NCBI RefSeq assembly: GCF_000002865.3 | Contig: NW_001865043.1 | Location: 956,872-1,020,871, forward strand | From: Monosiga brevicollis MX1 | Taxonomy: Eukaryota > Opisthokonta > Choanoflagellata > Craspedida > Salpingoecidae | Direction: 5' to 3' | DNA length: 64,000 nucleotides | Part shown: piece after piece, positions 1 to 64,000 of the stretch | Numbering within the stretch: the stretch's first letter is position 1 | Layout of the letters: each line of letters begins with the position of its first letter | The notes under the pieces: model-generated | Seen by the model: only the letters and a program-made list of their open reading frames with translations | What the model was told of the DNA's origin: nothing | Database searches by the model: none | Position numbers and translations under genes: made by a program

Positions 1-817
1 ATGGCGGGAATCGGTTTCGTCCGCCTAACCAAGAATGAAGAGGGCATGCAAGCGTCGGCTCGCATTGGTAATCAATGCAAGCCAGCGCACATGTGCTTGA
101 ACTTGGAATCGCGCGGATCCCCAGGGCTTTCTGATTGCATTTGCGCCTGTGAAGGGCAGCAGCGGGCAGGCAAAGGCAGGGCGCTCATGTCCGTCTGCCA
201 CAGACCGCTGCCGGTCTTTGCGTTTTGTGCGAACCGGGTGTCAGGCATTTTCATCAACTTTGATCAAAATCCAAAAATAGAAACAACCGCATTCACTGCG
301 TTCGCCTCCTGTTGTATCGAGTCTCCTGGAGTTTTCAAAGACAGAATGTCACACCCACAGAAGCAGAGACAGGGAGAAAAAGAGAGACAGAGAGAGAGAG
401 AGTAGAAGAGAGAGTGTAGACTGAGAGTAGACTGAGAGTAGAGATTGAGAGAGCGACAGAGAGAGAGTGAGAGAGAGAGAGATCGGGATGTGAATGAAAA
501 AGAGACAAAAGCCCATCTGCCCATCCACCCATCCACCCATCCACCCAAGGACAAGCCAAAACGTTAATCCCGCCCCGCCCCCTCTCTCCTCTCTATGTGT
601 GTGTGTCCCCAGTCTTCTCTCTTGCCGAGCATTGGCTGCATGACACAAGAGGCACGATAGAGAGCTAGAAAAGCACATTGGCTGAATGGCCGAGAGCCAG
701 ACAGCGACGGAAAGCCACGGGTGAGGCAGCGAGGTCGAGCGAGGTCGAGAGACACACACTCTCTCTTGTCTTTCTCTTTATTTTTATTTTTTAAATTTGA
801 GTGCTAAAGAGCAAACT

Positions 818-909
<92 letters not shown>

Positions 910-1254
910 TCTGCTGCTTTTGACTTTGGGCTGCCTCGTCGCTGGTCTTTGGCGGGTCGTAGCTCGGCTTGGTCGGCAGAGAGGGGTTAGTAAAAGTGGG
1001 TTGCCAGTTGGTCAGCAGACGGGTGGTGGTGGGCTGGCGAGGATTGGCTCAAAGGGTCAGAGTGTGGGGTGGTGCCTGCACTGTTGCGACGCTGGCTTGC
1101 TGCCGAGTCCGGCCGGCTGCTGGCGCTGCCTGGGCATCGTTCTCCTGGCTGCTTTTTGGGCTCGCCCAAGGCAGCCTAGGCACAGCTTGCCTCGACGCGC
1201 TCTACCTTGTTCCTTTCCAGCTGACAGTCAAGCATTCAAGGGGCACCGTCGAGC
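1..1254. other. No recognisable gene; low-complexity flank
   Basis: Open frames cross this stretch on both strands, but none shows a domain, and several depend on GA/CT-rich sequence. A GA-rich tract lies at about 360-485 and a long pure CT tract at 821-904. The end closest to 1255 should hold the 5' UTR and promoter of the PTP-like gene. I see no TATA box or other site I would defend. Confidence 0.5.
821..904. repeat. (CT)n microsatellite
   Basis: An uninterrupted CT run of about 42 units, roughly 350 bp upstream of the PTP-like start codon. It produces long Leu-Ser open frames on the + strand that are not genes. Confidence 0.98.
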
Positions 1255-4200
1255 ATGGAGCGCAAAACCAGCGTCTATCTGCCGCCTGTCTCGGCCATTC
1301 ACACAGACAAGATTCTCGAAAATGAGAAATGGATCATGACCCCCGACAACCCGACGTTGTTTCAAGAGATTCCTCTCGAGGCTGTTGACCTCACCAGCAT
1401 CCCTGCTGGCGTCCGCAACCACAAGTACAACCGCTATGCAGATGTCTTGCCCACGTATGTGTGCACGATTCTCACCTGCTCTAGCCCGTCTGTCGCTTCC
1501 AGCCGCCGCCTCATCCGGTTATCCTCTTGCTTTAGCCCGGCCACCCGTGTTCCGCTGGCCGAGTTGGACAGCGATCCCACCACAGCTTACATCAACGCCA
1601 ACTTTGTGCGGGGTGCTCACAACAACAAACGCAAATACATTGCCGTAAGCACCCCGCACCCCTTTAGACCGTGACCCCCGACACAAGAGCGTCGCGTGCG
1701 TTTAGCATTGTTGTGGTCACCCACCCTCACTCGTCCTGGTGTAAAACCATGTTGTCGCGCCATTGTGATTCCAGGCCATGGCCCCTTTGCCCGCAACCCT
1801 GCGAAGCTGGTGGCGCATGATTTGGCAAGAACAGGTGACCGCAATAGTCATGGCCACGCCCCTCAACGAAAATGGCACAGACCTCTGCTCCCGCTACTGG
1901 GCTCCGTCTCCTGTGAGTGGACGGCCAGAATTGTCCATTGTCTTCCTGATCGCTACGAGATCCGAATACAATGAGCCCTGAGTACGCCCCTCTTGGATCC
2001 ACTCTCACATGTGCATGCATCTCGGACATGGCGAGGATATAGGGTCAAAAGATCAAGTGCATGAATATGTTTGTCCGAACCATGGCCACCAGCGATGTCA
2101 AAGACAAGGTCAGGCGCCGCCTACAACCGCCCGCATCCTTTGCTTCGCAACCGTTGACATGTCCAGAAGCGCTGTCTGGCTTGGTGGATTGCGTCTGCCG
2201 CCTCAATTTGCGGAGTAACCCTCTTCCATGCCTGGCATCATCCCACAGGGCTACCTGCGCACCCTGCTCCAAATCGAGGCAGAGGATGGCGAGAAGCGAC
2301 AGCTGATGCACTTTTGGATGTACGATTGGAATCCCAGAAATCCCGACAGCCTACTCTACTGTCTCCGTGACATGCACCTGTAAGATGGATCGCCTTCTGC
2401 TTTTTGCCTGCCTGACATCGGGGGCTTGGCAGTCAGCACTCACCCGCATTGGCAGGCCACAGCGGCAGCCCTATCGTCGCTCCAACTCACTGCTTACCTT
2501 GGCTTTTCACAGGAGCGAAAAGCAGCTGGCCAAGGGCGGCCCCATATTGGTCCACGACAGCGCCGGTGTCGGCCGTGCCGGCGTTATCATTGCGACCGAC
2601 TTTGCAACCGAGCTCCTAGAGTCAACGGGCAAGGTACGCGTCGCTATTCCGTCCCCCTCCTGATCGTCGCCACCCTTCTCATCTCTCGTGTCCGTCTTTC
2701 CATCTTCCATCTCGCGCCATGCGCGTAGGCGGACACGCTTGGTATTGTACGCGAGTTGCGCCAGGATCGCATGGCTCTGGTCCAAACTCCGGAGCACTAT
2801 CTGCTTGTGCAGCAGGCCATTCGGCTTTTTGCTCGAACGGCCGGTGTGGCCTTGAGCGAGATTGAAGATATCCACACGCAGCCCGAGGGCGCGCCTGCAG
2901 CTCTGACAGACACCAGTGCTCGCTCTGGTGCCATCGAGCACATCTCCATGCAAGCCACAAAAAAAGTCAACAAGAAGAAAAAGAAAAAGCATCGCCTCAG
3001 CTTTCGTCGTCGCGATGGCGAAGATTCGAGCTCAGATGACTCGGACAACGAAGGCAGCGGTAAGAAGAAGGGTCGCAACAAAAACAAGGGCAACGCCCTG
3101 GCCGATAAGCTGCGCGGCCTGCGTCAAATTCACGAGGGCGATGATGATCTGGACAACAACGTGGTATGAATGCATTGCCCAGCTTCAATCCGGTCGCAAT
3201 ACATCACCACCCAGTGCCGTACTGCTCGCTGCGTGAGCCAGCGCCCCATTTCATCTTTGCTTCTGAATCCAATAGATCCGACAAACCGACGATCGCAAGC
3301 TGGACGATCCGAAGGTCAAACAAAAGTGGCAAGAGGAGCGGGAAAGCTTTGCCGCCAGCAAGCCCACCTCACCGGAGCCAGCGCCCGAAGCAGCGGCACC
3401 CTCCTCCATGTCTGCCAGCGTCCAAAGCAACGAGGTGGCCTCGAGCATTACACCTTCTCCGCCCACTTCTGCATCCGTGCTCAACGGCGCACCATCCACA
3501 AGCTCGCAGGACACCTCCCGTGCACCTAGTCAAAGCATGCCCCCACCCAGCTCACCGGTGCGCAAGAGCGCGCCTGTGTTGCGGCGGCTCTCCTCGGTAT
3601 GTGCCAGTGGGTGACCCTGTTAGCGGGTTTGGCTAATATCGTGACGTACCGGCAGGCATGGCTATCGCGGGGAGTGTTCGGGTGTTTGCTCCGGTCAACT
3701 CACAATCTCTACCTTCCTTGGTGCTCGTCCCGGATAGGCTCGGACTACCGAGCTGGAGCAGCAAATTGCCGAGCTCAAACGTGCAATTGCCTCAAAATCT
3801 GAATGGTTGCGCACGCTGCGAACCAAGCTGGAGTCGCAGCAGCACAAGGTTTCGTCATTACAGCTTGAGTTTGACCAGGCTAAACGACAGCTGAACACTG
3901 TGGAGCTGGGCAGACTGGCCGAGGTTGAGAAGCAAGTCGAGGACGAGCGTCGTCACGTCGTACTCCAGGTGGTTGGCGCACTCGATTTGCAAGGATTGAG
4001 CGAAGCCGAACAGGTGATCATGAGTATGGCCATGGCACCAACGCCCGCCTTCCGACACGTGACGGCAGCTCATCGTCTTGCAAAGGTGAGTGTGTTGCAT
4101 TTCAAAGACACGTGGCTTCTTGATTCAACATTTGTGTTCTTTTCTTGGCCGCTGCTCCGACATCTTATGCTGGTCCGACTTCTTGTGTGCTAGTCGTCAC

Positions 4201-4304
4201 AAACATCCGAGAACGAGGATGCCCAATCAACAGAGGCCTCGTTGCTCGCGGGCATTATGGCTGGCATGCCGAGCATGCGGGGTGACTCAGCGCCAGCCCT
4301 TTGA
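1255..4304 (+). CDS. Protein tyrosine phosphatase-like protein, predicted catalytically dead
   Basis: A multi-exon gene that reads as a classical PTP domain followed by a basic linker and a coiled-coil tail. Exon 1 (from ATG 1255) gives the KYNRYADVLPT motif; the next exon gives YINANFVRG (about 1580-1610); then comes a block like 'GPLPETxxDFWRM' (about 1776-1850); then LMHFWMYDWNPRNP (about 2303-2345) where the WPD loop should be; then the P-loop HDSAGVGRAG (about 2553-2582); then the LRQDRMALVQTPEHY motif (about 2755-2800). The nucleophilic Cys of HCSAGVGRTG is Asp (GAC at 2556-2558), and the WPD acid is also missing, so this is a pseudophosphatase by sequence. Downstream are a Lys-rich acidic-serine stretch (2960-3160), a Ser/Pro-rich exon and a coiled coil (about 3745-4085). 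The last exon ends at TGA 4302-4304. No transmembrane segment is seen, so it is probably cytoplasmic. Exon joins are by eye. Confidence 0.85.
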
Positions 4305-4924
4305 ATTTTGCTCAATGTGCTGCCGTTTTCGGCCTCGAGACTTAAACGCCCCTTCTTCGTTCCTTGACTCCGAGCTTGGGGAACGAGACGATTGCGTGAC
4401 CCCGATGTGCGGTCTACGCGCGATTGGTGCGTCTGCGCCATATCCGTCTGACTGTTGTGAAATGAACTGCAGGGCCCGTGCCAAAAATGGGTATATTTTG
4501 TTTGCCTTCCATCCGTCCTCGTCCCTTGACTCGCATCCAGGCGCATGACGTGTTTGTTTTTTGTTTTTTTAATTCTGTGTTTTTCTTTTTGTTTTTTTAT
4601 CTTCTTGTTTGTACCTGTCCGCGTGGCACAGCACGCCCGTGTTGGCGCCCCTCTTCGTGGCCCCTTCTCCTTTTTGACCTGTCCTGCTATACATGGACTG
4701 ACATGCGAATAAATAATTCAATCCAGTGTCTGCTCTGTCCACTTTGCTCAGTGCTTCTGACCCCCAATTCGAGCAAAAAGAACACGAAACATTTGTTGTC
4801 ATCATCCAATTGCAACGCTTTTTGTGTTGATGTTTTGTTGATGTTTTGCGATGTGCAAAAGTTGCGTGATCGATGAGGGATCGGACCTTGTTCCTCGCGA
4901 AGGAGCGAGCACGTCTCTGCGACA
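4305..4924. other. Intergenic, T-rich
   Basis: The 3' flank of the PTP-like gene and 5' flank of the beta-helix gene. It has T-rich patches (4550-4610) and one AATAAA-like hexamer near 4708. No gene is recognised. Confidence 0.5.
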
Positions 4925-7030
4925 ATGACCATGCCCTTGTGGGTGTTACTGGCCTCGCTGCTGTTGGTGGTAGGCAGAGGGGCCAGAGCGGAAAGTGTAC
5001 AGCGAGGGTGTGGGGTGGAGCGTGTTCGCATCTGTGGTGCGCACTGCGAGGCGGTCAGGTCGCTTCCGTGTGTGTTTGCAACCTGGTCCGACATGCGCGC
5101 AGCTCTAGGACGCAAGCCTCTGCGCCACACGGTTATTGAGTTTGGCCCTGGACTCCACTTTCTTAACAGCAGCAGTCTGGTACTGGGACTTGATGATGCC
5201 AACGTGAGCCTGGTGGGGGCAGGCCGGGAGGCTACTGTTGTCTCGGGTGGCGTGCTGCTAGACGAATGGGTCGATGCACCAGAGTGGCCCGGTTACTGGC
5301 AGGCCCGCCTCCCAGATAATGTTTCATACGTACGTCAGCTCTTTGTATACAACCAGACGAGAGCCGCAACACCTGGGCTTGCCTTTTCTCGTCGCTTCAC
5401 CGCGCGGTCGGCTGAGATGGTGTATAACCACACGAACATGAACGACCCCGAGCACTCCATCGTGCTCTTTCCGGGCCAGTTCAATGCTTCCTATCACAAT
5501 CCCGGTGACGTGCTAGTCTCGATCTATCACTGTTGGACTCTGACGACGCATCGAGTTCGTGCCTTTGATCCCACCAACCTCACATTGACTTTGCTTCAGG
5601 CTCCGCACGTGGATATTCCTCGCTGTGAGCATGCGAGTGGAAAACGTTTCTATGTTGAGGATGCGCGCGAATACCTGGCTCGCGTCCCCGGTCGTTTCTA
5701 CGTCGATCGTGAGGCGCGTATGATCTTGTATCACCCTCTGCCTTTGGAAGCGTCGCAGCGCTCCAAGTTTCAAGCCGTGATCGGTCAGAACATCACCTTG
5801 TTGCGTGGGGCCGGTGCAAGCGGTGTGCGAATAGCAAATCTCAGCTTGATGCATGGACAAGTGGATATGCTGGGTTATTTTGAAGGTGACTGCGACGCGC
5901 AGAGCGCCACTAATCTCAAGAGCGCAGCCGTCGTAGTCAACAACGGCAGCGACTGGAACATCACCAATGTGGCCATCGCCCACGTGGGAACTCATGGACT
6001 CTGGCTCAACGCGAGCGTGAGCAACGTTCTCGTCCAGGGTCTTCATACCTTTGACACGGCGGCAAGTGGTGTGCGCTTGGGTCACTATTCGGCTCATCCA
6101 GCAACGCGGGCCACGCAAGGAGTGATTCTCGAGGATTCCTTGCTAGAGACGGGGGGACAGGTTTATGTCATGGCCCCGGGCATGTTGCTGGTGGCCTGCC
6201 GTGCGTGCCGGGTGGCTTACAACACAATCCGAAACTTTTCCTATTCTGGCATTAGTACGGGATATGGGTTTAGCGAGGCGCCCGCCGACCTGGCTGACAC
6301 GGTCCTGTACCGAAATCATCTGCACAGCCTGGGGCAGGGTGTTCTCAGCGACATGGGGTGTGTTTACACCTGGGGTGGCGACCAAGCTGGACTTCGGGTG
6401 GATGGCAACGTGTGTCACGACGTGGTCAACTTTGATCCGGCCCTAGGTGGCTACGGTGGTTGGGGCATTTATACGGACCAGTCTTCTCGCAACGTGGTCA
6501 TTTGCAACAATCTGGTGTACGATACGGCGTCCAGCTGTGTGCACGAGCACGAAGCTACGGCGGTGTTGCTGTCCAACAATATACTGGTGCAAACAGGGCG
6601 GTGGGCTAACCCTGGCGCGGCTGCTTTGCGGGGTGCGCTCCCGGACCCCCGACGTGACATCTGGGCCAACTTTACGCTTACCACCAACGTGCTAGTGTCC
6701 GAGGCTGGCAATGCGAGCTCCTCAGGTCTCCTGTTTTATGCTGCTGCGGACTGGGCCGTGGCGTACAACAGCAGTGCTTACGACTCCAACCTCTATTTCG
6801 TGTCCGAGGCCAGTGGCCGTAACGCTTCAGCGCTTCGAGTGTTTCCAGGAGGGGTGACGTTGGCCACCTGGCAAGCTCAGGGTTACGACCGCCGTTCTCG
6901 TGAAGCTGATCCTTTATTTGCTGACCCAGCCGCCCGCAACTTTTCCTTGCTTCCGAACTCACCTGCGCTGGCACTCGGGTTCCAACCTGTGCCCTGGGAA
7001 CTTGCTGGGTGCTCGTGGCCCTCTTGTTAA
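4925..7030 (+). CDS. Secreted right-handed parallel beta-helix protein, intronless
   Basis: A single uninterrupted 701-codon frame. Residues 1-23 form a signal peptide (MTMPLWVLLASLLLVVGRG), so the product should be secreted or lysosomal. The body is built of short beta-helix turns, such as 'VLYRNHLHSLGQGVLSDMG' followed by CVYTWGG and GGWGIYTDQSS. The chain ends in the 'LLPNSPALALGFQPVPWEL' signature common at the end of carbohydrate-active beta-helix proteins. The layout (N-terminal region with a heirloom 'FYVDREARMILYHPLP' strand, then right-handed helix) resembles bacterial beta-helix glycoside hydrolases of the GH141 type. That assignment is tentative and I cannot identify the catalytic acids. 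More than ten N-glycosylation sequons are present. The absence of introns, when nearly every protein-coding neighbour has many, suggests horizontal acquisition or retroposition. Confidence 0.8.
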   Translation: MTMPLWVLLASLLLVVGRGARAESVQRGCGVERVRICGAHCEAVRSLPCVFATWSDMRAALGRKPLRHTVIEFGPGLHFLNSSSLVLGLDDANVSLVGAGREATVVSGGVLLDEWVDAPEWPGYWQARLPDNVSYVRQLFVYNQTRAATPGLAFSRRFTARSAEMVYNHTNMNDPEHSIVLFPGQFNASYHNPGDVLVSIYHCWTLTTHRVRAFDPTNLTLTLLQAPHVDIPRCEHASGKRFYVEDAREYLARVPGRFYVDREARMILYHPLPLEASQRSKFQAVIGQNITLLRGAGASGVRIANLSLMHGQVDMLGYFEGDCDAQSATNLKSAAVVVNNGSDWNITNVAIAHVGTHGLWLNASVSNVLVQGLHTFDTAASGVRLGHYSAHPATRATQGVILEDSLLETGGQVYVMAPGMLLVACRACRVAYNTIRNFSYSGISTGYGFSEAPADLADTVLYRNHLHSLGQGVLSDMGCVYTWGGDQAGLRVDGNVCHDVVNFDPALGGYGGWGIYTDQSSRNVVICNNLVYDTASSCVHEHEATAVLLSNNILVQTGRWANPGAAALRGALPDPRRDIWANFTLTTNVLVSEAGNASSSGLLFYAAADWAVAYNSSAYDSNLYFVSEASGRNASALRVFPGGVTLATWQAQGYDRRSREADPLFADPAARNFSLLPNSPALALGFQPVPWELAGCSWPSC

Positions 7031-7523
7031 CTCGACCCTATCTTGAATATAATCGAAACATCTATAGACGGGCTTGTGTGTGTTAGCGTCAAATCCGTGT
7101 TTCCACGCATTGGAGCACTCCAAAAGTGCTGGACCCTGACAGTGTGCCCCAGCTCTGAGGTGGTATCAACAACGATAAATCACATTGACAGCCGCCCTTG
7201 ATCCAGCGCACTCCCGCATCAGACATTAGACATCGGGTGAGAGTCAGAGTAGTGGGTTTTTGCTACTAGTCAGCCTCCGCGGCGAGTAGTAGTAGCCAAT
7301 TGCACGGATATGACGCGGTATGTGGGGATTAGGCAATCTGTACAGCTTCCCCAAAACCAGAATCAGCGACGGTATGAAAATCAAACGACACCGACCCCTA
7401 ACAAGACGAGTGCGATCGAGTCGGGCCAGTATCACGAAGTAAAAAAAAAAAAGAAAAAATCCGATGAAAAATACGCGGAAATTGACCGACCATCTCAGGC
7501 TACAAACCAGAAGAACAAAAAGT
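7031..7523. other. Intergenic, no gene seen
   Basis: The 3' flank of the beta-helix gene. An A-rich run at 7441-7458 precedes the tRNA pair. Nothing coding is recognised. Confidence 0.5.
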
Positions 7524-7604
7524 TGTCAGCGACGGGACTCGAACCCGCGCACGCGAACGTATCTGAACTTGAGTCAGACGCCTTAACCACTCGGCCACGC
7601 TGAC
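7524..7604 (-). tRNA. tRNA-Leu (anticodon CAA), copy 1
   Basis: Read on the minus strand this folds as a class II tRNA: acceptor GTCAGCG/CGCTGAC with discriminator A, D-arm with TGGCCGAGTGG, anticodon stem TCTGA/TCAGA around the loop CTCAAGT (anticodon CAA, leucine UUG), a long variable arm, and T-arm GTTCGAGTC. A short T run follows immediately downstream (AAAAAG on the + strand), as expected for RNA polymerase III termination. There is no intron in the anticodon loop. Confidence 0.95.
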
Positions 7605-7725
7605 ATTCTACTCGCGTTGCGCGAGAAAAATTTGCTCAAAAGTCAACCAAACGAAGTCGTTGCTCACATCATCAGCAAAAGAAACTCTTTTCATTCTTCA
7701 GTGATGAGAGAAAATTACAAAAAGT

Positions 7726-7806
7726 TGTCAGCGACGGGACTCGAACCCGCGCACGCGAACGTATCTGAACTTGAGTCAGACGCCTTAACCACTCGGCCAC
7801 GCTGAC
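7726..7806 (-). tRNA. tRNA-Leu (anticodon CAA), copy 2
   Basis: Identical in sequence to the copy at 7524-7604, including the short T-run terminator, and on the same strand about 120 bp away. A recent tandem duplicate or one kept identical by gene conversion. Confidence 0.95.
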
Positions 7807-8550
7807 GTACTTCTATTGAAGCTGTCATTTCGTGTGAAAATAACATATATAAAATATTGTCACTTATCACGATGAACGAATCGGGTCTATTTCGGGAATA
7901 TCAGCACACAGACCAAAGTTGGCTTTGCACTTTTTTTTTTCTGAGAGCAGGCAAGCAAGCGGTGGCCTTTTCCATCGGTCAGTACAAGTCGTCCTGCCAA
8001 TGCGACTGACGCGGTCCACTGGCGGCCACGGCCGGTCATAGCATCTCCGTTGTGAGGGTGGGCTGGGCTCATTTTCGTTCATTGCATGCTTGGCTCAACA
8101 GTCATCTCGAGTCTCAGTTTGGCACAGTGGGCGATGGCTGATCCAAGCTTGATCGCAACTTCAAGAAGGAAGCGCTTCCCCCGTGGTTCGTGATGCATGC
8201 GCGTCATTGTTCGACGAGCACAGTTGTCATCTCGCTCATGACCACATGCGGGTGGCGCAGCTCGATACTATGACGAATATCATGGCCACCCGGTCTCGCT
8301 TCTTCAAGTCAGCCACCTGTACTGCACAAGCGCCTTGCTGCATGCCTCCTTCGTCTCACGCGAAGGCATGCTCAACGTTCTCTCACCAAGCGCACTCGGT
8401 TGTACGGGTCATTTTTATTTGCCGGAGTGCAGAGCGTTGAAGCGGCAGTGCGACCGGCCAACAAGCAGTGCGTACACCGTTCTGTCATTATTTGTGGGGG
8501 GAAGCATGCCCAGGTCGTGCCTGTAAAAGGCTGTATCACCGGTCCTTCTG
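7807..8550. other. Upstream region of the SGNH hydrolase gene; first exon unresolved
   Basis: No confident exon can be placed here. The hydrolase reading frame is open back to about 8551 and its initiating exon is probably in this stretch, but no ATG plus donor pair stands out. Confidence 0.4.
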
Positions 8551-10012
8551 GTGCGCTTACCCTCTCGCCCCCTGTGTCACGCTGGCATCAGGGTGATATA
8601 TCTGGCAGGCGACTCAAGCTTGGACAACAAAGCATGGTTGCCAGCCTCTGCCATCGCGCCAGCCGTTCGCGGCTATGAGAAGCTGTTTTCGAAGATGCTT
8701 CTGGTATGGTCGGCTCATGGCGATGCGAGAACGGCCATGGGCAAGCACTTACCCGTGCCCTCTTGATGCTTTTGTTGGGATCTAGGACGTCGCTGGTCAT
8801 GTGAACACCCAGCTGCATCAGCAGGGTCTGCCCGTCGGCTGCATCAACACGGCCATCGAGGCCACTACCCTTGCAGAGCGCCGAAATCAGCTGCTGCGTA
8901 CGTCTTTGTCGTGATCTTGTGCAGGCATTGATGCATCAAACCCGCCTCGCTCAATGATCAAGGCATGTCGTGAGTAGCCCAAGATCAGTTTTTGGCTGAT
9001 CATATCCAAGATGGAGACATCTTGGTTGCCAGCATCGGTGGAAATGACATTGCGCTGCGCCCTAGCATCGCAACGATCATCAATCTGGGTCGGTGTTCAT
9101 GTGCCGTGCTGTTTTGGGAAAAACAAACCGCACGGCCTGGCTTGGGACTGAATTCCCCACCTGTCCACGCACTCACGTGTCCACGCACTCACGCCCGCAT
9201 GCTGTGACCATCGGGCCGCCACTGCTCTTGCACGACTTGTTAGCCTGGCTCAACTTTGTCGCATGGGATAGCTCCATTACGTCAGGAAAAGCTTGGGGAT
9301 TGAACTACTTTGTGAAGCTTTTCAAGGACGATGTGACCACGTATTTGCAGCAATTGATTGGAGGCAAGCGCCCGCGAGCCATCGTCGTTTGCACCATTTA
9401 CTTTCCTTGTACGTGGCGTGCCAGGCGCATTGTCTTGCTGACCGCGCTTGTTGTTGCCGGGCGGGTGAGCACCGGCACGCTGGCTCCCAACGACTAGCTA
9501 ACACAGAGCACTGCCAACACATGAATCACATGAATCAGGTGAAAACCAAAGCGGATGGGCCGATCCGATTCTCAATCTGGCACGCTACTCGAACAACCCC
9601 CAGCGTCTTCAGGTGCATCTCAATTCCAGCCTTGGTCGAGATCAGAGTGTCCAGTCGAAAGGCACGAGGCGTACTGGCATGAGACGCGCATGAAAGGCTC
9701 ACAAGGTGGTCTGTCTGCCTGCAGAATTTAATACAACAGATATTTATTCGCGCTACCTCGGAGATTCGTGTGCAGGGAGTACCCGTCATTCCCGTCCCCC
9801 TGTTTGATGTGCTAGATTCCACATGCCCTGGTAAGTGTCTTCTTCTAATCCTGCTGCACATTGACACTGGACGGTCATGACTCTACATGGTGCTGCCCTC
9901 GCGAATAGACGACTACGTAGATAGAGTTGAACCCAGCGTTCAGGGGGGCGAGAAGATGGCCGCCTTTCTCTTGCAACGTCTAGCTGAACACGGATGTCTT
10001 CATCAGGCGTAG
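8551..10012 (+). CDS. SGNH/GDSL-type hydrolase (5' end uncertain)
   Basis: Spliced exons give a coherent SGNH-fold protein. Block I is VIYLAGDSSLDNKAW (about 8593-8637), with the nucleophilic Ser in GDS. Then come DVAGHVNTQLHQQG (8787 on), DGDILVASIGGND (block III GGND, about 9012-9050), AWGLNYFVKLFKDDVTTY (about 9288-9345), RPRAIVVCTIYFPC (about 9373-9412), SGWADPILNLARYSNNP (about 9550-9600), VPVIPVPLFDVLD (about 9780-9820), and a last exon DDYVDRVEPSVQGGEKM ending at TAG 10010-10012. The spacing fits a conserved protist/algal family of SGNH hydrolase-type esterases. The usual block V Asp-x-x-His is not obvious in the last exon, so either the family uses another His or the activity is unusual. 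Substrate unknown. Start codon not located. Confidence 0.75.
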
Positions 10013-10396
10013 CAACTGTTGTATAGTTGACCTGATTTTGCCACGATCTGTACCACCAACAGCTTGAGATTGTACTTCATCATGGCTGTGTTCGAGTTTT
10101 TCTCAGCTCAGCATCGCACGACACAGGAGCGTCCCAACCTTTCCGCTTTTTCATAGTGCGTACCAAAGACTCTCTCGTTATCAAGTCTGACTTTCAGGGA
10201 CCTCAAAGTCAGGCGCAGCAAAATTTGATAAATGAAATGTAATTACGCTTACGCTTTCTCTTTGCGGGGTCAGGGCAAAACCCTCAAACAAACTCAAAAC
10301 AACAAGCAAGGGTCTGGTCAAAAACAAAACGACATGACAACTCAGCATGTAAACATGGAATCATGCCGGCGACTGCAAACCGGGCCACGCTTCCAA
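10013..10396. other. Intergenic between convergent genes
   Basis: The 3' flanks of the SGNH hydrolase gene (+) and the TSP1/SH2 gene (-). Nothing recognised. Confidence 0.5.
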
Positions 10397-13300
10397 TCAA
10401 ACAGGCGTCATGTTCAGACCCAAGGGATGAGGCAACACGTGCGGCGATGCACTGAGGAAACGCACAAGCATGCCCAAATCTTGACAAACGAAGCTGCCAT
10501 CCGGTTCCACAGTGCAATGCGAATACTCGGGGTCAACAATCACCTGTTTGATCTCAATGCCACCACGACTGTTACAGATATGCAGCCACACGTTGTAAGT
10601 GTTGACGCGCTGGAGCACAAAAGAGCCCGCCAGCGTTCCATTGCCCTCAAGCATGCCACGTGCTTGCGCTGCTGTTATACCGGCCGCTTCGGGAACACCG
10701 GAAAGCGGTCCACCCATGCTGTATCGCGAGGCACGCCCTGGGGAGATGCCTGAGCCAACAGGTGTAGCCGCTTGCGCCGTCGAGGGCCGGGTCGAGGATG
10801 GTGAAGTCATCAAATTAGCCCTTGAGTAATGTCCAGCAGCGTCTTCCTCCCGCACAGCGGGCAGCGCAGAAGGCATAGCGTGTCCCGGGGCCGTGCCACG
10901 GGAAGGCCGCGGTACAGCGCGAGAGCCCGCCGCTGGACCGGGCGCGGCCGAGCTGCGAGCGCCGTGAGTGACACTGGCAGGATTGGCATCTCCCTGATGG
11001 TAGGCGACTGAGCCCGAAGACAAGTTTGAGGCTGTATCAGCACTAGAACGGGCAGGGCGTTGCGCTCGGCTGTCTGTCTGCAGTCGGTAACGCTCAAAGT
11101 CAGAGGCCTCGTTCTTCTTGGGGCCCGGCATACCAGGCAGATCATCCAGGTTGATGATGGGACGGGATGGATGGCGCGGGTGTGCGACCGCGGGTGTCAA
11201 CGGCAAAGCGCCCTCGGACCCGACATCACCAGCGGACTGAGGCCGGCTAAATTGGCTACGGGCTCGATTGTGCTGTGGGTTGGGGGTGGAGGAGCGTGAC
11301 TCGCGCTGCGAGCGTGCAATCAACTCGTCCTTGGTCATGTATTCATCGCCCGTGTCTGGTCGAAAGTATGTACCCTCGTCATCGCGCGCTAGCACCAAGT
11401 AGTGGCCGTTCTCGCCGCGCACCAAACTCAACGCTTGCTCCTTGGGCATGTTAATACTTGAATGTGATGCAGCCTCCCGAGCCGGGCCCTCAGTCGTGAA
11501 GAGCTCCTGATAGACCTCTTCGTCCTCTTCGGTCTCCTCGGCGAGGCTGGTAGCACCCATGGAGGTGGGCGACAGGGGTTGAATGGTAGTGTAACCGTCT
11601 TCGGCATGGCGCAGGCTAATGTAACCCCCATCCAACTTTTGAATGCCCAAGGCCGTGCTCGGCAGCTGGTCCATGACGGCGCGCGAGTAAAGGCCACCGT
11701 TGCTGCGCTCGATGACAATGTAGGATTGATCCTCATCGCGCTGGCGCAATAGAGTAACGAGACGCTCAGCTCCATTCTCTTCCTGCAGGTGTTTGGTCAG
11801 AAGCTCCTTGAAATGTGAGGGCGGGAGAGAAAGGCCCTCGGCCACGGGTACACCTGAGGCGGGCGGCGCATTGGCCACCTTGACATATGAGCCATCATTG
11901 AGACGTTGAAGAGTGTGCACAGCTCCCGACTGGAGGCGGTAGCCGAGCAAATCGGGGCCCGCAAACGACTCTACGGTCACGGGCGTAAAATTGGCACCAG
12001 CCACCCGTTGTAGCATGGCTGCTGTAGGACCCGTATCACCCTCGAGGCCATCGTACAGCACAATGACGCGCATCTCCTTCGTCGTGTCCCCGGGTACATT
12101 TGGTACCGGCAGCACGGCGCCAGCATCGATGCGCTTAAAGTCAGTGAGATTTGAAAAGCCTTGGCCCTGCTTGCGAACCAGTAAAACCGCCGTTTCCATC
12201 AGCGTGTGCACGACCATGACATCGTCAGCGTCCTTTGAGGAGCGCACCGCCTTAAACTGGCCCGTGGGATCTGTCCGCAAGAACACATAACCTCCAGATG
12301 GACGATAGGCAATGATGCCTTCCTGCTGCTGGGTGTTGCCTCGGCGCACCAAGGGGACGGGCATGTACGAGCCAGCAGCCTCACGCATTAGTACGAGCAT
12401 GTGGTGTTGCTCATTTTCCAGCACGAGCAAGGAGGGCTCCTCCTTGTTTTCCTCCAACTGCAGGCCACGCGATTCACGACGATAGCCTGAGCGACCAGCT
12501 GCATACGCGACTTCGGGGGTCATGCCACCATAGAGGGATTCGTTCTCCGAGCTGCGACCGTGGGCAGGGGGGGAAGGCAGCAGCTGATCTTGGTAAATGT
12601 AATCCTCAAAATCTCGACTGCTTTTGCCAGGCTTGTCTGCAGCCCCGACAGTGTTGCTGCGGAAGAGTGGATTGGAAATGGTCATATTGAGGTGATCCTC
12701 ATCGCGAGATGCTTCCAAGGCCAGGGATGCCGTGTCATCGGTCAGCGGTGAAACCGCTAAAAAGCAGGAGCGAGCACAGTAAAAGCAAGGTCCCATGAGT
12801 CGTGTGACGGGGACTTTTGAGCATGGTGCGGTGCACAACGACGTACATGGCCGGCCCATGGCATGGCCAAAGGGGCCTTTTCTATCACGTGAAGGCCGCT
12901 GCGACAAAAGAAAAGGGGGGCAGTGAGCTGTCACTCGTCCGAAGCAGTTTGTGGCCGCCCGCGAAACAAGACCCAAAGGCTTGTAAGGAGGAGAGCAAGC
13001 ATGCACCTGTTGTCGACGGCGCCGCAGCCAAAAGAGCAGAATCAATACGAGAAGCAGAAGAGCCACGCCCACGACCACGCCCACGACGATATTCACGGTA
13101 CTGCGTGACATGCTCCCTCCACTGGCGCCTGCATGCACGGGGACACGTGTATGACGGGTTGGGTGAGGTAAATGAATGAATAGGGAGCTCGCGTGCCCAG
13201 TCGATGAGCGGCTATACACAGGAGGACAAAAACGTACCACGTGACCGGGCAAAAGCAAAGTTGTCGCAATCACAGTCAGCGGGCTCGCGGCCGGAGAATG

Positions 13301-15473
13301 TCAGGCTCGTTGCGGACGCTAGAGTGCTGTCGGCATTTTCGATTGCTTCCCGGGCCGACGCCTGGTTGTTGAGAGCCTCAGTACCACACACCATATCGCA
13401 CGCCTGGGACGAGGTCATGGCAACGGGAAAGGCGCTGCTGTCTGCTGTCAGTCGCACTTGCAGAGTCGCATGTGTCATGTTGCCGTAGCCATCCACGACT
13501 TCATTTCGAGCGATGGCGTTCGCATCGGTTGTCAGCGCCACGAGCAGTTGTTGAGTCAAGGCGTTCACGAGGTTGTTGGTGGTGTCAGTAGACAAGAGCG
13601 TCGAGTTGAGACCTAGGGCCACGAGAACCAGCGCCTGGGTCTCATCTATAGTCGGCGTTGTACATTCTACTCCGGTGGAGAGTGGGGGTGGGTGTGGAGG
13701 TGAGCATGGCAATGAGGCAAACAGGCGCTAAAAGGGGAGCAACATGCACATGGACACACGTGGACAGAAACAACGGTATTTCAACAAGAAAAAAAAGAAG
13801 AAAAACAAACAAATAAACAAAGCACGGGCGTACGCACGTTGCACGATACTCTCCGATGTGACGTTGGGCTGCGAGCACGAGCCACGACAGGCGGCAGGGC
13901 AGCCAATGAAAGCCCGAGTGCGAACGACTGATCCACACCAAGCAGACCACAGGGTCCAAGGTGAATAGTCATAAGCACCATCGCCAATGCAGCAGATGCC
14001 CGTGTCACATGACGCGGTGTCGGTTTGGGAATCGCCGACTTGAGCATCCCCACCACAGCCGGTCTCATCGCCGCCACACGAAGCAGCCTCACAAGTACGC
14101 GTTCGCTGGTAAATGCCCACACCGCACGAGACTGAGCAGCTGCCAAAGTTCGACCAAGTGCTCCAGGCAGCGTCCACAGGACAGCAAATGTTTGTGTTAC
14201 ACGCGAGGTAGTTTGTTTCCGTCTGTCCAACGGTGCCGCAGTCGGTGGTGCCCCCGGTGCCGGCCTGGCAGGTGCGTTCAACCGGGTAGCTACCGGAGCC
14301 ACATGTTCGGCTACAAGGTTGGGTGGGGGTCCAGGCCGTCCATTCGCCGACCACGCCACAGGCTGGCGGGACGGGGTCACAAGGGACGGTGGTGGTCTGC
14401 TCGTCGCCAGAGCAGGTCTGAGCGCCGCCGCAAGTAGCGTTGCTGCATTGGCGGGTGCGAGTGCGGACGCCACTGCCACAGGTGACGGAGCACGAAGAAG
14501 GCGTACTCCAAGCGGTCCAGGCCCCATCTACGGGGCAGCAGACTTCTGTGTCACAGGTGCGCGAGTCGGTGTCAGTTTCGCCGCTAGCAGCGCCATCACA
14601 TAGAGTGGCACCACCGCAGACAGGGGTACCGCAGGTGCGTTGGCGCGTTTCAGTCCCCTGACCACAGGTCACGGAACAATCGGACCAGGAGGACCATGTG
14701 TCCCAGGTCGCATCCTCGGGGCAGCAGCCCTCATTGCAAGACTGCGATTCCGAGTCTTCGTCACCGAGCGCAGCGCCATTGCAGAGCGTAATGTTTGTGG
14801 AGCAGTCGGCCAGTGTGCAGCTGCGCGTGCGACTCTGCGTGCCGCCTAGGCAGGAGGCGGAGCACGGGGACCAGGCACTCCACATGGACCACGTGTTGTT
14901 GGCCGGGCAGCAGGCTTCGTTACAGTCCTCAGTCTCAACCTGGGTGTCGTTGAGGGCAGCACCGTCGCAATTGACGGGTCCCAAGGGGCATGCTGAGGGC
15001 TGGCAAGTGCGCGAGCGGGTGCGTTGGCCACCTCCACAAGGGGCGGTGCAGGCGGACCAAGCAGACCAGCTCTCCCATTCACTGGGCAGAGGGCAGCAAG
15101 CCTCGTTGCAGGGGATAATGTCCGTCTCTGAAAAGCCAACCACGGTGTTTTTGCAGTCGGAGTCTGGCTGGTTGCTGGCACATTGCGTCACACTGCCGGA
15201 CGGGGCCTCACAAAAGCGCTCGGCATGCTGGGTGCCTCCGGCGCAGGACGCCGAGCACAAGGTGGTCGGGGACCAAGCCGACCAAGCGGGGTAGGCGCAG
15301 CAAGCGTTGCTTTCGCAGCCTCCATCGCAGCAGACAAACCCGTTCCCGGTATCACAGCATGTTTGCTCATCGGCACAGTCAAGACCGCTAGAGCCACACG
15401 GTGCAGCATCAAGCTGCGGCAGGCTCAGCGCAAGCACCAGGGCTAAACCGACGAGGGCCAACCTACGAAACAT
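10397..15473 (-). CDS. Transmembrane protein: TSP1 repeats, TM, cytoplasmic repeat array, SH2-like domain
   Basis: Minus-strand gene starting at ATG 15473 with a signal peptide (MFRRLALVGLALVLALSLP). A Cys-rich stretch is followed by seven clear thrombospondin type 1 repeats plus one degenerate one (about 15330-13850), each with WSxWS and CSxxCGxGxxxRxRxC motifs. A second ectodomain exon (about 13670-13240) has sequons but no family I know. A single membrane span (VVGVVVGVALLLLVLILLFW, about 13100-13045) is followed by RRRR, giving type I topology. The long tail has acidic Tyr motifs (DYIYQDQL, ESLYGGM, EEVYQEL), about eight degenerate repeats of the form LxxxxGxYhxLxRxxxGxY (about 12455-11310), a Ser/Pro-rich linker, and a C-terminal SH2-like domain (about 10690-10430). 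That domain has GITAAQARGMLEGNG then GSFVLQRV in place of FLVRES, so the usual phosphotyrosine-binding Arg is Gln. The stop is at 10397-10399. The exact donor after the TM exon is unsettled. Confidence 0.8.
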
Positions 15474-15890
15474 GGCAGTGGGTGCCCACCGAGCCACACC
15501 CAGCCGGTCTCGTACAGCCTGACTTTCAGCTGATGCTGTGATTAGGGTGGACCGCAGCCCTGGGGGCCTGTGTGGGAGCGAGCAAAGGGGAAGCGACCAC
15601 CCGCGCTGCCACCCATCACCCAGCACCCCAACGTTTGTGTCAGGGCTACCTCGATCATCAACAACCGACCGGAAACCATCCAAGCCCCCTCGTACCAGAA
15701 CCGTGTCCCCCAACAAATGCAGGGGAATGCCACTGATCAAGTCAAACGCACACCCACACCCATACGGCCGCCAAAAGTACCCCTTGATAGCCGTACCGCC
15801 TCTCCGTCTCGTTCCTTCTCTGTTCTCGGTGTCGATGTGTGGGCGTGGTGTCAAAAGCCCGCCCACTACATCTGACGTTTGTGTGTGTAT

Positions 15891-15954
<64 letters not shown>
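15891..15954. repeat. (TG)n microsatellite
   Basis: A pure TG run that ends directly at an N gap, so the repeat probably caused the break and its true length is unknown. Confidence 0.95.
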
Positions 15955-16071
15955 NNNNNNNNNNNNNNNNNNNNNNNNNNNNNNNNNNNNNNNNNNNNNN
16001 NNNNNNNNNNNNNNNNNNNNNNNNNNNNNNNNNNNNNNNNNNNNNNNNNNNNNNNNNNNNNNNNNNNNNNN
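15955..16071. other. Assembly gap (N run)
   Basis: 117 undetermined bases between the TG tract and the SmB 5' region. Confidence 1.
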
Positions 16072-16203
16072 CCATGTGTCAGTGCCGAGGGTGGGATGTG
16101 GGAAAAAAACAATCGAGTTTTGGCTCAAATCAAGTTCAAGTGTAACAGTGGGGTCACTTTTTGGGGACGTGGAAGCCGGTTCGCTGACCGATCCACCGCC
16201 ACG

Positions 16204-16264
16204 ATGGTGCGTACTGCCAACTCGTCGTCTCAGCTGACTGTCTCAGCCGGCCCGGGATGGGATG

Positions 16265-16302
<38 letters not shown>

Positions 16303-17534
16303 ACAGGCACGCACAGGCACCCTCTGCTGCAGAAAGGCAGCCTGGCAGGCGAGCGTGGACCCGTGGCCTCCCTTAATGCATTACGGGTGCTTGATTCTTC
16401 GAGGCCCTGGGTTTCAACGACACTGGACGTTCCCTGCTTTTGAGACATGCTCGGCCAGTCACCCTCGCCGTCAGACAAGCAGCTGGACAATGAGCTCAGC
16501 ATGCCAAGAGATTGGCATGCTGACACAGGCACATCGATCATCTGGGTGCCGTGTGTTGCCATTGTTCAGACATCCAGGGAACCACAGCCTGGACACAATC
16601 GATCTGGCTCAGCTGGGATCGCATTCTTGGCTCGCCGCTCACCGTCATCGCCTGCTTGCTCGCTTGCTTGCTCAACTGTGCAGCCGCCGGGCAAGAGCAA
16701 CAAGATTGCACAGTTCCTGAACTACCGCATGCGCATCACCACCGATGATGGCCGCTACTTGATCGGTACTTTCATGGCCTACGACAAGCACATGAACATT
16801 ATCCTGGCCGACTGCGAGGAGCACAGGAAGGTCAGTGCCGCAGTCCAACCAACACTGCCCCTTTGCATGCAGCCTGGCCATTCATCATCTTGGCCCGCAG
16901 GCACACGTGCACGCATTACAAGGCTTTGCTCATGTCTACCGAATCTGCGATCCGCACATTCTTTCGCTCTTCTCAACGGTCTCGTAGGTCAAGCCCAAGA
17001 AGGGTGCCGACGAGAAGGAGGAGAAGCGTACACTGGGTCTCATCCTATTACGTGGCGAGAACGTCTTGGGTCTCTCCATCGAGGGCCCACCCCCACAAGA
17101 GGTATGCAGCTTCCGAGCCTCATTCGCTGCACCGGTTTCAAGTGGCGATTCGCTCATCACACGATATCCCTCACACGCAACTGACACGTTTCACCTCAAA
17201 TCTCTCACAGGACAAGCGCACGATCAAGCTGGCAGCCCCTGGTCCTGGCGTTGGTGTTGCCGCTGGTCGCGGCATCGCGCCCACTATTGGCGCGGCTCCC
17301 ACGGGCCTGATGGCCCCGGGCCGCGGTGTTGGTGCCCCGGCACCTGGTCACATGATGCCTGGACCACCCGGCATGGGCCCGCCCGGCATGGGCCCCCCTG
17401 GTATGGGCCCCCCTGGTATGGGTCCCCCTGGCATGGGCCCGCCTGGCATGGGCCCGCCTGGCATGGGCCCCCCGCCTGGCTTCCGTCCCGGAGGTCCACC
17501 TATGGGCCCCCCTCCCGGCTTCCGCCCTCAGTAA
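16204..17534 (+). CDS. SNRPB: Small nuclear ribonucleoprotein SmB
   Basis: A core spliceosomal Sm protein. Exon 2 (16684-16830) encodes [15 protein letters not shown] and [20 protein letters not shown], the Sm1 motif. Exon 3 (16988-17101) encodes [19 protein letters not shown] and SIEGPPPQE, the Sm2 motif. Exon 4 (17211-17534) carries the Gly/Pro/Met-rich tail with about seven GMGPP units, ending PPGFRPQ, as in animal SmB/N tails that bind WW-type proteins. The start is inferred: ATG 16204-16206 sits directly against a donor (GTGCGT), and splicing to the acceptor before 16684 gives M-P-P-G-K-S-N-K, close to the known short SmB N-terminus. The intron would hold a (CA)n tract at about 16265-16298. 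Other start exons are possible. The three downstream exons are secure. Confidence 0.9.
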
Positions 17535-18209
17535 GCCCGAGGCTTCATTGCGCACGCATTTGTGCGCTTGAGAGGCATTGAGTGCCCCCCTTCCCTCCCT
17601 TTTGGCCGGTGCATGGCGCAGAGCCACACCGTCCATTTTTTTTCTTGCTTCTTTACCCTTGCTTGCATGCCCGTCCCCTTTTCCATCCGTCTTGGTTTTC
17701 CTTTTTCCTTTATTTTTTTTTTTTTTTTTGGATCTGTTGGACCACTGGCTATTCTGGATGTTGTTGAAGCGGCTACCTGTTTTATTGCTGTCACCGTTTA
17801 AGCAGGGTGACAGTCAATTTTTTTTGGGTCGGCTTGGTGGTTTGATTTGGTTGGGCTGGAACGTGCTTTCTCGTCCAAACGGCTGTCCGTTTATCTCGTG
17901 TGTTGTCTTCTTATGTGTCACTCCTGCCTGAATCGAATCTCCAACAAACGGCTTCACAGCGTTGCATGCCGAGACCAACTGATGAGCTAAGCACTTTTGA
18001 CTCTGCTTCCAGTTTGATCCGTCAAATTTTTTCCTCGTGGCTCATGGGACGGTTCTACCACCAACCGATGGCAAGATACACACTGGTCATTCTTTCTTTC
18101 TTTCTACACACTGGACCACCATGGCCAAAGGGTCTGGGCTATCATACACCGACACGGCCTTATTAGTTACGAAGAAACACCGCCAGAAAACATTGGGGTG
18201 CCGACACCT
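17535..18209. other. Intergenic between convergent SmB and PRC1 genes
   Basis: T-rich 3' flank of SmB (poly-T at 17700-17730) followed by the 3' flank of the minus-strand PRC1-like gene. No gene recognised. Confidence 0.55.
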
Positions 18210-20567
18210 TCACTCCTCGTCATCCAGGTCTCCCAATCGCGTTGACATGAGATTGCCGCGAAGCTCGCGCTGTGAGCAAAGAGAGAAGAAACAAACAAGA
18301 ACGTGATCAACAGCAACGCGTGAGCGTCGGCTCCTAGACTCTTTTGAACCAAACAGACTACAACCATCCTCTTCAACGCACCTCAAAGGATGTGGGCGAA
18401 AGCACAGAGAGGGAAGGCTCAAGCCAGGGTGCCGTCGAGCTGTCTCCACAAATGGAGCCCAAGCCCTATTATTTGAACAAAGTCCCACCATAAGGACGGA
18501 TGAGACAAATCCGAAAGACGCTGTCGCATCCAGGCATACACTCACTCGAGCTAGTGACTGGCGCGAATACAGCTTCTTGACTGGTGAAGCCTGCTTTGCC
18601 CGAGCAGCCTTGGCCTGCAGCTTGGATGAAGTCATGGGCTGTGCCTTCATGGGCGAAGAGACGGTCGACTCATTACGCAAGCTCAGAGGCACCCGCTTTG
18701 GAGTCTTGCCGGCGGCCGTGAGCGCCGTGTTACGTCGCTTAGCACTTGTGGGCGTGCGTGCGACCGCTTTGGTGACCCGACGCGGGGTCAGCGGTGTGGA
18801 GCCGTACAGCATCTCATGTTCTGTCTGGTTCTTGGCGCGTTGCCGACGTTGTTCAGCCTCCAGATGTTGCTTCTCCTGCTGGCGACGTCGCTCATCCTCC
18901 AAGGTCTCCAGATACGGGTTGCCGTTCACCTGCAGGAAAAGGATGCATTTTGTTTGACAATCGCTGTGATGAGAAAAAAGCCGCTGTACAACTGTCAAGA
19001 GCAAGGAGGAGTCATCCGCATTGCCAGCGAGGCAGAACATGCAGCGAAAGCGAACCAGGAAGACTTCGCCATGCTCATCCTCCCAGTCCTGAATGCGCCG
19101 TTCCGCTAGCTTTGCGCTCTTAGCCATACGATCCAAGCGAGCCAGTAGGCCACCGCGATTGCGTAGTCGATCCTCGTCGGTCGTAGCTGCCAGCTTTGTT
19201 CGATAGGACTCTATGACGTCGGCGGCCGCAAACAAATCCTTCTGGGATTGATATTGTTCCTGCAAATTGGCAATGGCTGCCTCCATTGCTCGGAGCACCT
19301 GTAATTGCCAAGCAACCACCACATTCAAGAAACCGTCAGCACACGCCAAAAACAACCCAGCTCACAACCTACGCACTGCAGATTGCGGGCGCCCTGTCCC
19401 GCGATCATGCAGCGAACGCAACACCACAGAATCAATGCGACCAATCCGTACCTCTTCACGCCGTTCCTCAGGGACATGGTGCCAAGCGTCATCGTCTTCA
19501 TTGGCTGCGTCGATTTGCAGCTCATCCTCGAGAAATTCCTGACGCTCAATCTCACCGACGAAACATTTGCGCCACCACTTACAAAGGGCTTGATAGCGCT
19601 TGGCCAGAACCACCGGGAGCTTGGCCCGCTGAATCTCGTCCAGCCCCAAGTTTGCCTCGCGGATGATGCGGAGGGAGTCACCGTGGGGGGGCGGGGTATG
19701 CGCCTTGGCTTCGCGTGCGGCAGCTGATGGGAGGCCCAGCTGCTTACACACGACACGGCGCGCGCTCATATCCACTTCAAGCTCGGCCCAGCGACGATGC
19801 AGGTTGACCCAGGCCAAATTCACCATTTCATCCAGCTGGTCCTTGATACGCTGGAGCTTGTCTTGCAGGTGGCGCAAGCGACCGATGTTTTCAACTGACA
19901 GGGGTAGTGCGGCCACGTTCTCAATCACTCCTCGCTCAAAGTCATCCTCGGGCTCGTATGCAAGCTCGTGCCAGAGGGCCTGAATGGATCCCACGGTAGG
20001 CGCCACGGCTGACTGCCGCTCCTCCAGCTCACGCTCGATTTCGTGGAGGCGAGATTTGAGGCGCTCTATGCAGGCCTGTGAGATGTCGTTGTCGGCACAG
20101 AGGGGCGCCTCCTCTGGGCTCAGATCCAGTGTTCTGGCCAGGCCTCCCATGCGTGTCTCGAGGAACGAGCGCTCCTCGAGTCGCTGAAATTTGATTTCTT
20201 CAAGCTCCTGTACGCGAGACTCGAGGTCAGCATCAAGGCGGAGCAGTGAGTATTCCGTGTCAACGGTTAGGAGGGGCTCTGCGTCTTCGAGCTGCAGCTC
20301 GGCGCGTAAACCTTGCAGCTTCATCCGATTCTCTGCGACGAGCTGCACGATGGCGTCACACTGTTTCTGCTCCTCGGCCGCGAGCTCATCCACCAGCTGC
20401 TGAATGTGGCCCACAACTTCATTTTGGCGCGCCAGCTGTTCATCTTCCTCCAGGCCCAGGCGGGTCCAGAGCTTGGCCAAGCGCTGCCATGTCGGCAGCA
20501 GCGCATCCTGCGCGCGCGTCATCAACGCTTCTGCCATGGCGCCTTTCTTCACCGATGCAGATTTCAA
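18210..20567 (-). CDS. PRC1: PRC1/Ase1/MAP65 family microtubule crosslinker
   Basis: Minus-strand gene. The first large exon (20567 to about 19440) is almost entirely alpha-helical coiled coil, with the family's opening layout 'LAKLWTRLGLEEDEQ', then VDELAAEEQKQCDAIVQLV, and a conserved central block with KYPVV-like 'AKLPVVLAKRYQALCKWW'. The second and third exons carry the microtubule-binding spectrin-like part (QSQKDLFAAADVIESY; GGLLARLDRMAKSAKLAERR; WEDEHGEVFLV) and then NPYLETLEDERRRQQEKQ. The basic, Ser/Thr-Pro-rich tail includes EMLYGSTPLTPRR, similar to the 'YGTTP' region of PRC1 and a likely CDK target. The stop is at 18210-18212. The family bundles antiparallel microtubules in the spindle midzone for cytokinesis. 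Met codons at 20567 and 20537 are both possible starts. Confidence 0.88.
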
Positions 20568-20647
20568 ATTGCGGCGGGAACTTGATATTGTGCGTTGAAA
20601 ATTACACTATGGCCAATCGCCTTCACAACCTGGAAAGGATGACTTTC

Positions 20648-20692
20648 TCTCTCTGTGTCTCTCTGTGTCTCTCTGTGTCTCTCTCTCTCTCA
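20648..20692. repeat. CTCTCTGTGT-type short repeat in a divergent promoter region
   Basis: Several copies of TCTCTGTG followed by a CT run, between the PRC1-like and CFAP119-like start codons. Confidence 0.8.
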
Positions 20693-20827
20693 CATTCTGA
20701 ACAAGCAGCGCGCGAGTCAGGTCAACCCCCCCCTCCCTTCCCCGCCTGGGGACGCGATTGCTGCGCTTTCGAGCGATAGCAGCTACCATAGGCTTGGGGG
20801 CGAGGCGACGCCACAAGCAGCAGCGCC

Positions 20828-22500
20828 ATGTCGAAACGCAAGACCCTGTCAGCCGTCAAGGGCAAGGGCAGCAAGATGGAACTTGCACCCACCGAGTCCC
20901 TCAAGACGATGGAGGAATTTGCGGTGGGTTCGGCCGCTTGATCGCCCTCTGATCTTGTGACCACCCCGGCGCTTCCATCACCTCGGTTCTCGCCGCGATC
21001 CCTCTTGCTCTTGCTTTTCTGTGCTGACTGCTCCCGTGCAACCTGTGCCATCCTCTTTTCTTGTCCCCGTGTTTTGGGCCACACAGGCAGAGGATTGGCA
21101 CCAACACTTACAACCCAAGGCACTCGCTTTTCGGCACTCGCTGGCCAGCAATGCTCGCGACACCATCGGGCTGCTTGATATGACGAACCCAAAGACATTG
21201 CTACCGTGCGTTGGAAGGAGGGGCAGTCGGTTTGCGACGATGGGGGTTGGGGCACAAGGATAGTATAGCGGCAAGTTCATGGCGTCTCATCTCTTGATGC
21301 TCCGGACTGCTGCTGCTCATTCCGGGAATTAGACATGTCATTCAAAAGCTGGGCCTTGCTGCGCCCGAAAGTAGCATGCGGGATAATGCCATTGCAGGAC
21401 TCTACATGCGTGCCATCGCGTATGTTCCTGTCGTCGTCGCTACCCCCTCCCCTCCCTCGCCTTTATGAAACGCAAGCTTTCATCGTTTGCGCATCATGCG
21501 ATTGGCCATAGGCATGCGCGCCGGTTCCACTTCACGCCCGTGGCCGCCTCAGCTTTGGTTGAGGTTGTGGGTCAGCTGCTCGCGCGGGTGGAGGGCAGCG
21601 CCACGCAAGATGCGCAGGTGGACTTTCTCAAGGATATCTTGACAACTCACGGACGGGTGGCTGCCTGGGTGCCCGGCTCGCCGATGTATGATTTTCATGG
21701 TCAACCCATCCTAACCGCCGCTACTGACTTTCTGTCTGAAAGGTAAGGGCAAGTTTGTTTGCTTTTGCAAACGAGCGCACACATTCGGGTGCATAGTCGT
21801 CTTTGGGAAAGGTGGACGTGGAGGTGGATGTGGCAGCGCTGGAGCCATCTGCTAGCCCGTGCCCTTAAGATTGACTTGCTGACTCAAATGTCCGGTCGCC
21901 TGTTCGCAGCTTTGTCTTGCATCACCGACTGTACGAGAACTTTTTCCGCACCCCAGCGACCGTCAGTGAAGCGCGCATCAGCACGACCAAAGTTCTGGCC
22001 CCGCTCGAGTCTGTTGCCCGGGTCGCTCCGTTGGCGCAGGCCTTAACTGCTTCAGAAGTTCGCGATCACCTCAAGGCTCAAAAGGTAAGCAGGGCTTTCA
22101 GGGCAAGCGCAGGACAAGGAACTGTTCACCCCCCCCCCCTGATTCCGAAGAGTGGTTTTGGCTCATGTGGGACCGTGGTCAAAACGTTGCAGATGACGGG
22201 TGGACTCGGGGGGGTCTTGCCTCAAGAGCTCAACCCATTTCAGGTAATCACTGCGGCCTCTTGTGTGGTCTGGCTCCGTGATTGAAAGGGGTTCTTCTCA
22301 TGCCATGCATTCCATGTCTGGATCCATTTATCGGCCCTTTCTTGATTCTGGGACAGGCCAAGCGTATTATTCAGCAAGTGATTGCGGATTTCACAGAGCA
22401 GCAGCAACAGCAACAGCACCAACAACAGCAGCAGCAGACTCAACCTACCCGATTACATCATGGGGTACGCAGCGCGACCCAAACCCCGAACCTGGCATGA
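20828..22500 (+). CDS. Conserved helical protein, possibly CFAP119/CCDC189-like
   Basis: Seven to eight exons join in frame from ATG 20828 to TGA 22498-22500. The first exon (MSKRKTLSAVKGKGSKME) is basic. Then follow DWHQHLQPKALAFRHSL, ARDTIGLLDMTNPKTLLPHV, AIAGLYMRAIAHARRFHFTP, DAQVDFLKDILTTHG and SFVLHHRLYENFFRTPATV. The last exon ends in a Gln-rich stretch encoded by CAG/CAA repeats (about 22397-22440). The order of a leucine-rich N-terminal helix, a 'VKDILxxHxxxxP' block and an 'FRHxxLYxxxFTP' block resembles the axonemal protein CFAP119 (CCDC189/C16orf93). I give that as a suggestion only. The start is about 260 bp from the divergent PRC1-like start, so they may share a promoter region. 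Confidence 0.6.
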
Positions 22501-23179
<679 letters not shown>

Positions 23180-26100
23180 ATGTCTTCGCTCAAGGAAGGG
23201 ATGCGCGTGTGCATCAAGAAGAAAAATGTTGAGGGCTACATTCGTCATGTTGGTACCGTCGATTTTGCCGAGGGTGTCTGGATTGGAGTTGAGCTTGACA
23301 AGCCCGAGGGCAAAAACGACGGCTCTGTTCAGGACAAGCGATACTTCTCCTGCCCAGACAAGCATGGCATGTTTGTCCGCAAGACGCAAGTGGATGTAAT
23401 TGAGACCCCCTCGAGTCCCACTCGGGTGGCCCGCGTGAGCTCACCCACCAAGCGTCCTGTCGCCAGTAAGTTCTTACGCCCCCTCTTTTACTTCCTGTAC
23501 CGCTCACGAGCAAATCATGTGTCGTGACTGGCACCACCACCATCCGCCAAAAGCCTTGCTCTTCCTCTCTGACCAGATGTGCTCGGTGACCTTTGGTGGA
23601 TTTCGCTCACATCTCGCCATCTGGAAACAGGTCGCCCCACAAACGTCGAGGTCCCGGCGGCAGTGGCCCAGCCCGCTAAAGAGGACAATCCGTCTCCTGT
23701 ACCTGCCCCATCAGATCCACGCCCCACTTCTGCCCCAACCTCAAAGCCAGCCCAAGTGCCGGCCTCGGCCCCGGCCCCAGCCCCAGCTCCAGCCCCGGTC
23801 CCGACCGCTACCCCCGCCCCGGGTCCGAGCGTGGCCCATGAACCTGCTCAAAGCGCGCCACCGGTTACTTCAAGCCTGCCACAGCGAACCTCCGCACCGC
23901 ATGCCTCGGCACCTTCATCAGCCTCCTCTCAAGTGCACGCTCCAGCCACCCTGCATCAACCAGACCACGTTGTCGTGCAAGGGAGGGAGCGCGCCGATTC
24001 GGCTCGGTCCATCAGCCCGCGACCCCAGACCCTGATTTCGTCCAGCTATGCGCGCTCTCACGAGGATCCCGCGCGCACCCGCGAGCTCGAGACTTTGCGC
24101 CTTCAGGTACAGCAAATGTCCGAGTACAAGGCCAACTGGCAGCAGAAGCAGGACCACCTGCAACGCCAACTCACAGACGCGAAGAACAAGGAGCACGAGC
24201 TCGAAGTGCAACTCGTGCAAATGGACACGGAGCTGGTCCGCCTTCAGGAGCAAGAAGAATCGTCGCGTTTGGACCGCGAGCTCTCGGAGGAACAGTGCCG
24301 CTTGCTCCAGGAGGAAAACGACGACCTGAAGGACACGGTCGAAGAGCTTCAGCTGCAAGTGGAGATCGTGCGCCTCGAAGGAAGTCTCTCAGAGCCCGGC
24401 GAGCCCAACGCAGAGGGTGCCGCGGCTGGTCCAGCACGCACTGAGGAGTCGATGACCAACGCCACCATCGAGTCGCTGAAGCAGAAGAACCGTCGTCTCA
24501 CTGAAGCCGTGGTTCATCTTCGTGCCGCCACCCAACGCCAATTGGCTGATGTGGATCGTCTCACGACTCAAAACTCGGAGTTACAGGCCGAGGTGGACTC
24601 CCTCACCCGCGTCTTGGATCTCAAAGAGAAATCCCTCAACAAAATGCAGCAAGATCTGAGCTCCCAGATGGAGCAGGTCGACGCAGGGGCCAACGCAGCC
24701 GAAACCATTGAGGGTCTCACTCAACAAAACATGGTTCTCGAGGATCGCTGCCAGAATTTGGAAGAGGAGGTGCACGATCTCCGAGCCATGCTCGACATTG
24801 AATCACAAGTTAACGCCACGTTGGTGGAGGCCGAGCAGGCCGCTCACGAGGCCGTACTGGAGTACGAAAGCCAGAATGACAAGGTGCGCTTGTTTATGAC
24901 ACGTTGGCAACCGTCGCAATCCACAACCACCACAACCAACCAACCAACCAACCAACCAACAAACAAACAAACAAAGCAAGCAGCTCGGTTCTGGGTTACT
25001 CGCCTGCCTTACTCGTTGACGTCCATGTGCCTAATCGCGCGCCGCCCAACAGTTGATTCAAGCGGTGCAGGAGATGGCTGCCCGGTACGCACAGCAGCGC
25101 ACAACAATCGAGGCGTTCAAGGAAAAGGTATCGGGGCTGGAGCAGCAGGTTTCGCTGCAAGCCGATCGCGAGCAGGAGCGCTTGGAGACCGAACCTGTGA
25201 CCAAGCAGGCCCCCGTGGCTGCCCCATCGCAGGTAAAATCAGCATGAATGGTGTTGCCATGTACACCGCCATTGTCGGTGCCTCACGTGTCGGCCACGAT
25301 ACATTCTCAGAAGTCTGGCACCGCAATTCGCGAGCGAGCCCGCCACGTGGAGCACCTGCTGCATGCCCTCTCTGAGGACCAGGCGGCAGAGCACGTGGAA
25401 TTGTTGAAGAAGTATCTTGCCGAAGATTTCTTTGTCACCGACTACAATGGTCTCCTCTTGTTGCTACTTTTGGAGCGATTTTCGCGCAAGACTGCCATCA
25501 TTCGCCAGGCCGTGGAGGAAGAGTTTCACGCCGATGAGGGTGCGTTTCGAGTTCCACTGACGCCTCTGATTTGTGGTCGTTGGCGACACTATGTCAGCCG
25601 AAATATGACTTGGCGCGAATCGCTTGCGATAGCGCTGCAGAGCCACCCATTCTTACGCTGTTGTCCGCTCAAATCCTGCAATTGTCGTCGAACAGATTTG
25701 GATCACGCCCTAGGGGGGGACGAGCCTGCAGTCACAATTGAGCAGTACACCTTTGGTCAAAGCTGCATCAGCGCGCTGGACATGCTCAATGTCCACGCCA
25801 ACTACTTGCGAGAGGTATTGTTGCCGAGGGGTGCCGGCATTTCGAGTGCCAGACGGCTCGACACTTTTGTCAAAAACATGGTTTGGTCCTGTCTTGACTG
25901 AGGGTTGATCTTTTTTTTTTTTTTTTTTTTTGCTTGATAGGCCATGCCCAAACTCTCCGCTGAGGAATATCGTCAGATTGGAGATACATACTTGGAGGTA
26001 TGGCCAATGCTGAAGGCGCGGCGCTGGTCATTCCACCTTGGTCCGTAATGGTGCTCTCACGTTCTTGAATATGAATGTCTCGATTTAGCTGGCTCCACAA

Positions 26101-27499
26101 GAGGGCAGCCTCGACCGCCTTCTGAAGCATATTCAGGGTGATGGTCTGTTCCCCAGCATTGACCTGCGGCCCTTGTCTACGTGAGTGATTGCTCCTCGAT
26201 GCCTGGCTCCAACCGTAGCACGTGTACTCCATGCGTTCTGATGGCTCGGTCTTGCTTGTGCAGGGCTGCAAGTACAATGGTTCGCATTTGCACCATGCAT
26301 CTTAAGAAGCAGCATCCCCTGTCCGATCGCGACAGCGTGCAGGTTCGTTGTGGTGGATTTTGTGCATTCAACGGCATGGTACCGACCAACTGTCTCTCTC
26401 CTCACCTTCGCGCTACCTACTTTGCAGGCCTCGGCGACGCTTATTGCGAGCTCAAGTGATGCCATTATGGCGCAGCTATACCGCTTGGAGCAGCTGTACG
26501 CTCCCTCACTCAATACTGGTGCGTGTCGGCATCTGTGCATGCAGACGGCGGGTTGTATTCGACCGGCTCTCTGCTCTGCTTCAATGCGACCGTGCTGATT
26601 TGTCGATTTTCTTCCACTTTTTTTGTTTGGCCTCGATTAGATTCAGCATTGGGACCGCTCATTGGCCGGCTTCAAGCTTCAGTCAGCAATGCCAAGGCGT
26701 TGCGCACCAGTGCCAAGAAGGTCTGTACATGTGCATGCTGATGGCAGTAATTGTCACGTGCGGAACCACTCATGTCGACTCGATCTTGGCTTGCTTTGCT
26801 TGACGTCTTTCAACCCCTCGATCGCGTTAGATGTTGCGCTCGCTCCCCGAGCGCAATCAAACAAACACGGTCCAGATGGGCGCAACTGAGGTGCAGCGCC
26901 TCGAGGCTTTGGGCTATGACTTGCACAAGCTCGAGAACGACCTAGCACTTTGCTGCCGCGCCACGCATGTAGGTTCTGCCGGTACTCTTGACTCTCACAG
27001 ACGTTGAGCTGCCTGGTGTTGGTTGTCTGCTCATGTACTTGTCGGTATGAGACGACGCTCACACGCCACACCCACGCGCTTGTATCGGACTGGCGCTTTG
27101 GTTCCATGTCCTCAGGACTACGTGCATGACACCATTACGCTCCGCAACTTGGACCTGGAGACTGCGCTCCAGGTGAGTCCCTCCAAAGTTGGCGGGAAAA
27201 GTTCTGATGCTTGTTTCTGTACGTCGGGGTTGAGTGTGGTGGCATGCGCCTGCATTGTCCCTGAATCGGGTTTTGCGGAATAGATTGCCGTGAGCGTGCG
27301 GTTGGATCTGACGGACGACGGCGAGTATCGAAGCAAGGCGGCAAGTGATGGCGCCGAAGGCGACACCCTGCCTGCGTTTGTCAAAGACCTTCTCAAGTCT
27401 GCCGGCGACAGTGTCTCTGATCTGGCTGATCGTTTGGTGAATGGCGAGTTTGATCACGTTGTCTCGCACGCCGATGCGGCTACCGGGTACGTCCAACAT

Positions 27500-27564
<65 letters not shown>

Positions 27565-28754
27565 TTCTCTCGCAACCAAAGCGTCTGTGCCATCCACGAG
27601 CAGCTTTTTTTCCGTCAATTTTTCAATTTTGACTGCCTCGGTCTCGACCTTGCTCTGCCACCTCTCTGATAGAGCACCAAAGGGCGTGTGGCTCGTTAAT
27701 GCCGAGCGCATGCGTCGTGTTGTCAAGGAGACGCTCGACCTGCCCTTGCAGCTGGAGCGTTCCGAAGCAGAGCTTGTCGAGCTGCGAACTGAACTCAAGG
27801 TTTGCAGCCGCCACTGTTTCGAGGCCTCATCTTGTCCTGCACACACGCAAGCTTCTCGTTCCCTGACTAGGTCTGACTCGTGTTAACATTCTTGCTTTGC
27901 CCCATGCGCAGCGACGCGAACGCGAGACACTCGAGGCTCGCACCATTCTGGAAGCGAGTAAGAAGAAGGTGGAGGCCGTGCGCCACCAAGGGGACGAAGC
28001 GGTAAAGGAGAAAGAGGCCGAGGTCGAGAAGCTGCAAGAGCAGGTGCAGCAACTCAAGGACAAGTATGGCAAAATGTTCGCCGAGCTGGAAGAGGGCGCC
28101 TCCAAGTACGAGCGAGAGTGCGCGGATTTGCGTCGGAAGCTGCATGCCTTTACTGGCCGTCGTCTCGGCGGTGCAGCGACGGCTGGCAACGCCAACAGTG
28201 CCGATCTGCGTGCAGCCCACCTCCAGGTGGATTTGCTGGTTCAGGCGCTGAGCGATGCTCGGCGCGAGCTGGCTGCGTGCCAGGCGAGTGCAATTCGCAC
28301 GACCTTGGCTGAATTGCCGCGCCTGTCAACTTGTCAACCACTGCCAGAAGCCATCAAGGGCTTTGGTGGCTTAAACACGCGCGCCAGTCAGCTACGACAA
28401 AGTGTATTGCACCGTTGCGCAGCTGTTAGCGTTGTCGACGTGAGCAAACCACGCAGCGAGCGTAGTCAGACTGCCAAGGCTGCGCTGGCCAACAGCATGG
28501 CCACCGTGCGAGGCCTCCAGGAGCAGTTGCAAGAATTGCGAAAGGACATGGTACCTGCCTTGCGGGCTGCCACTGGTGCATCGGACAGTAACTTTGACGT
28601 GGCCTTTGACTTGGATCGAACGCGCCTGCAGGCCGACCGCGCGCGTGCCACCCCCTTTGCGCGCATTCGGCTGGTGGAGCCCATTGCCATGGCCGGCTCG
28701 CGGATACGCGTGGGCCCTGCCGAGTTTAAAAAGCTGCATACCACGTTTGCCTAG
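23180..28754 (+). CDS. DCTN1: Dynactin subunit 1 (p150Glued)
   Basis: The large dynactin shoulder/arm subunit. Exon 1 starts at ATG 23180 (MSSLKEGMRVCIKKKN) and encodes a complete CAP-Gly domain with GTVDFAEGVWIGVELDKPEG and GKNDGSVQDKRYFSC; the usual GKNDG motif is intact, so binding to tubulin and EB-type tails is expected. A Pro/Ala/Ser-rich basic linker (about 23645-24050) precedes a long coiled coil (CC1-like, about 24060-24880, continuing at 25055). A conserved globular block (about 25310-25540) reads GTAIRERARHVEHLL and DYNGLLLLLLLERFSRK, like the p150 intercoiled domain. It continues over many small exons (25690-27490), then a second coiled coil (27670-28140) and a conserved C-terminal region ending at TAG 28752-28754. 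Length and order match p150. In-frame Met codons lie upstream (23099), but 23180 fits the family best. One intron carries a (GT)n tract. Confidence 0.9.
27506..27562. repeat. (GT)n microsatellite in a dynactin intron
   Basis: A pure GT run lying just after the donor that follows the GCTACC exon end. It is intronic. Confidence 0.95.
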
Positions 28755-29520
28755 GGTTTGCATAACAATTTGTGTCTGATGTCATGTGCTTGTGCGTGCT
28801 TGGCTGCGTGCAACCCGAGCCACTCGGGCCTATCGTTCGGCGTGTATTGTCATTTCATGTTGTCGTGAGTTGAGCCAAAGTTATTCTTCATGTGCCCGTT
28901 AGCTGCAGCTTTGATTCATCAGCGCACCAACATGGACTGTCGTTGGTAGAGTGGAGCATGATTGTGGGATAAGAATGAGGCCGTGTTATGGCCAAGGTTG
29001 ACACTTAACCAATTGGAACAGGGAAGCGGGGAGAGAAGCTTGGGGGCCCCGCGCACAAAATCACCTTCTGCTTGGACATGATTTTTTTTTCGGCTTGCCA
29101 TTGCAAAGGGAAAACAGAAAGCCACCCACAGTCACGGCGCATGCACATGCTTTATAACTAACGTTAGGCCCGAGGTGTGTGGACGTGTGAGGCCGCCGGT
29201 TGTCCCGGTTCCAAACATTGACATCCAGCCGAATTGTGATGGCGACATGGGCCAACCAAGCTCGGACACCTCCGCTTCCTTTTTGCTCATGAACAAGTTT
29301 CTTCTGTCAAATCTTGAAAGTGTAGACGATATTTTTTTAAAATGTATCAAGCGCGCTGTGCGCAGAGAGAATTTTGTTCAGGTTTCCAGATCCACAGCCT
29401 GAACTGCCTGAAATGGGCATTTCGGTGACCAGCATTTCAAGGAACTCATAAAAAAAACTGTACAACACCATTTATGTATGACATTTTCTTACAAGTCGGC
29501 ATGACTTAACGTCAACCTCA
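28755..29520. other. Intergenic, nothing recognised
   Basis: The 3' flank of dynactin and 5' flank of the tRNA-Leu cluster. Short frames on both strands lack any domain. The motif GGCATGACTTAACGTCAA at about 29498-29515 recurs before another tRNA copy. Confidence 0.5.
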
Positions 29521-29601
29521 GACACTGTGGCCGAGTGGTTAAGGCGCTAGCTTCAGGTGCTAGTATGTTCGCATGCGCGGGTTCGAGTCCCGTCGGTGTC
29601 A
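29521..29601 (+). tRNA. tRNA-Leu (anticodon CAG), copy 1
   Basis: Class II cloverleaf: acceptor GACACTG/CGGTGTC with discriminator A, D-arm TGGCCGAGTGG, anticodon stem CTAGC/GCTAG around the loop TTCAGGT (CAG, decodes CUG), long variable arm, T-arm GTTCGAGTC. A run of six T follows directly as the Pol III terminator. Confidence 0.95.
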
Positions 29602-29700
29602 ACTTTTTTGTTCTTTCATTTTTGTCGACTTTTCAATGCTCTGATTGCTATAAATACCAAATTACATTGCTCAGTTATCGTAGCTTAACACTACTTCTCA

Positions 29701-29781
29701 GACACTGTGGCCGAGTGGTTAAGGCGCTAGCTTCAGGTGCTAGTATGTTCGCATGCGCGGGTTCGAGTCCCGTCGGTGTCA
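29701..29781 (+). tRNA. tRNA-Leu (anticodon CAG), copy 2
   Basis: Identical to the copy at 29521, exactly 180 bp downstream, and followed by a T run. Confidence 0.95.
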
Positions 29782-29830
29782 ACTTTTTTCTTGCAAGAAA
29801 CTCGTGCGCTTCTTTTCTTGGCAGCGGCCC

Positions 29831-29892
29831 NNNNNNNNNNNNNNNNNNNNNNNNNNNNNNNNNNNNNNNNNNNNNNNNNNNNNNNNNNNNNN
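29831..29892. other. Assembly gap (N run)
   Basis: 62 undetermined bases inside the tRNA-Leu cluster, probably caused by near-identical repeats. The real spacing and copy number may differ. Confidence 1.
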
Positions 29893-30006
29893 CCGTGTTT
29901 GATGCGCAAGGGTACGAAAGAGGCACGGTGAGGATGAATTTTTATCGTAAATGTCATACATATGTAAATCTTTCTTCGATCTAGGCATGACTTAACGTCA
30001 AATCGG

Positions 30007-30087
30007 GACACTGTGGCCGAGTGGTTAAGGCGCTAGCTTCAGGTGCTAGTATGTTCGCATGCGCGGGTTCGAGTCCCGTCGGTGTCA
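30007..30087 (+). tRNA. tRNA-Leu (anticodon CAG), copy 3
   Basis: Identical to the two upstream copies, and followed by a run of seven T. Its upstream flank repeats GGCATGACTTAACGTCAA, seen also before copy 1. Confidence 0.95.
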
Positions 30088-30379
30088 AACTTTTTTTGCT
30101 GGCGGCAAGTGGTCTTTTTGCTCTGCTCCCACGAGCAAGTTTTTGCAATCAACGAGTCAGGAGTCGGGATGGGTGTCCGTGTCGTATCGCGGCGTGGTCG
30201 AGCCGGCAAGTTTGGGAGAGAGGTTCGAGTCAGATTCAATTCCTTGTTCTTTCTTTTTGTTAATTCTTTCGTAATGCAATTTTTTTTCCGAGTGCGAGAT
30301 CTACTTCGCTCTATGTCCTTGGGCTCAACGGCTGGCGTGGATCTGCAGGGAGGCAAGAGGCTCGCCAGCTTGCAGGAGC

Positions 30380-31518
30380 TCAGCCTAGAGGGGTTGAGTT
30401 ATGGCCAGCTTCATGAGCGGAGAAATGACATGCGACCAAACTCCAACGTGGGGGAACGGGCAGCGCCCGACTACTGACTCGCATGACCTGACCAGCCTGG
30501 ACAGGGCCCACGCCATCGGGCGTTCCGGTCAGAATGACATCACCGGCCTCAAGGGTGAAGATGTTACTAATGTACTTTAGGGGGCCAGCACGTTGAAGCG
30601 TCGTGAGACGAAAGCCACGAGGCGGGAAGTTGCCCGAATGGCGTCTTGTTGGCACGCATGGGCAAAGGCGCGGACCTGAATGAGATGTGGAACATCAAAG
30701 ATCATGTCCGCGGTTGAGCCATCCTGACGGAGTTGTTCATCGACATAACAGCGGAGCTGGAGCTGCTGTGGGTCGGACACAGCCGCCGCGTCCACCATGT
30801 CGGAGACCGGGCAGAAGCCATCATAGCCCTGCCAACCAAAGAGCAACACGATGAGGGCCATCGTCCAGCACCCTGTGCTGCCTGGTCCAGTGAATCGTGT
30901 ACAGCGGGCGCACAAACACAAACAGAGATAACAAATAACAGACACACCTTGGCTACACTCCAAGGAAGGCCAGCCTTTTTGGCCTTGGATTGAAGGCAAC
31001 GCGCCGTCATGTCATAGGCAAGGACGTAGCCATCGACGCTGGCCATGATTTCTTCACGGGAGGCAGTTTCAGATAGCTGCTGCACACGGTGCTTCATCAC
31101 GACACCCAGCTCCACTTCATGGTGCAGCTCCGTCACCGCCTTGGGAATCTGTGCGCACGCGTCCGCCGTTCGCAGCCGTGTCGTTAGCCACGACCGGGTC
31201 AAATGGCCACGGTAGGGGCTCGGGACACAACTAAAGGCACTCAGCCACCGACCCGAAGCGTGCTTCCATCGAAAATATAGCTCGAGGTGGGCTTGAGAAA
31301 GAGAAGAGGCTCCGTCGGCACGGCCTCTCCCATTTCAGCCGCATGCTTGCTGTTGTTCAAAGGACGTCACCACCGCGAGACGTGAGCTTGGCCAGGCATT
31401 GAGCATGACCTCAACTCAAGTGCACTTTTTCCGAACCAGACGCGTCTTACCCAAAGTTTCGGCCCACACAGACGACCTTCTTGCCCAGCTCTGCAAACGC
31501 TCGTCGTGCCGCAGCCAT
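30380..31518 (-). CDS. FAHD1: FAHD1-like fumarylacetoacetate hydrolase family protein
   Basis: The family acts as mitochondrial acylpyruvase/oxaloacetate decarboxylase. Minus-strand exon 1 starts at ATG 31518 and encodes LGKKVVCVGRNF. Exon 2 (about 31350-31258) gives KHAAEMGEAVPTEPLLFLKP; its His-x-x-Glu matches the FAHD1 catalytic dyad. The next exon gives LHHEVELGVVM (the two metal-binding Glu, about 31105-31130) and YVLAYDMTAR (metal-binding Asp), then KKAGLPWSVAK. Further exons give LRCYVDEQLRQDGSTADMIF and ISNIFTLEAGDVILTGTPDG (about 30575-30515), the family signature. The C-terminus is uncertain: the frame runs on to TGA at 30380 with unconserved residues, while another frame would end at 30411. 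No convincing mitochondrial presequence is seen. Confidence 0.88.
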
Positions 31519-32080
<562 letters not shown>

Positions 32081-35000
32081 ATGAGCCACACCAAGCTACC
32101 GCTGCGTCAGCCCGTACTGGGACCGGCACTTGATTCCAGCAGCAACCCGTTTGCTCAGGATCAAGGGCGCGCAGTCATGTGTACACGCCCACGCCTGTAC
32201 GTGGCCGCGCCTGCAGGACTTTGTTTGGAGCTCGTCGCAGACATCCATGCCAGTCAGGAGCAGGTGAGGTTGAGGTTCCCCGGCAGACCGGCCCACATGT
32301 CTAAAGGCGACCCGAATCTGCATGCCTTCTGTCACCCTTCCCCTCTGGCTCCTTTGTTACTTGCTTGAGTCTTGCAGCTGCTGCTGGACATTTGGCAGGC
32401 TGGCGAAGCAGCGTTGCGCGATCATGGTGCAGTCTTACCATACTGGCACGGCTGCCTCTCGCTCCTGGTTAGTATTGCGTGCCTCTTGAGTCTCAACTCA
32501 AGTCGATTTCAATTGCTTGTTATTGCCATCTCATCCACCACGCTTCATTACTTGACGTGTGGTGCCGCGCCCGCAAAACCCTGTTGCTCATGCCACGGCC
32601 CTTCTTGTAGGATGCCGAGGCGAAGCTGCGTGTTACACCCGGTGACAATGTTTTTCTCCTGCGACGCCACGAATCGTGCTGCGCCAAAGTGTTCCTCAGC
32701 CGTCGTCTCCATTCAAAAACGCAACACTTTGTTCTACAGTGGAGCCTTCAACAATCATCAAAGCCCGTGCCTCGAATTCATGTGGTCGGACATGATGCCG
32801 ACCAGAGCTTTGCAACCTTGGCTGGCCTCATTGCTCATTTCAAGAAGCACGATCTGGCCGGTAAGTGGGCATGGCTCTGCTCACATCATTGCGGATACCC
32901 TTCAGCTCCCACCGTGCCTATTGACCTGCTCTTCTCGGTCAACTCCAGCTCACTCTACTGGCTTCCCTTGTAAGGTACCCCCTTGGGCTCCGGACTAGAG
33001 GTAGACTATAGCAGCAGCAGCAGCAGCGGTAGCAATAACAATTACAGCAGCGATGACGGCAGTGGTGGCAAAGGCTTGTTGTACGATATCCTGCGTTTCT
33101 GTTGCTGTCCCGTCATCTCACTTGATACGCACGCTCGACTTCACCATGTGTTTTGAGTGCTTGCAGCAACTCGCTGGCTTTCGAGCAATTATTCATGGGT
33201 GAAACTGGGTTTCGGCACTTTCGGCTGACCATTCAAGCTCTGCGAGCAGGCGCATTGGCTGCGCTTCCCTTCAAAGCCAAGCATGAATCCCTTGCCACGG
33301 TAAGAAAAACGTCCTTGTCGCGCTGCAGCACCCTGGATCTTTGTCATGGCGAATTGGGGATGCACGTGCTCCTTTGCCGGGCTGTCCTCCTTTGCATTGA
33401 CCGTCTGCTTTCCCGTGTATGCACGTATCCTTCTCACACACGCCGATGCCGACGGAACTTGTGCTCGATCTCGGTGGCATCAGCTATTTCGTTGTGATGC
33501 CGTAGTGCCCTCGTGCCTGTTTGCCGACTGTACAAGTCGCTATCTATTTGCTTACACACAGTGGCAACGCCAAGCGGAGCCATTGCAGACTTTGATACAA
33601 CCCTTTCCTGCCGAATTCGATGATGGCGACCTCGAAGAGCTGCAAGATGCTCGACTTGATCTTGCCGCTTATGCTTCACAAATTGCGTAAGACTTGCCGG
33701 TCCCCGTTAAAGTCCTCGCTTTAGACCCCGGCGTCCCACGCACGAGTCCAATAGGTTCTTCACACGCTTTTGTTTTGTTCTCCCCCCGCCCCTGCCCCTG
33801 CCCCCGCCCTCCCTTCAAACAACAACAACAACAACAACAACACCAGTGCGCAACGCTCGTCAGCCGATTATGCCATTGAAGGGGATCGCTGTAGTCATGA
33901 TGCTCATGCACATTTGTCGGAGCGTTGTCGCAACGATACCATCACACTCTCCGTCAATTTGCGGCCCAACCAGTTGCAGGGTCGGCTTCGTACCATTGCC
34001 GTTCGCTTCCGTGCCTCTGTCAAGCGGGCACTGCAGGGCATCGTACCGCCTGAGCCCGCCCGCCGGCGTGAGCTTGGCCTCAACCCCAGTCTCGAACCTT
34101 CCGCGTACTGTCTCAAAGTGCGTATTCACCTCGCTCGAAGCGTGCCAGCAATTACGCACTGCGACCGCCCTTTCCCGCACGCAGATTTCCACACACGACA
34201 AGGCAGCGCCCAGGCTTACTCACCATGTCGCCGTACGCCACTCCTCGTGCCTGGCATGACGCGCAGGTACCGGGCCGGTTCGAGTACTTGCAGGGCGAGC
34301 ACCGTGTCATTGACTACTTCTACGTGCGGCGCTGTGTGCTGCGTCATATGCCGATCGAGTTGGAGCTGATGGTGCAAGCAGACATTCCTGGTCAATACCC
34401 ACGGCTAGAAATCAACACCTTGCCCCACGACGATGTCAGCGATCTGTTGTTGACGTTGTGCAGCCAGCACTCGACAAACCCCACCCACGATGGTGCGCAG
34501 TCTGTGCCATGTTCATCCACAGTCACCACACACCATCTACTCATGGCTCGATTCTCTTTCTCCTCGCACATTTGTGGGCCTTTCTCCCCCGTGCAGAGTT
34601 GAGTCAGGCAAGCGACCTGCAGGAGTTGCCGAGGCAAATTTCTTCCTGGAGTCTGGAGCAGGATCTGAGCATCAAACTGTTGCAGTTGGCCGGTATGTTA
34701 CGCGGTCAATTCTAAAATGGGATATTGGGTGTTCAAATGAGGTCTCATCTACTTTTTTCAATGCGTAGGGTTGCCAAAAGATCACCAACTTCGCATCAAA
34801 TTTACTCTGGCCCACGGTGATCAGAACTTGGCGCCAGAATACTTGCTCAACCTGTCGCGTGCTGAAGCAGCCTCATCCGATGTGCTGCTGCGCCCTCTTC
34901 ACCTGCCCATTCGCGTAAGACACTTCCACGTTTGAGCTTGATGTGCACGCGGGCGATCGTTTTGGTAAGAGATGGCAAGACCACTCGCATTTACATCTGA

Positions 35001-38000
35001 TGCCGTACATGTTAGATATGCGATCTACCGCTTGCCGCATGTTTGAGGGTGCACGTGTTTCGCATTATCAAGAAGGACGATGATAGCGAAAAGGCAGAGC
35101 TCACGGCGTTGGGCTGCATGTCTCTATTTGAGCATACGGCTGCCTTGCGGAGCGGTGTTCAGCCTGTTTCCCTTCACACCCAAAGCGTGGGCACCAACGT
35201 GAGTCTGTGTCGAGTCATATCTTTCAAGAGCCTTGTTAGCCACCCCAAGCTGCAGTGTGGCATCTTGTATTGGAGCTCAAACTTCCTGCTCCCATGTTTA
35301 GACGGCTGGCTATCTCCCAACTTTTGATGCAGAAAACCCGAGCTGCTTGTTGCTACAATTGCCGACGTTTCCTTGGCCGGTGCGATGCGAGTCATCGATA
35401 CAACTTTTGTACAGCCGCTGACACAAACTCAATCAGCCCCCATCCTCTCTATTTATGTTGCAGGTGCTATACCCTGGCGCCTTTGACGATTACATTGACT
35501 CGTCGGAGCTCTTGGTACGTTCAGAACCAGTCGTGGAAGGTATTTCACAGGCAGCTGTTGTCGAGTACACTCAAGTTTGCTTTGGGCTCCTGATTGATGG
35601 TCAATTATCCTGCAGGAGCAAGACCGGGCGAGCAGTGAGCGTCTCGAATCACACATCTACTATCGCGGCCAGCCTGTACGACAAACCCTCTAATCGTTTG
35701 CACAGAATGTGCCTGAAGCGTATGGACTCTAATCAGGCCTCATGGGGGATAGGACGTGCCGTTGATGCCAGAGGATGGTGACATGCCCGTGGATCTTCCC
35801 AGCGATGACCACAATACCACCTTGAGCGTACGCGAGGCTGTACCGGTCAGAGGGGTGGCTTGATCATCGCGCCTGTTCATTGCTTACCTTGTCTTGTCTC
35901 GCGTGACTCATTTCGCGTTCCAGGTACCCGGCGCGCTCTTGGGGCTTGTCAGTCGGCTGGCTAGTCGGCGGGACGGTATCAAGCTGAGTGATATTAAACA
36001 TAAGCGGAAGAAGTTCCGCAATGCCTTCGTGGGCCGAGACCTGGTACAGTGGCTGGAGGACAACCTGTTGGACGCTCCCAGCGAAAACGCTGTGCTGCTT
36101 GCACAACGTTTGTTGCGGTCGGTTTGATGCCGTCAGAATGAAACAGCCGCTTGTGCGTCAGCTCAGATTTGTGGTCAGCCGCTCAATATCGGAAGCTGTG
36201 CTTGGCTAGCGTAGACTTAAAGTGGTCGTAGCGGCTGTCGATCCCGCCCACACCCAGTTCGAGGAGCAGGACGTGTACCAATTTGGAGCCTTTTGCCGTG
36301 TTCGCAGTCGAACCATCGATGAGGATGGGCAAGAGGATTTGATGGTTAGTCTGCTGGTCACATGCTGGGAGAGAGGAGGGGATCATCTGGCAGGCTCTCA
36401 CGCTCCAGTTTGTGCAGCACCCACTGCACATGGCAGAAACACAGATGGCCATAGCCAATATACAAATGCAAGACAGCAAGCGGCTAGCACGGCTCCGTCA
36501 CCTAGACATCCTTGTGCCTCCCACGGATGGGGATCAGCGTCTGGTGCGTGTTTGGCCGTCTCGCGTCACTTGTTCTCTGCCTACTGTGAGGTTGCACATC
36601 CGTGTGGTGTAACAAGGGTACCAATCACCATCTTTGGTGACGTTGTCACAGTTGTTTCGCCGCCGCCACGAGTGCAGTCGATATCCACGATTGCTTCCCA
36701 AGTTCCTCCAGGCCATAGCATGGAATCAAAGCTGGCATGTGCGGGAGGCCTACCGGCTGATACCAGACTGGTTGGCCAACGGCAGTTCAACCAATGCATT
36801 GCAGCTGCTTCTCTATCACTTTGCAGACCCCTTTGTTCGGCGCGCGGCTGTGCAAGCACTGGCAACGATCGGTGACGATGACTTTGAGTCCTACCTTCTT
36901 CAACTCGTCCAGGTTTGTGCCAAGTTGCCGTCACCTGTTCAAATATGAGGGCCGGCCGCTGATGGAAACATTCCTCGCCTTGCAGGTGCTACAATTTGAA
37001 ATCTTCCATGATTCTGCGTTGGCACGCCTCTTACTCAAGCGCAGCTTAACCAACCGACGTGTGGGTCAAGCCTTATTTTGGCATTTGCGTGTTGAGCTTG
37101 ACAATCCCGCTCTGCGTCTACGCGCTGCCTTGCTTCTGGAGGCATACTGCCTGGCTGCAGGTACGACTTTAGGCCTCCAAGGAGTGGCATCGGGGCCCAG
37201 CCATCGGTCCAAAACATCGATGAGATGGAGTCATGGGAGCTGTGCTGGCCTGTTTTATCCTACTGATGTTTCAACGGCGTCCGTTTGGCAGGTGACATGG
37301 TGGGGGTGCTGTTGAACCAAGTCAATTCGTTGCATGCCCTGGATGAGGTGGCCACGGCAGCCGCCGACGGCAAACAAACGCAAATGCAACGATCAACTTT
37401 GCTGCAAGACCGCTTGCAAACCGTGCGTTGCCTGTCTCCTTGAACGTTGGGCATGCTTGGTCAAGCATCAAGGGGAGCCATGGCGACCAAACCCGTCTCA
37501 TCTTGGCCTTTGCCTCCTGCTGCAGAGTGACTTGCACTTTCCGCTAACTATGCCATTCAACGTGGGCATGGTGGCCAGCGGCATTCAACCGCTCAACTGC
37601 CGCGTAAGCTACGACAAAGCGGGTGCCCGGAGCTGACCCATCCGCTCTCACCTTCATCGCGCGTGCTTGCAGGTGATGGACTCGAAGAAGAAACCACTGT
37701 GGCTCGAGTTGCAGAACGCCTCTGCTCCTCGGGAAACGTTCAAGGTGTTGTACAAGCGCGGTGATGACATTCGTCAAGACATGCTGACGCTGCAGATGCT
37801 GCGTGTATGTTCTCGTTTGTGTGGGCGTGCTGTTCTCCCCCTCTCCTCCTCACCAGGTTTGGACGTATCTTTTAACTACCATCACCTGACCCGATTGCTG
37901 CTGGCCCACAGCTAATGCAACGCCTTTGGCACGAGGAGGGCCTGGACTTGCACCTCATCCCCTATGGTTGTGTTGCCACTTCAACGTGCGTGCTGATTTT

Positions 38001-38955
38001 GGTACTTACTCAGACTTTAACACGCTTGATTTCTGGTCGAATCCAAAACTGATGATCATTGATGCCGTGCTTTTGCCCTTGACAGCCTCTCGGGCCTGAT
38101 TGAGATTGTACCATACGCACGCACTGTTGCCAGCATTCAAAAAGCTGCAGGCGGATCTTTCTCGGCTTTTGCTGAGGAGCCCATCTTAGACTGGCTGCGC
38201 AGCGAGTGCTTGAATTCAGAGGAAATGTTACAAGCCGCCCGCAACAAATTCACTGTCAGCTGCGCTGGTTATTGCGTGGCCACGTATGTCTTGGGCATCG
38301 GTGATCGCCACAATGACAACATTTGTGTCACACCTTCCGGAGATTTCTTCCATATTGACTTTGGACACTTTTTGGGCAACATCAAGACCAAGTTTGGGGT
38401 CAAGCGGGAGCGGGCACCCTTTGTGCTCACGCCAGATTTTGTCTTTGTGATTGGCGGGCAAGGTAGGTCCTGTTTCTGCATGTTGTACTATGAAGGTCAT
38501 GGCATCACTTGCTTACGGGATGGTTCTGGCTGATGTTGCCACGGTTAGAGAGTCGTGAGTTTGACGGCTTTATCAAGATCTGCGTGCAAGCGTACTTAGT
38601 GCTTCGACGCCACGCTCAGCTGTTGATCTCCCTATTCGCTATGATGCTCAGCACGGGCATTCCCGAGGTGCGCGTCTTTGGTCTCCTGGGCATGTGGCAG
38701 CTTGAAAATGTCGCGTGATCCCCCACAAATTATGAGGGTCTAGCGCCTTACATGGTGCCGTGCTTGACGCTGGGGGCTTGGTATCTTCCATAGCTGCAAC
38801 ATGAAACCGACATTGCGTATCTGCGCCGGTCGTTGAATCTCGACGCGCCCAGCGAAGCCCAGGCGGCCGCGGATTTCAAGGAGCTCATTTACAGTTGCCT
38901 AAAATTGTCCTGGACGACACAAGTCAACTTTCTGATGCACAACCTGGCACATTGA
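32081..38955 (+). CDS. Class I phosphoinositide 3-kinase catalytic subunit with added SH2 and DEP domains
   Basis: Makes PI(3,4,5)P3-type lipids at the membrane. Exon 1 (32081-32263) and the start of exon 2 may hold an adaptor-binding-like segment. Exons 2-3 (about 32445-32851) read as an SH2 domain: [25 protein letters not shown] (Arg of FLVR kept) and [17 protein letters not shown]. Next come a Ras-binding region (about 33855-34400; [20 protein letters not shown]), a C2 domain (about 34610-35520; [17 protein letters not shown], then [14 protein letters not shown]), a DEP domain (about 35934-36290; [18 protein letters not shown] and [12 protein letters not shown]), the PIK helical domain (about 36650-37160; [14 protein letters not shown] and [24 protein letters not shown]), and the kinase (about 37660-38955; [14 protein letters not shown], catalytic [15 protein letters not shown]). 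TGA is at 38953-38955. Class I is judged from the RBD, C2 and kinase order. Kinase motifs are intact. The SH2 and DEP are unusual for this enzyme. Confidence 0.85.
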
Positions 38956-39784
38956 TGCATGGAGAGAGCCAAATCAATGCCTCGCCTTCTCTTGTGACCG
39001 CGTTGAATTAGCGTTCTTGCGTGTGTGGCATGACAATTTATTCACATGTGGGGGTTGATGTTGCAACAAACGCTTTCAGAACATGCCTTCTCTTGATACG
39101 CATGTCATTCTCTGTGCGTGGTTCAACCTGCACGTCTCGCAACCTCCACCCTCCAAGTGATGTAAAGCACAATGCCAATGACGTTTAAGATTCACAGGTG
39201 GATTGTCAACCAAATGGTCGAGAGACGGGGCGTTTCGAGGCAGAACCTCCACAGGTCAAGGCGAGGAGGCACCCAGTGATAGCAGGCAGGACACGCACAG
39301 AAAGTTGACCACCATTCAATCAAAGAAAACACGGAACTATCCGACAAATCAACACAAAAAGCAGAGAAGCAAAGTCTTGAAAGTCATGCTGCTTGCTTGA
39401 TCGGGGCAGAGCGACCCGAGAACCCGTTTGACCCAATGAACCCACCCTGCTGACACGAATCTCTTCGACTAGAAAGGGAAAAAATGGCGCCCCAAAGTTG
39501 GTGAAGCATCTTCAGCTGGACTTTTTTCATGGCCAGCAGAAGACAGCAAGTGGGTTTTTTAAGGTGTCATCTGCGACGCCGCGAGCGGCGGCGATCGTTG
39601 CTACCGAGAGAACACCAGCACAGGACATTCGTAAGATGTAAGCAGGAGGAAAGTGGAGCAGCCGCGCAAGCAAATGTTTGACAGTCAACAGTCCAAGCAA
39701 ATAGGACAAGCGTGTGTTGGCCAGGGGAAGAGAATGAGCGTCAGATAGTGGAAGGACTAGAGAGACGCCTTTGCGCTTTGTTTG

Positions 39785-39835
<51 letters not shown>

Positions 39836-39864
39836 ATCCAACTTTGTCAATGTCCTTCATCGTC
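38956..39864. other. Intergenic between convergent genes, with TG tract
   Basis: The 3' flank of PI3K. It could hold a last exon of the minus-strand zinc-finger gene, but none is convincing. The TG tract creates His-Thr frames on the minus strand. Confidence 0.5.
39787..39834. repeat. (TG)n microsatellite
   Basis: A pure TG run of about 24 units. Confidence 0.95.
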
Positions 39865-42081
39865 TCACCTGGCATCATCACTGCGTGAGGTCTCGTTTGA
39901 CTCGGCATCAATCGGGTCCAAGTCTGCGTCGAGATCCGCATCGCGGGAGGCATCCAGGTCATCCTTGGCACGTTTCTTGGTGGGCGAGGCACTTTGCGAG
40001 GGGAAGTTGGTTGTGCTGCGCGAGTGCGAGCGGGCATGCTGCGAGTAGGCGGGAGGATGGGAGAATTCGCGCTGGCAAACTTGACAAATGAAATATTTCG
40101 TTCCATTGCGTATCACTTTCTCCGGAGGTGGCACGCCATCATTGTTTGAGCTTGCGCTATCGCTAAGGCTGCGCTGGCGACGAGCGCGCTTGCCGGCGGC
40201 TCGCGCCTGCGCCATGAGGTCGTTTTCCTGCTTGCTATCATCTGGTTGACCCTCAGCCGAACTGGGCACATCGGTGTGGTCGAGGCTCGTGTCGTGCTCG
40301 GCGGTGGGGGGCCGGCTGCTGGCAAAGTCACCACTCAAGCGACGGGTGGGTCGAGGCCGAGGTACAGCAGCTTCGGACCGTGAGCGCGATGAGCGCAGGG
40401 GCTTTGGAGACGAAGCTGTATCATTGCCGCGATCATCCCCATCATCGCCCACACCGTCTTGCGAAGCTTCATTGGAGAAGAGGTCAGCCGTCTACAATTT
40501 GGGAGCATGGCACATACACCCATCCGACGCACATGAGATGGTTCGGCAAACACGGTTTGAACAACCTGCCAGAGATGCGGAGTGTGCCAAGAAGGGCTAT
40601 GCATATGTTCAAGGTGTGTCTCATGCATGAAAGCTGTGGACATACGTCATCATCGAGTTGGGAAGCATTGCGCGAGAGGCGTTCACTGCTGCGGTGCAAT
40701 CGTGTGCTGGCTCGTCCAGAGGGCTCTTCTGAGGCCGCACTTTGGCTGCGCGTGGTTGTACGGCGGGCGGCGGCCTGAACTGCTGCACGGCGGGCAGGGC
40801 GGCGGCGATTCGTGCCGAGAAGGGGTTCATCCTCGTTATCTGATGCTTCTGTGCTGGTGGCAGCGGTCATTCCTGATGTTTGCGAGAGCTGAGAGCTGTG
40901 ACCATCGGGCGCAATCTGTGCAAGACGCTGTTTGTGGAGCTGGGCCAGGTTGTTCGGGCCATCAGGCAACTGTGAATCTTCGTCATCGTCACTCTCCTCC
41001 TGCTCAGCCATGTGGCGTTCTTCTTCCTGTCGTTGTAGCTCCTCCTGGTGACGCAAGAAAGCCGCATGGGTGGTGCGGTATTCGTCTTGCAGAGAGGCGA
41101 GCTGAGTCTCGAGCCGCGAGACGACATCGCTGTCGTCTTCCTTGGGGTCTTGTTGTGAGAGAGCTTGGTACTCGAGCAGATCCTGGCGCAACGCTTGCAG
41201 CTGCGCCAGGTGTGCGCGTTCCAGGGCGGAGGTGGACTCTATTTTTGCGGCACGCGCTTTGTCCAACTGCCGGGCATGGGCCCAAATGGAGCGTCGGTCC
41301 TCTTCAATCTCATTTCGCAGCATGCGGCGGAAGCGCTGTACGAGTGCACCATGTCTCTGTGCCGGTGAGCGGCGGGGTGGGCTGCGCCCAGTAGGTCCGG
41401 TTGTGTCTTCTGTGCGACGGCGGCCATTGGGAGTTGGAGTGGAAAGCCTACGCGTCAAAAAAAAGTAGTACTACGTGAGGTGTGGGAGAACAAGAAGTGG
41501 CTCAAGGCGGCATGAGAGGGGAGGGCAGGTTCAAAGTCAGTATACCGGGATGTCGGTGTGGTCGGGCTCTCTGCGTGAAATTTCGTGGTTGCGGGCGAGG
41601 AGAGGGGGCTGGTGGTGCTGGGGACGCGCCGTGGGGCTGGTCGATTGCCTTGGGATGGATTTTTGGAGGGCTGACCTCCGCGAATGTCATTTTTAGATTT
41701 AGGCTCGACGTCTGGTGAGGAGTGCTTGGGTGAGCGGGCCTTTTGGGCCTTGGGTTTGGTCTTGATATCCGAGGTCTTGAGCTTGGGGTTGGCCGAGTTT
41801 GGCTTGGTGTCGATCGGATCAGACTTGGCATCTGCAGCATTGGCTTTGGCGCTTGTTCGGGTCGGGTGGGTCGCCGAGGGCACCGAATCTGGGCCACGTA
41901 CTGGCAAGGCCACGTTGAGGTCTTCGGTTTGTGGAAGAAGATTGGTTAGGACGGGTGTAGGGCTGGGGCTGGGGGCGGGCCCCAGCGGGGAGGCTATGGT
42001 CACGACTGTAGCTGCCCGGCTGCTTTTGGTAGCCTTGGGCAGCAGTGTACTGGCGGACAGCCGAGCCCCGGAGCCACGCAT
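39865..42081 (-). CDS. Putative nuclear protein with coiled coil and a single C2H2 zinc finger
   Basis: Minus-strand gene starting at ATG 42081. The first exon is Pro/Ser/Lys-rich and looks disordered; a donor at about 41541 joins in frame with an acceptor at about 41450 (…TSR-LSTPTPNGRRR). The second exon encodes a long helical coiled coil (about 41350-41010; RFRRMLRNEIEEDRRSIWAH, then QLASLQDEYRTTHAAFL), an acidic stretch and Arg/Ser-rich sequence. The third exon carries basic clusters (GKRARRQRSLS; SPTKKRAKDD) and one classical C2H2 finger, CQVCQREFSHPPAYSQHARSH (about 40090-40030). The frame stops at 39865, but AG|GTGAGA lies right at that point, so a further exon is likely. I do not recognise the family; nuclear location is inferred from the finger and basic clusters. 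Confidence 0.65.
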
Positions 42082-42565
42082 GTCTGCGACAGGATGCGAG
42101 TCAGAAGCAGAAGGAAACGCGTGGTTCAGTGAGTGGAGAAACTAGGGGTCCTTTGACAGTCTCGGTTAAAACGGATGATCTCAGGAAGCCAGCCGTTGGC
42201 CAGCCTGAGCAAGGCATGACTCACGGGCTGGTGGCACATGGGCATGTGTACCGATGGCGTTTGATGCTACGCGCGGCTGCCCAACATCGGCCACTCGCTT
42301 CTCGGAGATGGACATGTTGGTTACTGCGAACTATTAAAGGCGGTCAAAGAAGCGAGGAGGGAAAGCTGGGTTGCTTCAATGTCTGGCAAAAGACAGCCTG
42401 CGTCGAGGTGGGAGGGAGCGGGGAGAGGGACTCCACTCCCAAGTCTTACAGCTGTGCCGGTGCACCCCCGCCGTCTAAACCTTTGCGAGGTATGCAGTCA
42501 GCCACAGAAGGTGAGCAAAGACGATGTAGGTTGAGGGCTGGACACTTCAGCCATCCATTCTCCGC

Positions 42566-42594
42566 AGGGCTGGGGCTGGGGCTGGGGCTGGGGT
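42566..42594. repeat. GGGGCT short tandem repeat
   Basis: Several head-to-tail copies of GGGGCT. A similar but degenerate G-rich run occurs at about 41960-41990 inside the zinc-finger gene. Confidence 0.85.
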
Positions 42595-43171
42595 AATGGA
42601 AGATTCAGAGATGGCAGGTGTAAGTCGCTAGTTACATACCGCGGGGGAAAGGATTCTTGTGTGATACCAGGCTATTTCACAATTGGTTTTTTACATCGAG
42701 GGTACGATGGCTGGGATCGGCTTGAACGTGCCCCGTTCTGGGCAGGCTGACAACGGCGGGTCAGTCGATGTTGAATGTGCGTGTGTGCGTGTGTGCGTGT
42801 GAACGGGGTCAAGTGGATGAGGCGCGAGCTGCGAGCTGGCACAAGCAAGCACGATATATCGGTGGTAGTCTTGGTACCCCAAATGCAATCCGTCCGCGGC
42901 TGCATGCGTCGTCCTGCACGAGGTGTTGGTTTCTGCCGTTGGCTCAGCACTGCAGCTGTGTTGCCGATGATGCGCGACACGTCTCGCAACAATGGTACCC
43001 GATCGTTTGCCAAGGCTGCAGACAGCGAGCACCCCGATCAGCCAACACAAGAACAGGGCACAGCTGCAGCAGCCCACTGCTTGTCTCACAGCCAATCAAC
43101 ACCCCCTCCTTTCCGCCTCACGTACCAGCGATCAAGCAGACCAGACACCATCAGCGCCACAAGAAAAACAC

Positions 43172-43175
<4 letters not shown>

Positions 43176-43244
<69 letters not shown>

Positions 43245-43269
43245 AAAAGAGAGAGAGAGAGAGAGATGA

Positions 43270-43301
<32 letters not shown>

Positions 43302-43336
43302 AGAGAGAGAGAGAGAGAGATGAAGAGAGAGAGGGG
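43176..43336. repeat. (GA)n tract with short interruptions
   Basis: GA repeats broken by AAAA and ATGAA inserts that recur in register, so it is a compound, partly higher-order repeat rather than one pure run. Confidence 0.95.
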
Positions 43337-43462
43337 AGATGTAACTGCACCCATGTATTTAACGAACACTTTCTTAAAGTGTAATATCAGTCCCACCTCT
43401 GATATGAGCGCCTTGTCATGTTGCCTTCATCGCGAAATTGAATTCGGCTTGATGCGAGTTGT

Positions 43463-43463
<1 letters not shown>

Positions 43464-43517
<54 letters not shown>

Positions 43518-43530
43518 GGGAGAGAGAGTG
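43464..43530. repeat. (GA)n tract
   Basis: A second GA run separated from the first by about 130 bp of unique sequence. Confidence 0.95.
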
Positions 43531-44604
43531 TGTGTGGACCGATGAGCGATGCTTGCTGTGGCTTGTCAGAAGAGTGCAATGGGCACTGCCCTTGCTGGAA
43601 ATGTTTATCTGGCTAGGATCTCAAGCGCTTTTGGAGTTTGTCGCTGGTCATACCAAATGAACAACTGACTACGTAGTCAGGGTTTTGCCGATTACACAAT
43701 TGATCGCAGCCATGATCTCAGCCTTGTCTGATCGCATGCCCTCCCACTGATGCAGCCAATCGAAACATCAGGAGTACCTCAAGACGAGCCAACACACGCT
43801 GCCATACGACATGACAGCCACTCTTCTACTGTACTGTACGACCGACCAAGAACGCTACTGGCTTGGCCGCAACATCACATCACAACGACCACAATAATGT
43901 CAGACAGATGGGGTTACCACATGTGAGTTTCGCCACAGCCCGCTTCACATGGCTTTTTGGCTGACATCGGTTTGGGCAAAAAATCCGAGAACGTCATGCT
44001 ATTTTTAGACGTTGTGGTGGCCGTCGCAGAGGGGGATATTGCTTGAAAGCCAAATCATTCATCGAGGTTTGAGCCCGTGGTCTGGTACTTTTCCTCCTAA
44101 CCAGGTGTGAACATCATGACCGCGCTCGGCGGTGACCCGATACCGATAGCGCCCTCTATGCTGCTGCAACCCAGGCGCCGCCGTCCTGCCCTTCTACCAA
44201 TCCGCGCCGCCCTGGCTCATGGCCAAGCACCGTTGTCGAGGATCAACCTGCGCTGGCAACTCGCCCGCAGCGAGTGGTGTGAAGTGACTACCTTCCTTTT
44301 CCGAGGGAATGGACCAGTCATGCACGCACGCGACCAGCCGGCGCGTGACACTTCGAGCACCAACTCTTTGACCTCTTGTCGGGGATGATGGCGGCGCGGG
44401 GTGTTGTGGTGGAGGACAGGGCTGTTGCGCTGGGTTGTAGCTACCGGGTGCCACTGTGGATGATCCTGTCCAATGCCGTTCCGCGCCTTGTTTGTGTGCG
44501 CCGACACAATGCCTCATTTTTGAATGTGCTTTTTTTTTGCCCTGTGTGATGCCGTGTGCGTGCCAATTTTCCTTCGTCCTTTCAATGCTTTAGCAGCAGG
44601 CAAG

Positions 44605-45628
44605 ATGGGTAACACCAAGGGTCTGCGCCGCGGTACGCGGTACATGTTCTCGCGGGACTTCCGCAAGCGTGGTCCCCTCAACCTTGAGACGTACCTGACC
44701 GTCTACAAGGTTGGCGACATTGTCGACATCAAGGTACGCAACAATGGTGAAGCTTTTGCTTCTTTGGCCGGAAGATTTTGCTTGTTCAAACAATCACATC
44801 CAATACACCCACGAGCGCATGCACCAACACTTTCCAAACATCCTCGTCATTCAACACAAGATGAGCCAGTACTCTATATATTTCGAGCGTTTTCCTCGTG
44901 TACATCCTTTTTTTTTTTGCCTCGTGTACATCTTTGGCTCTGTGCTTTTGTGCTTCGGGGAGGAACGCAAACTTGTGCTTGTCACGGGCCAGCGCCTTCA
45001 AGGTGTCAATCGTTCTGCATCAGGCGCCTGATCCCTTTGATGAAAGCTTTTCGCTGAACATACCGTGTTGGTTTATGATTTAATGAGCCTGACGGGATAG
45101 CGCCTGATGAACCAGACGAATCGCTGGCCCGTGGCTTTTGTTTCCACACGACATGACTGTCTTCTTTTACGTTTTCCATTCCATTCCATACATACATTCT
45201 TCATATCCGTTTCATACACGACCATTCCACCATGTCTGATGTGTTCTCAACAATCTTTTCTTCTTCCACAGGGCAATGGCGCTCAGCAGCTGGGTATGCC
45301 CTACAAGGCCTACCACGGCAAGACTGGCCGCGTGTACAACGTGACCAAGCGTGCTCTCGGTGTTGTTGTCAACAAGCGCATCAAGAACCGCTATGTTGCC
45401 AAGAAGATCAACGTGCGCATTGAGCACGTCAAGCACTCCAACAGCCGCAAGGAGTTCCTCCGTCGTGCGGCCGAGAACGACGCCAAGAAGGCCGAGGCTT
45501 CCGCTCGCGGCGAGCGCGGTGTTGATGTCAAGCGCCAACCCGCTGGTCCCAAGCCTGCCGAGTTTGTCAACTTCCAGACCAACGAGCCCGTCCGACTTCG
45601 CCCTGTGCCTTTCGAGTTTATGGCTTAA
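44605..45628 (+). CDS. RPL21: 60S ribosomal protein eL21
   Basis: Two exons, 44605-44733 and 45272-45628, separated by a 538-bp phase-0 intron (AAG|GTACGC … CCACAG|GGC). The protein opens [17 protein letters not shown] and continues [10 protein letters not shown], then [37 protein letters not shown] and [20 protein letters not shown], ending VPFEFMA. This is the eL21 pattern throughout and about the usual length. The segment after the ENDAKKAE helix ([15 protein letters not shown]) is close to the animal form. The intron is long for this window and is a plausible site for regulatory sequence or a small RNA, but I found no box C/D or H/ACA pair I would defend. Confidence 0.97.
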
Positions 45629-46733
45629 GTGACCCTGGGGAGCAAGACTTCTTAGGCATCTTCGCTACAGTCATAAGCGGCGAGTCGAGGTTGAGACCAG
45701 GATGGTCTTGTTTGTTTTCTGCCAAGCATCCTGTTGTTACTGCGTCTTGCCAAACTCGAAACAAACTGAAAAATATGCNNNNNNNNNNNNNNNNNNNNNN
45801 NNNNNNNNNNNNNNNNNNNNNNNNNNNNNNNNNNNNNNNNNNNNNNNNNNNNNNNNNNNNNNNNNNNNNNNNNNNNNNNNNNNNNNNNNNNNNNNNNNNN
45901 NNNNNNNNNNNNNNNNNNNNNNNNNNNNNNNNNNNNNNNNNNNNNNNNNGTTGTTCGACTTTCATTCTGAGTATTCATCTACAAATGGGTACAAGACGAC
46001 TCTATTGGCAAACGAAGTTCGGTTTCCGGCAAGAGGATGTGTCGGCATCAGAGGACGAGTTTCAAGTCAATTGCACACCAAACTGGGAGGCTGGCCACAC
46101 AAAAAGAGAAGCATGTAGCATCTGGCGGCGGATGGACGAAAAACACCCTATCAAATTGGCCACGGTTCAAGTTGACCGGGCAGACAGACACGTGGGCACA
46201 AGAAAGAAGACAAGCAATGGCACGCACTGCGTGATCCCAGAACACTACCCCGCACGCCGATGAAACCCAAATCTCGACTCGCACGCGGAACAGTTGTTCC
46301 AGGCCGAATCATTAAAAGGAGCGTTGGTAGTAGCTCAGTAATGTAGCCAGAACGGCGACCAAGACAATCAAATCAGGCAGACGAAAGCAAGATGGAACAA
46401 ACAATTTGACAACAACGAACGGGTGATCGAGCTGCTCAAACGAATTCGCGGCCAAACAAGTTTGCCATGGGCATGTCATGAAGTCTTGCACCATACACCC
46501 CCCAAAACGACTTGAGGGTAAGACAAATCCACTTTCTCAAGGCAAAAAGAGAGAGAGCAGGAGGGGGAGGGAGACGAGGACTTGAAAAATCAAAAGCAAA
46601 ATCAATAGGCAAACGGATCGAAAAGGAAGAGAAAAAAAGAAAAAGCAAAAAGAAAAGAAAAAGAAAAAGAAAACGATGATGGGTAGAACGCAGTTCTAGT
46701 CGAGAAGAGTCATCACCATGGCAAGACGGTGGT
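45629..46733. other. Intergenic between convergent eL21 and eRF3 genes
   Basis: The 3' flanks of two translation genes plus an assembly gap. It has A-rich/purine-rich stretches at 46540-46670. No gene recognised. Confidence 0.55.
45779..45949. other. Assembly gap (N run)
   Basis: 171 undetermined bases. Confidence 1.
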
Positions 46734-48017
46734 TTACTCGCGAGGGTCGATGAGCTTGAGGACCTTGCCGATGGCCAAGGTTTTGCCTTCGTCACGAAGT
46801 GTGAAGCGGCCCATATGAGGATGATCCTTGAAAGTTTCGATGCACACGGGCTCATTGCACGTCAACCGCACAATCGCCACATCACCCTGCTTGATGAAGC
46901 GAGGGCGACCCTTCTCCTTGTCAGGCTTGCCCGTCTTCTTGCTGACATGGCAGATGAGGCCCTTCAGAATCACTTCCTCCGTGGCCGAGTGAATGTGCAG
47001 CACGGCATTGAAACCTATTCAAACGCCAACAAAATCGGTGAAAAAACCAAAACCGAAGCCAAGCAAATGACCCAAGCGCAGGCGCCGCAGCCAAAGCGTG
47101 GTCAACACAGACCTGGGCAAATGATGGACTTCCACTCAAGAACCACGAGTTGCGCATCAAAGGTTGTGCAAACGTGGCAAGGCTTGGAGCGGGCGCATAG
47201 CACGTAGCCAGGGTTGACAGCATCCTCGGAAATGCCCTTGAGTTTCAGCTTGACGTTATCGCCAGACTGCGCCGAGTCGGACTCCTCGTCATCGACCAAG
47301 ATGCTATCAATCGAGACCTTGTTCTTGTTGGGGAATAGCGCGACAGTTTGGCCCTTGCGGACAAAACCAGACTGCACCTTGCCCATGACCATCGTACCCA
47401 TGTCCTGCACACGTTTGAGAAAAAAACAAAAAACAAACAAACCAGTAGCATGAGCAAAGAGGGTTGCCAACATTGGGGCGTGGTCTGCCTGCGTTTACGT
47501 ACGTTGTACTTGTCAGAGATGGGCATGCGGAACGGATGATCAAGCAAGCGAACGAGTTTGGGCAGCGAGTCAAGTAGGGGTATCAGCGCAGGGCCACTGC
47601 GTTGTCAACGCGCGAAGGACAACATAAAACATGGGCGTCGGGCAGCAGACACATGAGTTCAGAAGAATGAGCGAGCTGAATACAGGCAACAGATAAAGAG
47701 ATGCGTGGAAAAGGGCAGTCCAAGAAATCAAGCAAGAGGTGATTAACGGGTGGGGGCTTCTGCTACATGGAGATGGGGCGATGACCCGGTGCTTAGCGTG
47801 GACTCAGTGAGAGTCGACCACGTAAGCGATGGGCTCAGGCTTAGTCGAGTTATCAACAGTACGTTCAGGAAATAGATCCGTTAAGCTTGGCATCATGGCC
47901 AACCGGGATGCACCGCGACGCATATCCATCGTCAGCCCCCACCCTCTTTTGTTTGGTGGATCATGTCTCGTGCACAACGGCGCCGGCGAGTAGAGAAGAA
48001 CCAACGAAACAAAAGCA

Positions 48018-48069
<52 letters not shown>

Positions 48070-49945
48070 ATTGCCCGCGAAATGCGAAGGAGACGCATGT
48101 AAGATACTTACGTGTACCAGTCGCAAGTACCCTTGGGGGCGGGTTCGGTCAGGTTGACACCGACAAAGCCAGAGACAGGCAGGAAATAAACTTCTGCTCA
48201 CATCAGTTTCAGCACGGCAAAATGAATGAATCCCTCGTAGGCAAAAAAAAAAAAAAAACAAAAAACAAAAAAACAAAAAACACAAACACGATATCATGAG
48301 GGTAGAACGAAATGTCGTACCGTCCTTCTTGAAACCACACTGCTTCAGGAAAGGGTTGAGTTTGTCCTTGCACTCGTTATAACGTTCAACATCCCATTCA
48401 ACTGTCGGGTCGTCCATCTTGTTGATAACAACAATGAGGTAATGCACACCAGCAGTCTTGACCAGCATGGCATGCTCGCGCGTCTGGCCTCCACGCTCGA
48501 AACCGGTTTCAAACTCGCCCTTGCGCGCGCTAATCACCTACAAGAAGATGATCCGAACGGATAACCACGCAGCAATGAGCTCCTTGCATAATTCATACAA
48601 CTCGAGAGCGAGGGAATTTTTTTTTAAAAAAAAAGAAAAAGAAAAAAGAAGAAGAAGAAGAGAAAAAAAAAAAAAAACGGACCAAAACAGCGACATCTGC
48701 CTGAGCTGCACCACTGATCATGTTGGGCACGAAGCTCTTGTGACCAGGTGCGTCAATGACAGTAAAGTGCTTGTTCTCCGTTGTAAAATGGCCTTGACCG
48801 CACTGTCAAGTAGAGGACAGGACAGAAAAGGTCATGGTAAGTGAGATGATGCCGCAATGTGTCGGATTTTGACACGAATCAAACAAAAGGACGGAAGACC
48901 ACAGCATCACAAGAAAAAGAAGAAAGAAAATCAATAGAAAAAAGAACTGCTGAGTGAAGCGAACCTCAACAGTCTTGCCCTTGGCGCGCTCCTCTTCGTT
49001 TGTGTCCATGGCCCAGGAAAGATACCAGCTCTCGCGATTTTTCTCGCGGGATTCACGTTCGTACTTTTCGAGAGTACGCTTGTCAACGTTGCCCGTCAAA
49101 AACCTGAATAAAAATGGGGCCGACACGTGTGGTCAACTTGTACAATCGGGCAATGGGCACACGCTTCCAAGCTTCTTTCCAAGCCAAGGTTCTCCAGGCA
49201 GTGGTACGTACATGAGCTGACCACCAATGGTTGACTTGCCAGCATCGACGTGGCCAATGAAGACAATGTTGAGGTGCTCGCGTTTGTCCAGAATGTCGAG
49301 GGGAATCTCAGTTGTGTCATCATCATCATCGTCATCATCGTCTTCCTCAGTCGGCGCGGCTGCAGCTGCGCTTGCCTTGGTCTCTGTGTTCTTCTTGGAT
49401 GTGTCCCCCTTGGTAGTGTCCTCCTTGGGTGCTTCTTCCGCCTTGGGGGTTTCTTCCGCCTTGGGGGCCTCTGCCTTTGCTGTTTCAGTTACTTCTTCTT
49501 TCGTGGCTACATTCAATAACATTCAGCTGTGAGGACCAAAACATTTGCAACGAGAAAATAACATTCACAGTTGATAGAATGAGGTTGTACCTTGAGCTTC
49601 CCAGTCCTCTGTTTCTTCAACTGGTTCAGGCTTGGCTGCTGGGGCCGGTGCAGGCACGGGGGCCTCGACAGCTGCCGGGGCTGGTGCTGGGGCCGCCGGC
49701 GTGAAGGCGGGCGCACTCCATTGTTGGCCAGGCACAAACGCCTATGAAGAAACAAAGGATGACGGAAGATTGATCAGCCATGAATGAAACACTTCAGCGT
49801 TGTCTTGCGTGGAGGTAAAATGGAAGGCGCAGCCTACCGGTGCGTTGAAGTTTGGCACAAACTCGGCGGCGCCAACGTTGAACCGAGGAGCCGAGCCCCC
49901 GCCCTGCTGGTTCACTTGCTGGTTCCAGTTCTGAAAGTCTCCCAT
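46734..49945 (-). CDS. GSPT1: Eukaryotic release factor 3 (eRF3/GSPT1/Sup35 type GTPase)
   Basis: The translation-termination GTPase partner of eRF1. The start at ATG 49945 gives [16 protein letters not shown], a short Gln/Asn-rich opening, and then a PAM2-like motif, [13 protein letters not shown], the poly(A)-binding-protein contact. An Ala/Pro-rich exon, a Glu/Lys-rich exon and a run of nine Asp precede the G domain. G1 is [10 protein letters not shown] (about 49265-49235); switch I follows ([11 protein letters not shown]); G3 is DAPGH (about 48755); G4 is NKMD (about 48420). Domain II starts [16 protein letters not shown] and continues [18 protein letters not shown]; domain III gives [27 protein letters not shown] and [20 protein letters not shown], ending at TAA 46734-46736. 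The C-terminal pattern and the N-terminal PAM2 separate it from EF-1alpha and HBS1. One intron (about 47600-48115) contains a run of roughly 48 A. Confidence 0.93.
48020..48067. repeat. Long poly(A) tract in an eRF3 intron
   Basis: About 48 consecutive A on the + strand (poly-T in the transcript sense), with further A-rich runs at 48243-48283 and 48627-48677 in neighbouring introns. In the transcript these would be strong pyrimidine tracts. Confidence 0.95.
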
Positions 49946-50911
49946 CTTGACTGTGCTGTGTTCTGATAGCACGAGACGCGACATAAAGAGGTAACAAAAG
50001 AACAAGGGTAAGAGAGTGCCGGCGATCGAAACGCGGAAAAGAAGCAAGGAAGGCATGCACGTGCGCCAAGGGCACGGGTCAACGCCGTTTACAGATGCCG
50101 AGCATCAAGCGACCGAGAGGTGCGATATGGGGGAGGCGTCAAGCCAGTTCTCAAATCGCTCTCAGAAAGCTACAACGAGTGCCGCATGTGTGCGCACCTT
50201 ATTTTTTGCCCTGCGCTCCGGCAAGAACAGGTCCACTGACAGCAGATCAAGCGTTCACGAACTTCCAAAAAGGGGATGAGAAGGGGTGAGAGAGGGGAGG
50301 AGGGGGATGATGAAGCCTTTCTTGAGGGTCAATCGGGGCAGTGGTAAATGCTATTGGCGGGCTCAAGCGTCTTGTTCGTTCACCTCTCTGTGACTGCAGT
50401 TATATAACTTGAAGCCACGTTGTTGTTGTGGAGGTACACACATCCAAAGGGTTAAGACAAAAGGAAAGAGACAAAGACCAGTGTGTGTGAGTGTGTGTGT
50501 TCACGTGGTTGGCTCCTGTCAAGTAAGAACCAGGTCTGACTGTTGGCGCAATATGAGGTAAGAACAGTAGTTCTAAACACATCATGGGAATCAAAGTCTG
50601 TGTAAAGAAGAAACGTTTGGGAGCTACTTTTTACCCATTGGTGATATGAAAATCAGCACAGTGGGCAACAAGTTTAATCTGACAAACATGTGGTAACAGC
50701 AAGTGGCATTCTCATCCGCCACCGCGATCGGTCGGCGCGCTGCTGCCGCTGCTGCCGCCGAGGGCGTGGATGTGGGATTCCCGTCGTTGTCTTGCCACGA
50801 AAGGCGGGTAGCGTGCCGAAAGCGATAATCAATTGAAAAATCCAGGCGAGATCAGCTGGGTGAGGCGCAAACCCCCGGTGTCGCGTTACATCTCGTTCCG
50901 CAACCGAGACA
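49946..50911. other. Divergent intergenic region of eRF3 and GalNAc-transferase genes
   Basis: No gene recognised. A TATATAA-like sequence occurs at about 50400 and a short TG stretch at 50482-50500. The 5' UTRs of both genes must lie here. Confidence 0.5.
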
Positions 50912-51064
50912 ATGCTCCGCAAGCTTCGCTGCCTCAATGGCCGCAGTGTCATGGCCACACTGGTTCGTGTAGCAGTTCTTCTTCTTTTGGGCTACGGGCT
51001 GGTCTTGTTGCTCGGCCCAAGCACCGGACGTCATTATCACCCGGTTCTTGAGGCCCAGCGACGC

Positions 51065-51102
<38 letters not shown>

Positions 51103-54100
51103 AGAGCAACCGCTCTTGCCGCAGCAGACGGACCGCTCAGTCCTTTCACCTGATAAATCTGATGATCCCGACGCGCCACGCTTCCAGGGTGGACCGCCCA
51201 GCGCCGAGGCCATGGCTGGCGTTGAGGATGCCCGAAAGTGGAAGTACCCCATCCAGCTGGATCTGGACCTTCCAGATCACTTGCGCAATCAGCCCGTGTT
51301 CCAGGACGACAACGCCATGTTTCGTCAGTATGGTTTCAACCTTCGCAAGAGCAACGAACTGCCGTTGGCGAGAGAGATTCCCGATCGACGTAATCCGGCT
51401 TGTGCCAATGCCAAATACCCGGCCAACATGCCCCGCACCTCTGTCATTATCATTTTCTTTAACGAAGCCCTCAGCACTTTGCTGCGCAACGTGATGAGCG
51501 TCTTGAACAACAGCCCTGTGGATCTTCTGGGCGAGATTATCCTGGTTGATGACAATTCCACCCTCGAGGATCTCAAGTATTTGCCACAACATCTAGCCAA
51601 GCTACCCAAGAACGTTAGTTTGGTCGTTTTGCACGCAGGGCCTTTATTCCTTGGCTCGTCCCGCGAGTGGCACGACGTGCCCCAAAGACCAGCGGCATGC
51701 CATCTCAAATGCTGCTCCCTCCGTTGGCGACCCTTGCTTTGCTTAGATCAAGCTTGTGCGGCGGAAGGTGCACAACGGCATTGTCGGGGCGCGGGTCCGA
51801 GGTGCCCGTGAAGCCAGCTTTCCCATCATCGCCTTTATCGATTCGTACGCTCGCCAAGTGCATGGCTTCTTCCACGCCTCTTGTTCAGAACCATCATGCC
51901 TGTCGTCGTCCTCATATCATTATGCGTTTGACCGTTTTCTAGGCACGCCGAGGTCATGCCAGGCTGGTTGGAACCTCTCACTTGGCGCATTCACCAGAAC
52001 CGCAAGACAGTTGTCATTCCCACAATCAGGCCCATCGAGCTACACTCGCTCGGTGTCAGCTCTCACACCTATTCCCCATCCCGTGGCAGCTTCAATTGGC
52101 GCATGTCCTTCACCCATGCGGGTATCAGTCCAGAGCGAGACATGCTGCCTTTTGGCCTCGACACGCCGCGAGGAATCACCGGTAAGGTACCAATGTCGCG
52201 TGTGACCAAGTCCTGCTGATCATGCCAAATGGCCGCCTCGATGGCCCTCAAGGCGTTCTTGAAGCCACGTGACTCACTTTTGCCACGCGCCCGGAAATTT
52301 GCGTGATCAGATGTGGTGCGCACACCAGTCATGCCCGGAGGCATCTTTGCCATGGATCGACTTTGGTTCCACGAACTGGGCGAATGTATGTCCTCGTCTT
52401 TGACTCCGCATTTGTGTCCTTTTGTAGTGTAAAAGGCTTGTGCGAGGGTTGTTGAACTTGTTTTGAATTAAAAGGACTGCTGCTGCTGGCTGGCTGGCTG
52501 GACGATAGACGATCCAGAGATTCTGTACTATGGCGGAGAGCACCTCGAGCTCTCCTTCCGCGTCTGGATGTGTGGCGGCAGCATGGAGTCGGTTCCTTGC
52601 TCGGGTGTGGGTCATATTTATCGGTGAGCGCGTGCGCTCTTGCTCCGAAGCGGCAAGGACCGTCATCATTTACTTCTTCTTTGGTGGTCAAACTTGAGTT
52701 CCTGCCCACCAACCTCATTATGTATATCCACACGTGCCGCTCACGGCCATGTGTGTTGGGCTGCAGCAATTTCGATCGCTTTGCAGTAGATCCGCTGCTG
52801 GAGAAGGGGCGCATTGGCCACATTTTGGACCGCAACGATCTGCGCGTCGCAGAGGCTTGGATGGACGAGTACAAGCAGATCGTGATGGACACCCGCGGCT
52901 TTGAGGGCGTGGATCCCGGAGACCTGTCCGATCGGAAAGCCATCCGTGATCGCCTTCAGTGCAAGAGCTTCAAGTGGTACCTGGACAACGTCCATCCCGA
53001 CTTGTACGTTCCGGACCTTCACCCCAAGATGGCGGGTGTCATTGCCGATCCCCAGGTACGGCGTTGATGCACGCAGCATGCTGTCTTTCTACGACATGTC
53101 TTGAAACGGCTGGGCTTGATGCGGCATGATCATGTTTTGGTCGCACACCACACAGAAACGCCAATGTATCGACAACATGCAGCATGATCGCGGAGGCCCT
53201 GTCGGCGTATACGGGTATGACCTCGACTTGTTTCGACCAAGAGCAGAATCACGAATGGCTCACAAACAGGGGCCCTGTGATTTACTTTTTGCAGCTGCCA
53301 TGGGCTCACAACTCAGAGGTGGCGCCTGATGGAGGATGGCGTTATCGCCAATGGCGTATCTTGTCTCAACTATGCGCTTCATCGCATGCAGCCCTGTTCG
53401 CACGGTCAAGAATGGGATTTCATCAAGGAAGCCAAGCAACTGCGTTCACGGCGTTGGGGCGGCTGTCTCACTCGCATCAAAGACCGTGCCATCTTGCAAA
53501 CTTGCAATTCGGAGGACACTGTACGTCCATTCTACCGTCCCTTTCTGCAATCCCCTTCTCGCTCTCCCATCCGCCAGACTCCAGTGGCCATAAATCTCTG
53601 TGGGTAACGCCTCAATCTCACACGACTGCTCGGTCCTGTTGTCGTGGATCGTTCCCACAGCGTCAAAAGTGGTACATGAGCGAGCAGGATGGCAAGGTGG
53701 CTGTCGCATCGAGTCACGACAAGTGTTTGAGCCGCATTGACCACCGTGGCGAAGCCATGGGCGTTGGCTCATGTACTGCCGATGTGAGTGTCGCCGTTCA
53801 GCCGGGGCTGCACGGCTACCAGGCTGCCAACCGTGCCAAGCCCACTCACATGTTTTGCTTGATTGCACGAACAACTGCCATTTTGAGTAGGCGATTGTCT
53901 ACGAGGCCGGCCAACTCCGGAGTGGCACAATGTGCGCACTTTCCATCGACAGCATCCATCAATCAGGCTGTGGTGACGCACCTGGCACCCAGCTTTGGGA
54001 GTTGACTGAAGAACGGATACACCCCCGCGGCCTTGGTACCGTGTGCCTGACGCGTGCGAGGGAAAAGGTGAACTTTCAGCTTTGTAGCTCCGAAAAAGAG

Positions 54101-54139
54101 CACGACCAAGACTGGATCATGTCTCGCTCCATGCACTGA
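50912..54139 (+). CDS. Polypeptide N-acetylgalactosaminyltransferase (GALNT family) with extended lectin region
   Basis: Starts mucin-type O-glycosylation in the Golgi. ATG 50912 is followed by a type II signal anchor ([15 protein letters not shown]), a poly-Gln stem coded by CAG repeats (51070-51105), then the GT27 catalytic domain. Its motifs are [18 protein letters not shown] (about 51441-51495), [10 protein letters not shown], the Mn-binding D-x-H as DSH in [16 protein letters not shown] (split by an intron, 51840/51949), [20 protein letters not shown], and [18 protein letters not shown] with GVGHIYR (about 52525-52622). ERKALR-like '[19 protein letters not shown]' follows. The C-terminal ricin-B-type region (about 53157-54139) has five QxW-like motifs (HEW, QEW, QKW, QLW, QDW) and about six CLxx starts; GALNTs normally have one three-repeat trefoil. 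Stop TGA at 54137-54139. All catalytic motifs look intact. Confidence 0.9.
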
Positions 54140-54500
54140 AATTTCACTCGGTACACTCTACCTTGAGAAAATGCAATTTAAACCATGCCTGCTTGGCTAT
54201 GCCTTCATGATTCGGGATTCGGGATGTTGTACGATTAGACAGAGAAGATGCATTCGAAATCCACCAATCGAACACAGATAGTTGGCCAGACACTTGGTGG
54301 TTGGCAGCAGGTCGAACAAATCGATTGTGGCTCACAGAACCAGGTCAAAAACGCTTTGAGAACGGCGACCGCACAGCGGCAGAAGGTCTGGGACAGATGA
54401 TTTGAATCAGGGTATCAGGGCACGGTACGAGCAGGCAACCCCGCCCCCTGTGTGTAACAACGCGGAGGGCTTTGTGGGTAAAGTATTGCGATTGTCATTG

Positions 54501-55630
54501 TTATGTGCGTCTGTCTTCTCGTGAGTTGTACGAAGCCACAATTCGAGTTTCACGGCACTTGCGGAGACGATAGTCATGCATGCCGAGCTGGAACTGGCGC
54601 TCAGGCCGCAAGTAGATGTCCAGTCCAGCGCCAAGACCGATGATGTAACCATTGTCGAAGCGCACGCAACGGTCGTGAAAATCCTCGTACTCGACCACCA
54701 GCCTGACACCGTACTCTTGCAGATTACTCTCAAGGCCCGCGAAAACCTCTGCTTGGTTGACCCTGGTGCGCGGCAGAGTCAATCGAGAGCAGATCAGTCT
54801 GGACGGAGCTGTAATTCACATCCCTATCAAATGCCACCACAAACGCCTTCTTGCCCTCATTGAAAGCAGAGGTAACGCACCCATCTTGTTGGTGCTTGGT
54901 TCGCACAACTGCCATTTTAAAGTTGTCTCGCCCGATACCGGCCAGGGCCGCCTCGAAGAAGTGAACCAAGTTGATAATCTGATGAGGTCGGTACAGGTAT
55001 GGGTCCTCGACCGTGACCACTTGAGCGCCTGTGAAATACTTGCCAAACAATGTCTGGGCGGAGAGCGGAATACGCATACACGAGTTACGGATGCGAAGTC
55101 TTTGCGTACGCGTCGAGTGGCATCAAGCAGGAGGGATGTCGGCGTCTGCTGTGACCCGATCCTGCTACGCCCGCACCTATGCTGCTGTGCAAATCCACCA
55201 GTTGCTAGCGACATACTTGATAATCGTAGCCTACATCATTTTGCTTGATGTGCAGGACCTCCGCGCTGTGAGCCTTGGCAGCTTGATCAGCGCACAGGCG
55301 TTCCTTGCGCGCAGCCTCCTTCACGATTTCAGCCCGGGACATGTAGTCGCGAATGCGTTGTTGCAGATTGCCTCGCATATCCACGGGGAGGGTAGACTGG
55401 GGAGCGATGCATGGGACGAGCAGCTCGAGCGCGACGCGGTAGCTGTGGCAAGCGAGCAGAGAAGTTGGCTCATGAACAACAGGAAAAGCTTCCTTTGGCC
55501 CTGCCTGCCGGCCGCGTGCCTCTGAACTGAGTTCTCACTTGTTCAACGCTAGGTCGTAGCGGGCCTCCTTATCAAACTTGACCGCCTGTTGGACATACTC
55601 AATGCCCCGCTTCATCATGTCTTGGGACAT
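54501..55630 (-). CDS. MITD1: MIT domain-containing protein 1 (MITD1)
   Basis: An ESCRT-III-binding protein that works in abscission. The minus-strand start at ATG 55630 gives MSQDMMKRGIEYVQQAVKFD, then splices (GTGAGA) to NYRVALELLVPCIAP and YMSRAEIVKEAARKER; together these form one MIT three-helix bundle. The C-terminal phospholipase-D-like domain follows: LFGKYFTGAQVVTVEDPYLY and RPHQIINLVHFFEAAL (about 55045-54945), then FAGLESNLQEYGVRLVVEYE, RCVRFDNGYIIGLGAGLDIY and FQLGMHDYRLRKCRET (about 54760-54540). This matches MITD1 along its length. The stop position is taken from the frame closing at about 54501. The MITD1 PLD-like fold lacks the HKD motifs, as here, so it is a membrane-binding and not an enzymatic domain. 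Confidence 0.92.
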
Positions 55631-55987
55631 GGTGCTCGTCAACACAATCGCACACAATTTCAATTCGAAAACCGAAAAAAAAAAATCAAAAAAAAAATCT
55701 GCAGGTTCATTTTTTTTTTTTTTTTTTTTTTTTTGGAACAACAACATACAACAACACATCGACTTCTTTTGGGAGTTGGGTTACAAACATCTCATAAAAC
55801 GTGAAGACTCGGATGTGAGTACCGTAAGAAGAAGCTGAAAGAAAGTCATGCCAACCGAAGAAGAGTGCGAGTCCATGACAGGACGCCACGGGCATTGCAT
55901 TGATGGCAGTGTGATGTCGGGCAAGCACAGCTTGAATCAAACATGCACACCTGATCATGCGTTATTGCACTACGCCTTTGACGTATC
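55631..55987. other. Intergenic, homopolymer-rich
   Basis: A T run at about 55711-55735 and an A-rich run at 55673-55700 lie between the MITD1 start and the end of the COLFI paralogue. No gene. Confidence 0.6.
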
Positions 55988-58900
55988 TCAACGAACCCAG
56001 ACGAAGGAAAAGTGAACGCCAATGAACTCGGTCGCGCCACCCATGTCACGCGGCGCAAAGTCTCTGATGGGAAGATCTATTAGAAGCAACGTGGGGCACC
56101 AAACATGCCGAGTACGAGGAGGGTGAGGGGCCGGTTGTATTTGTGCTTGTGTCTGGTCCAAGAGTGGAATGCAGATTCGAACCTCCAGGCGTCCCAGTAA
56201 ACTCAACCACAGTGCTGCGGGTGGTGGCATCGTTGGCTTTGCAATTGTCCACTGGCACGTTGAGCCCGTCCGATTCATAGGTCCAGAGAACGTCGTTATA
56301 GCCCTTGTATCGGAAGGCATACGAGTAGAGGTTGCTTGAATCATAGTAGTAGACCAGAGCGTCTTGACACGCCACAGTCAAAACCTGAAAAGCCTCAGAA
56401 GAACTAGCGAGAAGCAAGTCCAGCTGGTGATCGGCCATATCATAGGTAATTTCATAGCCCCCAGTGTGCACTGCAAGTACAACCGGAAGAAGAGAAATGG
56501 ATGTGAGTCCTGGCAAAGGCCGAATTGACCAGAAGATGGTGTCATTAACGTACAAGAGAAAAACCGATAGCCGTCCGTGCCCGAAGGATTCCAAGCCTTA
56601 AATGGAACCTGCTCAAGCGGTGCAATGCCTGTCCAGCCGCCGCCCGTCTACGAGACAGCGAGTCAGAACCAGTGTGAGTGCGGCAGGAATTTACATCACG
56701 TTGTTGTATTCAGTAGTAATGTTGTGTTTCAAGACAAAGAAAACTCGCAGCAGCAAGACCAGGAAAATTAATGCAGCAACGGCTGGTTTGAGAAATTGGT
56801 ACGGCGCCGCTTGTTCAGCAAGGGGTTGTGCATGCAAAGTGCAAGAGCGTAATTCATAAGAGGCGTACCATGTTGCAGAACACTCGGACCGAGTCGTTCC
56901 TCAATCCACCATTCGGATCAATGTAGTAGTACGTGTCATTGGACCCGTAGCCATGCATGAAAATGTCAAGGCATGATTTGCCCGGTCGCATACGCGTGCC
57001 ATACGCCACGACAGGGCCTTGAAAGGCCTCGGAGAGGCGCACTTCACTGAGAGAAAAGCCAAAGCTTTCGTTGGCCTGCGTCCGCCAAAGCATGCCACGC
57101 GGCGCAGGCAGACCGGTGAGAGGCGAGAGGATGCACGGGCTGGTGCGACTTGAAGCCAGCACGGGGGCGCACATTGCCAATGTCAGAAAGCCACATGTCC
57201 ACAATGGGGAGGGCCGTGGCGGGACCCTCCATATCATAGATCGAGAGGCCAAGCTCATCAACATGGTTTTGAGAGCAATTATCAAACACAATGTTGGGCC
57301 GGAATACGCGGCCCTGAAAGCCCAGGTCGTCAGCAGTAGGAAAGGTCCAGACCTCGCCACTGCAAGATATCAGAGGGTGCAGGCCAATGTCAGCAACGTG
57401 ATCTCAGCAGGAGACAACCGCGTGACTTCGAGTGAGTCAACTTTCAAAACCGAGACGGGGCCTTGTCAAAACCTCGCGCAACGTACGAAAGGCCCACCAA
57501 GACCACGGGATACTCGTAGTACCAGTCGACATCATCCCAGAGGCTTGAAATAACACCGCGGCAATCGAGCTGGATCGACTGGCGTCCCGAGCTTGAACGA
57601 GCCTAGTCGACAAGGAACAACCAGACCAGTGCACCAGCATGATGTCAAGATGCGAGCAAGTGGTGCAGCACGACATCAAGGGTTGGACCGGGGTGAGCAA
57701 AGACTCACCAAAAGAGCACGCAGCTGATCATCAGGGATGTCCCCATACTGGAAGACGGTGTCATTTATCGAACGAACACTCTCCCAGCGATCGGCAGACG
57801 CATCTGCGCTAAAGTGTCCACCCATTGGAAGGGCTGGCGGGGCGGGTAGCACCGTGTACACTGTATTATCCACCTGATTCAAGGGGGAAAGGAGAAGGGT
57901 TAGATGCACCAAGGAAAACCCACGGCCATCAAAAGCCGAGCAGGACATGATGACACATGGGCACCCAAAGGTCTGTTTCTGCGGATGGGCCCCCTTGGCA
58001 AAATCTCTGAGCGAGCGTCAAAGGCCTCACCCGCTCGCATTTGAGCTGCACTGCATCATGCGTGCTCTGGCCATTGGGATCTATTTGTGGGTAACCAATG
58101 ACATGAATACAAATTCAAAGCAGATGTTGTGCACGCTGCGCTGGATCACCACAGCGCGAATGGGGCTTCTTCCGTCGATCGTACCCAACCAATAGGTGCC
58201 ATTAGTCAGGCCGAGGTTGACGTTGAAGATGGCTTGACAAGAAGCGGCAGCAGCCCCTCTACTCGATCCATCGCGAACAAGGATGGTCGAGAGGTTGTGC
58301 GCCACTTCATCCACGCGCGCAGACAATGCTGGCAAAGTCGTCTCAGTAACCTAGAGCCAGAAGGCGACATGAGTGTCTGCATTTTCAAAGGGGATTTTAT
58401 TATGTCACTGAGCAAGGAGTGAAGGCGGTGAGGACAGGGGCGGGCCACATACCACGGTCAAGTCGGCCTCAAGCTGATCTGTAACCTCTTGGTTTGAGCT
58501 CTGCAAAGCGGTCAAGTTGGCGTGGGCTTCCTCGCGAAGCTGGTTTCGGGCATGCATCTCGGTCTCGGCAAGTGCAGAGAAGTTGGCCTGAGTTTCGGTA
58601 CGAAGAACACTGCGTGCGGTCGCGGCAGCTTCAGCAAGGGCGGAGATGTTGCTTTGTGTTTGGGCGCGAAGCTCGTTGAGCTGAGATAGCACTAGTTGCG
58701 AGTGTGTGATGGCCTCATCAATTTCCTTGGACACCAAGCAAGAGCAGGAATGGATGCAGATGCAGGTGAGTAGGGGTAAGTGAATGGCGCTTTGACAACA
58801 GTGCAGGCGGGCTGAATCGAGGATGTTACCTGCAGCAGGTTGGTGGAGATGGTGTCAGCGGTGACGTTGAGCGAGTTGGTGAAGAGCTCATCGAGTTCGC

Positions 58901-59383
58901 GAATGGTGGCTTGAAGAGAAATGTTCAGCTGTTGATTGGTGTCGGCAATTGTTCCAGCCAGCTATGCCAGGAAGTGTGTGTGTGTGTGTGCGGCCAAAGT
59001 CAAGGGGTGAGTCGATGAGTGAGGGAGTGAGGGGCGGTGGAGCGGGGTGACCAAGCCGGAATGATCAAGCACAGGCCACCAGGATACGGGCTCGTACGGA
59101 GGAGATATTGGCTTGAAGGGCATTGCGCATCTGCACGACACTGGTGCGGTAATTGCCATCCAAAACTACAAACTCGACATCCTTCAAGGAGAAGGGCGAG
59201 CGGTGAGGGGGCGAGACAGTGTGGGTCCTGCTCACGCATGTGTGCATTGCGAGGTCCTACCGTCGCCTCCATCACGATCGTGCCCTCTGTGACCTCCATG
59301 CTAGGCTCGGCGCCCAGCCCACTCCATACCGTTGTGAGCAACAACAGAAGAACAGCACCTCGCCTCAGCCAAGGCAAGGCCAT
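55988..59383 (-). CDS. Secreted coiled-coil protein with two COLFI (fibrillar collagen C-propeptide-like) domains, paralogue A
   Basis: About thirteen small exons on the minus strand. ATG 59383 gives a signal peptide (MALPWLRRGAVLLLLLTTVW). Helical stalk exons follow (NQQLNISLQATIRELDELF; LSQLNELRAQTQSNISALAE) and form a coiled coil with N-glycosylation sequons. Two COLFI modules follow. Module 1 (about 58245-57085): SCQAIFNVN, GTYWL, IDPNGQSTHDAVQLKC, SIQLDCRGVI, FDNCSQNHVDELGLSIYD, LPIVD, NESFGF. Module 2 (about 56980-55988): SCLDIFMHG, YYIDPNGGLRNDSVRVFCNM, GGGWTGI, VPFKAWNPSG, LTVACQDALVYY, YKGYNDVLWTYESDG, DNCKAND, LPIRDFAPRD, FIGVHFSFVWVR, TGA 55988-55990. These match the collagen landmarks 'SGEYWIDPNQG', 'VYCNMETG', 'YHCKNSVAY', 'DGCTSHTG' and 'LPIIDVAPLD'. 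There is no Gly-X-Y helix. Confidence 0.82.
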
Positions 59384-59714
59384 GTTGCTGTGATCAGTCG
59401 GCATTGCCGAGAGCATCAAGCATCAGGGATCAACCGCGCGCGCGCGCAATAAAAAGAAGAAGGACCACGACAACCACCACGACACCACCACCACAAAAAA
59501 AAAATGCGCACTGGGGGATGGCACGGAAAAAGCTCTGGTTGTGGTGTGTGTGTGTGACGACGGGCTGACTTGAGGGATGAATGGCGACACACACATCTTC
59601 AACTGCACATGTCAGATAAAACACACACACACAAACAAGTTGTTGAGATGTGTGATGTGATGATGTGTGCAATTGCTGATGAGGGAATTCAAATTCAAAC
59701 ACTGTTTATGGTCA
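59384..59714. other. Spacer between COLFI paralogues
   Basis: Short intergenic region with CA/GT-rich and CCACCA-like runs. It must contain the promoter of paralogue A. Nothing coding is recognised. Confidence 0.6.
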
Positions 59715-62700
59715 TCAGCGAATCCAGACAGAGGTAAAGTTGAGGCCGATGTGCTCATTCGGTCCCGACAAGTCGGAGGGGGCAAAGTCGACGATAGGCA
59801 GTCCTACGCAAGACAGGATGTGCGTGAGCGATTGTTGTTGTGGCGTGCACGTGCAGCCATTCAGCAGGCGATGAGAACGTACGGTCAGCTTGACCCGTGA
59901 GGGAGATCACTGAGGCTCGGCGCACAGAGTCGTTGGCCTTGCAACCATCATGTAACACCTGGAGTGTACATGCAGTTGGCGCCGGCCGCGTGTGTGGTGT
60001 GAGGAATCGCTGTCGATGAAACGCATGGCACTCGCGCAAGAACAGTCCGTACCGTGTAGTTGGCATTTTGATGCAGCCACTGAAAGCCGTTGTAACCCTC
60101 AAAGATAAAAGCAAAGTTGAGTGACCCATCAGATTCACGCTCATAGACAATGGCATCAATGCAGTCTACCGAAACCATCTGGGTTGCCTCGGAAGAAAGA
60201 GCCAAAAGCGCTGACAGCTGGTTGCTTCTCATGCTGTATGGAATCGTAAAGCCATCGTCCAGGGCTACCACGGGTACAACATTCAGGGGTGAGCGCCGCA
60301 ACAATCCATATGCTCACAGCTTTGGTATACCATGTGTTGATAGTCAATCTAAACGCGCCGTTCATCCCCGAACACTCACTCGAAAAGAAGCGATGTCCAT
60401 CGCCGCCCCCTTCTGAATTCCAAGCCCGGAACGGCACCTGCGTATCAGCCCATGCACGCGATCTTTGTCAAAGGTGTAACAAAACTGTAAAAACACAGCC
60501 GGTTTTGTTGACGATATCAGATCGCAGCTAAAAACGCACTTGTTCGGTGACGGAGACACCCGTCCAGCCTCCGCCCGACTACCAACACACGAACATGAGT
60601 TGGAAAAAAAATTCAAAGTCTCAAAGTCTTCTCGCTTTGTTCTGATCTTGAACAGGTAAGCGCTTTGTGAGCAACGCCAAGCAGGATGGCCGGTGGCCGG
60701 ATAGGCCAATGGCATACCATATTGCAAAAGGCCATCACGTAGTCGCGCGGGTCGCCGCCATTGGGATCAATGGCGTAAAGCGTGTCATTGAAGGCTTGGC
60801 CGTGCATGAAAATGTCTAGACAGGAGCGGCCTGGCCGCAGGCGCGAGCCATAATGGGCCTCTGGGCCAAAAAAATTCTCGGTGAAGCGCACTTCGCCAAT
60901 GCGAAAACCGACATACTCGTTGGCCTAGTGATGTACCGGGAAGCCACAGGTGAGAGCGGCCTCGTGGGAAGGCGTGCAGAGAGTTATGGTTGACGCTAAG
61001 CTTCAAACGCACATCTCCTTGATCGTGGATCCAGAGATCGACAATGGGAAGGGCCGTTGCAGGCCCCTCGAGATCGTAGACGGATAGACCCAGGACATCA
61101 TTGCCATTCTGGGAGCAGTTATCCATGACAATGTTGGGCCGAAAAATGCGGCTGTCAAAGCCTTCTTGGTCGCCAGTGGGTAGCGTCCAGACATCCCCAC
61201 TAAGAGCACGTCCAAGATCGGATCAGATGGCAAAGTGGGAAGCCGAAGCCAGCAACAATAGCAGAGACAGCTGGTGGCGTTGGTCAGAAGCATGGTATGC
61301 AAGCTGATGTCAGGGTTTGCCAACGCTTACTTGAGAGCAACCATGACGATGGGGTTTTCATAGTAATAGGTCCGTTCGTCCCACAGACTTGTCACAATGC
61401 CCATGCAATCCACCTGCACACGCTGGTGGGCACGAGTGGAGTGACGCTGCCAGACAAAACATCGACATGCATGCACACGTGATGAGAATGCGGCGCGGTC
61501 GGGATAGGTGCAATTGTGCCGTTGACTCAAGAATACGTACTGCCAGGGCCTGAATCTGGTGCATGGGAATGCCACCATAATCAAAGGCATCCGCGCCAAG
61601 AGCCGACTGCAAACTGGCATACGAATCGCCACGAGGTGTGCCAAAGTGTTGTCCAAGAGGAAGGATCTCCATGGCTGGTACCACGGTGTAAACGACGTTG
61701 CCTGCCTGTTCCCAAGCGCGACAGCGACGGAGGCGGGGGGACGGCGGGAATAAATTTTGGCGTCAATGAGGAAGGTGCAGGCTTCTTCAGGCCGGGTGCG
61801 GTGACATACCCGCTCGCAAGTCAGCTGCACGGCATCACGTGTGCTGCCGCCATTGGGATCTTTGTTGGTCATTCAGCATCAAGGGTTGTCAAACAACGGG
61901 TGAATCCGACAAGCTGGGCTCGAGCGTACGTGTCCGCGCTAGCAGAGAAGAAGGAGGACTTACCAAGCCAGAAAGTGCCGTTTGAAAAGCTGGGGTCTAC
62001 TTCGTAGATGCCCTGGCAAGAGCGAGCAGCGGCATCCCGCGAAGCTCCATTCAGCGACGCGGCCGAGGGACTATCCAGCTCCAGGGCAGCCACGCGAAGG
62101 CTCAAAGGGGTCACGGCGTCATTGACAATCTTGAAAGAGGCGGGCATGAGCGGCCGCGACCGGTTATCGTGGTGATCAATAGGAAATAGGCGCAGATGTG
62201 GCCGTAACGCACCTCGCTCAGACTATCATCGAGTTGCTCCAGGCGACTATTGACGGTCGTGAAGTTTGCCCCGGCAGCCCGTCCCAGTGCGTCAAGTGCT
62301 TGCAACAAAGCCTGGTATTCGGTCTGTGTGGCACCGAGCTCCTATTGATTCAGCCATCGGGTCAATCCAACCCATCAGATATCCACAGCGTGAGATTTTT
62401 TTTTCTTGTTGCTTCGTTTCCCTCAAATGGCGTGCGTATGTGGCCAGATGTGTGCCCATGCGTCTGCCTAGTTTCCAAGGTACCTCGTGGAGTTGGTGGA
62501 CGACAGCTTGCAGTGAGGCATTCATGTCTTGATTGATATCGCCGAGTTTCGTCGCCAGCTAGCGAGGTGACGGGCGTCACACAGTATCAGCCAATCGGCA
62601 AAAGGCGTCAAAGTTCTGGGCGAAGTCTGTTGTCTTTTGGGCTTCCTTTGCAAAACTTACCGCCGTCAAGTTGTCTTGCAGAGTGTCGTGCAGCTCTCGG

Positions 62701-63003
62701 ATGCTAGTGGTAAGCGTTCCCGAGTCCAGTTCAAAGCGTACGTCCTAGCCCCCCGCCCCACCAGACACCATGAGATGTTTGTTTTCGAGTGGGCGGGATT
62801 GTTTTTTTTCTCACATCGATGTACGCAGGCCTTTTGTCCTCAAGCGGTAGACGCACCTCTGCAACCAGCATAATCACATCGCGGTCCACTGTCATGGTCG
62901 GAGGCTCCTCCTCCAAGGCAGTGGCCACAAGGCCCAGGTTGACCAATGCCACTGCCAGTGCCACCACCACCATCATCACGGTCGGATACTTGGTTGGCGT
63001 CAT
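59715..63003 (-). CDS. Secreted coiled-coil protein with two COLFI domains, paralogue B
   Basis: A tandem copy of the neighbour, same strand and same exon order. ATG 63003 gives a hydrophobic leader (VMMVVVALAVALVNLGLVAT). Stalk exons include MNASLQAVVHQLHEV and YQALLQALDALGRAAGANFT. COLFI module 1 (about 62030-60890): SCQGIYEVD, SNGTFWL, DPNGGSTRDAVQLTC, VQVDCMGIVTSLWDE, MDNCSQNGNDVLGLSVYDLE, LPIVDLW, NEYVGF. Module 2 (about 60818-59715): SCLDIFMHG, AIDPNGGDPRDYVMAFCNM, SGGGWTG, VPFRAWNSEG, VSVDCIDAIVYE, FEGYNGFQW, DGCKANDSVRRASVI, LPIVDFAPSD, EHIGLNFTSVWIR, TGA 59715-59717. Each module keeps the four cysteines that match collagen C1-C4 and C6-C7, and lacks those for C2-C3 and C5-C8. Likely extracellular and oligomeric through the stalk. 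Confidence 0.82.
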
Positions 63004-63358
63004 CTTGAGTGGTGTGTGCGAAAGTGTGCGTGTGTGTGTGTGTGTGTGTGTGATGTTGTGATGATGTGTTTCTTTCGTTCGTGTTCTGTCTCGTGATGTC
63101 AGATAAAAAAGTTCCCGCGCAAAAAAATGTCAGTTTGTCGACAACAGTTTCGCAGTGAAAACGTGTTGAGACACGTTTGCGGGCGCCGTAACGGATAGTT
63201 TTTGAGGGTTGACTGGTTTCTATTGGCGGCGGCGACCGATGGCAGTGGCGGCGCATGCAGAGCGTGCAATTCTGTATGATTGCACGCATTGGTGAATCAG
63301 AGGTTTGGGTATTCTCCACGTCTACCCGCTGTGTCTCGTGTGCCCCGGGACCAGCTCA
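63004..63358. other. Divergent intergenic region
   Basis: A short GT tract (about 63030-63052) lies close to the paralogue B start. The remainder is the upstream region of both divergent genes. Confidence 0.6.
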
Positions 63359-64000
63359 ATGGCCAAAGACGCGTTTGTTCAAGTTCTGGTGGGGAGCGGC
63401 GTTGTGTGTGAGCCGCACCGGCCCTTCTCGTTAAAGACCTCGTTCTTACAAGCTCGACAAGAGCTGGAGAGCAGTGCAAGCCAAGAGTCCGAAACGATCG
63501 TTGACGACCTCGCTGGTAATCTGCCTGCGTTTCGCCCTGAGTGCCCAAGCCCGGCTCCTCTGATATTGTTGGCGTGACTCTCTCTCTTGCTCACCTGGGT
63601 AGCCTGGCTGGAGGAGGCGTTTGCTGACCAGCGCCGCATGCAGCGCTTGCTCCAGCCGCTGGATAGCAATCGGTACCTTGTCGCTGTGCTCCCTTGCCCT
63701 TTTCTCGTGGACCCCCCTCTTTGGCCTTTTCGCCGTCCTACTCTTTTCTTTTCTTGCCTTCTTTTTTTTCAAGTCGTTCATTGGGTGCCTGTTCTCACGT
63801 TTTCCCTCGGCGTGGCTGTCCTGCAGATCACACACGCTTTTGCGCCTGTGCTTGAATGCACGTCCTCTGCAACTCACTGTGCGCGGCAAGATTCTAGAAA
63901 AGGTGGCCGATGTTATGTTAACCGATGATGATTCGTAAGTCTTTGCTGTGTGATGTTGATGGGGCCTTGGAACTTGCGGCTGCTCTCACGCTCTTTGACC
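63359..64000 (+). CDS. Unidentified protein, 5' part only (runs off the window)
   Basis: ATG 63359 opens MAKDAFVQVLVGSGVVCEPH, then FLQARQELESSASQESETIV, with a donor at about 63513 (GCTG|GTAATC). A second exon gives WLEEAFADQRRMQRLLQPLD (about 63603-63671), and a third gives SHTLLRLCLNARPLQLTVRG and KILEKVADVMLTDDDS (about 63826-63933), ending at a donor (GTAAGT). The pieces are helical and Leu-rich, like a HEAT-type helical-repeat protein. The opening 'FVxLLxxSGxxL' recalls the FANCD2 N-terminus, but this is too weak to name it. The next exons are outside the window. Confidence 0.5.

Follow-up and report, generated by a model that had tools for sequence, protein, structure and literature searches.

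The window, meaning the whole stretch of 64,000 nucleotides of Monosiga brevicollis DNA that was analysed, carries a class I PI3K gene on the plus strand between positions 32081 and 38955, for which we infer 27 exons. The gene model was built from reading frames and splice sites between these two positions and yields a single open frame of 1356 amino acids with its stop at 38955; all 26 introns were picked as GT-AG by choice, so the GT-AG borders give no independent support to the model. The protein scanned with Pfam uses the exon 4 donor at 33078, and the donor at 33081, which scores better, would add one linker residue to give 1357 amino acids. One acceptor of the gene scores poorly (-3.2, with a matrix from 24 introns of the same gene). 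Exon 1 (32081..32263, plus strand) starts at the first ATG downstream of an in-frame stop and encodes an N-terminal stretch of 61 amino acids; residues 1-99 carry no Pfam family in the scan of the spliced protein. A short upstream frame at window positions 32055-32084 (ATGATGGTG...TGA), noticed by eye, overlaps the PI3K start codon. Elsewhere in the window lie an open frame of 717 amino acids with a right-handed beta-helix match (4877-7027, plus strand; 6.8e-9), a MAP65/ASE1-family microtubule protein split over two open segments (18213-20606, minus strand; 2.6e-10 and 2.6e-24) and a piece of an elongation-factor GTPase (47935-48537, minus strand; PF00009, 1.5e-8).

On the spliced protein, Pfam gives the order SH2, PI3K_rbd, PI3K_C2, DEP, PI3Ka and PI3_PI4_kinase from the N- to the C-terminus, and every domain passes its cut-off with the exception of SH2 (residues 83-168). 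The Ras-binding domain (34091..34377, two exons, residues 377-422, 5.8e-6) is recognisable in its C-terminal half, since the match covers positions 59-104 of the 106 of the profile only. It is followed on the same plus strand by the C2 domain match (34783..35186, two exons, residues 498-598, 1.7e-6), DEP (residues 714-784, 1.6e-10), the PIK helical domain (36460..37159, residues 827-999, 1.1e-39) and the PI3/PI4 kinase domain (37739..38799, residues 1092-1305, 7.8e-57), which contains GDRHNDN and a 19-residue activation loop. The Ras-binding, C2, helical and kinase domains thus stand in the class I PI3K order, all four above cut-off. The original prediction had placed an SH2-like domain before the Ras-binding region and a DEP domain between C2 and the helical domain; both placements agree with the Pfam order, and the five other profiles match as expected, while the SH2 profile falls below its cut-off. 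Between the SH2 exons and the Ras-binding domain, exons 5 and 6 (33167..33686, plus strand) encode a linker, in which an 11-residue stretch of exon 6 is set by hhalign onto the segment that follows the adaptor-binding domain (ABD) in p110, a non-significant match (probability 0.07).

The assignment to class I rests on the ranking of PDB matches, the activation loop and sequence identity, and it agrees with what had been proposed. A query of 711 amino acids, running from the Ras-binding domain onward with the DEP region removed, matched 129 PDB sequences at 1e-5. The best 60 of the 129 are p110 alpha, beta, gamma or delta, as judged from chain name or entry, and the other 69 may include class II and class III; among these best 60, p110 beta reaches 450 bits, delta and gamma about 437 and alpha about 418. 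The activation loop resembles those of p110 beta and delta and is unlike the loops of the class II (DFGRFLNNAQKFGPISRDR) and class III (DYGFILGRDPKPMPPPMK) genes elsewhere in the genome; compared with p110 beta, p110 delta and the three paralogues, it is basic and of class I type, and the catalytic motifs are intact. Identity is 45.8% to p110 beta, 40.6% to the ABD-bearing p110 of the same genome and 37.9% to its class II enzyme. An unrooted tree of five sequences, from which p110 gamma was left out and which cannot separate class IA from IB, pairs the protein with the class II paralogue (support 0.928), a position that fits a deep class I branch without proving it.

The DEP domain (35975..36284, plus strand) is divided between two exons, 35924-36117 and 36215-36344, the first of which runs on into the second. 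Its match spans residues 714-784 and the full profile (1-72 of 72) at 41.2 bits, above the curated cut-off of 32.7, and the E-value of the whole-protein search improves to 7.4e-12 when the domain is searched on its own. In the PDB, DEP is carried by name in 17 of the 20 chains found up to E 10, the best being DEPTOR (4.1e-6); the remaining three are TDP-43. The genome as a whole gives 16 DEP matches at 0.01, 12 of them above cut-off, and the exon of the window is included. As the intron lies inside the domain, and C2 and helical exons flank it, a separate gene for DEP is hard to sustain. The DEP domain that had been read from 35934 onward is therefore borne out, and we consider its identification within the predicted PI3K chain solid.

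The evidence for SH2 is of a different kind. Exon 2 (32378-32467) and exon 3 (32611-32860, for which the end had been given as 32851) join in phase, and the exon positions claimed for both SH2 and DEP were found in place. The domain begins at the end of exon 2 (residues 83-91, 32441..32467, plus strand) and has its main part, with FLLR and LIAHFKK, in exon 3 (residues 92-168, 32611..32841, plus strand). In the whole spliced protein the Pfam match has an E-value of 0.16 (12.5 bits); for the two exons alone it is 0.0024 and 18.4 bits over the full profile (1-77 of 77), short of the curated cut-off of 21. A Pfam SH2 scan of the 39.5 Mb genome returned 114 matches, with the SH2 exon of the PI3K absent from them. 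A second weak Pfam match over the same region is to DUF7063 (16.6 bits, cut-off 27).

A profile built on SH2 domains from elsewhere in the genome (31 excised out of the 114 available, one of these discarded for stops, 30 used) scored the joined exons at 23.3 bits, above chance, as the highest of 20,000 shuffles (17,523 reported) reached 9.7. With this profile exon 3 alone scores 21.9 bits and exon 2 alone -1.8, which locates the SH2 evidence in exon 3, with little gained from the join. When the 1,616 stop-to-stop segments of at least 25 amino acids in the window are ranked, the SH2 exon comes first with 20.3 bits, the runner-up having 7.3. Aligned by hhalign with the SH2 profile, the region reaches a probability of 93.8 (E 1.7e-7, 74 of 74 columns); the 30-sequence profile raises this to 95.2, and none of 100 shuffles exceeds 3.6. 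A phmmer search of the PDB up to E 10 found 36 chains, of which 34 are SH2 chains (best ZAP-70, 0.005) and two are not, namely a plant transcription factor and an antibody light chain; the 34 comprise 31 identified by molecule name, two 'Clamp' chains that we take to be SH2 chains, and 2rvf. The last was identified through PMC5043372. This chain, the SH2 of Monosiga brevicollis crka1, gave 27 matches as a query against the genome, the best at 51% identity; introns within that gene might conceal a closer match, though nearly identical fragments should then appear. The SH2-like domain of the original prediction is thereby upheld, as a divergent member below the Pfam cut-off.

Seven positions vary little or not at all among 20 SH2 domains of the genome; the PI3K domain keeps five of them, and together with the profile scores this makes an SH2 fold of residues 83-168 likely and phosphotyrosine binding putative. 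The two substitutions are Arg8 to Leu, presumably at the alpha-A2 position, and Gly23 to Asn; the FLVR arginine and the later conserved His are retained, and the residue two after this His, which we assume to be beta-D6, is Val. The loss of Arg8 and of the invariant Gly23, together with this Val, could mean that the single polypeptide carries a pseudo-SH2 that binds no phosphotyrosine and acts as a structural or autoinhibitory N-terminal cap, leaving DEP as the real recruiter; with FLVR arginine and conserved His both retained, we regard such a loss of function as possible, though less likely than not. That the region might instead be a degenerate adaptor-binding domain misread as SH2 was suggested by eye from a 10-residue N-terminal stretch followed by a helix, which resembles the start of an ABD. 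However, PF02192, the N-terminal domain that marks class IA, has no match on the spliced protein at E 10, where the paralogue used as a control gives 8.9e-10, and hhalign with an ABD profile of two sequences only has a probability of 0.07, on residues 260-287 outside the SH2, as against the 93.8 of the SH2 profile. On these results the ABD reading of the N-terminus was rejected, and we rate it as very improbable.

Whether the SH2 exons and the kinase part belong to one gene depends on the junction at 32861..33166 (plus strand). The donor at 32861 (CCGGTAAGT) is strong: left out of the scoring matrix, it scores 10.4, compared with 3.5-9.9 for 24 other donors of the gene. The best downstream acceptor is 33167 (6.1), and a direct splice from exon 3 to it was rejected as it breaks the frame, such that an extra exon is needed. 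The candidate exon 4, at 32975-33080, would encode a Ser/Asn/Gly-rich linker and has an acceptor of 3.1, a donor of 4.6 and a low codon score (0.113 per codon, compared with 0.171-0.272 for exons 1-3, 0.233 for exon 5, 0.439 for exon 6, 0.325 for the later gene and 0.017 for a single wrong-frame control). Enumeration gave 22 frame-keeping models with one exon and 212 with two, the latter counted only if their summed score exceeded 8; the best two, with exon 4 at 32975-33080 or at 32906-32969, tie at 23.1. With so many models keeping the frame, an open frame across 32861-33166 proves little. The RNA fold of this interval showed nothing unusual (z 0.51). All this leaves room for two genes, a small SH2 protein encoded by exons 1-3, which would end in a last exon of its own or by read-through to the stop after 32970, placed closely before a DEP-bearing class I PI3K that starts in exon 5. 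The junction is the sole place of the model that calls for an extra weak exon, the frame of exon 3 is open as far as the stop at 32971-32973, and an ATG at 33196 in exon 5, seen by eye and in frame with the kinase part, could be a separate PI3K start. Against this arrangement, the SH2 exon is followed by the strongest donor that the gene has, which argues that exon 3 is spliced onward, and the 306 bases from 32860 to 33167 offer little room for a terminator, a promoter and a leader and come close to the longest other intron of the gene (262 bases). We find two genes rather unlikely, and one gene clearly the more likely arrangement. The observation of a PI3K with SH2 and DEP is confirmed, with SH2 and kinase placed on one mRNA by inference from the sequence.

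Our preferred reading, which we hold with moderate confidence, is that a single polypeptide forms a class I PI3K in which the ABD is absent, an SH2 takes its place and a DEP domain is inserted in the linker between C2 and the helical domain. Such an enzyme would most likely need no adaptor, be regulated in cis and make PI(3,4,5)P3 at the plasma membrane with no partner of the p85 type. Its SH2 would bind to phosphotyrosine proteins; alternatively, if its pocket is too eroded, it would dock on the core of its own enzyme as a built-in brake, in cis, as the SH2 domains of p85 act on p110 in trans. The DEP, which is basic (KHKRKKF), would anchor the enzyme or set its orientation at a receptor or an acidic membrane, or it may touch the enzyme core instead; a further input would come from Ras through the Ras-binding domain. 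The Ras input, the contact of DEP with the membrane, that of SH2 with phosphotyrosine and the regulation in cis are all predicted from domain content. A bolder proposal, which we put forward tentatively, is a self-contained switch from receptor to PIP3, in which the catalytic chain has taken up both the SH2 function of p85 and a DEP like that of DEPTOR; it is equally tentative that this one protein would read phosphotyrosine, Ras and membrane without an adaptor.

The other PI3Ks of the genome bear on how far this independence of p85 may be extended. PI3Ka matches occur in four genes: that of the window and those on contigs C51, C35 and C53. The C51 gene (L029, C51:449000-458000) encodes a p110 with PF02192 at 8.9e-10, a Ras-binding domain and C2. 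The C35 gene (L030, C35:540000-548000, frame 1006-4584) is a class II PI3K in which three SH3 stretches separate PI3K_C2 from the helical domain (the positions of two of them set by eye) and a PX follows further on, and the C53 gene is class III by its activation loop. A p85-type iSH2 gave four matches in the genome, none above cut-off, in a search that was positive in 8 of 14 control genomes, and no SH2 match of the genome scan adjoins these four; an exon-wise PF02192 search missed the C51 ABD, so that absence in exon-wise searches, iSH2 included, is weak evidence. The genome, in which no iSH2 passed the cut-off, holds an ABD-bearing p110 in L029. Without a detectable ABD, the PI3K of the window would have no known way to hold p85. 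The suggestion that p85 is dispensable nevertheless goes too far, because another gene encodes an ABD-bearing p110.

In the literature as covered by titles and abstract openings, with subscription papers mostly outside, no catalytic chain of a PI3K was found to carry SH2 or DEP, and the part consulted of a survey of 1055 PI3K homologues (PMC4617754) names neither SH2 nor DEP in any catalytic subunit. The order SH2-RBD-C2-DEP-helical-kinase is therefore not previously reported in the PI3K literature so covered. The same part of the survey describes, in Choanoflagellida, class IA catalytic subunits and p85 homologues without a p110-binding domain, a situation called puzzling there (PMC4617754). 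If true, the self-contained switch may show one route by which a class I PI3K is wired to tyrosine kinases, one that concerns lineages whose p85 homologues are without the p110-binding segment (PMC4617754). The linker between C2 and the helical domain seems to tolerate whole regulatory domains, a DEP in the window gene and three SH3 in the class II gene. A p85 alpha and p110 alpha single chain, which we take to be engineered, exists in the PDB (4ykn); a catalytic chain that itself bears an SH2 would be nature's counterpart to such p85-p110 single chains, and it would test whether an SH2 can act as a restraint in cis.

In animals, class IA PI3K is brought to phosphotyrosine by p85. With class IA p110/p85 the window PI3K shares the order of Ras-binding, C2, helical and kinase domains, the class I activation loop and an SH2 regulatory module; unlike it, the window PI3K has a single SH2 in the catalytic chain itself, an added DEP, no detected ABD and no iSH2. 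In the p110 beta/p85 beta complex, as described in the part consulted of PMC3670040, the catalytic subunit is held back by each of nSH2, cSH2 and iSH2; in p110/p85 complexes the nSH2 touches the C2, helical and kinase domains as a brake that phosphopeptide relieves (PMC3670040). A missing p85-binding domain is a mark of class IB homologues according to the text consulted of PMC4617754, and the window PI3K resembles p110 gamma and the protist homologues in being class I without this domain, whereas it adds SH2 and DEP to the p110 gamma type. L030, the class II enzyme, likewise has extra modules in the C2-helical linker, yet these are SH3 and not DEP, and it differs in its class II activation loop and its PX. 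DEPTOR, whose DEP is the nearest in the PDB by sequence, acts in trans on mTOR, a kinase of the PI3K superfamily, with a pair of DEP domains that binds the FAT domain of mTOR (as given in the part consulted of PMC7619004); the DEP of the window PI3K, by contrast, is single, in cis and in a lipid kinase. Control that elsewhere runs between proteins may here run within one, as the SH2 and DEP regulators that work in trans in p110/p85 and DEPTOR/mTOR would sit in cis in the window PI3K.
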